Positions 1-43,544 of a DNA stretch of 43,544 nucleotides are shown one piece after another; the stretch's first letter is position 1; each line of letters opens with the position of its first letter. The stretch lies in contig CANRPY010000011.1 of assembly GCA_947632595.1 (NCBI GenBank), positions 1 to 43,544 on the forward strand, given 5' to 3'. The translations under genes were made by a program, and so were the position numbers. This DNA is from an uncultured Bacilli bacterium. Lineage in GTDB: Bacteria > Bacillota_I > Bacilli_A > RF39 > UBA660. The notes under the pieces are model-generated. The model did not search any database. It saw nothing but the letters and a program-made list of their open reading frames with translations, and had not been told where the DNA came from.

Positions 1-76
1 GGTGGGCGATATAGGACTCGAACCTATGACCCCCTGCTTGTAAGGCAGGTGCTCTAACCAACTGAGCTAATCGCCC
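1..76 (-). tRNA. tRNA-Val (anticodon UAC)
   Basis: Read on the minus strand the gene runs from G at 76 to the window edge. The 7-bp acceptor stem GGGCGAT/ATCGCCC (70-76 with 4-10), the D-arm TAGCTCAGTTGG and the T-arm GGTTCGAGTCC are all present. The anticodon stem CCTGC/GCAGG closes a 7-nt loop CTTACAA, giving anticodon TAC, which reads GUA valine codons. Discriminator A is at 3, and positions 1-2 give CC of an encoded CCA whose last base lies just outside the window. Other tRNAs may follow outside the window. Confidence 0.96.
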
Positions 77-109
77 GAATTTGACCCACCAGACCGGTTG
101 ACAGTATTA

Positions 110-138
110 AATATACCAATTTAAACTTGATTTGTCAA
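110..138 (-). promoter_or_regulatory. sigma-A promoter of tRNA-Val
   Basis: On the minus strand there is a perfect -35 TTGACA (133-138), a 17-nt spacer and -10 TATATT (110-115). Transcription would start near 102-104, about 27 nt before the mature tRNA 5' end. No hairpin terminator is seen after the S1 gene just upstream, so some readthrough into the tRNA is also possible. Confidence 0.8.
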
Positions 139-155
139 CAAGAATTAAGAATTTT

Positions 156-506
156 TTACATTTTTTCGGTTTCGGAATAAGCCTCTTCTACCCACTCTGG
201 TAATTTTTCCTTTAAAGTTTGAAAACCAGTTTTTGTCTCAATAATATGATTACTAGAAACCTTAGGATGTTCCTCCATTGCCTTAAGACTTAATTTACAA
301 TGTCCACTAGAATCAATACTTAAGATTTTAGCCTGCATGGTTTGATTCACTTTTGCATAGTCATTGACATCTTTCACAAAAGAATCAGAAATCTCAGAAA
401 TATGAATAAGTCCACAAGAATTCTCTCCAAAGGAAAGAAAAATCCCATAACTTTCCACACCAGTCACAATACCTGTAATAATATCTCCTACTTGAAAGTT
501 GTCCAT
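156..506 (-). CDS. S1 RNA-binding domain protein (GSP13/YugI/CvfD-like)
   Basis: A 116-aa protein whose first ~75 residues form one S1 domain: GDIITGIVTGVESYGIFLSF, then GLIHISEIS, then KILSIDSSGHCKLSLKAM. The rest is a short charged tail. Single-S1 proteins of this size (GSP13/YugI, CvfD) are ribosome-associated or post-transcriptional regulators in Bacillota; the exact role here is inferred. The start at 506 is chosen because GGTGA sits 5 nt before this ATG, whereas the in-frame ATG at 518 would lie at the predicted transcription start. It is divergent from the Nfu gene. Confidence 0.85.
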   Translation of the reverse strand: MDNFQVGDIITGIVTGVESYGIFLSFGENSCGLIHISEISDSFVKDVNDYAKVNQTMQAKILSIDSSGHCKLSLKAMEEHPKVSSNHIIETKTGFQTLKEKLPEWVEEAYSETEKM

Positions 507-523
507 AACAATCACCATAATAT

Positions 524-552
524 ATTATACACAAAACAAAGAAAAAACTCCA
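524..552 (-). promoter_or_regulatory. Promoter of S1-domain gene (short leader)
   Basis: A -10 TATAAT lies at 524-529 on the minus strand; the -35 region (547-552, TGGAGT) is poor. The GGTGA Shine-Dalgarno starts about 8 nt after the -10, so the mRNA probably begins almost at the ribosome binding site. Confidence 0.55.
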
Positions 553-559
553 CAAAATA

Positions 560-568
560 TGCTATAAT
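560..568 (+). promoter_or_regulatory. Extended -10 promoter of nfu
   Basis: TG-C-TATAAT (560-568) is an extended -10 element without a clear -35. GGTGAG begins at 575, so the leader would be only about 10 nt. This promoter is back to back with the minus-strand promoter at 524-529. Confidence 0.55.
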
Positions 569-584
569 GATTTTGGTGAGAAAC

Positions 585-818
585 ATGGAAAAAGAAAAAA
601 CAATAGAAAAGATTAAAGAATTAATTGAAAAAATGAGACCATTTTTAATTAATGATGGTGGAGATATTGAATTTGTAGAATACAAAGATCATACCGTCTA
701 TATTCACTTAAGTGGTGCCTGCCAAGATTGCTCTTTAATAGATGTAACCATTAAAGAAGGAATTGAAGAAATGCTAGTAACAGAAATTCCAGAAGTAAAA
801 GGAGTCATCAATATATAA
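585..818 (+). CDS. NifU C-terminal (Nfu-type) Fe-S scaffold protein
   Basis: A 77-aa protein made only of the Nfu domain: a helix, the FLINDGGDIEFVEY strand, and the CxxC motif GACQDCSL followed by T-I-KEGIEEML and PEVKGV. The two cysteines bind or pass on an Fe-S cluster in the family. The ATG at 585 has GGTGAG four nt upstream; a longer in-frame extension reaches back to 342 over the divergent S1 gene and its promoter and is rejected. A cysteine desulfurase lies 20 kb away. The gene ends in a strong bidirectional terminator. Confidence 0.9.
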   Translation: MEKEKTIEKIKELIEKMRPFLINDGGDIEFVEYKDHTVYIHLSGACQDCSLIDVTIKEGIEEMLVTEIPEVKGVINI

Positions 819-849
819 AAAAACTCATCTTTTATAGATGAGTTTTTCT
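817..849. terminator. Bidirectional intrinsic terminator
   Basis: Perfect 10-bp stem AAACTCATCT (821-830) / AGATGAGTTT (836-845), 5-nt loop, with an A-run on one side and a T-run on the other. It ends the plus-strand nfu gene and the minus-strand gene that stops at 851. Confidence 0.9.
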
Positions 850-850
850 T

Positions 851-2617
851 TTATCTTCTCATTCCTCCAACAGCATCTCCTCCAAAGGAATCTTGAGGAG
901 TTTGAACATCTCCAATCATGGAATCAATTTCTCCAATGATTTGATCATTCTTTGCTGCTGCTTCATTTTGAAGAGCAACGAAATCTCTATTCTTTCTAGT
1001 TTCTTCTTCTGCAGCTTCTGTTTGACGAACATTTTCAGCAACAGTTGCTTCAAGAGAAACAACATAGTCTGCTAACTTTTTCATACGATCTTGATAACTT
1101 GCTTGACTCATTTCAAGTTTACGTCTTGCAGCTTGTGCTTCACGTGCAGATTCTTGTGCAACACGTTGAGCATCAACGCTTCTTTGATGAGTAGCATCTC
1201 TCTTTTGAACCAAATCAAGAATTCTTGCTTTCAATGCAGCATAATCATCTAAAGTTCTTGCAGCATCATCTTTAACAGGTTCTTCTGTAACAACATGTTT
1301 AACTTCATCCCCTGTTCTATCAGGAGTAACAACAGGTACTTCACGAACAGGAGTATCGGTGACTACAGAATTTCTTTCTGTTTTCTCAATATTATGATTA
1401 GCTGGTACAAAGGCATCGCGGAAACTTGGAATAGATCCAAGATCTCCAACCACTCTTGCCTTAGTAGCCTTTTGTGGAACACTATTGGCACCATTATCAA
1501 TTAAGTTACCATGTTCATCAAATCCTAATTTAATTTGAGCTTCACGAATTTCAGCATCTGTCATTGGTGTATAATTATATTTTTTACGTCTTACACGACG
1601 ATTTCCATTTTCATCATAAAGTCTAGAATGAACTTGTCCTGCATCACTAGTAGATACTCTATCTTCTGGAACAACAGGACTTGCTTCTGTTGTAGCAGCA
1701 TCTTGAGAAACATTTTGGAATGCTTCTTCAACAGCACTACGAATATCTTCTTTAGAAGGTTGTTGTTCATCTACACCTTGGAAAGCAGTATCTATGACAT
1801 CACGAATAACGTCTCTTGAAACTCCATCGTCCTCTCTTTCTGTTGCAACTTGTGGATCATCTCCACTAGGTACATCAGTATCTCCAATTACTTCATGAAC
1901 TTCATCGGTAGGAACATCTACTTGATCCATAGCAGTATCGATAACATCTCGAATAACATCGGTACCAATTGCCTCTCCCTCACCTGATTTTTCAGCAGCT
2001 TCAAAGGAAGAATTAATAGCATCTTCAATTTCTTGTCTTTCAACACCACTTTGTACAACATCAATATCAGTACCCTCTTCAACAGGAGGAGTTGTAACAG
2101 GATCTGTAACTGGAGGAACAACTACTTCTTGTTCTTCATTACTTACTACATCGGAAGAATCTGGATTATATGGAGTCTCAACTGCAGGAGTAACATCAGT
2201 CTCTTGAGAAGCCATAGCTTCTTCTACTGCTTCATCACTAAAGATTTCTTCTTTCTTATCAAGACCAATAACATAAGCACCATTAGAATGATAACGTAAA
2301 TTAGAAATCATATCTTTACGTAGTTTAATGGCTCTTCTAGATACATAATCTTCAGGAACATCATCTCTAGATAAAATTAGAATCTTCTCTTCTAATTTTG
2401 CAATCTTCTCCGCAACACGAGCAACCTTCTCTTGTGCATTCTCTCCACTATATTCTCTAGTAAGAGCATTATTTCTAGCACTCTCTAGTCTTCCTTTTAA
2501 GAAAGAACTTCGAATGCTATCATAGGAAGAAGGTTTAAATTTGATAGATCTAGACGGTTCTAGAACCTCCCCATGATCAATATCAGAATATACAATATTT
2601 TCTTCTATATCTGCCAT
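851..2617 (-). CDS. Large acidic repeat/coiled-coil protein of unknown function
   Basis: A 588-aa protein with no signal peptide or membrane segment that I recognise. Residues ~1-120 are helical and basic (YDSIRSSFLKGRLESARNN...). Residues ~140-320 are rich in Val, Glu, Asp, Pro and Thr and contain at least four related amphipathic units, best seen as RDVIRDVIDTA in two of them, with EDIRSAVEEAFQNV and QEIEDAINSSFEAA as weaker copies. Residues ~465-575 are a long coiled coil rich in Ala, Gln and Arg. SD GGGAGG precedes the ATG. It lies 20 nt after a DUF1292 gene, so the two are probably co-transcribed. A similar pair occurs at 19604-21360. A structural or scaffold role is only a guess. Confidence 0.75.
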   Translation of the reverse strand: MADIEENIVYSDIDHGEVLEPSRSIKFKPSSYDSIRSSFLKGRLESARNNALTREYSGENAQEKVARVAEKIAKLEEKILILSRDDVPEDYVSRRAIKLRKDMISNLRYHSNGAYVIGLDKKEEIFSDEAVEEAMASQETDVTPAVETPYNPDSSDVVSNEEQEVVVPPVTDPVTTPPVEEGTDIDVVQSGVERQEIEDAINSSFEAAEKSGEGEAIGTDVIRDVIDTAMDQVDVPTDEVHEVIGDTDVPSGDDPQVATEREDDGVSRDVIRDVIDTAFQGVDEQQPSKEDIRSAVEEAFQNVSQDAATTEASPVVPEDRVSTSDAGQVHSRLYDENGNRRVRRKKYNYTPMTDAEIREAQIKLGFDEHGNLIDNGANSVPQKATKARVVGDLGSIPSFRDAFVPANHNIEKTERNSVVTDTPVREVPVVTPDRTGDEVKHVVTEEPVKDDAARTLDDYAALKARILDLVQKRDATHQRSVDAQRVAQESAREAQAARRKLEMSQASYQDRMKKLADYVVSLEATVAENVRQTEAAEEETRKNRDFVALQNEAAAKNDQIIGEIDSMIGDVQTPQDSFGGDAVGGMRR

Positions 2618-2637
2618 ACGACAAAACCTCCCTTATG

Positions 2638-2913
2638 TTATTCAGATTTTGATAATTCACGTAATACGTCTTTTACTCTATTCCATTCTTCTTCATCATC
2701 AACACCTAATAACTTAGGTTCTCCAGATGAACGATCAACGTTTGATACATAAACAGTAATATTATCATTTTCATCTTTTTCATTCTTTGTATAAATGACA
2801 TATTCCTTTTTAGTATCCTTGAATTCAAAAGCTAAAATAACCTCTACTTCCTCAATAGAACCATCCTCTGCAACAATAGACATCATTTTTTTTTCGATTT
2901 CTTGATTTTCCAT
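2638..2913 (-). CDS. DUF1292 family protein (YrzB-like)
   Basis: A 91-aa acidic protein with the DUF1292 pattern: a first strand (SIVAEDGSIEEVEVILAFEF), KKEYVIYT, then ITVYVSNVDR and a C-terminal EEWNRVKDVLREL helix. Family function is unknown. The ATG at 2913 is chosen because GGGAGG lies about 9 nt upstream; in-frame ATGs further 5' lack an SD. It is the first gene of a two-gene unit with the large repeat protein downstream. A second DUF1292 protein in this window (21100-21360) has the same arrangement. Confidence 0.85.
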   Translation of the reverse strand: MENQEIEKKMMSIVAEDGSIEEVEVILAFEFKDTKKEYVIYTKNEKDENDNITVYVSNVDRSSGEPKLLGVDDEEEWNRVKDVLRELSKSE

Positions 2914-2981
2914 ATAATAAATCCTCCCTTTATTATTCATATAATACAATTTTATCATAAATAAAAATAAATACAATCATT

Positions 2982-3260
2982 TTATTGAATTTTTTTTAGT
3001 AAGAACACCTTAGCTCCATAACTACAATAATTACGAATATACTCCTCTAAATATTGAATATCATTCAATTTTTTTGCTTTTTTATTTTTAGAATCATAAA
3101 ATCCTTTAAGTCGTACTTTCTCATAAGCAAAATCCCCAAATACATAATCATAATCATCAAAGTAATCCGTCATTTTCTCTGTAATCAAATCGAGATCAAA
3201 GCAATCTCCTTCATTTCTTACTAACTCATATTCTCTATTATGGATTAAGATTTTTTTCAT
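2982..3260 (-). CDS. yutD: YutD family protein (DUF1027)
   Basis: A 92-aa protein matching YutD in length and pattern: MKKILIHNREYELVRNEGDC at the start, then DYDYVFGDFAYEKVRLKGFYD and a C-terminal YIRNYCSYGAKVFLLKK. The family's biochemical role is unknown. It follows yunB; in Bacillus yutD and yunB are also close neighbours. An own promoter is visible upstream. No terminator is evident before the next gene. Confidence 0.88.
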   Translation of the reverse strand: MKKILIHNREYELVRNEGDCFDLDLITEKMTDYFDDYDYVFGDFAYEKVRLKGFYDSKNKKAKKLNDIQYLEEYIRNYCSYGAKVFLLKKIQ

Positions 3261-3282
3261 GTTATCACTACCTCACACTTCT

Positions 3283-3310
3283 ATTATATCATTCTATGAA
3301 AAAAACTCAA
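3283..3310 (-). promoter_or_regulatory. Promoter of yutD
   Basis: Minus strand: TTGAGT (3305-3310), 16-nt spacer, TATAAT (3283-3288) preceded by TGA, giving the extended -10 TGATATAAT. A leader of about 15 nt leads to the GAGGTAGTGA region before the ATG at 3260. Confidence 0.65.
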
Positions 3311-3324
3311 AAGAAGATTCTTTT

Positions 3325-4053
3325 TTAAGATAAAACTCCTCCATAATAATTAGGAATTTCTCCTTGTATTAATTCTATAGATAATACATTCTTTGTTTTA
3401 GTATCATGTTTTCTAGAACTAATAGGCATAGTAATTAAATTAGAAATCATAACATAAACATCTACTTCTAAGATAACATTATTAATACCATATTCTTTTA
3501 CTTGTAATTGAAAATCAGACTGAACGGATCCTAAGTAAGATAACTTAATCGGAATAGATGGTCCTATATTTCCAAAAAGAGTGGATTTTAAAGAATTTAA
3601 ATTAACTTCACATAAGTATCCATTTTGAAAGTAAGGATATTTCTTCTGATATTTATCTTGATAAGCAAAAGAGTAATGTTGAAAATCCCCATTCTCGATT
3701 GCATAAAACTCTTCTTCAATGACTTGTACTAATTCTTCTTTAAATTGATTAATAGAAAGGGTATTATAAGAGACATTTTGAATCATATCTCCTTTTCTTT
3801 GAATGGTTAAATATTCTTTTTTATCTTTTTGATTCATTTTTTCTAAAGCATAATGAATAATTTCCGAATTCATTTTATCTACTTCAGAGTCAATATAATG
3901 TTCTAAAATGGTATTTAATCGGTAATCGATAAAGACAAGAATAAGAGAAGAAAGTATCATACAAAAAAGAAGGGTTAGAAAAAATAATTTTGTATTTAAG
4001 GTTCTTTTTTGACCAATATAACATCTTCTCCTATCTTTAAGATATGAGACCAT
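3325..4053 (-). CDS. yunB: Sporulation protein YunB
   Basis: A 242-aa protein with a basic N-terminus, one membrane segment (~residues 24-43) and an outside domain ending in the features of YunB: LFGNIGPSIPIKLSYLGSV, then VKEYGINNVILEVDVYVMI and IQGEIPNYYGG. YunB is a sigma-E-controlled sporulation protein in Bacillus. The start at 4053 overlaps the upstream ylmC-type gene by 58 nt; the basic residues before the membrane segment argue for keeping this start, but its SD is weak. A short weak hairpin with a T-run (3305-3325) follows. Confidence 0.85.
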   Translation of the reverse strand: MVSYLKDRRRCYIGQKRTLNTKLFFLTLLFCMILSSLILVFIDYRLNTILEHYIDSEVDKMNSEIIHYALEKMNQKDKKEYLTIQRKGDMIQNVSYNTLSINQFKEELVQVIEEEFYAIENGDFQHYSFAYQDKYQKKYPYFQNGYLCEVNLNSLKSTLFGNIGPSIPIKLSYLGSVQSDFQLQVKEYGINNVILEVDVYVMISNLITMPISSRKHDTKTKNVLSIELIQGEIPNYYGGVLS

Positions 4054-4223
4054 TCTATTTGTACATCACTTTCTCTTGTTAAGGAAAAGAATCCTCTTCC
4101 TTGATCTAATAAGAAGGCTTCTACTTTTCCATCACGATTAATAATGGCATCCATAATGGTTCCTATATTAGCTCCTGTAGTAACATCAATTACTTTCTTG
4201 GATTGTATTTCAGAAAGTCTCAT
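3996..4223 (-). CDS. ylmC: YlmC/YmxH family PRC-barrel sporulation protein
   Basis: A 75-aa protein that is a single PRC-barrel-like beta domain: MRLSEIQSKKVIDVTTGANI, GTIMDAIINRDGKVEAFLLD and a final DVILVK strand, typical of the YlmC/YmxH family. It starts 33 nt after sigG; in Bacillus ylmC is also found just downstream of sigG, which supports the assignment. Its 3' end overlaps yunB. Function in spore formation is inferred from family and context. Confidence 0.87.
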   Translation of the reverse strand: MRLSEIQSKKVIDVTTGANIGTIMDAIINRDGKVEAFLLDQGRGFFSLTRESDVQIEWSHILKIGEDVILVKKEP

Positions 4224-4255
4224 CCTACCACCTAAAAAAGAGTATGCAAAGAATT

Positions 4256-5026
4256 CTAATTTAATACCTTCTTAAGTTCTTTCACTGCTTTTTTCTCTAA
4301 TCTAGATACTTGTGCTTGACTAATATTTAATTCTTCTGCAACTTCCATCTGTGTTTTTCCCATAACAAATCTCTCATCTAGTAAAAACTGTTCTCTCTGA
4401 TCTAATTCTTGAATGGCTTCATGAATGGCTAAAGGAGAAGAAAAATCAGGATTGACTCGTTCATCTTCGATTTGATCATATAAGTAAATGGTATCTCCTC
4501 CATCATGATAAATAGGCTCATACATACTAACGGGTTCTCTCATAGAAGAAAGAGCAAGAGAAAGGTCATATAGATCGACTCCCAATTTTTGAGCAAGTTC
4601 CAAATAGGATACTCCTTCTCCCTCTTCTAAAGCACTTTCTTGAATCATTTTATTTGCTCGATAAGAAAGATCTTTTAAAGAACGACTAATTCTCATAGAA
4701 TTATTATCTCGAATAAATCTTCTAATTTCTCCAAGAATCATTGGTACTGCATACGTAGAAAAAGCAACATCATAACTCAAATCAAAATGATCAATTGCTT
4801 TAATAAGTCCAACACACCCTACTTGAAATAAATCATCCATATTCTGTGCTTTATAATAAAATCTTTTTAATACGGACAAAACTAATTTTAAATTTCCCTC
4901 TATCAAGATATCTCTTGCACAAGGATCTTTATCCATTACAGAAAACAATTTTCTCATCTCTTCTGATGACAAAGAACCTAACTCTCCTGTATTACATCCA
5001 CTAATTTCTACTTTATAATTTCCCAT
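4256..5026 (-). CDS. sigG: RNA polymerase sporulation sigma factor SigG
   Basis: A 256-aa sigma-70 family factor for late forespore transcription. It opens with the SigG-specific N-terminus (NKVEI-like KVEISGCNTGEL), then region 2 (NLKLVLSVLKRF...DDLFQVGCVGLIKAIDHFDL, FSTYAVPMILGEIRRFIRDN), region 3 (ISRSLKDLSYRA) and region 4 (GKTQMEVAEELNISQAQVSRLE). Length and the ASP-type N-terminal region separate it from SigF, which is the main alternative. Downstream ylmC-type and yunB genes support sporulation context. SD GAGGTGA precedes the ATG. Confidence 0.92.
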   Translation of the reverse strand: MGNYKVEISGCNTGELGSLSSEEMRKLFSVMDKDPCARDILIEGNLKLVLSVLKRFYYKAQNMDDLFQVGCVGLIKAIDHFDLSYDVAFSTYAVPMILGEIRRFIRDNNSMRISRSLKDLSYRANKMIQESALEEGEGVSYLELAQKLGVDLYDLSLALSSMREPVSMYEPIYHDGGDTIYLYDQIEDERVNPDFSSPLAIHEAIQELDQREQFLLDERFVMGKTQMEVAEELNISQAQVSRLEKKAVKELKKVLN

Positions 5027-5071
5027 AATTCACCTCAAAAAAATTATGGAAAAAGAAAATCAAAATGATAC

Positions 5072-5101
5072 AAAAAAAGAAGAATTTTTTAAGATTCTTC
5101 T
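5072..5101 (-). terminator. Intrinsic terminator after trmL
   Basis: Minus-strand stem AGAAGAAT/ATTCTTCT (5094-5101 with 5078-5085) followed by a T-run. The stop codon of trmL (5089-5091) lies in the loop, so the 5' arm codes the last residues. Confidence 0.75.
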
Positions 5102-5607
5102 ACTTTCTCTAAAAAATCTGCCCCTTTATGGGGTTCTTCAAATAACAATCCTTCATAATTTTGTTGTCTCAAAGCTTCATACAAAACAATCGCAACACTA
5201 TTAGATACATTTAAAGCTCTAACTTTATCCGTCATAGGAATTCTCATACAATGTTCTAAATCTTTTTGTAAAATGGATTTAGGAATTCCTGTAGATTCTT
5301 TTCCAAAGATAAAATAAAGATTTTTACTCGTATCATGATAATCAAAACTAGTATGTGGTTTATGACCATATCTAGTAAAGTAATAATATTCTCCAGGATT
5401 TTTCTCTTGAAAATCTTGAAAATTCTCATAGACTTCATAGTCTAACTGATCGATATAATTGACACCACTTCTTTTTAAATGAGCATCATCAACTTGAAAC
5501 CCCAAAGGTTTAATTAAATGAAGTTTAGTCCCTGTCGCAACACAAGTTCTCATAATATTCCCAGTATTTTGTGGAATTTCTGGTTCAAATAAAACAATAT
5601 GATTCAT
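5089..5607 (-). CDS. trmL: tRNA (cytidine(34)-2'-O)-methyltransferase TrmL
   Basis: A 172-aa SPOUT-class methyltransferase that modifies the wobble ribose of tRNA-Leu species. Visible family signatures are NHIVLFEPEIPQNTGNIMRT at the N-terminus, LHLIKPLGF, YFIFGKESTGIPKSIL and the knot region RIPMTDKVRALNVSNSVAIV. Length agrees with the family. The ATG at 5607 has GGAGGA five nt upstream; an upstream in-frame TTG is inside that SD and is rejected. It follows the thioredoxin-like gene with a short hairpin between them. Confidence 0.93.
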   Translation of the reverse strand: MNHIVLFEPEIPQNTGNIMRTCVATGTKLHLIKPLGFQVDDAHLKRSGVNYIDQLDYEVYENFQDFQEKNPGEYYYFTRYGHKPHTSFDYHDTSKNLYFIFGKESTGIPKSILQKDLEHCMRIPMTDKVRALNVSNSVAIVLYEALRQQNYEGLLFEEPHKGADFLEKVEES

Positions 5608-5631
5608 AACTTCCTCCAATCAAAAAGAAGA

Positions 5632-6204
5632 TTACTCTTCTTCTATCGTCTCTTCAATATCTTCTTCCTCTTCTTCTATAGAATTTAATTCTAAGAATTG
5701 TTCTACACTAGAAAGAGTAAGTTCTTTTTTCTTTGTACCTTGTAAAATAGAAGTAACTCTTCCATCTTCAAATACAACAAATGCTGGATAATGAACATCT
5801 AAGGAATTTTTATATGGATATTTATCATTAAATTCTTTTACAAATTCTTCTTGATCAATCCCCGTTAAATTTAAATAAACAACTTGTTCATCAATTCCAT
5901 TTTTCGCAATATATTTTTTAAAGTCTTTTTCAAAGTTTCGACAACTATCTTCATTTGCTGTACACAAATAAGTAATCACATTAGAGTTATCTACAATATA
6001 GTGTTCTAAATCATCTTTCGTAATTTCTAATAAACTTCCTCGTATAACAGGAATTTCTTTTTGATATTCTTGATAAACTTGATAACATTTACAGAAATAT
6101 AGAGTTAATGCAATACAACCCACAAACAGAATTGCTAATAAGAAATAGTTTCTAACATAATTCTTTCCTTTCTCATTTAATTCTTTTTTCATTATCTTTT
6201 TCAC
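5632..6204 (-). CDS. Membrane-anchored thioredoxin-like protein
   Basis: A 190-aa protein with one N-terminal membrane segment (~residues 20-40), then a thioredoxin-like fold outside: VITYLCTANEDSCRNFEKDF, QVVYLNLTG, HYPAFVVFEDGRVTSILQGT, and an acidic tail of Glu-rich residues. The usual CxxC is replaced by Cys-x6-Cys, so ordinary disulfide exchange is doubtful. The start could be GTG at 6204 or ATG at 6189; neither has a good SD. A 7-bp hairpin with a T-run (about 5622-5643) overlaps its stop codon. Confidence 0.75.
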   Translation of the reverse strand: MKKIMKKELNEKGKNYVRNYFLLAILFVGCIALTLYFCKCYQVYQEYQKEIPVIRGSLLEITKDDLEHYIVDNSNVITYLCTANEDSCRNFEKDFKKYIAKNGIDEQVVYLNLTGIDQEEFVKEFNDKYPYKNSLDVHYPAFVVFEDGRVTSILQGTKKKELTLSSVEQFLELNSIEEEEEDIEETIEEE

Positions 6205-6248
6205 TTATATCACATCCATAATATATTTTAGCATATTTTAATAGGTTT

Positions 6249-8423
6249 TTATATAGATTTTTTCTCTTCCTGATAACGTTTGACAACCTCTAGTATCTCT
6301 TCTGGTTTCTCAAATGTAAAGTCAAAGAATGCACAACAAGAATCAAAAAGAGAATGAATATCTGTAACCTCATGATTATATATATGCAAAACTCTTCCAT
6401 CATAAAACACAGGAAAACATCTTTTTTTAGAATCCATAAGTTGATACTGTAAGTTACCCTCTTCAATTCCAAGAATATTGCTTAAGATAAGCATATTGAG
6501 AACTCTACCATAAGTAAATATTTCAAAGGAAGCATCCCCAAATTTTTCTCGGTACAAAGTAAGATATTCCAAGATTTCATGAGAATTTAATTCTACAGAT
6601 AAAGGAATATTCAAATATCCCATTTTTTGTAAATAGTATCCTGTATAAATATTCGTAACATTTAATCCATAACTTCCATAACAAGAAAAAGAAGATTGGG
6701 TATCAGATACTCTATTTCGCTCTTGTAATTGTTCTTTTAAAGAGTAAGAAGAGTGACCTACATCATAAATAATATTAGGATATTCTTTATATTTTTGATA
6801 AAGAGAAAGATCAGGAACATAAATTCTTTCAAAAGATAACCCAAGACAACATTTTAGTTGCTCTTCCTTCATGACTCTGCAACTAAAAGTTGTCGGATAA
6901 GAACCAGTACTTTTAGAAAAAGAGACTTCTTTCTCTACAAAAATAATTTTATTTTTTTCCCTTTCTTTTTCTAAATAAGAAACTGCTTCTCTTCTTAAAT
7001 CATTCAAAACAGTCATAGGAAAGAAAACAGAAGAATCCATCTGAACAGAAAAATCCTTTAGTGTAAAAGGAGTATTTCCAAGTTTTGCTAATTTTTGAGA
7101 AAGAACTTCTTCTGTAATAGGAGAAGACTTTGCTTTCTCAACAACTCCTCCTAAAACAGTATGAGTAATCTCTCCATCTGAAATAGTAAGAGAAAGCTCC
7201 TCATTTTCCTTCGCAAGAACAGAAAAAGAAATAGGTACTTTATAAAGACTTTCTTTTAAGAGAACTTCCTTTTCTAAAGAAGAATCCTGTGTCTTAGAAA
7301 GAAGATCATCTTCCCGTAATCCAACTTTATTATCAACAGAACAAACCCCCGTACTAGAAGAACAAAGTCTATCTTTCTCATCATACAAATAATTAACAAT
7401 CATACCCTTATTTTGATGAACAAAACGAATAGCATCATTCTGTCTAAGAATTTGTCCAGGGTCCAAATGGATTTCAATCTTCCCACCACGGCAAATTGCT
7501 TTTCCAATTCGTAAACCAAGATGGTTACAAGATTCTCTCGAGATAAGTTCTCCCCCACTTGCTCCAAATAAGTGACCCCTAGTAAATTCACGATTGAAAA
7601 TTGTTTTTAAAGCATCCATCCAAGAAGAATAATCAATCTCTTCTCCATCGATTAATTTTCGATAAAATTGTGTAATAAACCCTACATACAAAGCTCCTTT
7701 CATTCGACCTTCTATTTTTAAACTAGAAAGATTACTCTTTAAGAGTCTATCGATAAAAGAACTTGTATTTAATTCCTTCATACTAAGGAGATAGCATTCT
7801 TTTTGAATCTCTTTTCCCTCTTTTAAAAGAGAATAAGGTAGTCGACAACTTCCCGCACATTCTCCACGATTTCCACTTCTTCCCCCAAGCATACTACTCA
7901 TCAAACAACAACCAGAGTAAGATACACATAAAGCTCCATGAATAAAGACTTCTTTTTCAATTGGAACATCAATTGCATCAATCTCATCAATAGAAAGTTC
8001 TCTAGAAAAAACAACTCTTTTAACCCCTAATTCATAATACATCTTACAAGTCTCATAAGAAGAAATATTAGCTTGAGTAGATGCATGAATCTCTAAATTA
8101 GGAAACATCTCTCGTAAAAGACAAATCATTCCAAAGTCTTGTACAATAAGAGCATCCACTCCATTTTTATGTAAGAAACGAGCTTGTTCTAAAAAGTGAT
8201 CTACTTCTTGGTTTTTAACAAGAGTATTCATGGTTACATAAATCTTAACTCCATATAAATGACAAAAAGAAATGGCCTCTAGTATTTCATCATTTGTAAA
8301 GTTAGTTGCAAATTTTCTAGCTCCAAAATTTTTACAAGCTAAATAAACTGCATCTGCTCCATGAAAAACAGCTTGTCTTAAACAATCCATATTCCCCGCT
8401 GGTACCAATAATTCACAACTCAT
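6249..8423 (-). CDS. U32 family protein (RlhA/TrhP-like RNA hydroxylation factor)
   Basis: A 724-aa member of the U32 'peptidase' family with the long C-terminal extension seen in the RlhA-like branch. The N-terminal barrel shows ELLVPAGNMDCLRQAVFHGA, DALIVQDFGM and IHASTQANI. The Fe-S cysteine cluster is clear: CVSYSGCC (residues ~166-173) and GNRGECAGSCRLPY (~184-197). Members act in prephenate-dependent hydroxylation of RNA (tRNA U34 or 23S rRNA C2501), not proteolysis; which RNA is used here cannot be told from the sequence. The ATG at 8423 has GGGAG about 8 nt upstream. An extended -10 promoter lies directly upstream and a small-RNA gene precedes that. Confidence 0.88.
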   Translation of the reverse strand: MSCELLVPAGNMDCLRQAVFHGADAVYLACKNFGARKFATNFTNDEILEAISFCHLYGVKIYVTMNTLVKNQEVDHFLEQARFLHKNGVDALIVQDFGMICLLREMFPNLEIHASTQANISSYETCKMYYELGVKRVVFSRELSIDEIDAIDVPIEKEVFIHGALCVSYSGCCLMSSMLGGRSGNRGECAGSCRLPYSLLKEGKEIQKECYLLSMKELNTSSFIDRLLKSNLSSLKIEGRMKGALYVGFITQFYRKLIDGEEIDYSSWMDALKTIFNREFTRGHLFGASGGELISRESCNHLGLRIGKAICRGGKIEIHLDPGQILRQNDAIRFVHQNKGMIVNYLYDEKDRLCSSSTGVCSVDNKVGLREDDLLSKTQDSSLEKEVLLKESLYKVPISFSVLAKENEELSLTISDGEITHTVLGGVVEKAKSSPITEEVLSQKLAKLGNTPFTLKDFSVQMDSSVFFPMTVLNDLRREAVSYLEKEREKNKIIFVEKEVSFSKSTGSYPTTFSCRVMKEEQLKCCLGLSFERIYVPDLSLYQKYKEYPNIIYDVGHSSYSLKEQLQERNRVSDTQSSFSCYGSYGLNVTNIYTGYYLQKMGYLNIPLSVELNSHEILEYLTLYREKFGDASFEIFTYGRVLNMLILSNILGIEEGNLQYQLMDSKKRCFPVFYDGRVLHIYNHEVTDIHSLFDSCCAFFDFTFEKPEEILEVVKRYQEEKKSI

Positions 8424-8447
8424 AAACTCAACTCCCAAGTTAGTCAT

Positions 8448-8456
8448 ATTATATCA
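8448..8456 (-). promoter_or_regulatory. Extended -10 promoter of the U32 gene
   Basis: Minus-strand TGATATAAT (8448-8456) with no convincing -35. It would give a leader of under 20 nt, starting downstream of the small-RNA terminator, so the U32 gene can be expressed independently of the upstream RNA. Confidence 0.5.
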
Positions 8457-8465
8457 CAAAACAAA

Positions 8466-8493
8466 GAAAAAAACTCCATCATACGATGAAGTT
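8466..8493 (-). terminator. Intrinsic terminator of tandem-hairpin RNA
   Basis: Minus-strand stem AACTTCATC/GATGGAGTT (8485-8493 with 8472-8480; one U-G pair), loop GTAT, then seven T. No protein gene ends just before it; the only transcript it can close is the one starting near 8620 (or readthrough from rubrerythrin). Confidence 0.85.
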
Positions 8494-8503
8494 ATCCTAC
8501 ATT

Positions 8504-8601
8504 TTCAACCGGGATCATTTATTAGTCGCACCACCTGGAAGCGAAAAACATTGTCGCCTGGAATCATTTATAATCCGCACCATCCAGAAGCGAAAAACAT
8601 T
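8504..8601 (-). repeat. Two tandem 49-nt direct repeats in the RNA gene
   Basis: Unit 1 is 8553-8601 and unit 2 is 8504-8552 on the minus strand, exact period 49. Shared blocks include AATGTTTTTCGCTTC, TGGTGCG and ATAAATGAT. A weaker partial match (AAAATGTAGGATAACTTC) continues into the terminator arm. Confidence 0.85.
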
Positions 8602-8626
8602 TTCACACTTTTTCAAGTGCAATATA

Positions 8627-8655
8627 AATATACTATATTTTTATGAAAATGTCAA
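8627..8655 (-). promoter_or_regulatory. sigma-A promoter of tandem-hairpin RNA
   Basis: Minus-strand TTGACA (8650-8655), 17-nt spacer, TATATT (8627-8632). This is as good as the tRNA-Val promoter, which has the same hexamers and spacing. Confidence 0.82.
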
Positions 8656-8710
8656 ATATAGCATACACTATATATTATATTCAAATTTCAAATAAAAATT
8701 ATGATGTATG

Positions 8711-8733
8711 AAAAAACCTAGTCAAACTAGGTC
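8711..8733 (-). terminator. Intrinsic terminator of rubrerythrin gene
   Basis: Minus-strand stem ACCTAG/CTAGGT with 5-nt loop and six T, 7 nt after the rubrerythrin stop. It separates that gene from the small-RNA unit. Between it and the RNA promoter (8656-8710) only AT-rich DNA is seen. Confidence 0.8.
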
Positions 8734-8739
8734 TTCCTT

Positions 8740-9279
8740 TTAATAGTTTTCTGCTCTTAATTCAAAATAACTTTGTGGATGAGCACATACTGGACAAACT
8801 GCTGGAGCATTCTTTCCAACAACGATATGTCCACAGTTTCTACATACCCAAATAGCATCTCCATCTCTTGAGAATACTACTTTATCTTCAATATTCTTTA
8901 ATAATTTACGATATCTTTCTTCATGATGTTTTTCAATTTCTCCTACTGCTCTAAATTTAGCAGCAATAGCAGTAAATCCTTCTTCTTCTGCCACTTTTGC
9001 AAATCCATCATACATATCAGTCCATTCATAATTTTCACCTTCAGCAGCTGCAGCTAAATTATCAACAGTAGAAGGAACATCTCCACCATTTAACTCTTTA
9101 AACCACATTTTAGCATGTTCTTTTTCATTATTTGCAGTCTCTTCAAAGATAGCTGCAATTTGTTCATACCCTTCTTTTTTAGCTTTAGATGCGAAATAAG
9201 TATATTTATTTCTTGCTTGTGACTCTCCTGCAAAAGCAGTCATTAAATTTTGTTCAGTTTTACTTCCTTTTAACTCCAT
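8740..9279 (-). CDS. rbr: Rubrerythrin
   Basis: A 179-aa rubrerythrin: an N-terminal ferritin-like four-helix domain with the diiron ligands ([49 protein letters not shown]) and a C-terminal rubredoxin-like iron site CRNCG...[12 protein letters not shown]. It reduces hydrogen peroxide in the cytoplasm of anaerobes. It is a single-gene unit: own promoter (9315-9343) and own terminator (8711-8733). SD AAAGAGGT precedes the ATG. Confidence 0.96.
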
Positions 9280-9314
9280 AACAATACCTCTTTCCTTAAT
9301 GAATTTACAAATTT

Positions 9315-9343
9315 ATTATAGCATTCTAAACCAAGAAATACAA
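9315..9343 (-). promoter_or_regulatory. Promoter of rubrerythrin gene
   Basis: Minus-strand TTGTAT (9338-9343), 17-nt spacer, TATAAT (9315-9320) preceded by TGC. I see no clear PerR-type palindrome overlapping it. Confidence 0.75.
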
Positions 9344-9345
9344 GA

Positions 9346-9374
9346 TTCACTCAAAAAAAAGAATCGAATAAAAT
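9346..9374 (+). promoter_or_regulatory. Possible promoter of 70-aa membrane protein gene
   Basis: TTCACT (9346-9351), 17-nt spacer, TAAAAT (9369-9374), then GGTGAT beginning at 9381. Its -35 lies beside the -35 of the divergent rubrerythrin promoter. Confidence 0.45.
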
Positions 9375-9389
9375 ACACTAGGTGATCGT

Positions 9390-9602
9390 ATGAAACAAAA
9401 ACATAAACTTTTCTGTAGATGCTCTACTTGTAAACAAAAAAGAAGGAATAATATTCTCTATTTATCCCTCATTTTAATAACCATCGTCATTATTTTTTAT
9501 CAATTGCTTCTCCTTGTATTTGTAACAACAAAGTTTAATGTTTTCTTACTTCTCTTAGAACACTTTCTCTTCTCTTTTCTCGTCTTTTTTATATTCTTCT
9601 AA
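9390..9602 (+). CDS. Small Cys-containing membrane protein, unknown
   Basis: A 70-aa product: a basic head with three cysteines (FCRCSTCKQKRRNN, residues 8-21), then two hydrophobic stretches (~22-45 and ~50-70). SD GGTGA is four nt before the ATG and a plausible promoter precedes it, matching the arrangement of other genes here. The last 48 nt overlap the 3' end of the convergent ysxE gene. The CxCxxC head could bind metal but this is a guess. I do not recognise a family. Confidence 0.5.
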   Translation: MKQKHKLFCRCSTCKQKRRNNILYLSLILITIVIIFYQLLLLVFVTTKFNVFLLLLEHFLFSFLVFFIFF

Positions 9603-10412
9603 TAAGTAGTCTCTACTCTTTTGAACATATAGTAAAAAGTCTCTTACATTCTCTATATTCTCTCCATCTACATCAAATTGAAGTCCAATAAGAGCATTCC
9701 ATAAAAAGAGATCATCCTCCTTCATAGAAAACTCTTTTTGAAAACGAGAAAAATCATGAAAAATCATCTCTTCTCGGTAATGAAGTTGATAATAATTCGC
9801 AAGTTCAAAAACATAATAATCTTCTCTACTAGAAGAAAAATCCAGTAAATACCCAGAATAAAAATTAGAAGAATCAATCTTTCGTACTGTTAGAACTTCT
9901 TGATAAGAATCGAAAGAATTCTGATACCAACGATTAAGAAAATATTCTCCCAAAGAAAGCATTTGATACACATCACTCATTTTTAAAAGAAGATGATAAT
10001 ACCCTTCTCTTGGATAATACATCTCTTCTATTCTATCTTGTAAAAAAGAAAAGTTTTGTTGTGCTCTCCGGTAATCTCTTTGTAGTCTAGAATAAATTCG
10101 CTCTTTTTTTACAGGATCCCAAAAAACTTCTACACTGCTTTTTTGATAAAGATCCATTAATGTAAAAAGATTGGATTTTGAATGCCCTTCTCCTAATAAA
10201 AAAAGAGAAAAAGAATCCTGAAAAGAATTAACAATTTTATGATAATAAGAAAAAGAAATCCTATCTAAATAAGAATACACATCACTTCTAGCCCCGACAT
10301 CTAAATACAAATAATCTTTTTGATTACTAGTAAGATAAAGAGTATCTCCATCCCATTTTACTTGTTGAATAGAAGAAAGAAGAAAATAGACTTCTTTAGG
10401 AATCTTTTTCAT
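9555..10412 (-). CDS. ysxE: YsxE-like spore coat protein (kinase-like fold)
   Basis: A 285-aa protein resembling the CotS/YutH/YsxE group, which are phosphotransferase-fold spore coat proteins. The match is faint at sequence level (tyrosine-rich, with motifs such as YYPREGYYHLLLKMSDVYQM); the stronger evidence is position: it directly follows, with a 17-nt overlap, a SpoVID-like gene, as ysxE follows spoVID in Bacillus. Typical kinase active-site residues are not obvious. It is convergent with the 70-aa membrane gene and has no visible hairpin terminator. Confidence 0.68.
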   Translation of the reverse strand: MKKIPKEVYFLLSSIQQVKWDGDTLYLTSNQKDYLYLDVGARSDVYSYLDRISFSYYHKIVNSFQDSFSLFLLGEGHSKSNLFTLMDLYQKSSVEVFWDPVKKERIYSRLQRDYRRAQQNFSFLQDRIEEMYYPREGYYHLLLKMSDVYQMLSLGEYFLNRWYQNSFDSYQEVLTVRKIDSSNFYSGYLLDFSSSREDYYVFELANYYQLHYREEMIFHDFSRFQKEFSMKEDDLFLWNALIGLQFDVDGENIENVRDFLLYVQKSRDYLLEEYKKDEKREEKVF

Positions 10413-11100
10413 TGGTAATCGGAATAATAATCTTAGAACCCATCGTTATATTTTTAAGATCATTATATTTTTGAACTTCTTCTACCGTAGTTTGATACTT
10501 CTCTAAAATAGAATTAATCGTCTCATTTTCTCTTACCAAATAAACAATAAAAGTACCATAAGATTCACTAGTAGAAGAAAAATGGAAAAAAGAGGAATCT
10601 TCTACAACTTCTTCTAATTCTTCTTTTGGAGTTTCTTCTTCTCTCTCCATTTTTTCTTCTTCTTTTTTCTCTTCCTCTTCTGGAGTAGAAATAGGAATAG
10701 CTACACTATCTTCTATATGAGGAAGTTCCACTTCTTTTTCAAAAACAGGATCTCCATCGCATTCTCTTTCTTCAACAACTTCATCTGCCATCACAGAAAT
10801 TTCAATATGACAAAGTAAGCTATTTCCTTCTACAATATCATAATAAAAATCTGTAATATCAATCTTTCCACTAAGAGGATCTACTTTTTCTGTCAAAGAA
10901 ATCTGAACAGGAATATCATAATGAAAATTCTCCTCGATTCGAGAAGCCACTGTCGTTTTATATTTTCCAGAAAGAACAAAAGAACCTTCTATATTTTCTC
11001 CATCTACAAATGCTAAATCATTTTCTAAAGAGATAGCACATATTTCTCCAATCATACTAGAAAATTCAATTTTCTTTTTGATATCTATTTTTTTCTTCAT
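10396..11100 (-). CDS. spoVID: SpoVID-like spore coat assembly protein (LysM)
   Basis: A 234-aa protein with an N-terminal beta-rich domain (residues ~10-110) like that of SpoVID (CAISLENDLAFVDGENIEGS, VLSGKYK, ITDFYYDIVEGNSLLCHIEI), an acidic low-complexity linker of Glu/Lys (~125-175), and a C-terminal LysM (FIVYLVRENETINSILEKYQ ... YNDLKNITMGSKIIIP). In Bacillus SpoVID sits on the forespore surface and is needed for coat encasement. It is shorter than the Bacillus protein, mainly in the linker. The ysxE neighbour and nearby lon fit the known gene order. SD AGGAGG precedes the ATG. Confidence 0.78.
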   Translation of the reverse strand: MKKKIDIKKKIEFSSMIGEICAISLENDLAFVDGENIEGSFVLSGKYKTTVASRIEENFHYDIPVQISLTEKVDPLSGKIDITDFYYDIVEGNSLLCHIEISVMADEVVEERECDGDPVFEKEVELPHIEDSVAIPISTPEEEEKKEEEKMEREEETPKEELEEVVEDSSFFHFSSTSESYGTFIVYLVRENETINSILEKYQTTVEEVQKYNDLKNITMGSKIIIPITNEKDS

Positions 11101-11124
11101 ATAAGCCTCCTAAGAAACCATATG

Positions 11125-11154
11125 AAAAAAGAAGAAAAACTATTCTTCTTTTTT
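11125..11154 (-). terminator. Intrinsic terminator after the 215-aa unknown gene
   Basis: 12-bp stem AAAAAAGAAGAA/TTCTTCTTTTTT (11125-11136 with 11143-11154); the stop codon at 11140-11142 is in the loop. It separates the lon unit from spoVID-ysxE. Confidence 0.8.
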
Positions 11155-11787
11155 AGGAATATTTTGAACGTTTTGCAGTAATCTCTTAATATATTTTTTC
11201 TTAGAAGTAAAAGGTCTAGTTTTCTCTCCTACTCGGTTAATTACTTCCATTGCTCTTTTTTGAATATCGAGATCTCGAAAGAAATCTGGACATGCTTTTA
11301 TTAAAAAATTAAGAGACATAATAGGATAATCTGGATCTTGAAGAGAATCTAAATTATTATCTTTTAAAGCATGAAATAAAACAGCATCATAACCCATAGA
11401 TGCTAAAAAACTATTAGAATCATGAAAAGAAATTTCTCGAATCATTTCTTGTGTAGCCATATAAAAACCTTTTACAATAGATTGCTCCATTGGATTCATA
11501 GTCTTAACATGATTCAAGTAACCAATAATCTCATTAACACAATCATAAACTTCTTTTTCTGAAAAATGAAAGCGATGAATTTCAATCGTATCATAAATTT
11601 TATCTAAGAAATCTGGTGAAAAAAGTAAGATAGGAGAATCATGTTGAATGAGACTAATAACAGAGTTAAGGAAAATAAGATAATCACCCTTATCTTGATA
11701 AATCTCTCTTAATTGTTTGGAATCCAACATAATTAACTGATTTCTTAATGTTAATTCATTAGCAAATTCTAAATATGCATCACTCAT
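11140..11787 (-). CDS. Conserved-looking helical protein, unknown function
   Basis: A 215-aa soluble, mainly helical protein (for example YLEFANELTLRNQLIMLDSK, and a C-terminal basic tail KKKYIKRLLQNVQNIPKKEE). No signal peptide, membrane segment or catalytic motif is recognisable. The ATG at 11787 has GGTGG five nt upstream, overlapping the stop of lon, so it is translationally close-coupled to lon and should be co-transcribed with it. A role linked to Lon is possible but is only a neighbour-based inference. Confidence 0.75.
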   Translation of the reverse strand: MSDAYLEFANELTLRNQLIMLDSKQLREIYQDKGDYLIFLNSVISLIQHDSPILLFSPDFLDKIYDTIEIHRFHFSEKEVYDCVNEIIGYLNHVKTMNPMEQSIVKGFYMATQEMIREISFHDSNSFLASMGYDAVLFHALKDNNLDSLQDPDYPIMSLNFLIKACPDFFRDLDIQKRAMEVINRVGEKTRPFTSKKKYIKRLLQNVQNIPKKEE

Positions 11788-11796
11788 AGCAACCAC

Positions 11797-14088
11797 CTAC
11801 GCAAATAAATTTTGATAAATATCCATATATTGTTCTACCATCACAAATTGAATATCTTTTTTTATTTCTTCTGGAATATCATCTAAGTCTTTTTCATTCT
11901 CTCTAGGAATAAATACTTTTTTAATATTTGCTCGATGAGCTCCTATTACTTTTTCTTTTAATCCACCAATTCCAAGTACTCTTCCTCTTAAGGTAATCTC
12001 ACCAGTCATCGCAACACTTTTATCTACAGCTACTTTTTTAAATAAACTAATAAGGGTTGTTGTCATAGTAACTCCTGCAGAAGGACCATCTTTATTAACA
12101 GCTCCTTCTGGTACATGAACATGAATATCATTCTTTTCAAATAGTTCACTATCAATCCCAAATGAGTCTCCATTTGCTTTAATATAATCTAAAGCAATAT
12201 GACAAGATTCTTGCATAACATCCCCTAGAGAACCTGTTAAGATTAAATCCCCTTTTCCTTTAAATAAAGTAGCTTCTATTGGTAAAATATCTCCTCCAAA
12301 AACAGTATACGCCATTCCATTAACAACCCCTATTTCATGGACATCATCATTTTCCATAAAATAATATTTTTTCTTTCCTAAGAACTCTTCGATAACAGAA
12401 TCTGTAATATGATAAAACATAACATCTTGATTTAATAATATATTTTTAACAATCTTTCTAAAAAGAGTAGCAATCATTCTTTCTAATTCACGAACTCCTG
12501 CTTCTTTTGTATAATTACGAATAAGCGTCATAATAGCATCATCATCAAATTGTACTTGCAAAGGAGTAAGTCCATGTTCATCCATTTCTTTTGGAATTAA
12601 ATGCTTCTTTGCAATATCTAATTTCTCATATTCTGTATAACTAGAAATCGTAATAATCTCTAATCGATCTCGTAATTCATATGGAATTTGTTCTACATAA
12701 TTAGCCGTTGCAATAAACATAACTTGAGAAAGATCAAAGTCTTCTTCAATATAATGATCAGAAAATTTATTATTTTGTTCTGGATCCAATACTTCTAGTA
12801 AACTACTTGCAGGATCTCCTTTAATATCTTTTGTCATTTTATCAATTTCATCAATGATAAAGACTGGATTCGTAGTACCTGCTTTTCGAATCCCTTGAAT
12901 AATTCTTCCTGGATTGGCTCCAATATACGTTCTTCTATGTCCTACAATCTCTGCTTCATCATTAATTCCACCAACACTAATTTTAGCAGCTTTACGATTT
13001 AGACTCTTTGCAATACTCAAAGCAAGAGAAGTTTTACCAACTCCAGGAGGTCCTACCAAACATAAAATAGGACTTCGTAAATTATTTGTATTTTGCTTTA
13101 CCGCTAAATACTCTAAAATACGATCCTTTACTTCTTCTAAGGCATAATGAGAAGAATCTAAAATACTCTTTACTTTTACCAAATCATTGGTATCTTTTGT
13201 ATAATGATTCCAAGGTAAATTAATCATCCAATCTAAATATTCTCGAATCATTCCTAGTTCAGGAGAATTACTATTTAAACTATCATAACGATCTAATTCT
13301 CTTTTAATTTTCTCTTTAATCTTAGCACTACATTTTAACTTAGAAACTTTCTTACGAATTCTCTCTACATCTGTCTCTTTATTATTTCCTTCTCCTAATT
13401 CTTGTTGCATCAATTTAATTTTTTCTCTTAAGAAATATTCTTTTTGGGAAGCATCTAATTCTTTTTCGACTTCATTTTCAATTCTCTGTTCTAATTCTAC
13501 AAACTTTAAATCTCGATTCATATCTTCCATTAAATACTTTGCTCGAACAACAGGATCTATAGTAGTAATATATCTTTTCTTAGCTTCATATTGAATCGGT
13601 AAAAAACTAACAATCAAATCACATAATTCACTTAAAGACTCTATTCCATTTAATTGTCCCATAATGGCATTTCCCATATAAGGTACTTTCGCAACATAAT
13701 TTTCAAGAGACTTCATTAAAATAGAAAAATAACTTTTCGCTTCTTCACTCTCTTCAATCACAACTTCTTGATACTCTGCTTTAAAATAATAACCATCTTC
13801 TACAATAGAAGACAATAAAACACGATCTAGTCCCTCTATTACAATTCTAGTCTTCCCATTAGGAACATTCATTTTTAATTTTAACCGACCTAAAATACCA
13901 TATTTAGGAAAAGAAGTTAAAGTAACTTCTCCATCATCAATAGGATTTACAATAATCATTAAATTATCATCAATTTGATCAACAATATCAACCATTTGTT
14001 TATCATAATTATTATCATATTCAATTCTTACTTCGTTATTTGGAAAGATGACCATATCATTAATAATGAGTACTAATAACTTTTTCAT
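11797..14088 (-). CDS. lon: ATP-dependent protease Lon
   Basis: A 763-aa LonA-type protease. It has the N-terminal substrate domain (residues ~1-200), a coiled region, the AAA+ module with Walker A GPPGVGKTS and Walker B VFIIDEID, and the C-terminal protease with the Ser-Lys dyad in KDGPSAGVTM and GRVLGIGGLKEKVIGAHRA. It degrades misfolded and regulatory proteins in the cytoplasm. The ATG at 14088 follows GGAGGTGA by 8 nt; an in-frame TTG at 14106 lies in that SD and is rejected. Downstream genes (unknown, spoVID, ysxE) and upstream tig recall the Bacillus tig-lon-spoVID region. Confidence 0.97.
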   Translation of the reverse strand: MKKLLVLIINDMVIFPNNEVRIEYDNNYDKQMVDIVDQIDDNLMIIVNPIDDGEVTLTSFPKYGILGRLKLKMNVPNGKTRIVIEGLDRVLLSSIVEDGYYFKAEYQEVVIEESEEAKSYFSILMKSLENYVAKVPYMGNAIMGQLNGIESLSELCDLIVSFLPIQYEAKKRYITTIDPVVRAKYLMEDMNRDLKFVELEQRIENEVEKELDASQKEYFLREKIKLMQQELGEGNNKETDVERIRKKVSKLKCSAKIKEKIKRELDRYDSLNSNSPELGMIREYLDWMINLPWNHYTKDTNDLVKVKSILDSSHYALEEVKDRILEYLAVKQNTNNLRSPILCLVGPPGVGKTSLALSIAKSLNRKAAKISVGGINDEAEIVGHRRTYIGANPGRIIQGIRKAGTTNPVFIIDEIDKMTKDIKGDPASSLLEVLDPEQNNKFSDHYIEEDFDLSQVMFIATANYVEQIPYELRDRLEIITISSYTEYEKLDIAKKHLIPKEMDEHGLTPLQVQFDDDAIMTLIRNYTKEAGVRELERMIATLFRKIVKNILLNQDVMFYHITDSVIEEFLGKKKYYFMENDDVHEIGVVNGMAYTVFGGDILPIEATLFKGKGDLILTGSLGDVMQESCHIALDYIKANGDSFGIDSELFEKNDIHVHVPEGAVNKDGPSAGVTMTTTLISLFKKVAVDKSVAMTGEITLRGRVLGIGGLKEKVIGAHRANIKKVFIPRENEKDLDDIPEEIKKDIQFVMVEQYMDIYQNLFA

Positions 14089-14125
14089 AAGATTGTTCAC
14101 CTCCAAATGTCAAATACTGCTTTCT

Positions 14126-14153
14126 ATTATATATAGATTTAATTTTTTTTCAA
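14126..14153 (-). promoter_or_regulatory. sigma-A promoter of lon
   Basis: Minus-strand TTGAAA (14148-14153), 16-nt spacer, TATAAT (14126-14131). No CIRCE or CtsR-type direct repeat is evident around it. The remaining DNA up to the tig terminator (14154-14216) is T/A-rich with nothing recognisable. Confidence 0.7.
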
Positions 14154-14216
14154 GGAAATAACTCCTTTTTTTACTTTTTTTTAACAACCATTTTTCCTAT
14201 AAATTTTTTTTATAAA

Positions 14217-14242
14217 GAAAAAAAGTAACCAACGGTTACTTT
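14217..14242 (-). terminator. Intrinsic terminator of tig
   Basis: Minus-strand stem AAAGTAACC/GGTTACTTT (9 bp, 3-nt loop) followed by a T-run, 9 nt after the tig stop. Confidence 0.9.
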
Positions 14243-14250
14243 TGGAATTT

Positions 14251-15561
14251 TTAAGAATTAAGTTCTTTTAATAAGTCAACAATTTTACGTACTTCTAAGT
14301 CATATTTTACGAATTCTCTACCACCAAATTGTTGTAAGAAATCTTCTTTTGACATTTGATATTTTTGAGATAATTCTTCTACTTCTTTATCGACTTCTTC
14401 TTCGCTTACTTCTACTTTTTCTAGATTTTTAACTTCTTCAAGCATCAAACGATATAAAACATTTTTAAATGCTTCTTTTTCCATTTGATCTCTTAAGTCT
14501 TTTTCACTAGATCCTGTAAATTGATAATAAACTTCTAAAGAGATTCCTTGCATTCTCATTTGTTCTTCAAAGCGTCCCATTAAACGATCAATTTCTTCTT
14601 GAACCATTTCTTCTGGAATATCGACTTCTACGTTTTTACCAACAGCTTCTAATAAATCATCTACATATTTATTTTCTACTTCTAATTCTTTTTGTGCAGA
14701 TAAAGAAGATTTAACATGTTCTTTTAAGCTCTCTTCGCTCTTTACTCCTTCAATTCCTAAATCATCAAAGAAGTCTTCATTCATTTCAGGAATCTTCTTT
14801 TCTTTAATTTCATGAACTTTTACTTTAAAGATAACATCTGCTCCTGCTAAATCTTTTGCTCCATAGTCTTTTGGGAAAGTTAAAGCAATATCTTTTTCTT
14901 CTCCAACTTTCATACCAATTACTTGCTCTTCAAATCCAGGAATAAAAGTATGAGAACCAATCTCTAAAGAATAATTTTCTCCTTTTCCTCCATCAAAAGC
15001 AACGCCATCTCTAAATCCTTCAAAGTCGATAACAGCAACGTCACCATCTTCTACTTTTCCATCTTTACTAACAAGTTCTGTATAACGTTCTAATAAATGA
15101 TGAATTTCATGATCAATTTCTTCATCACTAACAGTAACAGGATCTGGTTTTACTCCTAATCCTTTATATTTTTTAACAGTAACTTGAGGTTTTGTCGTAA
15201 TTTTAAAGACAAAGACAACTCCATCACTAGAAACATCTTTTAAATCAACAGAAGGTTGAACAACTGGTTCTAATTGAGATTGTTCGATTGCCTTCTCATA
15301 AGCAGATGATACTAAAGCATCACAAGCATCCATATATAAAGATTCTTTTCCAAATCTTTTTTCATAGATATTTCTTGGTACTTTTCCTTTACGAAATCCA
15401 TCTACTTTAACCGTTTTTTGTCTCTTTAAAAAAACTTCGTTAAGAGCATCTTCCCATTCTTTTCCTTCAATTTTTACTTCTACTTCATGTTTATTTTGAT
15501 GTTTTTCTTCTTTTGTTTCTTCTACTTCTTGTTTTTCTTCTTTTTTTACATTTTTAGCCAT
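14251..15561 (-). CDS. tig: Trigger factor
   Basis: A 436-aa ribosome-bound chaperone and peptidyl-prolyl isomerase. The ribosome-binding loop GFRKGKVPRNIYEKRFG is intact, followed by the FKBP-type domain (DGDVAVIDFEGF ... ENYSLEIGSHTFIPGFEEQV) and the helical C-terminal arms. An extra ~25-residue Lys/Glu-rich N-terminal stretch precedes the first normal strand (EVEVKIEGKEWEDALNEVF). The ATG at 15561 has GGAGGA seven nt upstream; an earlier in-frame TTG overlaps that SD. Own promoter and terminator make it monocistronic. Confidence 0.96.
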   Translation of the reverse strand: MAKNVKKEEKQEVEETKEEKHQNKHEVEVKIEGKEWEDALNEVFLKRQKTVKVDGFRKGKVPRNIYEKRFGKESLYMDACDALVSSAYEKAIEQSQLEPVVQPSVDLKDVSSDGVVFVFKITTKPQVTVKKYKGLGVKPDPVTVSDEEIDHEIHHLLERYTELVSKDGKVEDGDVAVIDFEGFRDGVAFDGGKGENYSLEIGSHTFIPGFEEQVIGMKVGEEKDIALTFPKDYGAKDLAGADVIFKVKVHEIKEKKIPEMNEDFFDDLGIEGVKSEESLKEHVKSSLSAQKELEVENKYVDDLLEAVGKNVEVDIPEEMVQEEIDRLMGRFEEQMRMQGISLEVYYQFTGSSEKDLRDQMEKEAFKNVLYRLMLEEVKNLEKVEVSEEEVDKEVEELSQKYQMSKEDFLQQFGGREFVKYDLEVRKIVDLLKELNS

Positions 15562-15584
15562 AGTATTTTCCTCCAACGTCTTAT

Positions 15585-15613
15585 ATTATACAGTATATTT
15601 TTTTTGAAAACAA
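15585..15613 (-). promoter_or_regulatory. sigma-A promoter of tig
   Basis: Minus-strand TTGTTT (15608-15613), 17-nt spacer, TATAAT (15585-15590) with a TG just before it. Confidence 0.7.
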
Positions 15614-15616
15614 CAT

Positions 15617-16105
15617 TTATTGATGAGTTTTACGAGGTGGGAGATTCCCATCTCTTTTTTTCTTTTGGAAAAGAACGCCTCTATCAAGAGGTGGTAAATC
15701 TTTTCTTCTCTCATAAGAATCAAAAAAATGATGAATCAGTTCAGAATATTTCTCTCCCTTAGAAAACAGATTCACAACATCTTCTCCTGTAATTTCATTG
15801 ATATAAGCTGGATTATCTAAAAAAGAATCCACATCTTTTAAAGAAGCAAGTTCATATACTCTTCCTTCATTCAAAACAAGAATCATATACCTAGGATATT
15901 GTCTTTCTTCAAATTCTTGATTAAGTGCTACCTCAAGAGAAATACGTTCTTTCATTTTACTAGGATTTGCTTGGGAAACAAGGTACGAAATAGAACGTTC
16001 TTTTTCAAATAATTCAGAATCGACAACTTGTAAATGTTCTCTTAGAGAAACTCCATCAAATCCAATATCTTGACTCATAACAGGAACATAAAAATAATGG
16101 TTCAT
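15617..16105 (-). CDS. Small soluble protein, unknown function
   Basis: A 162-aa protein starting MNHYFYVPVMSQDIGFDGVS. It is mixed alpha/beta by appearance, with YPRYMILVLNEGRVYELASL in the middle and a basic tail (LFQKKKRDGNLPPRKTHQ). The start at 16105 is set by AAGGGGG about 7 nt upstream; the in-frame extension to 16225 runs over the galE terminator and is rejected. No motif or family is recognised. It lies alone between the galE terminator and the tig promoter. Confidence 0.7.
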   Translation of the reverse strand: MNHYFYVPVMSQDIGFDGVSLREHLQVVDSELFEKERSISYLVSQANPSKMKERISLEVALNQEFEERQYPRYMILVLNEGRVYELASLKDVDSFLDNPAYINEITGEDVVNLFSKGEKYSELIHHFFDSYERRKDLPPLDRGVLFQKKKRDGNLPPRKTHQ

Positions 16106-16192
16106 ATTTTTTCCCCCTTTCAATTTTAAATGAACTGTCCCTATTCTATCATAAAAAGAGGGATTTCTAAACAAAAACAACAAAACTTTACA

Positions 16193-16216
16193 CAAAAAAA
16201 CTTCCCATAGGAAGTT
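16193..16216 (-). terminator. Intrinsic terminator of galE
   Basis: Minus-strand stem AACTTCC/GGAAGTT with loop TATG and seven T. The galE stop codon TAA (16215-16217) is partly in the 5' arm. Confidence 0.85.
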
Positions 16217-17222
16217 ATTTTTCATTTTGTTTTAAAATAAATCGGTAAGAATCTCTCATCATATCTTCTAGTCCTAATTCTGCTTTCCAACCAAGTTCTT
16301 GAAGAGCTAGGGAAGGATCTGCATAACAACTAGCAATATCTCCCGGTCTTCTATCAACAATCTTATAAGGTACTTTTACGCCATTAACTTTCTCAAAGTT
16401 ATGAACCAAATCCAAGACACTATATCCGCATCCTGTTCCAAGATTATAGACGAAAACACCATCTTCCCCTAAAGCTTTCTTAAGAGCACATAAATGTCCT
16501 TTTGCCAAATCCACAACGTGAATATAATCACGAACTCCCGTTCCATCTGGTGTATCATAATCATCTCCAAAGACACTTAAAATCTCAAGTTCTCCAGATG
16601 CAACACGAACAATATAAGGCATCAAGTTATTAGGAATACCATTTGGTTTTTCTCCAAGATATCCAGATGGATGAGCACCAATTGGATTAAAATAGCGTAA
16701 GATAACAGGCGTAAATTTAGGATTAGAAACATGAATGTCTTTTAAAATCTGTTCAATCATAAACTTAGAAGTACCATAAGGATTAGTAGTACCCCCTACC
16801 TTACACTTTTCAGTAAGTGGTAATACCTCTGGATCTCCATAAACAGTAGCAGAAGAAGAAAAGATAAACTTATAACAACCATACTCTAACATTTTTTGAC
16901 ACAAATGAAGAGTAGAAAGTAAATTATTCTCATAATACAGGATTGGCTTTTGAACAGACTCTCCTACTGCTTTATAACCAGCAAAATGTAAAACAGCCTG
17001 AATCGAATGCTTTTGAAAAATCATATCCAAAGCATCTAAATCACATACATTTTTTTGATAAAAAACAAAATCCTTTCCTGTAATTTCCTTAATCTTATCA
17101 ACAACATCAATACTAGAATTCGATAAATCATCAATAACAACAACTTGATATCCATCTTCTAGTAATTCTACAACAGTATGGCTTCCAATAAAACCTAATC
17201 CACCAGTAACAAGTACTTCCAT
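16215..17222 (-). CDS. galE: UDP-glucose 4-epimerase
   Basis: A 335-aa short-chain dehydrogenase/reductase of the GalE type that interconverts UDP-glucose and UDP-galactose with bound NAD. The nucleotide motif VTGGLGFIGSH is at residues 5-15, SSSATVYGD carries the catalytic Ser/Thr region, and YGTSK provides the catalytic Tyr and Lys (near residue 148). Family substrate motifs such as LRYFNPIGAHPSG and GTGVRDYIHV are present. The start codon directly follows the stop of the NUDIX gene, with GGAGG inside it, so the two are co-transcribed. Confidence 0.96.
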   Translation of the reverse strand: MEVLVTGGLGFIGSHTVVELLEDGYQVVVIDDLSNSSIDVVDKIKEITGKDFVFYQKNVCDLDALDMIFQKHSIQAVLHFAGYKAVGESVQKPILYYENNLLSTLHLCQKMLEYGCYKFIFSSSATVYGDPEVLPLTEKCKVGGTTNPYGTSKFMIEQILKDIHVSNPKFTPVILRYFNPIGAHPSGYLGEKPNGIPNNLMPYIVRVASGELEILSVFGDDYDTPDGTGVRDYIHVVDLAKGHLCALKKALGEDGVFVYNLGTGCGYSVLDLVHNFEKVNGVKVPYKIVDRRPGDIASCYADPSLALQELGWKAELGLEDMMRDSYRFILKQNEK

Positions 17223-17741
17223 CTAAAAACCTCCAAACATTTCATGATAAACATGAACAACTTGTATCATTTCTCTTCCAATATTTTCATCTATCATACC
17301 ATCATCCATACTTTTATTCAAGAAGTTCTCAAGATCCGCAAACACTACATAAAACAAATTAAAGTCTGTCGCAAGTTCCAATTCATCATAATGCGTCTCT
17401 TGAAAATTAGGCATCTTATCTGTAAAGAAACGATAGTAATAAATACAATTTAGAACTCTTTTTCCAGTACCAAAATAATTATTATCATAAGTCTTAATAC
17501 AAAGAAAAGGAGTTTCTTGAATTTCAACGTCAATTCCCGTCTCTTCTTTTACTTCACGTAAGATACACTCATCCATTCCCTCTCCTTCATCTAAATGTCC
17601 TCCTGGGAACTGATAAGTATTATTGTTATGCGCAAGTAAGATTTTTCCCTTAGAATTAATAAGCAATCCTTTAACACGAATAACCTTACTTTCCATATCT
17701 TCATCCGTCAAATGATGATCATTAAAAACGATTTCTTTCAT
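17223..17741 (-). CDS. NUDIX hydrolase
   Basis: A 172-aa NUDIX protein. The Nudix box is intact: GGHLDEGEGMDECILREVKE followed by ETGI (residues ~47-70), which binds the metal and hydrolyses a nucleoside-diphosphate-linked substrate. The substrate cannot be told; a C-terminal stretch after the box (FFTDKMPNFQETHYDELELA) is not diagnostic. It lies 11 nt after the HEXXH protein gene and abuts galE, placing it in the same operon. Confidence 0.9.
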   Translation of the reverse strand: MKEIVFNDHHLTDEDMESKVIRVKGLLINSKGKILLAHNNNTYQFPGGHLDEGEGMDECILREVKEETGIDVEIQETPFLCIKTYDNNYFGTGKRVLNCIYYYRFFTDKMPNFQETHYDELELATDFNLFYVVFADLENFLNKSMDDGMIDENIGREMIQVVHVYHEMFGGF

Positions 17742-17752
17742 ACTTTTACCTC

Positions 17753-19045
17753 TTATAAATGTCTCTCCCAGTATTCTGTAACACCAGGACTTACTGTATT
17801 TAGTGCAGAATCAATGGCATTGGCCATATTTTGAGCTTTGGTCCAAACATGTTGTCCATGATTTAAACAGGCAGGTTTCGAACCACTCATCATATATTCA
17901 AAAGTAGATGCTCGATCCTCATCTGCAGAAGATTGAGCATAGTCATTTACAAAATAAGCACTTGCAGATCCTGTACGACTATAAGATTGATCTCTTAGTA
18001 AAGATCCATAAGAAAATCCCGGAGGATTATAACTATCCCACGAATGAAAATAAATGCCTTTTTTAAACATATACCGTTCAATATAGTGATACGATTCATG
18101 ATAAAAAGTCTCCTCAAAAGGATAAACAATCGCAACCGAAATCGTTGCACTAGAATAATTAGAATCCGTTACTCCTGTTACTCCATATTCTGAAAAACTA
18201 TTAACCAAATAAAGAGTTAAAGGAATTCCTCCATTTTTAATTTCTCGGAAAAATCCATTAGGATACAAGGATAAAGCAGCATTTAACTTATTTAAAGTAG
18301 TTTGAATAGATCCATCATCCGTAATAGGATTGGTACGAAGTCCACCAACAGAATACCCATTGGTCTCACTACCATAACGTATCGTGATTCCATAATTATT
18401 TTGAATAGTATTTCGTAAATTGTTATTCGTCTCAGATAAGGATGGTCCTGCTGGTGTAGTAGGAGTTGTTGATCCACTACCTCCACCACTGGAACTACCA
18501 CCAGATCCTCCACTACTGCTAGATCCTCCACCGCTACTTCCACTACTACCACTGCTTCCTCCAGAAGAACCGGTGTTGCCACTACTAGAACCCCCACTAC
18601 TAGCGTGAGCTCCACTTCCAACGCCACTACCAGATCCTCCACTACTGCTACCACTTCCACTATTTCCACTACTAGCTTCACTAGGAGGCCTTACCCCACT
18701 AGAACCCGCAGAAGGCTTAGAAGAAAATCCACCACTGGACCATCCTCCAGAAGAACTAGAGGGTTTATTAGAAGAAATTGGTCCTAAAAAAGAATCAGGA
18801 TCTTCATCTCCTGGTTCTGGATCAACATCATCATTCAACCCATCATCCCAATTACGAATATCAATACTAACATAGTTTTCATCTTTTTTCGTACTTTGAG
18901 TAACACCCTTAACAGGATCAATGAGTCTAACTTCACTTTCTACATCAAGATAAAAACCATATGCCAAAAGAGCAATTGCAGTCGCAATAAGAATTCTTGC
19001 ATAAAATGTGAGATCAATACTTTTATGAGTCTTATCTTTAGGCAT
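17753..19045 (-). CDS. Membrane-anchored Ser/Gly-linker HEXXH metallopeptidase-like protein
   Basis: A 430-aa protein with an N-terminal membrane anchor (~residues 12-32), a short acidic stretch with DGLNDDVDPEPGDEDPD, a long Ser/Gly low-complexity linker (~92-195), and a folded C-terminal domain (~200-430). That domain carries FYHESYHYIE, a HEXXH zinc motif with catalytic Glu, and further on ADEDRASTFEYM, where an acidic residue may be the third zinc ligand as in gluzincins. The likely picture is a cell-surface or forespore-membrane protease held out on a flexible stalk. Substrate and family are unknown. It is between a tail-anchored unknown and the NUDIX gene. Confidence 0.75.
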   Translation of the reverse strand: MPKDKTHKSIDLTFYARILIATAIALLAYGFYLDVESEVRLIDPVKGVTQSTKKDENYVSIDIRNWDDGLNDDVDPEPGDEDPDSFLGPISSNKPSSSSGGWSSGGFSSKPSAGSSGVRPPSEASSGNSGSGSSSGGSGSGVGSGAHASSGGSSSGNTGSSGGSSGSSGSSGGGSSSSGGSGGSSSGGGSGSTTPTTPAGPSLSETNNNLRNTIQNNYGITIRYGSETNGYSVGGLRTNPITDDGSIQTTLNKLNAALSLYPNGFFREIKNGGIPLTLYLVNSFSEYGVTGVTDSNYSSATISVAIVYPFEETFYHESYHYIERYMFKKGIYFHSWDSYNPPGFSYGSLLRDQSYSRTGSASAYFVNDYAQSSADEDRASTFEYMMSGSKPACLNHGQHVWTKAQNMANAIDSALNTVSPGVTEYWERHL

Positions 19046-19068
19046 AGGGTCATCTCCTCTCTAAGGAA

Positions 19069-19590
19069 TTATTCTACAATCATATAAACCGTAACAAAAG
19101 AAATTGCAAGTACCACAATTAAAAATAAGAACCCAGCCAATGTAGAATTACCCTTATTATTGGTTACACTTAAATCCACCTTTTTTTCTTCTTTTCCTAA
19201 TAGTTGTTTTGCTTGCGTCTCTGTTAATCCATCCATCGTAACCAAATCATTATATTTGGTAATCATTCGGTATGCAACATAATAATCATCATCTAAATTA
19301 ACATAATCTTCAGAAACAACTTCACATACTTCTCGTAATCTTTGAACAAATTCATTTAAGAAATCAAAGAAGAATTCACTATTGTTATCCATAATAATTT
19401 CTTCGTATTCTTCTCCTTCTCCATCATTTCTTAAAATAGATAACTTCATAATACAATCTTGTTTTACTAATTTTAAAGAAAATAAAATATATTTATCAGG
19501 ACTAGATAATCGAAAAATATTGATAACTCGATCAATAAATTCATGATAATTCTCTCCTGTAATTTTATCTTGAAATATCACTGTTTTCAT
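19069..19590 (-). CDS. Tail-anchored membrane protein, unknown
   Basis: A 173-aa protein: a cytoplasmic alpha/beta-looking region (MKTVIFQDKITGENYHEFID ... YILFSLKLVKQDCIMKLSIL), a linker, and one C-terminal membrane helix (~residues 149-171, STLAGFLFLIVVLAISFVTV). Residues ~115-130 (YNDLVTMDGLTETQAKQLLG) look like a short helical motif. No family recognised. It is 13 nt after the acidic repeat protein and 23 nt before the HEXXH protein, so it belongs to the same operon. Confidence 0.75.
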   Translation of the reverse strand: MKTVIFQDKITGENYHEFIDRVINIFRLSSPDKYILFSLKLVKQDCIMKLSILRNDGEGEEYEEIIMDNNSEFFFDFLNEFVQRLREVCEVVSEDYVNLDDDYYVAYRMITKYNDLVTMDGLTETQAKQLLGKEEKKVDLSVTNNKGNSTLAGFLFLIVVLAISFVTVYMIVE

Positions 19591-19603
19591 GTCTATTTAT
19601 TCC

Positions 19604-21082
19604 CTACTTTCCCTGAACTTTTTTATTTAATTCGCTAATTTTATTATACATCTCTTGTGCTTCTTCTACTTTACCAGCACTATACAATGCATTTGCCTGA
19701 TTCATCATACTCTCAATATCTTCTGGACTAACACTCTCTTCTGCAGGAGCAAGTAATCCATGATCAACCAATTGCTGTTCTAATCCGGCATCTCCTGTAT
19801 TGCCAAAAATTCCTTTAGCACTTAGAAAAGCTTCTTGCGTTGGTAGAGAAGCATCTAATTTTTCTGCTTGCTTCTTACTAATCATAATGACTTTTGCATC
19901 ATCCGTCCCACGTTTGTGAAGAACCAAACTTCCTCCATCATCTATCACAGGAGGAGCATCCACAACACTACTAGGTCCTGCTTCATCTAAAACAGAATCA
20001 CTAGAAATAATCTGTGGAATAATAACTGCATCGCTAACACCAGCGGTACTAGGCGGAATCAAAGGTCCAGACTCTACTATCGGTTCGGTAACAGGTGGAA
20101 TCAAAGGACCCGCTTCTGCAGTCTGTTCTGTAGCAGGTGCAATAACAGGGATAATAGAAGAACTCTCTGGAGCACTTTCTTCAATTGGCGTTAATAAAGG
20201 TCCACTAGAAGGAATAGTCTCTTCTTTGCTAGGAGTCTCTTCAGCAGGAGCAGAAGAAGGAACCTCTTCTTTAGCAACCACTTCTGGTGGAGCAGATTGA
20301 GGAGCTGTTGTTGCAGTATCTTCTGGTGTATCAATCACTTCCATCACAACATCTGGTTGCGTATCAGGAGTAGATGCTGGCTCTTTAACCGTAGAAACAG
20401 AATCATCATAAGTCATAATAAGTTCTGGTTCTGTTGCAGGAGGACCCTCTTTAGTAGCATCTTCTGGAGTATCAATCACTTCCATAATAACATCCGGTTG
20501 GGTATCAGGAGTAGATGGAGGGGCAGCTGTTGTTGCAGCATCTTCTGGAGTATCAATCACTTCCATCACAACATCGGGTTGAGTATCAGGAGTAGATTGA
20601 GGTGCTGGAACCGTAGAAACAGCATCATCATAAGACATAATAAGTTCTGGTTCTGTTGCAGGAACATCTCCTATCACTTGCTCTGTAGCAGTCTCCACAA
20701 CAGGAGTATCTTCTGCAACAGGTTCAGGTTTAATCTTTTTAAGTTTTGGTTTTTCTTTATGAGCACCGTCATGAATTGTCGCAACAATAGAAGCAAGTTT
20801 TTGATCTTCTATTTGTTTTAAATCTCTAGAACAAGAATCAACCTGTTGAAGAGCTTTGGTTAATTGTTCACTTAGAGAAAGAACTTCTCGTAAAGAACTA
20901 TCTTCTTGAACAAATAAAGCCTGTAGTTCCTCTTGAATATCACTCTTATCAGGAGAAAACATTTCTTCCCGTAACTTAGCAATCTTGTTTTCTTCTTGAG
21001 TAACAATATCAAACAAAGTTGCCTTAATATTCGTTAAAGCAACTTCATATCGCTTATTTTCAAAAACATACTCTGAATACAC
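19604..21082 (-). CDS. Acidic Pro/Thr/Val-rich repeat protein with TPR-like end
   Basis: A 492-aa protein. Residues 1-110 are helical/coiled (KIAKLREEMFSPDKSDIQEE ...). Residues ~140-400 are low complexity: three copies of TPDTQPDVVMEVIDTPED, two of EPELIMSYDDAVSTV and several GPLIPP-type units. The C-terminal ~40 residues (SPEDIESMMNQANALYSAGK, then VEEAQEMYNKI) resemble one TPR motif. There is no signal peptide. It starts 17 nt after a DUF1292 gene, as the 588-aa repeat protein does at 851-2617. Function unknown. Confidence 0.75.
   Translation of the reverse strand: MYSEYVFENKRYEVALTNIKATLFDIVTQEENKIAKLREEMFSPDKSDIQEELQALFVQEDSSLREVLSLSEQLTKALQQVDSCSRDLKQIEDQKLASIVATIHDGAHKEKPKLKKIKPEPVAEDTPVVETATEQVIGDVPATEPELIMSYDDAVSTVPAPQSTPDTQPDVVMEVIDTPEDAATTAAPPSTPDTQPDVIMEVIDTPEDATKEGPPATEPELIMTYDDSVSTVKEPASTPDTQPDVVMEVIDTPEDTATTAPQSAPPEVVAKEEVPSSAPAEETPSKEETIPSSGPLLTPIEESAPESSSIIPVIAPATEQTAEAGPLIPPVTEPIVESGPLIPPSTAGVSDAVIIPQIISSDSVLDEAGPSSVVDAPPVIDDGGSLVLHKRGTDDAKVIMISKKQAEKLDASLPTQEAFLSAKGIFGNTGDAGLEQQLVDHGLLAPAEESVSPEDIESMMNQANALYSAGKVEEAQEMYNKISELNKKVQGK
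20319..20663. repeat. In-frame coding repeats in acidic protein gene
   Basis: Three ~57-nt copies (about 20319-20376, 20460-20516, 20541-20598) share blocks such as GTATCAATCACTTCCAT and GTATCAGGAGTAGAT. A second module, about 65 nt with AAGTTCTGGTTCTGTTGCAG, occurs at 20377-20441 and 20600-20663. All repeats keep frame. Near identity at DNA level suggests recent duplication. Confidence 0.85.
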
Positions 21083-21099
21083 GGTTGATCACCTACCTC

Positions 21100-21360
21100 T
21101 TAAGCATTTGCAATTTTCTTTAGTAACTGTTGAACATTAGACCATTCAATTTCGTCATGGATTTCTTCTATGTAAAGATCATTTCCATTACGAGCAAGTC
21201 GAGAAACATAAATAATTTCATCTCCCGCATCTCCACTCATTTCCCCTTTGGAATAGACAACATAATAAAACTGTTGGTCCTCACTAAGTAAGTAAGTGAT
21301 CAACTGTGCATCTGTTGTAGTACCATCACTATTTTGAATGACAATCTTTTTTCTTTCCAT
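21100..21360 (-). CDS. DUF1292 family protein (second copy)
   Basis: An 86-aa acidic protein with the DUF1292 layout: KIVIQNSDGTTTDAQLITYL, QFYYVVYSKGE, DEIIYVSRLARNG and a final EIEWSNVQQLLKKI helix. It is similar in pattern to the protein at 2638-2913 but clearly diverged. It heads the operon repeat protein / tail-anchored protein / HEXXH protein / NUDIX / galE, behind its own promoter. Family function is unknown. Confidence 0.82.
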   Translation of the reverse strand: MERKKIVIQNSDGTTTDAQLITYLLSEDQQFYYVVYSKGEMSGDAGDEIIYVSRLARNGNDLYIEEIHDEIEWSNVQQLLKKIANA

Positions 21361-21387
21361 AGTAAAAATCCCTCTATCCTAAAATAT

Positions 21388-21416
21388 ATTATAGTATTTT
21401 TTTACCAAGAAGTAAA
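21388..21416 (-). promoter_or_regulatory. Promoter of the DUF1292-to-galE operon
   Basis: Minus-strand TTTACT (21411-21416), 17-nt spacer, TATAAT (21388-21393), about 20 nt upstream of the SD. A strong terminator ends the preceding unit just upstream, so this is the likely single promoter for six genes down to 16215. Confidence 0.72.
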
Positions 21417-21424
21417 CATTTGAT

Positions 21425-21456
21425 AAGAAAAAAAAGAATAGGTTTCTATTCTTTTT
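21425..21456 (-). terminator. Intrinsic terminator of cysteine desulfurase gene
   Basis: 11-bp stem AAAAAGAATAG/CTATTCTTTTT (21446-21456 with 21431-21441), 4-nt loop, T-run. The stop TAG is the end of the 5' arm. Confidence 0.9.
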
Positions 21457-22579
21457 GACCTCTAAGGTTTAAATGCGTCAAGAGTTCTTGATAAGTTTTT
21501 AAAAAAGTATCCATTTCTTCTTTCGTAGTAAGATGAGATAAACTAATTCGAATACTATGGGTAGCAGCATCCATATCTTTTGTAATCGCATAGACTGCCA
21601 AAGACTTTTCTCCTTTAGAACAAGCCGTTTGTGTAGATACATAAATCTCTTTTTCTTCTAAAGCATGTTGCATAGTCTCTGGTTTAATAGGATAACAACT
21701 AATATTGACAATATGAGGAAGGCAAAAATCATTACTATGAATCCGAACTCCCATTTTCTGCAATTGTTCTACAAGATACTCTCTGTTCTCATGAACACGA
21801 ATAATCTTTTCTTCCAAATCTTCATAAGCAAGACGAAGAGCTCTTGCAAAAGAGACAATCAAAGGAGTAGCTGGAGTCCCACTACGAAAAGGAGTCGTCG
21901 ATCTTCCTCCATGAATCAAAGGATCAATCATAAGAGATTCTCTTTTATATAAAGCTCCAATCCCCTTCATTCCATAAAACTTTTGACAAGAAAGAGAAGC
22001 CATATCAAGACAAGAAAAATCAACATTTTGTTTTCCAATACTTTGTGTAACATCACTATGAAAAATTGTTTTAGGATTTTTCTTTTTAATGACAGAAGAA
22101 ATGGTTCCTATATCTTGAGAAACCCCAACTTCGCTATTAACAGAAGCAATCGATACCAAAAGAGTATCATCTCTTATCTTATTTTCTAAATCTTGAAGAT
22201 CAACAAGACCATTTTCAAGCAAAGAAACATATTCTACCGTATATCCCTTTTTTTCTAAATAATGAAAAACCTCTAAAACAGAAGAATGTTCTAACTCAGT
22301 TGTAAGAAGATGTTTTCCACGATTTTCATAGTAACTACAAACACCCTTAATCGCAAGATTATTTGCTTCACTAGCACCACTCGTATAAATAATTTCTTCT
22401 TTCTTAATTTTAAAAAGATTCGCAATCTGTTCACTAGAAGCATCAATTAATTTTTTAGCTTCTACTCCAAGTTTATGATAAGAATTAGGATTCCCAATAA
22501 AAGATTCACAAACACGAGAATAAACATCAATCACCTCTGGATGAACAGGAGTCGTTGCACTATAATCTAAATAAACCAT
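21446..22579 (-). CDS. Cysteine desulfurase (NifS/IscS family)
   Basis: A 377-aa PLP enzyme that takes sulfur from cysteine for Fe-S clusters or tRNA thiolation. Family features: YLDYSATTPVHPEV at the start, TSGASEANNLAIKG, ELEHSSVLEV, the PLP lysine in SCQKFYGMKGIGALY and the active cysteine in STQTACSKGEKS. Whether it serves Fe-S assembly (with the Nfu protein at 585) or a ThiI/MnmA partner cannot be decided because no partner gene adjoins it. It is 26 nt downstream of the inositol-phosphatase gene, with a hairpin terminator between. Confidence 0.95.
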   Translation of the reverse strand: MVYLDYSATTPVHPEVIDVYSRVCESFIGNPNSYHKLGVEAKKLIDASSEQIANLFKIKKEEIIYTSGASEANNLAIKGVCSYYENRGKHLLTTELEHSSVLEVFHYLEKKGYTVEYVSLLENGLVDLQDLENKIRDDTLLVSIASVNSEVGVSQDIGTISSVIKKKNPKTIFHSDVTQSIGKQNVDFSCLDMASLSCQKFYGMKGIGALYKRESLMIDPLIHGGRSTTPFRSGTPATPLIVSFARALRLAYEDLEEKIIRVHENREYLVEQLQKMGVRIHSNDFCLPHIVNISCYPIKPETMQHALEEKEIYVSTQTACSKGEKSLAVYAITKDMDAATHSIRISLSHLTTKEEMDTFLKTYQELLTHLNLRGQKE

Positions 22580-22595
22580 ATAATCCCTCCATAGG

Positions 22596-22623
22596 AAAAA
22601 AGAAGTTAACTTTGCTTCTTTTT
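22596..22623 (-). terminator. Intrinsic terminator after inositol-phosphatase gene
   Basis: Stem AAAAAGAAG/CTTCTTTTT (9 bp) with a 9-nt loop holding the stop codon (22606-22608). The cysteine desulfurase SD follows within 30 nt, so some readthrough must feed that gene unless a promoter overlaps the hairpin. Confidence 0.7.
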
Positions 22624-23397
22624 AACATATTTTTTTACCTCTTCTAAGATTTCATCATGAGAAACTCCATTCGAAAGAATCGCTCCTTGAATAGAAGTAT
22701 CATACCGCTGAGGATTTCCATAAAAATCCGTAACTTTTCCTCCTGCTTCTTCAATAATCAAGGAAGATGCGGCAATATCACAGTTTCCATGTTCTTCTCC
22801 TGGAAACAAATCGCAACTAAAATTTCCAGAAGCAATTGCCATGCAACTTCTTGCAACACTACCAATACTAGAGACTTTCGCAACATCCAAAAGTCCTCTT
22901 GCAATCATCATAGTATCAAAAGAAGAATGATTCCACATCTCATAATTTAGTCGATATCCTAAATCTCCTAAATGTTTTTGATTGACTTGAATCGCCTCTC
23001 CATTACAATAAGCTCCTTCTCCTCGAATTGCAGTATAAACACGATCTAAGTAAGGATCTACAACAACCCCAACCATGACTTGTCCATCTACAACATAAGC
23101 AAGAGAAAAAACACTAACAGGAACACCATCTGTAAACATACCCGTTCCATCAATCGGATCACAAACCCAAACTTGACGAGAAACTTCTTGACTAGATTCC
23201 TCTTCTCCTAAAACCGAATGATCAGGATACCGTTCTTTTACTTTTTCAATCAAATAATGATTAATCTTTTGATCAATATCAGTAACTACTGTTCGATCTT
23301 CTTTAAAACCAATCTTCTGTTGTCCCAAAAAATGAGTAAGCATCTCTTTTTTAGCAAAGTCAGCTATCTCCAACGCAAAATCTAAATATTCTTGCAT
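22606..23397 (-). CDS. suhB: Inositol monophosphatase family protein
   Basis: A 263-aa Mg-dependent sugar/inositol phosphatase. The metal-binding motifs are visible: VVTDIDQK, VLGEEESS, WVCDPIDGTGMF (the DPIDGT core) and GNCDIAASSLIIEEAGGK. Substrate could be inositol phosphate, 3'-phosphoadenosine phosphate or fructose bisphosphate. The ATG at 23397 has GGAGGG about 4 nt upstream; the in-frame extension to 23460 overlaps the upstream gene without an SD. Upstream small genes are spaced closely enough for one operon. Confidence 0.92.
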   Translation of the reverse strand: MQEYLDFALEIADFAKKEMLTHFLGQQKIGFKEDRTVVTDIDQKINHYLIEKVKERYPDHSVLGEEESSQEVSRQVWVCDPIDGTGMFTDGVPVSVFSLAYVVDGQVMVGVVVDPYLDRVYTAIRGEGAYCNGEAIQVNQKHLGDLGYRLNYEMWNHSSFDTMMIARGLLDVAKVSSIGSVARSCMAIASGNFSCDLFPGEEHGNCDIAASSLIIEEAGGKVTDFYGNPQRYDTSIQGAILSNGVSHDEILEEVKKYVKKKQS

Positions 23398-23410
23398 AAA
23401 CCCTCCTAAA

Positions 23411-23680
23411 TTATTGATGAGTATTTTGATAGTAATCTCTTTCAGATATCGTTTGTGCAATACCCTCTAATTCTTCACTATCTACCTCTTCTTGTAAACA
23501 TTCCTCAATCTCAAATAAGATTTCTTTTAAATGATGAGCATGAGAATAATCAATCTGATATCTCTTTAAAACTTCAATTTCATGATTCGTAAGAAAAAGA
23601 TGATTCCCAACCATCTGTAATTGATGAGAAGAAAAATCCATCTCTCCTACTAACTTTTCAATATCGTATTCCTTATGCAC
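23411..23680 (-). CDS. Small helical protein, unknown
   Basis: An 89-aa soluble, His/Glu-rich helical protein (LFLTNHEIEVLKRYQIDYSH, LKEILFEIEECLQEE). It overlaps the upstream gene by 8 nt and ends 13 nt before the inositol-phosphatase start, so it is clearly part of that unit. No motif of known function is seen. Confidence 0.75.
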   Translation of the reverse strand: MHKEYDIEKLVGEMDFSSHQLQMVGNHLFLTNHEIEVLKRYQIDYSHAHHLKEILFEIEECLQEEVDSEELEGIAQTISERDYYQNTHQ

Positions 23681-24197
23681 AAGAATATCCTTTATTTTTT
23701 AAAGCTTTCATAAACTCACCATTTGTATAAGTATCTCCTACTTGTAAAGCAATGACTTCACTACTCTTCGTATTCGTATTAATATGAATTCCTATTTCTC
23801 CTAAATTATCTTCAAAAGAAACATTATCCAAAAGCACCAATTCATCTTGAGAAACTTCAATATCCGTAACAACACTATGATTAGATAAAGTACAAGAAGC
23901 CTTATCTCCTAAATATTCAACCGTATAATGGAAAGAATTTTTAATCGCCGTAAGACTCTCTTCCATTTTAGGATAATTACTTGGCAAACTAACTTTTTTC
24001 ACAACATGTAAAGAATTAATTTTCTTTCCATCCATATTCGCAACAACCGTCTCTTCTAATCGAATATCAGAATCAAAAGTAGTAGTCTTATCACAAGTAA
24101 CAACCGTTTGTTTAATCGATGTAAAAAGATAAATGATAATACAGATAAAAAGAAAAGTAAGAATAATTGGTAATGTCATACTTTTTCTAGTATTCAT
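23673..24197 (-). CDS. Secreted or membrane-anchored protein, unknown
   Basis: A 174-aa protein with one N-terminal membrane segment (~residues 8-27) and an outside domain. The domain has beta-strand-like repeats (LHVVKKVSLPSNYPKMEESL, FHYTVEYLGDKASCTLSNHS) and three cysteines (VVTCDKTT, ASCTL, YSCA) that could pair. There is no lipobox. It resembles small cell-surface proteins of uncharacterised families. It is the first gene of the unit with the 89-aa protein and the inositol phosphatase. Confidence 0.75.
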   Translation of the reverse strand: MNTRKSMTLPIILTFLFICIIIYLFTSIKQTVVTCDKTTTFDSDIRLEETVVANMDGKKINSLHVVKKVSLPSNYPKMEESLTAIKNSFHYTVEYLGDKASCTLSNHSVVTDIEVSQDELVLLDNVSFEDNLGEIGIHINTNTKSSEVIALQVGDTYTNGEFMKALKNKGYSCA

Positions 24198-24215
24198 AAA
24201 ATCACCTCTAAAAGT

Positions 24216-24224
24216 ATTATATCA
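24216..24224 (-). promoter_or_regulatory. Extended -10 promoter of the 174-aa gene
   Basis: Minus-strand TGATATAAT (24216-24224), followed 9 nt later by GAGGTGA and then the ATG. It would drive the three-gene unit down to the inositol phosphatase. Confidence 0.55.
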
Positions 24225-24251
24225 TAAGATAGAAGAAAAGGATATCTCCTC

Positions 24252-26594
24252 CTATGAAGAGAATCCTTCCCATTTCCATTCTTGAATATAAGGTAAATCT
24301 TCCCCATATTCTGCAATATATTTACGATGTTTATCAAGCATCTCTAAACACCAATCAATTAAGACTTCTCTTGTTTTACTATAACGAGATATCTCTTTTA
24401 AAGCAGAAATCACGATATGGAATCGATCAATCTCATTTTGAACACGAATATCAAAAGTAGTCGTAATCGTTCCTTCTTCTTGATATCCATGAACATGTAG
24501 ATTACGATTATGTCTCTTATACGTTAATTGATGAATTAAAGATGGATACCCATGAAAGTTAAAGATAATTGGTTTATCTTTTGTAAAGATCTCATCATAT
24601 TCTTCATCACTAAGTCCATGAGGATGCGTATCAGGAGATTGTAATTTCATTAAATCAACAACATTGACAACACGAATACGAATTCCTTTTACACTCTTTC
24701 TTAAAATATCAACAGCCGCAAGTACTTCTAAAGTAGGAGTCTCTCCACAACAAGCAAGAACAATATCAGGATTTCCCTCATCATTAGAAGCAAAATTCCA
24801 AATACCAAGTCCCTTCTTACAATGATTTCTAGCTTGTGCAGCAGTTAACCATTGTGGTCTAGGATGCTTAGAAGCAACAATGACATTGACATAATTTTTA
24901 GAACGAATACAATGATCAAAACAAGAAAGCAAGCAATTTGTATCCGGTGGTAAATACATCCGTACAACATCTGCTTTTTTAGTAACCAAATGATTTAAAA
25001 AGCCAGGATCTTGATGAGTATATCCATTATGATCTTGTTGGAAAACATGAGAAACTAATAAGAAATTAAGAGAAGCAATTGGCTCCCTCCAAGGAATTTG
25101 ATTACTAACTTTAAGCCATTTCGCATGTTGACTAGCCATAGAATCTACAATACGAATAAATGCTTCATAACTATGAATAAATCCATATCTGCCCGTTAAT
25201 AAATATCCCTCTAACATTCCTTCACATAAATGTTCTGATAAATAAGAATCCATGACTCTTCCAAGAGGAGATAAAAACTCATCTCTTTCTAAGATTTTAT
25301 AATTCCACATTCTCTTTTCTTTTTCAAAAACAGCATTTAGTCGATTAGAAAGAGCTTCATCTGGTCCAAACATACGGAAATTATGATTATCACGATTAAG
25401 AACAAATAAATCTCGAATATATTTTCCTAGTTCAGAAGTGTCTTGAGCAACAATCTTTCCTGGTTTTTTAATATCTAGACAATATTCTTCCCAATTAGGA
25501 ACTATAATTTCTTTTAAAAGTTTTCCCCCATTCGCATAAGGACTCATTCCCATACAAGAATCAAGAGGAGGACATAACTCTTTTAATTCTGGAATTAATT
25601 TTCCATCTTCATCAAAGAAAGATTCTACTTCATAACTCTTTAACCATTTTTCTAAAAGTTTTAAGTTTTCAGGATGTTCTCTAGAAATAGGTATGGGAAT
25701 TTGATGAGCTCTAAAAGTACCTTCCATCTTCTTAGTATCCACTTCTTTAGGACCTGTCCACCCTTTAGGAGTCGTTAAAACAATAACGGGATAATTTCCA
25801 ACTCCCTTACTACGAACTTTATAAATTTGCTTCATGACTTTATCCATGACTTTTGCCATATCTTCATGTAACTTCATAGAGTCACTACCGGTAACAAAAT
25901 AAGCCTTCCATCCATAAGCATTAAAGAAATCTTCTAATTCATCCTGACTCATTCTACCAAAAATCGTAGGATTAGAAATTTTATATCCATTCCGATGAAG
26001 AATTGGCAAAACGACTCCATCCGTCTGTTTATTTAAAAACTTATTAATATGCCAACTCGTTGCTAAAGGTCCTGTTTCTGCTTCTCCATCTCCCACAACA
26101 CAAGCTGCTATTAAATCTCGGTTATCCAAAACAGCTCCTGCTGCATGAGCAAGACTATATCCAAGTTCTCCTCCTTCATGAATAGAACCAGGAGTCTCTG
26201 GGGCAACATGAGAAGAAACACCACCAGGGAAAGAAAAGCGTTTACAAAGTTTTTTAAGCCCAGATTCATCTTGTGTAATTTCTGGATACATTGCAGTATA
26301 AGCACCCTCTAAATAATGATTCGCAATCATAGCCTGTCCACCATGTCCAGGTCCAGAAATATAAATCATTTTTACTTTATCTCTTCGAATAATACGATTT
26401 AAATGCATATAAATAAAATTTTGTCCAGGCGCGGTTCCCCAGTGCCCAACAACATTCGGTTTAATATCCGTAATCTGTAATGGTCTACGTAATAAGGGAT
26501 TATCCAACAAATAAAGTTGCGCAACACTTAAATAATTTAAGACACGAAAATAATGATCCATTTTTTCAATTTCTTTTTTAGATAATACTACCAT
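24252..26594 (-). CDS. xfp: Xylulose-5-phosphate/fructose-6-phosphate phosphoketolase
   Basis: A 780-aa TPP-dependent phosphoketolase that splits xylulose 5-phosphate (and often fructose 6-phosphate) with phosphate into acetyl phosphate and a shorter sugar phosphate. Typical motifs: YLSVAQLYLLDNPLLRRPL, GHWGTAPGQNF, SGPGHGGQAMIANHYLEG, SIHEGGELGYSLAHAAGA and VVGDGEAETGPLATSWH (TPP/Mg site), and HNGYTHQDPG near the C-terminal half. Length matches the family (about 790). It has its own promoter; an imperfect hairpin follows the stop. It indicates a bifid-shunt or phosphoketolase route in fermentative metabolism. Confidence 0.97.
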   Translation of the reverse strand: MVVLSKKEIEKMDHYFRVLNYLSVAQLYLLDNPLLRRPLQITDIKPNVVGHWGTAPGQNFIYMHLNRIIRRDKVKMIYISGPGHGGQAMIANHYLEGAYTAMYPEITQDESGLKKLCKRFSFPGGVSSHVAPETPGSIHEGGELGYSLAHAAGAVLDNRDLIAACVVGDGEAETGPLATSWHINKFLNKQTDGVVLPILHRNGYKISNPTIFGRMSQDELEDFFNAYGWKAYFVTGSDSMKLHEDMAKVMDKVMKQIYKVRSKGVGNYPVIVLTTPKGWTGPKEVDTKKMEGTFRAHQIPIPISREHPENLKLLEKWLKSYEVESFFDEDGKLIPELKELCPPLDSCMGMSPYANGGKLLKEIIVPNWEEYCLDIKKPGKIVAQDTSELGKYIRDLFVLNRDNHNFRMFGPDEALSNRLNAVFEKEKRMWNYKILERDEFLSPLGRVMDSYLSEHLCEGMLEGYLLTGRYGFIHSYEAFIRIVDSMASQHAKWLKVSNQIPWREPIASLNFLLVSHVFQQDHNGYTHQDPGFLNHLVTKKADVVRMYLPPDTNCLLSCFDHCIRSKNYVNVIVASKHPRPQWLTAAQARNHCKKGLGIWNFASNDEGNPDIVLACCGETPTLEVLAAVDILRKSVKGIRIRVVNVVDLMKLQSPDTHPHGLSDEEYDEIFTKDKPIIFNFHGYPSLIHQLTYKRHNRNLHVHGYQEEGTITTTFDIRVQNEIDRFHIVISALKEISRYSKTREVLIDWCLEMLDKHRKYIAEYGEDLPYIQEWKWEGFSS

Positions 26595-26618
26595 AACAAC
26601 ACATCCCTATTCTCCTAA

Positions 26619-26627
26619 ATTATATCA
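26619..26627 (-). promoter_or_regulatory. Extended -10 promoter of phosphoketolase gene
   Basis: Minus-strand TGATATAAT (26619-26627); the -35 region is a T-tract of the preceding terminator. No clear cre-type palindrome is seen. Confidence 0.5.
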
Positions 26628-26634
26628 TAGAAAA

Positions 26635-26665
26635 GAAAAAAAGAAAGAAGATTTATGCTTCTTTC
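26635..26665 (-). terminator. Intrinsic terminator of the 146-aa gene
   Basis: Minus-strand stem GAAAGAAG/CTTCTTTC with a 7-nt loop containing the stop codon TAA, then a seven-T run. Confidence 0.85.
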
Positions 26666-27093
26666 CTATCGATTTGTTTTCTTTTTTTCTGCCATGGTCT
26701 TTTTTTCTCATCTAGAAAACAGTAAGATACTAACTTAGAAGAAGATTCCTTTTTAGGAGTAAAATTAGAATAAGACAAAAAGTCATCATGACTTAGTCGA
26801 ACAACAGTCCCCTCCATACTAGTTACTCGAAAATCACTTTGAATAGAAGTAAGATACTCCATCATATGATTAGAATCAAAAGAATCAAAAAACTCAAGAT
26901 AAAATTTATCTACTTGTGAAAAAAGACTACGAAAATTATCTTCCATCAAACGTCTTCCATCTAAAAAATCAACTTGAATCGATGTATGGGAACTCTCTAT
27001 AAATTCTTCAAAAGGAATTAGTTCTGGACTAATAGGATTCCCAACATATTTTACTTTTAAAATAGCGTTTTTTAAAACACGTTTCCCCCTCAT
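26653..27093 (-). CDS. Small soluble protein, unknown
   Basis: A 146-aa protein starting MRGKRVLKNAILKVKYVGNP. It has a central alpha/beta-looking stretch (IQVDFLDGRRLMEDNFRSLF, YLEFFDSFDSNHMMEYLTSI) and a strongly basic tail (KKRPWQKKRKQIDRKEA). The start at 27093 is set by GGTGA five nt upstream, with a TATGAT -10 six nt before that; earlier ATGs in frame would lie upstream of the predicted transcription start. No family recognised. Confidence 0.68.
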   Translation of the reverse strand: MRGKRVLKNAILKVKYVGNPISPELIPFEEFIESSHTSIQVDFLDGRRLMEDNFRSLFSQVDKFYLEFFDSFDSNHMMEYLTSIQSDFRVTSMEGTVVRLSHDDFLSYSNFTPKKESSSKLVSYCFLDEKKRPWQKKRKQIDRKEA

Positions 27094-27144
27094 GTAAATC
27101 ACCGTGCCTATCATACTATAAGAAGAAAAAGAAAGCAAGAAAAA

Positions 27145-27175
27145 CAAAAAGAAAAGGCTAAAAATAGTCTTTTCT
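27145..27175 (-). terminator. Intrinsic terminator of htpG
   Basis: Minus-strand AGAAAAG-a-CTA / TAG-c-CTTTTCT stem with a four-T loop and T-run. The stop TAG of htpG overlaps the 5' arm. Confidence 0.85.
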
Positions 27176-29054
27176 ATCTAGAAATAACATCACAAATTAA
27201 TTGACTAATTTCTGTAGGATTATCAATAGGAAGTCCTGCAATCATACGAGCTTCACTATATAAAATCTTCGTATACTTTAAAAATTCATCATGATTATTT
27301 TCATATAAATCTTGTAACTTTTCACGAATAGGATGCTTCTCATTAATTTCCAAAATCATCTCTGCTTTAATTCCCATATCATTAGGCATAGCATCAAATA
27401 CTTTCTGCATCTCAATAGAAACATCTCCCTTTGTTGTTAAACAGACAGGATGAGATTTTAACTTATTACTAAAACGCACTTCTTTGACATCTCCTAAAAT
27501 ACTACTCATCTCTTTTAATAGATCAGAGTGATCCTTATTGGCTTTTTCTGTTGCTTTCTTTTCTTCATCACTTTCTAAATCAAGATCTTCATCACTAACA
27601 TTACGGAATGGTTTTTCTTCATACTTTTGAATTGCCGTAATACAGAATTCATCCACATAATCTGTTAAATATAAAATATCATAGTCTTTATCTCTAACTT
27701 GTTCTACTTGAGGCAATGCTCCAATCTTCTCAACAGAAGCACCAGAGGCATAATAAATATTCTCTTGATCTTCCTTCATTTCAGATACATATTCTGCTAA
27801 AGTAATCAAACGATCATGTTTAGCAGAATAAAACATTACCAAGTCTTTTAATTTATCTTTATCTTGTCCATATCGGTTATAAACACCATATTTTAATTGA
27901 ACACCAAATGTCTTAAAGAAAGAAATATACTCTTCTCGATTCTCTTTTAACATTGTCTCTAATTCTTTACGAATTTTTGCTTCAATGTTTTTCGCAATTA
28001 ATTTAACTCCTTGAGACTCTTGTAATAATTCACGAGAAATATTTAAACTTAAATCTTCAGAATCAACAACACCTTTTACAAAACTAAAATAATCAGGAAG
28101 TAAATCTGCACACTTCTCCATAATTAAGACACCATTAGAGTACAAAGCAAGTCCTTTTTCATATTCTTGAGTATAGTAATCATGGGGTGCATGACTAGGA
28201 ATAAACAATAAAGATTGATAAGAAGTCATTCCCTCAACAGAAGAAGAAATTACTTTTAAAGGTTTATCATAATCACTAAATTTATCCATATAGAAATTAT
28301 CATAATCTTCATCTTTCACATCTTTAGATGCCTTCTTCCAAATAGGAACCATACTATTTAAAGTTTCTACTTCTTTGGTATCTTTATATTCATGTTTTTC
28401 TTCATCAACTAATTCATGATGAGTAACTTCCATACGAATAGGATAACGAATGTAATCAGAATATTTTTTAACCAAATTCTTTAATTCATATTCATCTAAG
28501 TATTTAGAATAAGAAACTTCATCAGTATCTTCTTTAATCTGTAAAACAATCTCGGTACCAACTTTATCTTTCTTACCTTTTTGAATCGTATACCCATCGA
28601 CTCCTTCACTTTCCCATAAATAAGCATCTTCGGAATCAACAGATAAAGAAGTAACAGTAATTTTATCACTCACCATAAAAGCTGAATAAAAACCAACACC
28701 AAATTGTCCTATAATACTATTCTTTTCATCCTGACTCATATTTTCTTTAAAAGCAAGAGACCCACTCTTCGCAATAGTACCTAAATTACTCTCTAACTCT
28801 TCTTTGGTCATACCACAACCATTATCTGAAATCGTTAATAATCTCTTCTCTTTATCATAAGAAATCTCTATTTGTAATTGATCTTTTTTTACCTTCAATT
28901 TCTTATCCGTTAAACTTCGATAAGCTAATTTATCTAAAGCATCACTAGAATTACTAATCAATTCTCTTAAAAATATATCTTTATTCGTATAAATAGAATT
29001 AATCATTAAATCGAGTAATCTCTTAGACTCTGATTGAAACTCTTTTTTTGCCAC
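27174..29054 (-). CDS. htpG: Molecular chaperone HtpG (Hsp90)
   Basis: A 626-aa Hsp90. The GHKL ATPase domain shows FLRELISNSSDALDKL, ISDNGCGMTKEEL and GQFGVGFYSAFMV; the middle domain has the catalytic-loop sequence SLNISRELLQES; the C-terminal dimer domain follows. I set the start at GTG 29054 (giving VAKKEFQSESKRLLDLMINS), because AGGAG is nine nt upstream and other HtpG proteins begin with this AKKEF stretch; the in-frame ATG at 29063 has no space from the SD. A CIRCE operator overlaps its promoter, so HrcA control is expected. Confidence 0.96.
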   Translation of the reverse strand: MAKKEFQSESKRLLDLMINSIYTNKDIFLRELISNSSDALDKLAYRSLTDKKLKVKKDQLQIEISYDKEKRLLTISDNGCGMTKEELESNLGTIAKSGSLAFKENMSQDEKNSIIGQFGVGFYSAFMVSDKITVTSLSVDSEDAYLWESEGVDGYTIQKGKKDKVGTEIVLQIKEDTDEVSYSKYLDEYELKNLVKKYSDYIRYPIRMEVTHHELVDEEKHEYKDTKEVETLNSMVPIWKKASKDVKDEDYDNFYMDKFSDYDKPLKVISSSVEGMTSYQSLLFIPSHAPHDYYTQEYEKGLALYSNGVLIMEKCADLLPDYFSFVKGVVDSEDLSLNISRELLQESQGVKLIAKNIEAKIRKELETMLKENREEYISFFKTFGVQLKYGVYNRYGQDKDKLKDLVMFYSAKHDRLITLAEYVSEMKEDQENIYYASGASVEKIGALPQVEQVRDKDYDILYLTDYVDEFCITAIQKYEEKPFRNVSDEDLDLESDEEKKATEKANKDHSDLLKEMSSILGDVKEVRFSNKLKSHPVCLTTKGDVSIEMQKVFDAMPNDMGIKAEMILEINEKHPIREKLQDLYENNHDEFLKYTKILYSEARMIAGLPIDNPTEISQLICDVISR

Positions 29055-29087
29055 AATATCCATCTCCTAACTTTTGTGTACATTCTA

Positions 29088-29116
29088 CTTATACCACTCT
29101 TTTTAGCACTTGTCAA
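29088..29116 (-). promoter_or_regulatory. sigma-A promoter of htpG
   Basis: Minus-strand TTGACA (29111-29116), 17-nt spacer, TATAAG (29088-29093). The -35 lies between the two CIRCE half-sites, so repressor binding would block polymerase. Confidence 0.82.
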
Positions 29117-29129
29117 CAATAAGTGCTAA
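29103..29129. promoter_or_regulatory. CIRCE operator (HrcA site)
   Basis: Inverted repeat TTAGCACTT-N9-AAGTGCTAA, exactly the 9-9-9 layout of CIRCE. The last base of each half-site differs symmetrically from the common TTAGCACTC/GAGTGCTAA form, keeping perfect dyad symmetry. Confidence 0.93.
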
Positions 29130-29130
29130 A

Positions 29131-30480
29131 TTAAGATAACCCCTTTTGATACTCTACAATATCATACCAAGTAGCTGCTGTCACAACCCCTGTCGGATCT
29201 AATTGAAACTTCTTTTGAAGCATCTTTACAGACTGTTCTGTCAAAGAATCAAATTCTCCCGAAACGACAACTCCTGGTATTTCATGAGTTGCTTGACAAA
29301 TTAAAAATAAAAATCTTTGTAAGTTAAGAACATCTTCTCCCACCATTCCTCTAGATAAATATCTTTCTGAGAAAAATTCATTTAATGGATAACGACTCTG
29401 ATTAGGAATCATCTCTATCGTAGAAAGATAGACTTCTCGAATTCGATTCCAAGTTTTAACATCTACTTTACCAGTAGGTTCTAATCCATATTGTCTTTGA
29501 AAAGCCAAGACATTTTGAACCGTTTTTTGATTATAAACAAGTCCTCGAATATCTACATTAGGAATCAATTCATCAAAATAAGCAATCGTATTTAAAAGGT
29601 AGTGAAGATCTCGAATATAAATCCCTTCATCTCCCAGTTGTAATACCATAGGATACTTCATCTCTGCCTCCTCTAAGGAAATTCCCTCAGAGTATAAATT
29701 AGAAATATTTTTAGCCGCATTATAGTAGTATTTAATCTTATACCAAGTAGCTTGATTAACAATACCCGTTACCGGTAGAGAAAAAATATCTTGAAAAGTT
29801 TTTACAGCATTTTCCATCTCTACATCAAAATAAATATTGTCATGAATTAATACAGGAATTGCCGGATAATTTTGTCCAATTCGGTTAAGTTCGACTTTTA
29901 ATAGTCGAATAAAGTCTCCCGCATCTCCAAGAGCAAGATTGACACCAGGAAAACTCTCCTTCAAAGAAGAAACTGGAGTATCCGTAACCAAATGAATATT
30001 GTTTCCATAATATTTTTTTAAAATATCAAGTGCCGAATATCCTTGATTCGCAAGATCCACACTTCCCCATTGCGAAAGACCATCACATTTCGTAACACGA
30101 CCATCACAGTAACTTGCAAATAAAGGTTGAACCTGTCCATCTCTAACAAGATACTCCTGAAAAACTTCATCGACAATCACATAAATGCTCTCAAAGAATT
30201 GTCGGTTAAGAGCAAAACTCTGATCATATTGACTCGTACTAGTAATATCAAAATCATACCCCTTAGAACGATACCATTCATTATAAATTCGATTCAAAGT
30301 AAAACTAATAATAGCCAAGATATTGGCTTTTAACGCTTCCTTCGGCCAATTAGGATAAAGTTCTCCAGAAGCAACGTTTTTAATGTATTCTACAAAAGGA
30401 ACACGAACATTTTCCGCGCTACGATCAGGAGCCCCCATATGTACAACAATTTGTTCTGGAATATAGGGAAGTCTATACAT
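29131..30480 (-). CDS. SpoIID-domain protein with three peptidoglycan-binding repeats
   Basis: A 449-aa protein. Residues ~1-170 are SpoIID-like: VEYIKNVASGELYPNWPKEA, with the Glu expected for the lytic transglycosylase active site, then ALKANILAIISFTLNRI and the C-terminal signature CDGLSQWGSVDLANQGYSAL. Residues ~175-445 hold three PG_binding_1 units, each ending in a form of F-x-LPxTGxVxxxTWYxI. Related proteins are widespread in Clostridia, next to LysM genes. No signal peptide is visible, which fits a mother-cell spore protein. It overlaps the upstream gene by 8 nt. No terminator is evident before the htpG promoter. Confidence 0.88.
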   Translation of the reverse strand: MYRLPYIPEQIVVHMGAPDRSAENVRVPFVEYIKNVASGELYPNWPKEALKANILAIISFTLNRIYNEWYRSKGYDFDITSTSQYDQSFALNRQFFESIYVIVDEVFQEYLVRDGQVQPLFASYCDGRVTKCDGLSQWGSVDLANQGYSALDILKKYYGNNIHLVTDTPVSSLKESFPGVNLALGDAGDFIRLLKVELNRIGQNYPAIPVLIHDNIYFDVEMENAVKTFQDIFSLPVTGIVNQATWYKIKYYYNAAKNISNLYSEGISLEEAEMKYPMVLQLGDEGIYIRDLHYLLNTIAYFDELIPNVDIRGLVYNQKTVQNVLAFQRQYGLEPTGKVDVKTWNRIREVYLSTIEMIPNQSRYPLNEFFSERYLSRGMVGEDVLNLQRFLFLICQATHEIPGVVVSGEFDSLTEQSVKMLQKKFQLDPTGVVTAATWYDIVEYQKGLS

Positions 30481-30865
30481 GAGAAATCACCTCAGGAAGT
30501 AATTTAATATATTGAATCACTTTTGTACCTCCAAACATCGCAATTAAAATCTTACTCATTTTTTGATATCCCTCGTGACTAGCTTCTAAATCATAAAAAG
30601 TATAATGAGGAACATCCATATTATTCGATACCATACTAGGAGCCGGTAACAAAATAGAATCAATTTCCCCACTAGAGTTTGTCATCCCATCAAAAAACAA
30701 AACAACATCTTCCCCCATTTTCTTAGTAATCACAATATGAGTATTAGGAAGAGGCAAAGCGCTACTTGCCGCAAAAACATTTATTTTTAAAGAACCAACT
30801 TCCGAGTTTTCTTTGATAAAAGAAGAATACTCACTCTTCTTTTGAAAATCTTGATAAGAAATCAT
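30473..30865 (-). CDS. Beta-sandwich (carboxypeptidase-regulatory-like) protein
   Basis: A 130-aa protein with LKINVFAASSALPLPNTHIV, DVVLFFDGMTNSSGEIDSIL and LLPAP followed by FYDLEASHEGYQ, the layout of a carboxypeptidase-regulatory/CnaB-like beta-sandwich. It sits between the LysM gene (start adjoining its stop) and the SpoIID gene (8-nt overlap), so the three are translated as one operon. It probably helps assemble or attach the spore envelope enzyme, by context only. Confidence 0.78.
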   Translation of the reverse strand: MISYQDFQKKSEYSSFIKENSEVGSLKINVFAASSALPLPNTHIVITKKMGEDVVLFFDGMTNSSGEIDSILLPAPSMVSNNMDVPHYTFYDLEASHEGYQKMSKILIAMFGGTKVIQYIKLLPEVISHV

Positions 30866-31666
30866 TTAAGAGACCTCCTTTATTTTTAAAATTTGACCAA
30901 TCGACAAATTCGTATTACTTAACTGATTAAGAGAAAGAAGAGAAGATACACTAACCCCATACTTTTTCGCAATAGAATATAAATTATCTCCTTTTTTTAC
31001 AGTATAAAGAAGGTACTCTGTCTCTTGATACGTTTCTCCATAACAACTACTTCCAATAGGAATGGTAGAAGAAGTAGGAACAAGAGATAACGACTGACCA
31101 ACCGATAACTGATCCGTAATCAGTCCATTATAATTTTTTAAATCTTGAACACTAAGACCAAACTTAGAAGCAATCGAATATAAAGTATCCCCTTTTTCTA
31201 CAACATAAGTAGTAGAAGGAGAAACATTAGGTACCTTTAAAATTTGTCCAATAGTTAAGTTAGTCGACTGTAACTGATTTAACTGAATCAGATTAGAAAC
31301 AGTCGTTTGATACTTCTTCGCAATCGAATACAAACTATCTCCTAAAACGACTTGATAATAAGTAAAATCTTCGTCAACCACATCCGGTATTCTTAAGATT
31401 TGACCAATTTGTAATACAGAAGAAGAAAGTTCATTAGCATCCATAATAGAAGAGACTGGTACATGAAACTTTTGACTAATTCCATATAAAGTATCTCCCT
31501 TTTGAACACGATAAAAAGGTCCTTCTCCAGTAGGAATAAGAAGTTTCATCCCAACCGATAACGTATCTTGAAAAAGCCCATTCACACTCTTAAGTTGATC
31601 AATAGAAACCCCATATTGTCTTGCAATCCCATAAAGAGTATCTCCTTTTTGTACGATATAATGAAT
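30866..31666 (-). CDS. Five-LysM protein, probable spore envelope component
   Basis: A ~266-aa protein made almost only of five LysM domains (each with a YxVxKGDTLYxIA-type start and an xIGQxLxIP-type end), at about residues 1-48, 50-100, 101-150, 152-195 and 218-266. LysM binds N-acetylglucosamine polymers. The start codon is uncertain: GGGGTGA is followed after 5 nt by ATT at 31666, exactly where ATG would be expected; the only other normal start codons in frame are a GTG at 31675 inside that SD and a TTG at 31720 in the upstream terminator loop. It heads the SpoIID operon. Confidence 0.85.
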   Translation of the reverse strand: MHYIVQKGDTLYGIARQYGVSIDQLKSVNGLFQDTLSVGMKLLIPTGEGPFYRVQKGDTLYGISQKFHVPVSSIMDANELSSSVLQIGQILRIPDVVDEDFTYYQVVLGDSLYSIAKKYQTTVSNLIQLNQLQSTNLTIGQILKVPNVSPSTTYVVEKGDTLYSIASKFGLSVQDLKNYNGLITDQLSVGQSLSLVPTSSTIPIGSSCYGETYQETEYLLYTVKKGDNLYSIAKKYGVSVSSLLSLNQLSNTNLSIGQILKIKEVS

Positions 31667-31686
31667 AACAATCACCCCATAAAAAG

Positions 31687-31718
31687 ATATGTATGGAAGG
31701 TAAAAAAAAGAATAATAC
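31687..31718 (-). promoter_or_regulatory. Possible sigma-E-type promoter of LysM-SpoIID operon
   Basis: Minus-strand CATACATA (31688-31695) agrees with the sigma-E -10 (CATACANT) except its last base. GTATTATT (31711-31718), 15 nt upstream, matches 6 of 8 bases of GTCATATT but is also an arm of the preceding terminator. No good sigma-A -10 is present. Confidence 0.4.
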
Positions 31719-31730
31719 AAAAGTATTATT
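31702..31730 (-). terminator. Intrinsic terminator of CPBP protease gene
   Basis: Minus-strand stem AATAATAC/GTATTATT (8 bp), four-T loop, then eight T; it begins directly after the stop codon. Confidence 0.85.
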
Positions 31731-33089
31731 CTAGGGATTCATATAAAGTTGTCCCTTCTTATCAAAATATAAAATCTTACCAAGAGAAGTCTCAATCATT
31801 GGATAAGAATAATGATCTCCCTGAATCTTTAAGACACCAAAAGAAGAAATTTCAGGAACAACTTCTAAAACCAAACTATCTCTAATCTTTTGCAGAGCCT
31901 CTAAATCATAATGACTCTTTTTCTGATACGTTCCATAATAGAAAGAATTATATCTAGTCTGAATTAAAATCGTAAAATAATTATCATTTTCTACAAATAA
32001 GTATTGATAACAATCTTCTCCCTTATTCGTTAAATAAACATATTCTTCCCCAACTGTACTTTTTAAAAGAACTCTTCCATTATCCTCCAATTGTAAAGAT
32101 AATGGAGCATCTTGTAAATGATAGACATCTTGATGATAATAAGTGACTTGGTAATCTTTCTCTAGACTTTGATAAGAATAGTTTGGACAAACTCCTCCTT
32201 GTTCAGGAACAGAAAGAATCAGTAAAGCAAAAAGATAAAGTCCAATTCCTGTCCAAATAAGAGAATCTTTTCTATTCTTAATCTCTTCTGGATATAAATC
32301 CGTTTGTCGATATAACCAATAACTAAATAGTAAATAGGAAAATATTAAAACAAGTCCTCGTATAACATCCACAACAACCCCAAATTGAGTAGGAACTCCT
32401 GCTAAACAATCTCCTAAAGAATTGGCATCTCCCAAGAATAGACTAAAGTCCCATAACGCGTGAGAAAAGACAACAACCCAAATATTCTTTGTTTGATAAT
32501 AAACAAAGGATAAGAAGATTCCCCCTGCAGTAGCATTCATAACTTGAACAAGTGTTTCTGCAAAATTCTGAGTATCTCCAATATTAATAAAGTGAACAAT
32601 TCCAAAAATAACAGAAGAGAAAAAGATAGAAAGTAAAATTTCCTTTTTATTCTTAGAATATCTCTCTAAAAATTCATTTAGTAACCAACCTCTACATAAA
32701 AACTCTTCTACGATTCCAACAAATAAACAATAAAGAGCTAAATTAATAATCGCAAAAATATCAACCGGTGTCCCATTCTCATAAATACCAGAAATGCCAA
32801 CCAATAAGAAAAAACAAGATAAAATAACTTCTGGCATAATATAGAGAAAACTTTCTCTAAAACCTAACTTCTTCTGTGTAAAAATATATTTATTTTTAAA
32901 AAACAAAACAACAAGCAAAACAAGTCCAGCCCATAAGATTTCAAAAGTAGCTTCAAATCCATACTTAGAAGTAGAAAGACTTCCTTGCATAATACTCGCA
33001 ACAATTTGTTGACTAAACAAAAGAAACACAAAAAGGACAGCCATGAAAAACCAATATACGACAATGTGTTTTCTATTCTTATCTTTCAT
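31731..33089 (-). CDS. CPBP family intramembrane glutamic protease with C-terminal domain
   Basis: A 452-aa membrane protein with about eight hydrophobic helices in residues 1-300. The CPBP/Abi motifs are intact: EEFLCRGWLLNEF (EExxxR, residues ~125), FGIVHFIN (FxxxH) and FSHALWDFS (HxxxD). Family members are Rce1-like proteases. Beyond the usual ~250-300 residues there is an extra ~150-residue beta-rich domain (GRVLLKSTVGEEYVYLTNKG ...), which I do not recognise. It overlaps the MscS gene by 11 nt, so they are co-transcribed. Confidence 0.88.
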   Translation of the reverse strand: MKDKNRKHIVVYWFFMAVLFVFLLFSQQIVASIMQGSLSTSKYGFEATFEILWAGLVLLVVLFFKNKYIFTQKKLGFRESFLYIMPEVILSCFFLLVGISGIYENGTPVDIFAIINLALYCLFVGIVEEFLCRGWLLNEFLERYSKNKKEILLSIFFSSVIFGIVHFINIGDTQNFAETLVQVMNATAGGIFLSFVYYQTKNIWVVVFSHALWDFSLFLGDANSLGDCLAGVPTQFGVVVDVIRGLVLIFSYLLFSYWLYRQTDLYPEEIKNRKDSLIWTGIGLYLFALLILSVPEQGGVCPNYSYQSLEKDYQVTYYHQDVYHLQDAPLSLQLEDNGRVLLKSTVGEEYVYLTNKGEDCYQYLFVENDNYFTILIQTRYNSFYYGTYQKKSHYDLEALQKIRDSLVLEVVPEISSFGVLKIQGDHYSYPMIETSLGKILYFDKKGQLYMNP

Positions 33090-34044
33090 CTTCTTCTACC
33101 TCTTCCTTTATTTGAAACTTTTCGTAAGTTTCTTCTGGATAACGTTGAAAATCAAGAGGAGCACTCTGATCTCCTAAAAACAAATCAATTCGTCCCTCTA
33201 AGAAAGCTTGATAAATCTTATTCCATAAAACACTCTCAATATAACGAGCCTTTTTAGGATGCATTAAATATCGAATCGTAAGTTCAATATGATAATCATG
33301 AATCTTCATATAAATAACCGGATCATACTGATTAAAATAAACTCGATTATCAGAAGAAATACTACGAATTTCTCCCATCATTTTACGAGGAATACTCTTA
33401 ATTGTTTCATTCTCATTGACTATTTTATAAAGTTCTTGTTTATTTTTCACCAAATCACAATCAAGACGAATAGGAATCATTAACTCATTCCAAATATACT
33501 TAAATCCCTTATTAATATTTTTAATTGGTTTTGAGAAAATAACCGAATTAGGGAAATTAACAACGACTCCAGTAGATTGTCCATTAGCTTCTTGATTAGA
33601 AACCTCCAAGATTTCAAAATCCATAAGAGAAATATTCATAACATCTCCCTTAATTCCATCTACTTCAATTCGATCTTCTACTTTAAAAGGCTTTTTAAAA
33701 CGAATATAAATTCCACAAAAGAAATTCATAATAATCTCTCTTAAAGCAATCGTCATAGCAGCAGAAATAACAGAAATAAGTGTCATTAAATTACGAAAAT
33801 ATTGACACCAAATTAAAAATAAAAGAATCACTTCTACGATATTTAGAATAACTTGAGAAGATTGATTTAAAAAATAAACTTTACGATTAGAATCTACTCT
33901 TTTTCGAATCATTCTTTTAAAAATAAATTTAAAAAGAGAAAAAAAGACAAGAACAAAAATAGTTACCAAAATAACCGCCAACAAATCAGCATGAATAGAA
34001 GTAATAGAACTCAAATAGTTACAAAAATCATCAAAGTATTTCAC
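33079..34044 (-). CDS. MscS family mechanosensitive channel
   Basis: A 321-aa small-conductance mechanosensitive channel protein. There are three membrane segments (~residues 19-42, 60-82, 85-115), the pore-helix region LISVISAAMTIALREIIMNF, and the beta domain just after it (FKVEDRIEVDGIKGDVMNIS) typical of MscS. A mixed cytoplasmic domain and charged tail follow. Translation starts at GTG 34044, four nt after GGTGA. It relieves turgor during osmotic downshock by family knowledge. Confidence 0.92.
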   Translation of the reverse strand: MKYFDDFCNYLSSITSIHADLLAVILVTIFVLVFFSLFKFIFKRMIRKRVDSNRKVYFLNQSSQVILNIVEVILLFLIWCQYFRNLMTLISVISAAMTIALREIIMNFFCGIYIRFKKPFKVEDRIEVDGIKGDVMNISLMDFEILEVSNQEANGQSTGVVVNFPNSVIFSKPIKNINKGFKYIWNELMIPIRLDCDLVKNKQELYKIVNENETIKSIPRKMMGEIRSISSDNRVYFNQYDPVIYMKIHDYHIELTIRYLMHPKKARYIESVLWNKIYQAFLEGRIDLFLGDQSAPLDFQRYPEETYEKFQIKEEVEEDER

Positions 34045-34149
34045 ACTATCACCCTTTATCCTTTCCGCAGGATATTACTCTAACATAAATATACTATGAA
34101 AGCACCATGGAAAATCCCACAAAAAGAAAATTTTACAATTTTTGACAAA

Positions 34150-34174
34150 AGAAAAAGATAGAAATCTCTATCTT
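34150..34174 (-). terminator. Intrinsic terminator of gatCAB-aspS operon
   Basis: Minus-strand stem AAGATAGA/TCTATCTT, 4-nt loop, T-run; the aspS stop TAG lies in the 5' arm. From here to 34044 the DNA holds only weak possible promoter boxes for mscS. Confidence 0.85.
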
Positions 34175-35910
34175 ATCTTAATATGAACTTCTCTTAATTG
34201 CGTCTCACTAACTTCACTAGGAGCTCCCATCAGTAAATCTGCTCCACTAGCTGCAAGTGGAAAAGCAATCGTATCACGAATACTTTCAGTATCAAGAAGT
34301 AACATAATCATTCGGTCAATTCCAGGAGCCATACCTGCATGAGGAGGTGCACCATATTGGAAAGCTTCATATAAAGCTTTAAAACGTTGTTTTAAATCCT
34401 CTTCTTGATAACCTGCAATCGCAAAAGCCTTTCTCATAATCTCTAAATCATGGTTACGAACAGCACCACTTGCCATCTCAATACCATTACAAACAAAATC
34501 AAATTGATAAGCAAGAACATCTTCTGGCTTTTTATGAAGAAGAGCATCCATTCCACCTTGTGGCATACTAAATGGGTTATGAGTAAAGATATATTGTTCC
34601 TCTTCTTCACTCCACTCATACATAGGGAAATCTTTTACAATCGCAAAAGCATAGGTATTAGGATCAATCAAATCCAATTTTCTTCCCAATTCATCCCGTA
34701 TCAAAGAAGAATAAGAGTAAGCATGCGTTCTATCGGCAATAAAGAAAATAACATCTTCAGCTTTTAACTTCGCAACAGAAATCAAGTCTTCTCTTTCTTC
34801 CTCTGATAAAAATTTATCAATAGGACCAATAAAGTTCAAATCTTGGTCTACCTTAAAATATCCGATTCCAGCACTCATTCCAATACTTTTCGCATAATCC
34901 CCTAATTCACTAAACCAAGAATTTGATTTATCAAAGATATGAGGTACAACAATACCTTTTACAGGAACTCCTCGAAAAGGACGGAAAGTAGTCTCACGGA
35001 AAACATCCGTTAAATCGATTAATTCTAAAGGATTTCGAAGATCTGGTTTATCGGTACCAAATCTCTCCATAGACTCACGATAAGTAAGTCTTGGGAAAGG
35101 AGTAAGAATCTTTTTCCCTCCTCCAAATTTTTCAAAGGTTTTGGTAAAGATTTTTTCTCCTACTTGCAAAACATCTTCTTCCTCTGCAAAAGCCATTTCT
35201 AAGTCTAATTGATAAAACTCTCCATAGACACGATCACTTCTAGCATCCTCATCTCGAAAACAAGGAGCAATTTGGAAATAGCGATCAAAACCACTACACA
35301 TAAGAAGTTGTTTAAATTGTTGAGGTGCTTGTGGAAGAGCATAAAACTTCCCATGAAACTTACGACTAGGAACAATAAAATCTCTAGCCCCTTCTGGAGA
35401 AGAAGCCGTCAAAATAGGAGTTTGAATCTCTAAAAATTGATCATCCTTCATAAGACTTCTTAAATAATCAATTACTTGACTACGTAAAATAATATTTTCT
35501 TTTACCTTAGGGTTTCTTAAATCTAAATAACGATATTTTAATCGCACATCTTCAGAAACCTCATGAGAAGTCATGACTTCAAATGGTAATACATTTTTAC
35601 TTTTTCCAACAACATCAATAGAAGAAACAAGTAATTCAATAGTCCCTGTAGAGATTCGATCATTATAATCATCTTCACTTCTTTTTCGAATAACACCAGA
35701 AACACTAACACTACTCTCTCTAGTAATTCCATCAAAGATAGCATCATCGTTCGAAACAAGTTGAATTTCTCCACTAGAATCACGAACATCAACGAAGATA
35801 ACCCCTCCATGATCACGAATATTCTCAACAAATCCCGCAACCCTAACTTCTTTTTCAACACAAGACTCATCTAAGTCCTTACACATATGACTACGATATT
35901 TATGATCCAT
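34168..35910 (-). CDS. aspS: Aspartyl-tRNA synthetase (probably non-discriminating)
   Basis: A 580-aa bacterial-type class II AspRS: an OB-fold anticodon domain (VRVAGFVENIRDHGGVIFVD), motif 2 (CFRDEDARSDRVYGEFYQLD), the inserted GAD domain and motif 3 (GMAPGIDRMIMLL). Being the last gene of a gatCAB operon under an Asn-type T-box strongly suggests it also charges tRNA-Asn with Asp for amidation; that is inference, not read from active-site residues. ATG 35910 is preferred (AAGGAG 11 nt upstream) over GTG 35919, which is only 2 nt from the SD. It overlaps gatB slightly. Confidence 0.94.
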   Translation of the reverse strand: MDHKYRSHMCKDLDESCVEKEVRVAGFVENIRDHGGVIFVDVRDSSGEIQLVSNDDAIFDGITRESSVSVSGVIRKRSEDDYNDRISTGTIELLVSSIDVVGKSKNVLPFEVMTSHEVSEDVRLKYRYLDLRNPKVKENIILRSQVIDYLRSLMKDDQFLEIQTPILTASSPEGARDFIVPSRKFHGKFYALPQAPQQFKQLLMCSGFDRYFQIAPCFRDEDARSDRVYGEFYQLDLEMAFAEEEDVLQVGEKIFTKTFEKFGGGKKILTPFPRLTYRESMERFGTDKPDLRNPLELIDLTDVFRETTFRPFRGVPVKGIVVPHIFDKSNSWFSELGDYAKSIGMSAGIGYFKVDQDLNFIGPIDKFLSEEEREDLISVAKLKAEDVIFFIADRTHAYSYSSLIRDELGRKLDLIDPNTYAFAIVKDFPMYEWSEEEEQYIFTHNPFSMPQGGMDALLHKKPEDVLAYQFDFVCNGIEMASGAVRNHDLEIMRKAFAIAGYQEEDLKQRFKALYEAFQYGAPPHAGMAPGIDRMIMLLLDTESIRDTIAFPLAASGADLLMGAPSEVSETQLREVHIKIR

Positions 35911-37342
35911 TTTTATCACTTCTCCTTTCTAATTCTTCTAATATAATTTCTCTAGATAAATTTGGATTAGCTTGTCTATTAGAAGTTTTCATAGTCTGAC
36001 CAACAAAAAAGTTAACAGCAGACATATTTCCATCTTCTACATATTGACGAACCACTTCAAGGTTCTGATCCATAAGAGAACAAATGAGTTTTGACAAAAC
36101 ATCTCGGTCATTAATTTGATTAAGTCCCTTTTTCTGAACAAGTTCCATTGGATCTTTTTTCGCATCAATTGCTTCATATAATAATTTTTTAGCGGCATCT
36201 AAACTCATCTTATCACTAGAAACAAGTTTGACAACCTCACTAAGCATACTTGGTGTAATAAATAATTCTTTTAAAAAAATTTCTAATTTATTCAAAGTAC
36301 TTAAAATACAAGTAGTCATAAAGTTTACCGTAAGAGAAACATCTGCTCCCTTAGAAAGAACTTCTTCAAAGTAATCAGATAATTCTCTATTTTTACTAAA
36401 TAAAACAGCGTCTTCTTCTTTTAAAAAATATTCATCGATATATTTTAAATATCTCTCTAATTTCAATACAGGAACCTGTTGTTTTAATTCCAATAATTCT
36501 TGATTTGTAATAGGAGTACTAGGAATATTAGGTTCTATAAAATATTTATAATCGATGGCATCTACTTTTTCTCTCATCGAATAAGTCTTTCCATCTTCGG
36601 CAATTCTTCTAGTTTCTTGAATGACTTTTTCTCCTTTAGAAAGAAGAGCAGTCTGTCTTTCTATTTCATAAGAAATGGCATTACGAACATCTCCAAAAGC
36701 ATTAATATTCTTCATCTCTACCTTAGTTCCTAATGTAGAGTCTTCTTTTTTCTTAACAGAAATATTAACGTCACATCTCATTTGTCCATAGTTAGATTTT
36801 GCTTCACTCACTCCTAAGTATAGAAAAATATCTCTTAAATCTTCCAAGAAAGTAACCGCTTCATCTGCACTAGAAAGACAAGGTTCTGTAACAATCTCCA
36901 TCAAAGGAACTCCACTACGGTTATAATCAATCAAAGAATATTTAGAATAATGTTCCAAAGAAGCAGTATCTTCTTCTAAGTGTAAGTCATGAATGAAAAC
37001 TCTTTTGATTTCTTTTCCAACTAAAATATCCAAGTATCCATGAACTCCCATAGGTTTCGTATTTTGCGTAATTTGATATCCTTTTGGTAAATCTGCATAA
37101 TAATAATTCTTACGATCAAAAATCACTTCATTTGGTACTTCACAGTGAAGGGCAAGAGAAGTAAGAATGGATTTACGAACAGCCTCTTTATTCGCAACCG
37201 GTAAAATTCCAGGAAGCCCAATATCTACTGTCGCAACATTCGTATTATGTTCTTCTGTAAAAAAGTTAGGAGCAGAAGAAAAGTTCTTTGATTTCGTATC
37301 TAATTCACAATGAACTTCTAGTCCAATAACAGCTTCGTACAT
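35900..37342 (-). CDS. gatB: Asp/Glu-tRNA amidotransferase subunit B
   Basis: A 480-aa GatB, which phosphorylates mischarged Asp-tRNA(Asn) or Glu-tRNA(Gln) and receives ammonia from GatA. Signatures: YEAVIGLEVHCELDTKSKNF, VDIGLPGILPVAN, IHLEEDTA-like HDLHLEEDTASLEH and DYNRSGVPLMEIVTEP; the C-terminal YqeY-like tRNA-binding helical domain follows. ATG 37342 has GGTGA five nt upstream and lies 1 nt after the gatA stop; GTG 37351 is inside that SD. Confidence 0.96.
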   Translation of the reverse strand: MYEAVIGLEVHCELDTKSKNFSSAPNFFTEEHNTNVATVDIGLPGILPVANKEAVRKSILTSLALHCEVPNEVIFDRKNYYYADLPKGYQITQNTKPMGVHGYLDILVGKEIKRVFIHDLHLEEDTASLEHYSKYSLIDYNRSGVPLMEIVTEPCLSSADEAVTFLEDLRDIFLYLGVSEAKSNYGQMRCDVNISVKKKEDSTLGTKVEMKNINAFGDVRNAISYEIERQTALLSKGEKVIQETRRIAEDGKTYSMREKVDAIDYKYFIEPNIPSTPITNQELLELKQQVPVLKLERYLKYIDEYFLKEEDAVLFSKNRELSDYFEEVLSKGADVSLTVNFMTTCILSTLNKLEIFLKELFITPSMLSEVVKLVSSDKMSLDAAKKLLYEAIDAKKDPMELVQKKGLNQINDRDVLSKLICSLMDQNLEVVRQYVEDGNMSAVNFFVGQTMKTSNRQANPNLSREIILEELERRSDKNGS

Positions 37343-37343
37343 C

Positions 37344-38798
37344 TTACTCACCTACCTTACAATAAAGATCTTTCATTCCCGTAATTTCTTCTATATGAGA
37401 AGCAATCGCAAGAACCAAATCATCTTCACATACTCTACCTGTGATGTTGAGCCCAACAGGCATATCTTGAACAAATCCATAAGGAAGAGTAATAGATGGG
37501 AACCCTCCAAAGTTTCCAATCGCAAGATGATTTTCTAAAATTAAATAACGATCCGATAATTTTTCAGAAGTAGCATCAAAGTAAGGAGCAGGTCCCCCAC
37601 TACAAGGAGCAATCATCGCATCATATTTTTGGAAAAATTGATTCATTTGATCAACAAGCATACGGCGAACTCTTTGTGCATTTAAAAATAATTTTTCCTG
37701 ATTTTCTTTTTGAAGAATATAACTACCTAAAACAAATCGACGTTTAATAAATTCAGAAAATCCCTTCGTTCTAGCATCAAACATAATCTCCTCAATAGTA
37801 TCCCCTTCTCCTCGAGGTCCAAATAAGATTCCCGTTAAGTTTGAATTGTTAGAAGTAGCCTCTGCGCAACTAATAGACATATAAGAAGGATAGATTGCTT
37901 CTAATAATTCTTTTCGAATAGAAACTTCTTCAATTTCAAAACCCTCTTTTCGAATGTTATCTAATACTTCATGGAAACGAGCAAGAGTCTCTTTAAGTTC
38001 TAAATCATCACTTTGTTCCATAACATCTATTCCACAAATCTCTTTAACATAGAAAAGTTTTTTTCCTTTCACATCTTGGTTTAATAGAGAAACATAATTT
38101 TTTTCATCATTAGCCAAAGTCGTCATATCATGAGGATCTTTTCCTTTTAAGACATCCGTTACAATAGCAGCATCTAAAACATTTCTAGTAAACATCGCAA
38201 CATGGTCTAAAGAAGAGGCAAAAGCAAATAATCCATAACGAGAAATTCTTCCATAAGTTGGTTTAAATCCGACAACTCCACCAAAAGCAGCAGGTTTTCT
38301 AACAGAATCTCCCGTATCACTTCCGATAGAAAAAGGAACAATTCCTAAAGCAACACAAGCACAAGAACCTGCACTAGATCCACCAATCATACGTTTCTTA
38401 TCCCAAGGATTACAAACAACTCCTGTGTGGCCAGTCGTTCCAGTACCACCCATCGCAAGTTCATCTAAAACGGTCTTTCCAAGAAGAATAGCTCCTGCAT
38501 TTTTTAACTTACGAACAACCGTCGCATCATAAACAGGAACATAATCTTTTAAAATATTAGAAGATGCCGTCGTTAAAATACCATTGGTCGAGAAATTATC
38601 TTTTAAAGCATAACAAATTCCATCTAAAAGACTATCTCTCTTCTTATATTTCATAGTATCTAAAATGGTAACAAAGGAATTGTAATCTTCTTGAAAACGA
38701 TGAGCAAGCGTATTCGCATCAGAAAATAATTCCTCTGCCGTAACTTCAGAAGAATCCAAAAGACTTCTTAATTCCGTAATACTTTTTCCTCTATACAT
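37344..38798 (-). CDS. gatA: Asp/Glu-tRNA amidotransferase subunit A
   Basis: A 484-aa amidase-signature enzyme that releases ammonia from glutamine for GatB. The catalytic Lys is in CYALKDNFSTNG, the cis-Ser in MIGGSSAGSCACVALG and the nucleophile Ser in GSDTGDSVRKPAAFGG. The usual GSDTGGSIRQP reads GSDTGDSVRKP here; this D/K variant I have seen in Mollicutes-type GatA, so it probably does not mean loss of activity. The start overlaps the gatC stop by 8 nt, with GGTGAGGG as SD. Confidence 0.96.
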   Translation of the reverse strand: MYRGKSITELRSLLDSSEVTAEELFSDANTLAHRFQEDYNSFVTILDTMKYKKRDSLLDGICYALKDNFSTNGILTTASSNILKDYVPVYDATVVRKLKNAGAILLGKTVLDELAMGGTGTTGHTGVVCNPWDKKRMIGGSSAGSCACVALGIVPFSIGSDTGDSVRKPAAFGGVVGFKPTYGRISRYGLFAFASSLDHVAMFTRNVLDAAIVTDVLKGKDPHDMTTLANDEKNYVSLLNQDVKGKKLFYVKEICGIDVMEQSDDLELKETLARFHEVLDNIRKEGFEIEEVSIRKELLEAIYPSYMSISCAEATSNNSNLTGILFGPRGEGDTIEEIMFDARTKGFSEFIKRRFVLGSYILQKENQEKLFLNAQRVRRMLVDQMNQFFQKYDAMIAPCSGGPAPYFDATSEKLSDRYLILENHLAIGNFGGFPSITLPYGFVQDMPVGLNITGRVCEDDLVLAIASHIEEITGMKDLYCKVGE

Positions 38799-39090
38799 CT
38801 TCCCTCACCACCTTTGGTACTTTAACTTGATCATCAATTTGATGTTTACTATTTTCCAATACTTCTCCAACAGTTAAATAATCCCCCACTTCATCTTCTC
38901 GTAAAGAAGCATCTGGATTTGGAAAAGGAAAAGTCATCGGACAAACATCCCCTATCCCCTCAATTTTTCCAATCAAATCCATTTGTTTCAAAATAGTGGA
39001 AAACTCCTCTTGTAGAGTTTGATATTCTTCTTCCTTCATATCAAACATTAATTTATGAGCGTATTCTTTTAATTTTTCTACTTCTATCAT
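38791..39090 (-). CDS. gatC: Asp/Glu-tRNA amidotransferase subunit C
   Basis: A 99-aa GatC, the small belt-like subunit that stabilises the GatA-GatB contact. It has the typical N-terminal helices (KLKEYAHKLMFDMKEEEYQT, EFSTILKQMDLIGKI) and the loop/strand CPMTFPFPNPDASLREDEVG. It is the first gene after the T-box leader; GGGAGGA precedes the ATG. Confidence 0.94.
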   Translation of the reverse strand: MIEVEKLKEYAHKLMFDMKEEEYQTLQEEFSTILKQMDLIGKIEGIGDVCPMTFPFPNPDASLREDEVGDYLTVGEVLENSKHQIDDQVKVPKVVREDV

Positions 39091-39109
39091 AAATATTCCT
39101 CCCTTCTAA

Positions 39110-39381
39110 ACAAAAAACACTAGTCTTTATCTCCTACTATTAATATAGTAAGGGACGAAGACTAGTGTTTCCGCGGTACCACCCTTATTACCATAGAATC
39201 TCTATGATCACTCTCGGTTCCAACAAACCAAAGCACAAATAACGGTATGCACACCGGCTTAGTCTACTAATTTCTTTAAGCACTCTGAAGTGTTCTTTCA
39301 AAATATCTCTTTATTAGGTTCCACCATACCCTAACTCTCTAGAAAAGAGGATTATTTTTACTTCTCTTCTTCATCGATTTC
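39110..39381 (-). promoter_or_regulatory. T-box riboswitch, Asn specifier (AAC), controlling gatCAB-aspS
   Basis: Minus-strand leader of ~270 nt with the T-box core AGGGTGGTACCGCGG (39171-39185), a Stem I with loop-E AGTA (39359-39362), distal GGTATGGTGGAACC, and after it the specifier loop. The specifier is AAC (39292-39294), followed by A and CTTC, which pairs with GAAG beside loop E. The base before is G, so the loop reads GAAC. The 3' part forms a terminator: AAGACTAGTGTT (39158-39169) pairs with AACACTAGTCTT (39116-39127), then a T-run; uncharged tRNA-Asn should prevent it. Confidence 0.93.
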
Positions 39382-39387
39382 TAACTC

Positions 39388-39416
39388 ATTATAGTATAAC
39401 TTATACAATTTGTCAA
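39388..39416 (-). promoter_or_regulatory. Consensus sigma-A promoter of the T-box operon
   Basis: Minus-strand TTGACA (39411-39416), 17-nt spacer, TATAAT (39388-39393): a perfect consensus promoter, as expected where control is by attenuation rather than initiation. It lies right after the stop of the 121-aa gene. Confidence 0.92.
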
Positions 39417-39418
39417 AC

Positions 39419-39784
39419 TTATCTTTTCTTTTTCTTAGTCGGATAATCCATTTTACTCATATCATAAAAAGTTCTAACCCACTCAAGACCTCTCTTAATA
39501 GAAGGAGTAATTCCCACTAATTCATCTAAATTACAATCAATCAATTGTTGTAGATTCTCAATATGATTAAAACGAATGACTTCTAATTCCCAAGGATCAA
39601 AAATCTGTAATTTTAAAAATAAATCCATATCAAATCGACTATTTAAACTTTTAATTTTCTCTTCTTCTTTATAAGAAATAATAATATCCAAATCATGTTT
39701 CAACTCCTCAATAGTAGGATATTGAGAAACCACTTCTTGAAAAGTCTCTAATTCTTCTAAACTCATCCCCGAAAGTACTTTCAC
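39419..39784 (-). CDS. Small helical protein with HhH-like region, unknown
   Basis: A 121-aa helical protein. Residues ~70-110 (HIENLQQLIDCNLDELVGIT, then PSIKRGLEWVRTFYDM) look like a helix-hairpin-helix-type segment, which would suggest nucleic-acid contact; the tail is KKKKR. The start is taken as GTG 39784, five nt after GGGGGTG; an upstream in-frame ATG lacks an SD. It is divergent from the rhomboid gene. Function unknown. Confidence 0.65.
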   Translation of the reverse strand: MKVLSGMSLEELETFQEVVSQYPTIEELKHDLDIIISYKEEEKIKSLNSRFDMDLFLKLQIFDPWELEVIRFNHIENLQQLIDCNLDELVGITPSIKRGLEWVRTFYDMSKMDYPTKKKKR

Positions 39785-39809
39785 AACCACACCCCCAATT
39801 GGTTCCCAT

Positions 39810-39838
39810 ATTATATCACAAAATGAAAGAAAAAGCAA
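39810..39838 (-). promoter_or_regulatory. Promoter of the 121-aa gene
   Basis: Minus-strand TTGCTT (39833-39838), 17-nt spacer, TATAAT (39810-39815) preceded by TGA (extended -10). Confidence 0.6.
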
Positions 39839-39894
39839 CTAATTGCCCAATCCTGTAGTAAAATAAAAATAGAATAGAAAAGAAGGTGGAACAA

Positions 39895-40488
39895 ATGAAA
39901 TGGGATTGGAACAACATTCAGTTTGATTATAATTCAAAAGTAATATTAACGTATTTACTAATTTGTATAGGAGCTTGGGTCTTAAATGGAATCACAAGAG
40001 GAAAATCGAATAAATTATTATTTGAAAATTATCGTTCTTCTCCTCTAAATCCTCTAACCTATGTAAGACTTTTCACTCATTGTATTGGTCATCAAAATTG
40101 GGAACATTTAGTAGGAAATTTTCTCTACATTTTATTAATAGGACCCATGATAGAAGAAAAATATGGAAGCATCAATTTAATCATTATGTTTTTAATAACC
40201 TCCCTAGTCATTGCTCTATATAATATTATTTTTACAAACAATTCCATATTAGGAGCAAGTGGAAACGTATACATGTTAATCGTACTAAGTTCTTTCGCAA
40301 ATATTCAAGAAGGAAAAATTCCTCTCACAGTAATTTTAATTTGTATTTTCTATGTAATTGGAGAAGCAAAAAGAATGATTACCGAAAGAAAGAAAAAGTC
40401 CTATCATGATGGCCATTTAATTGGAGCCTTATGTGGAATTCTTTTTGGTATTTATTTCCTAAAACAAAAAACATTCCCCTTTTTCTAG
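39895..40488 (+). CDS. Rhomboid family intramembrane serine protease
   Basis: A 197-aa six-helix membrane protease. The pattern HCIGHQNWEHLVGNFLYILL matches the rhomboid helix-2 region with conserved His and Asn, ILGASGNVYML holds the catalytic Ser of GxSG, and the catalytic His is in DGHLIGALCGILFG. The ATG at 39895 follows AAGGTGG by 5 nt; GTG 39886 is within that SD. It lies 50 nt before trpS, which has its own SD and possibly its own promoter. Confidence 0.88.
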   Translation: MKWDWNNIQFDYNSKVILTYLLICIGAWVLNGITRGKSNKLLFENYRSSPLNPLTYVRLFTHCIGHQNWEHLVGNFLYILLIGPMIEEKYGSINLIIMFLITSLVIALYNIIFTNNSILGASGNVYMLIVLSSFANIQEGKIPLTVILICIFYVIGEAKRMITERKKKSYHDGHLIGALCGILFGIYFLKQKTFPFF

Positions 40489-40537
40489 GAAATGAAAAAA
40501 AAATATGGTAAAATACACCTATAAGGAGTGATTATTT

Positions 40538-41545
40538 ATGAAGAAGACAATTCTTACTGGTTTAAGACCAACAGGAAACCTACATTTAGGACATTATTTT
40601 GGAGCCGGTAAGACATGGCGTACAATTCAAGATGATTACGACTTTTACTTAGAAATTGCCGATGTTCAAGCACTAACCGATAATTTTGATAATCCTGAAA
40701 AAGTGAGAAAAAATGTATACGAGATTACAAAAGATTTACTATCTATTGGAATCAATCCTGAAAAAGTACATTTTTTCATTCAATCAAGAATTTCTGAGAT
40801 TGCAGAATTAACAATCTTTTATTCCAATTTAGTGACAGTATCTAGATTACAAAGAAATCCAACTGTAAAAACAGAAATTGCTCAAAAGAAAGAATTATTT
40901 GGAAATGATGGCGAATCCATTACCTATGGTTTTTTAGGATACCCAGTTTCTCAAGCAGCAGATATTACTTGTTTTGATGGAGAAGTAGTTCCTGTTGGAG
41001 AAGATCAAGTTCCTCTACTAGAACAATGTCGTGAAATTGTAAGAAAATTTAATTCCATCTATGGAGAGACTTTAGTAGAGCCACAACAATTACTAAGTAC
41101 AACACCAAGAATTAAAGGATTAGACGGAAATGAAAAAATGGGAAAAAGTCTAGGAAATGCAATCTACCTAGTCGATGATGAAAAAACAATTGAAAAGAAA
41201 GTAATGGCTGCGGTAACAGATCCTAATAAAATTAGAAAAGATGATAAAGCAAACCCAGATGTTTGTATGGTATATTACTATCACAAATTAGTGAATAAAG
41301 AAGAAAACAAGAAAAAGATTTGTGAAGAATGTAAAAATGGAGAAAGAGGATGTGTTGCTTGTAAAAGAGAATTAATAGAAGCAATGAACAATTTCCTAAA
41401 TCCAATTCGTGAAAAAAGAAAATTCTATGAAGAACATCCAGAAGAAGTAGATAAGATACTAGATAAAGGAACAAAAGATGCAAAGAAAAAAGCAATAGAA
41501 ACGATGAAAAGAGTAAAAAAAGCAATCAAGATAGATTACGAATAA
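40538..41545 (+). CDS. trpS: Tryptophanyl-tRNA synthetase
   Basis: A 335-aa class I synthetase that charges tRNA-Trp. The HIGH motif appears as HLGHYFG (with TGLRPTGNLHLG before it) and the KMSKS loop as EKMGKSLGNAI. A small cysteine cluster (CEECKNGERGCVACKRE, residues ~268-284) is typical of TrpRS in related anaerobes. SD AAGGAGTGA precedes the ATG. No T-box is present upstream. All Trp codons I checked in neighbouring genes are TGG. Confidence 0.96.
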   Translation: MKKTILTGLRPTGNLHLGHYFGAGKTWRTIQDDYDFYLEIADVQALTDNFDNPEKVRKNVYEITKDLLSIGINPEKVHFFIQSRISEIAELTIFYSNLVTVSRLQRNPTVKTEIAQKKELFGNDGESITYGFLGYPVSQAADITCFDGEVVPVGEDQVPLLEQCREIVRKFNSIYGETLVEPQQLLSTTPRIKGLDGNEKMGKSLGNAIYLVDDEKTIEKKVMAAVTDPNKIRKDDKANPDVCMVYYYHKLVNKEENKKKICEECKNGERGCVACKRELIEAMNNFLNPIREKRKFYEEHPEEVDKILDKGTKDAKKKAIETMKRVKKAIKIDYE

Positions 41546-41559
41546 TCTATCTTTTTTTT
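41529..41559 (+). terminator. Intrinsic terminator of trpS
   Basis: 10-bp stem AGATAGATTA/TAATCTATCT (41529-41538 with 41543-41552), loop CGAA, eight-T run. The trpS stop codon TAA begins the 3' arm. Confidence 0.93.
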
Positions 41560-41741
41560 AGACAAAAAAGAAAGAGAAGGAAAATTCCCAGAAAGAAAGA
41601 AAGACACTCTACTCTTGTAAAACAAAACAAGAAAAACTGCATAATAGAATAATCAAAACTAAATAAATTAAGATAAATAAAGAAAAATAGAATTCCATAA
41701 CAAATCAAAAAAATACTAAGTAAATATCCAAAGATTTTCAT
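41547..41741 (-). CDS. Possible 64-aa membrane protein
   Basis: A 64-aa hydrophobic product with two predicted membrane helices (~residues 4-24 and 46-61) and a KKR end. It lies between the rmuC terminator and the trpS terminator. No SD precedes the ATG; a TAGAAT box five nt upstream would allow leaderless expression at best. AT-rich DNA easily gives such frames, so it may not be a gene. Confidence 0.35.
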   Translation of the reverse strand: MKIFGYLLSIFLICYGILFFFIYLNLFSFDYSIMQFFLFCFTRVECLSFFLGIFLLFLFCLKKR

Positions 41742-41752
41742 AGTAAATTCTA

Positions 41753-41780
41753 TAAAAAAAAGAAGAAATTATTCTTCTTT
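41753..41780 (-). terminator. Intrinsic terminator of rmuC
   Basis: Minus-strand stem AAAGAAGAA/TTCTTCTTT (41772-41780 with 41759-41767); the 4-nt loop holds the stop codon TAA; T-run follows. Confidence 0.85.
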
Positions 41781-42839
41781 CTGATCAATTTCTTGTAAAT
41801 TAACTTGATGAATAGAATCAAATTTTTTAGAGATTTTATCCGTTGTAATAGAAACATTTTGCGCATCTCGATTCACCGCTTCGATACTCTTCGCAAGCTT
41901 ATCCCAACGTTCACGATATCTTGCAAACTCAAGACCAAGCTTATTTAACTCTTCATGAATAACCGTTGTATAACGATCTCTCTCCATATTCTTTAAAATC
42001 ATCTGAATAACGGTCAAAGTAGATATTAAAGTAGTTGGACTAGTAATCCATACTCTTTGTTTATAAGAATACTGTATTAAATCAGAATGATAAGCATTGA
42101 CTTCTGCAAAAATAGCTTCAGCTGGTAAAAATAAAATTGCTTGATCCGTAGTTTCTCCAGGAATAATATATTTATCATGAATCGCATCAATATGCTTTTT
42201 CATATCCGCTTTAAAGAGTTTCTCATAGTACTCTCTCTTCTCTAAAGAATTCTTTTTATCCACCATAAGTTGATAATGTTCTAAAGGAAACTTAGAATCA
42301 ATACAAATTGTTCCTAAAGGTTCTGGTGCAAATAATACCGCATCCGCAATAACCCCTGTAGAAAAAGTATATTGAAGTCGATAAATAGAATCATTCCCAT
42401 CTCCAAATACATTAGACAAAATATGTTTTAAATGAACTTCTCCATAAACACCTCTTGTCTTTTTATCCGTTAAAACACTTTGTAAAGAAACAATATCAGA
42501 AGATAATCCCTCTATCTTTTTTTGTGCCTCATCAATCTTAGAAAGTCTCTCCATAACATTTAAGAAAGTTTGATTAGTCTTCTCAAAATTCTGATCTAAT
42601 CTCTCATTTACCTTTTCACGAATTTGAAGAAGTCTCTCCTCCACACTTTCACTTAACTTAGTAAAATCATCATTTAAATGATGAGACAAATCACTTTTAA
42701 ATTCTCCCAATTCTCGAACAATTTCTACTTCTAATTTTCCAAGTCTTTCTGTAATTTTTGCTTCATTCATAGTTTTCGATAAAGAAAAAAGAACAAGAAT
42801 CAAAATAATAATTAATAATACAACAATAAGGGTATCCAT
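41769..42839 (-). CDS. rmuC: RmuC family DNA recombination protein
   Basis: A 356-aa RmuC-like protein: one N-terminal membrane helix (residues ~3-21), a coiled coil (~30-125), then the RmuC nuclease-fold core with TRGVYGEVHLKHILSNVFG, ICIDSKFPLEHYQLMVD, AILFLPAEAIFAEVNAY and VWITSPTTLISTLTVIQMIL. Family members limit DNA rearrangement at inverted repeats; an endonuclease role is predicted, not shown. It lies 9 nt after the VTT-domain gene, so both share a transcript. Confidence 0.93.
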   Translation of the reverse strand: MDTLIVVLLIIILILVLFSLSKTMNEAKITERLGKLEVEIVRELGEFKSDLSHHLNDDFTKLSESVEERLLQIREKVNERLDQNFEKTNQTFLNVMERLSKIDEAQKKIEGLSSDIVSLQSVLTDKKTRGVYGEVHLKHILSNVFGDGNDSIYRLQYTFSTGVIADAVLFAPEPLGTICIDSKFPLEHYQLMVDKKNSLEKREYYEKLFKADMKKHIDAIHDKYIIPGETTDQAILFLPAEAIFAEVNAYHSDLIQYSYKQRVWITSPTTLISTLTVIQMILKNMERDRYTTVIHEELNKLGLEFARYRERWDKLAKSIEAVNRDAQNVSITTDKISKKFDSIHQVNLQEIDQKEE

Positions 42840-42848
42840 AAAAACCTC

Positions 42849-43427
42849 CTACTCTATTTTCATCTTACGACTAACAATCTTAGAAATCAAATAAGCAAAT
42901 AATAACATACATAAAATAAAGAGAATAGATCGAATATCTGTAAGACTCTCTAATAAACTTTTTCCAATATATCCCCAAAAGATAACAGAGAAAAATTTTC
43001 CAATCAATAAAGACAATAAAAACTTTTCTTTAGAAACTTTAGTAAGTCCAGATAAAATATTAATCAAAAAAGAAGGAGTAAACGGCATAGTAATTAACAA
43101 TACCAATTCACTAAATCGAATCTTTTGAAAACGATCAATAGACTTTCTAATTTTTTGTATCACTTTCTTTTTTAAGACTTTCTGACTAAGTCGATTGCCA
43201 ATCATATAAAATAAAAGATAACAAGCATAGCTTCCTAAACAAGTTGCAATCCAAGAAATAAGAAATCCTGGTAAAAATCCAAAAGCATTTACATTTAAGG
43301 CAACAAAAACGCTAAGTGGCAAGGCAGGAATAAAGCACTCAATAAAAACAAGGAAAAATCCTACAATCATTCCACCCTCGAAAATAAAATCGGTACTATT
43401 GTCAATTACAAAACGAATAATATCCAC
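42849..43427 (-). CDS. VTT/DedA-type (TVP38/TMEM64) membrane protein
   Basis: A 192-aa protein with about five hydrophobic helices. Features of the VTT domain: FFLVFIECFIPALPLSVFVA, GFLISWIATCLGSYACYLLF (with the Gly-containing re-entrant region) and LLITMPFTPSFLINILSGLT. Family proteins are thought to move lipids or lipid-linked carriers across the membrane. Start is GTG 43427, after AAGGTGATAAA; TATAAT at 43446-43451 is just upstream. Confidence 0.87.
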   Translation of the reverse strand: MDIIRFVIDNSTDFIFEGGMIVGFFLVFIECFIPALPLSVFVALNVNAFGFLPGFLISWIATCLGSYACYLLFYMIGNRLSQKVLKKKVIQKIRKSIDRFQKIRFSELVLLITMPFTPSFLINILSGLTKVSKEKFLLSLLIGKFFSVIFWGYIGKSLLESLTDIRSILFILCMLLFAYLISKIVSRKMKIE

Positions 43428-43445
43428 TTTATCACCTTCAAAATC

Positions 43446-43451
43446 ATTATA
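43446..43451 (-). promoter_or_regulatory. -10 element of the VTT-rmuC operon
   Basis: Minus-strand TATAAT, followed 8 nt later by AAGGTGA; the -35 region (TATTCA, 43469-43474) is weak and lies in the end of the upstream gene. Confidence 0.5.
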
Positions 43452-43463
43452 GTATAAAATCCC

Positions 43464-43544
43464 CTATTTGAATACGTTTTTAGAGTATCCTCCCTCTAGA
43501 TTGACACATTGATAACCCAAAGAACGAAGATACTCTACAAGTAA
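43464..43544 (-). CDS. Partial gene: C-terminal end of a rhodanese-like protein
   Basis: The last 26 codons of a gene that enters from the window edge and stops at TAG (43464-43466). The product reads LLVEYLRSLGYQCVNLEGGY and ends SKNVFK. A helix followed by LGY-x-V-x-x-LEGGY is the usual end of a rhodanese (sulfurtransferase) domain. The active-site cysteine loop would lie outside the window, so the call rests on this motif only. Confidence 0.6.
   Translation of the reverse strand, partial: LLVEYLRSLGYQCVNLEGGYSKNVFK

Follow-up and report, generated by a model that had tools for sequence, protein, structure and literature searches.

A solitary CptI-type antitoxin RNA, very probably left behind by its toxin gene, in an uncultured Bacilli bacterium

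The type III toxin-antitoxin system CptIN of Eubacterium rectale has been described at the structural level (PDB 4RMO; PMC4627078), and the sequence of the crystallized CptI repeat can be read from the printed primer (PMC4627078). We compared it with a small RNA locus found in a stretch of 43,544 nucleotides (contig CANRPY010000011.1 of assembly GCA_947632595.1; hereafter, the window) from an uncultured Bacilli bacterium. Both have tandem units, an H-type pseudoknot with an A-rich L2 (AUAUAAAUG), and a terminator after the repeats. The elements also follow the same order, namely S1, a short L1, S2, S1', L2 (AUAUAAAUG) and S2'. The E. rectale toxin is homologous to the toxin of the sister loci of the window. 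However, its units are 45 nt long instead of 49 nt, the S1 and S2 sequences are different, and it includes a toxin gene, whereas the window locus has none. Complete cptIN loci from the same bacterial family (L093 of genome G579, L064 of G410, and L031 of G033) share the promoter, the two units, the terminator, and the −10 element of the toxin leader with the window, at 76–91% DNA identity. They carry cptN at the point where the window has a U32 gene.

More distant systems resemble the locus in part. ToxIN/ToxI (P. atrosepticum, B. thuringiensis, and AbiQ) has a similar layout and the same pseudoknot principle, but the ToxI_Pa repeats are 36 nt long, the toxin belongs to another family, and the window RNA has no Rfam match. 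The pseudo-ToxI of phage PhiTE (PMC3475682) likewise comprises type III antitoxin repeats unaccompanied by a toxin gene; however, it is phage-borne and acts against ToxN-mediated abortive infection, whereas the window RNA is chromosomal and of the CptI type. The ccd system of Erwinia chrysanthemi (PMC2654758) offers a parallel in its proposed effect, in which a resident antitoxin blunts the toxin of a mobile element. Its antitoxin is a type II protein and the effect was shown by experiment, while for the window RNA the same effect is only suggested.

The locus occupies positions 8700–8448 of the minus strand and consists of a promoter, a pair of 49-nt units, and an intrinsic terminator with a 9-bp stem. 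The features are as follows, all on the minus strand.

8740–9279: rubrerythrin, native upstream neighbor outside the system
8627–8655: sigma-70 type promoter of the RNA, TTGACA-17-TATATT, consensus score 11/12
8554–8602: CptI unit 1, 49 nt
8594–8590 with 8578–8574: S1 of unit 1
8587–8583 with 8562–8558: S2 of unit 1
8573–8564: A-rich loop L2 of unit 1, UUAUAAAUGA
8505–8553: CptI unit 2, 49 nt
8544–8541 with 8529–8526: S1 of unit 2, four pairs
8538–8534 with 8513–8509: S2 of unit 2, one broken pair (A.C at 8536/8511)
8462–8493: intrinsic terminator, 9-bp stem (8493–8472), GTAT loop, then a T run
8448–8473: presumed deletion junction, a T-rich stretch with an extended −10 (TTTTGTGATATAAT)
6249–8423: U32 family protein with DUF3656 (likely RNA hydroxylation), native neighbor outside the system, likely start at 8423

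A preliminary description of this DNA had already reported the promoter, the two 49-nt units, the terminator, and the stem mismatch in unit 2. These observations hold, and the best register of the units is 8602–8554 and 8553–8505. Promoters and terminators were compared by simple consensus scores; shuffled sequences contain 0.1 terminators on average. The 29-nt promoter block is identical in the complete loci of G410 and G579, and the complete loci carry the same terminator as the window.

The small RNA is a CptI-type antitoxin of the type III CptIN class. A search of related genomes revealed one full homologue, in G033, a genome of the same genus, which is 76% identical from promoter to terminator. 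It precedes a 157-aa toxin gene, not U32, and the encoded protein scores 155 bits against the CptIN toxin entry of NCBIfam (cut-off 90) and matches CptN of PDB 4RMO at 1.7e-16. The other low-scoring DNA matches of this search were terminator-like or T-rich and were discarded as noise. A class-wide profile search gave further cptIN loci, and two units of the same kind lie upstream of nearly all confirmed toxins examined. The closest complete locus, L093, shares 91% identity with the window across 254 nt, with 3 differences in the core of 106 nt. A covariance model trained on 15 toxin-linked antitoxins, with the window left out, finds 8604–8499 (minus strand) at 115.2 bits (E 2.8e-24), the sole match in the 43.5 kb. 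Because the model derives from other loci, this is an observation far beyond chance. The locus thus shows tandem repeats in the CptI size range (about 45–49 nt), H-type pseudoknots with S1, S2, and an A-rich L2 (one S2 pair being broken in unit 2), homology to cptN-adjacent antitoxins, and a promoter before and a Rho-independent terminator after the repeats. What separates it from a complete CptIN is the position directly 3' of the terminator, where U32 stands in place of cptN.

The preliminary description had listed type III antitoxins among possible resemblances, but dismissed the family for want of its consensus motifs and called the RNA undescribed. The resemblance was apt, while the dismissal was mistaken. 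Both its pseudoknot and its L2 sequence agree with CptI, and homologues lie directly upstream of CptN genes. The RNA is therefore of a known kind, and the label of an undescribed small RNA or aptamer falls. The Rfam search that had been proposed gave, at the gathering and relaxed thresholds, only chance matches at the RNA site, with no ToxI and no glycine or guanidine-II riboswitch; this shows only that Rfam holds no model able to find the RNA. Elsewhere in the window (39148–39383, minus strand), Rfam strongly matches a T-box leader (134.8 bits), and a tRNA-Val (TAC) lies at the contig edge (1–76, minus strand).

Each unit is an H-type pseudoknot. In unit 1, UUCGC pairs with GCGGA to form S1, and CUGGA pairs with UCCAG to form S2. 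Among 23 aligned units, 93.9% of the cells are paired, both-sided changes occur at eight of the ten pairs, and the covariation score is 0.566, compared with 0.240 in shuffles; when the partners were slid as a control, pairing fell to 28–50%. The inner stem of the preliminary description (CTGGA/TCCAG) corresponds to S2, in which all five pairs covary and 99% of the cells are paired. The outer stem proposed there (CGC/GCG) does not survive, with one of the three pairs failing in 19 of the 23 units and none covarying. Since CGC pairs with GCG inside the supposed loop, the conserved "loop" is in fact the S1' plus L2 strand; in CptI, the L2 strand makes an A-minor twist (PMC4627078). Plain folding of the window RNA gave no signal (z −1.1), which is uninformative because the structure is a pseudoknot. 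At the position of the A.C mismatch in unit 2, toxin-linked related loci have A-U. Outermost A.A pairs of S2 in some other loci were also considered as signs of decay and rejected, as they occur in a complete locus as well and mark a subclass with a 4-bp S2.

In the window genome (G000), CptN was not found by protein or by profile, although the same profile run detects the toxin of G033. TenpN (NF047358) and ToxN (PF13958) gave no match either, the latter in a search that lacked a positive control. The assembly has 51 contigs and is 95% complete, so a toxin gene may lie in the missing sequence. The rubrerythrin-U32 gene order is conserved in the genus. In G026, an empty site, the two genes are about 79 bp apart, and the gap holds the U32 leader TTTTTATGATATAATAGG. 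The preliminary description had noted that U32 has its own −10; this element is also present in the empty site. In the window, CptI homology extends to 8448 and U32 homology begins at about 8473, with an overlap in TTTTGTGATATAAT. The toxin leader of L093 has TTTTATGATATAAT at the overlap position, and the junction stretch resembles both this cptN leader and the native U32 leader of G026. A short sequence common to both leaders suggests a deletion by short-repeat recombination, and loss of cptN between near-identical leader sequences would explain the layout. Insertion of the antitoxin alone may have produced the same arrangement, and the data do not separate the two. The gap acts like a small hotspot for insertions. 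In most members of the genus it encodes a conserved protein of 119–124 aa on the opposite strand, which is probably a membrane protein (L034, L035, L038, L044–L047, and L059–L061); it is absent from the window and from G026.

We are highly confident that the RNA is an orphan CptI antitoxin left after the loss of cptN, possibly with residual activity. According to this proposal, a cptIN module consisting of antitoxin repeats, a terminator, and the gene of the CptN ribonuclease was present, or landed, between rubrerythrin and U32. Then cptN would have been lost, probably through recombination between TTTTATGATATAAT-like sequences before cptN and before U32, joining the promoter, the two pseudoknot units, and the terminator to the U32 leader. 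The orphaning was most likely recent. An RNA of about 155 nt is probably still transcribed, to judge from its promoter and terminator sequences; the preliminary description was right to propose a free RNA that binds protein and has a promoter and terminator of its own. As unit 1 is intact and the core departs from a toxin-linked antitoxin at only 3 nt, the RNA may still bind and inhibit the CptN of closely related modules. Its action would be passive: the cell would be spared on the entry or loss of a conjugative element that carries a matching cptIN, an effect known as anti-addiction. However, CptI antitoxins are toxin-specific (PMC4627078), and activity could by now have been spoiled by the broken S2 pair or by the two further changes. 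Given this tight specificity, protection would extend only to close relatives such as the toxins of L093 and L064, which share 88% identity.

We surveyed 386 genomes of the same family, one per species, working with metagenome assemblies. The covariance model matched in 105 of them and the toxin profile in 83. Among 121 full-length antitoxins, an intact toxin follows within 900 nt in 68 cases and a broken or partial one in 14, while 39 have none, although five of the 39 have less than 700 nt of downstream sequence. About six of the 39 retain toxin remnants, ranging from an N-terminal stub to an in-gene deletion, and some orphans directly follow a complete cptIN. In this survey, every intact toxin for which sufficient upstream sequence was available had an antitoxin. 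The apparent exceptions listed lay at contig ends or had a divergent antitoxin, and the last remaining case was a toxin fragment. Antitoxin-only loci are thus common and toxin-only loci unseen, as would be expected of a toxin that kills when its antidote is absent. Orphans in three genera precede the same hydrolase gene, which at first suggested vertical retention, but their upstream neighbors differ and do not bear this out. A limited open-access literature search found no published report of an orphan CptI.

Several loci of the survey have unusual arrangements. L131 (G736:C14) contains two orphan two-unit arrays (1346–1452 and 1589–1695) 137 bp apart, both with a promoter and a terminator and without a downstream toxin. 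In L151 (G597:C20), a complete cptIN is immediately followed by an array of four CptI units of two types between a single promoter and a single terminator, and no toxin comes after the array. The orphan CptI of L121 (G486:C57) is followed about 400 nt later by an apparent ToxN/AbiQ-type toxin, recognized by eye, a possible stack of two type III systems. In L223 (G535:C15), a complete CptN is preceded by an apparent single CptI unit instead of two. At L063 and L082 (G389), cptN reads W where the frame has TGA, as a TGA=Trp code would give, and the copy next door looks degenerate.

Whether the antitoxin still serves the cell is a separate question. It is fairly probable that it is a neutral relic, whose toxin was lost recently and which is decaying without function. 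The A.C break of unit 2 is absent from every complete locus, and one of the three core differences from L093 breaks a pair, compared with 0.78 expected from random changes. Promoters are weaker among orphans (mean score 9.8 of 12, compared with 10.5 in complete loci; p 0.003), and toxin fragments persist at several neighbors. However, the window copy retains an intact promoter, terminator, and unit 1.

A stronger claim of present function than our preferred explanation makes is that the RNA is maintained by selection to neutralize CptN from conjugative elements or other cptIN carriers, which we regard as possible but rather unlikely. Every core pair is kept in 34 of the 39 orphans. A complete cptIN (L154; IMGVR_UViG_3300011008_002676, 4580–5239) lies among conjugation-type genes (a VirB4-like ATPase and a membrane pore protein) on a contig that is listed as viral but is probably a conjugative element, and a recombinase gene lies near the cptIN of G033. 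The transcript-like four-unit array of L151 and the two orphan arrays of L131 point in the same direction, and precedents exist in the chromosomal anti-addiction antitoxin of ccd (PMC2654758) and the phage antitoxin mimics of ToxI (PMC3475682). Against this, all six broken core pairs fall in orphans and none in 33 complete loci (6 of 624 and 0 of 528 pairs; by locus, Fisher p 0.058), orphan promoters are weaker as given above, the window copy itself has a broken pair, and the RNA occurs in only 2 of 39 genus genomes. We therefore lean toward a relic with residual activity. The L154 contig had been the single IMG/VR match and was rejected as a case of a phage antitoxin; CptN had no match in phage records and only distant matches in four plasmids.

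That the RNA serves a toxin from a different family whose gene lies elsewhere in G000 is very improbable. Type III antitoxins do act in trans from a second plasmid (PMC4627078), but no ToxN, TenpN, or CptN was matched in this genome, with the reservation on PF13958 noted above. Finally, a cis-acting leader or riboswitch of U32, considered possible in the preliminary description and suggested by the position directly upstream of that gene, is rejected, since the position is not conserved (U32 is matched in 35 of 39 genus genomes, the RNA precedes it in one, and orphans elsewhere precede MurC, RuvB, HtpG, GreA, NUDIX, and hydrolase genes, named by eye from sequence), and a strong terminator separates the RNA from U32, whose −10 also occurs in the empty site.

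Catalogues of type III systems are organized by toxin, and antitoxin-only loci are consequently invisible in annotation. In this gut-bacterial family, roughly one in three full-length CptI antitoxins has no downstream toxin, whereas intact toxins are not seen on their own, and such one-sided loss is the trace expected of an active poison-antidote pair. The pseudoknot model supplied here covers an RNA for which Rfam appears to lack one. It is conceivable, though doubtful, that solitary CptI RNAs are a common, selected form of chromosomal RNA immunity in the family, in which the incoming toxin is shed, the antitoxin kept, and units of different specificity sometimes stacked in one transcript, with the result that addiction or killing by later elements would be blocked. 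The orphans are ready natural loci for testing RNA anti-addiction.
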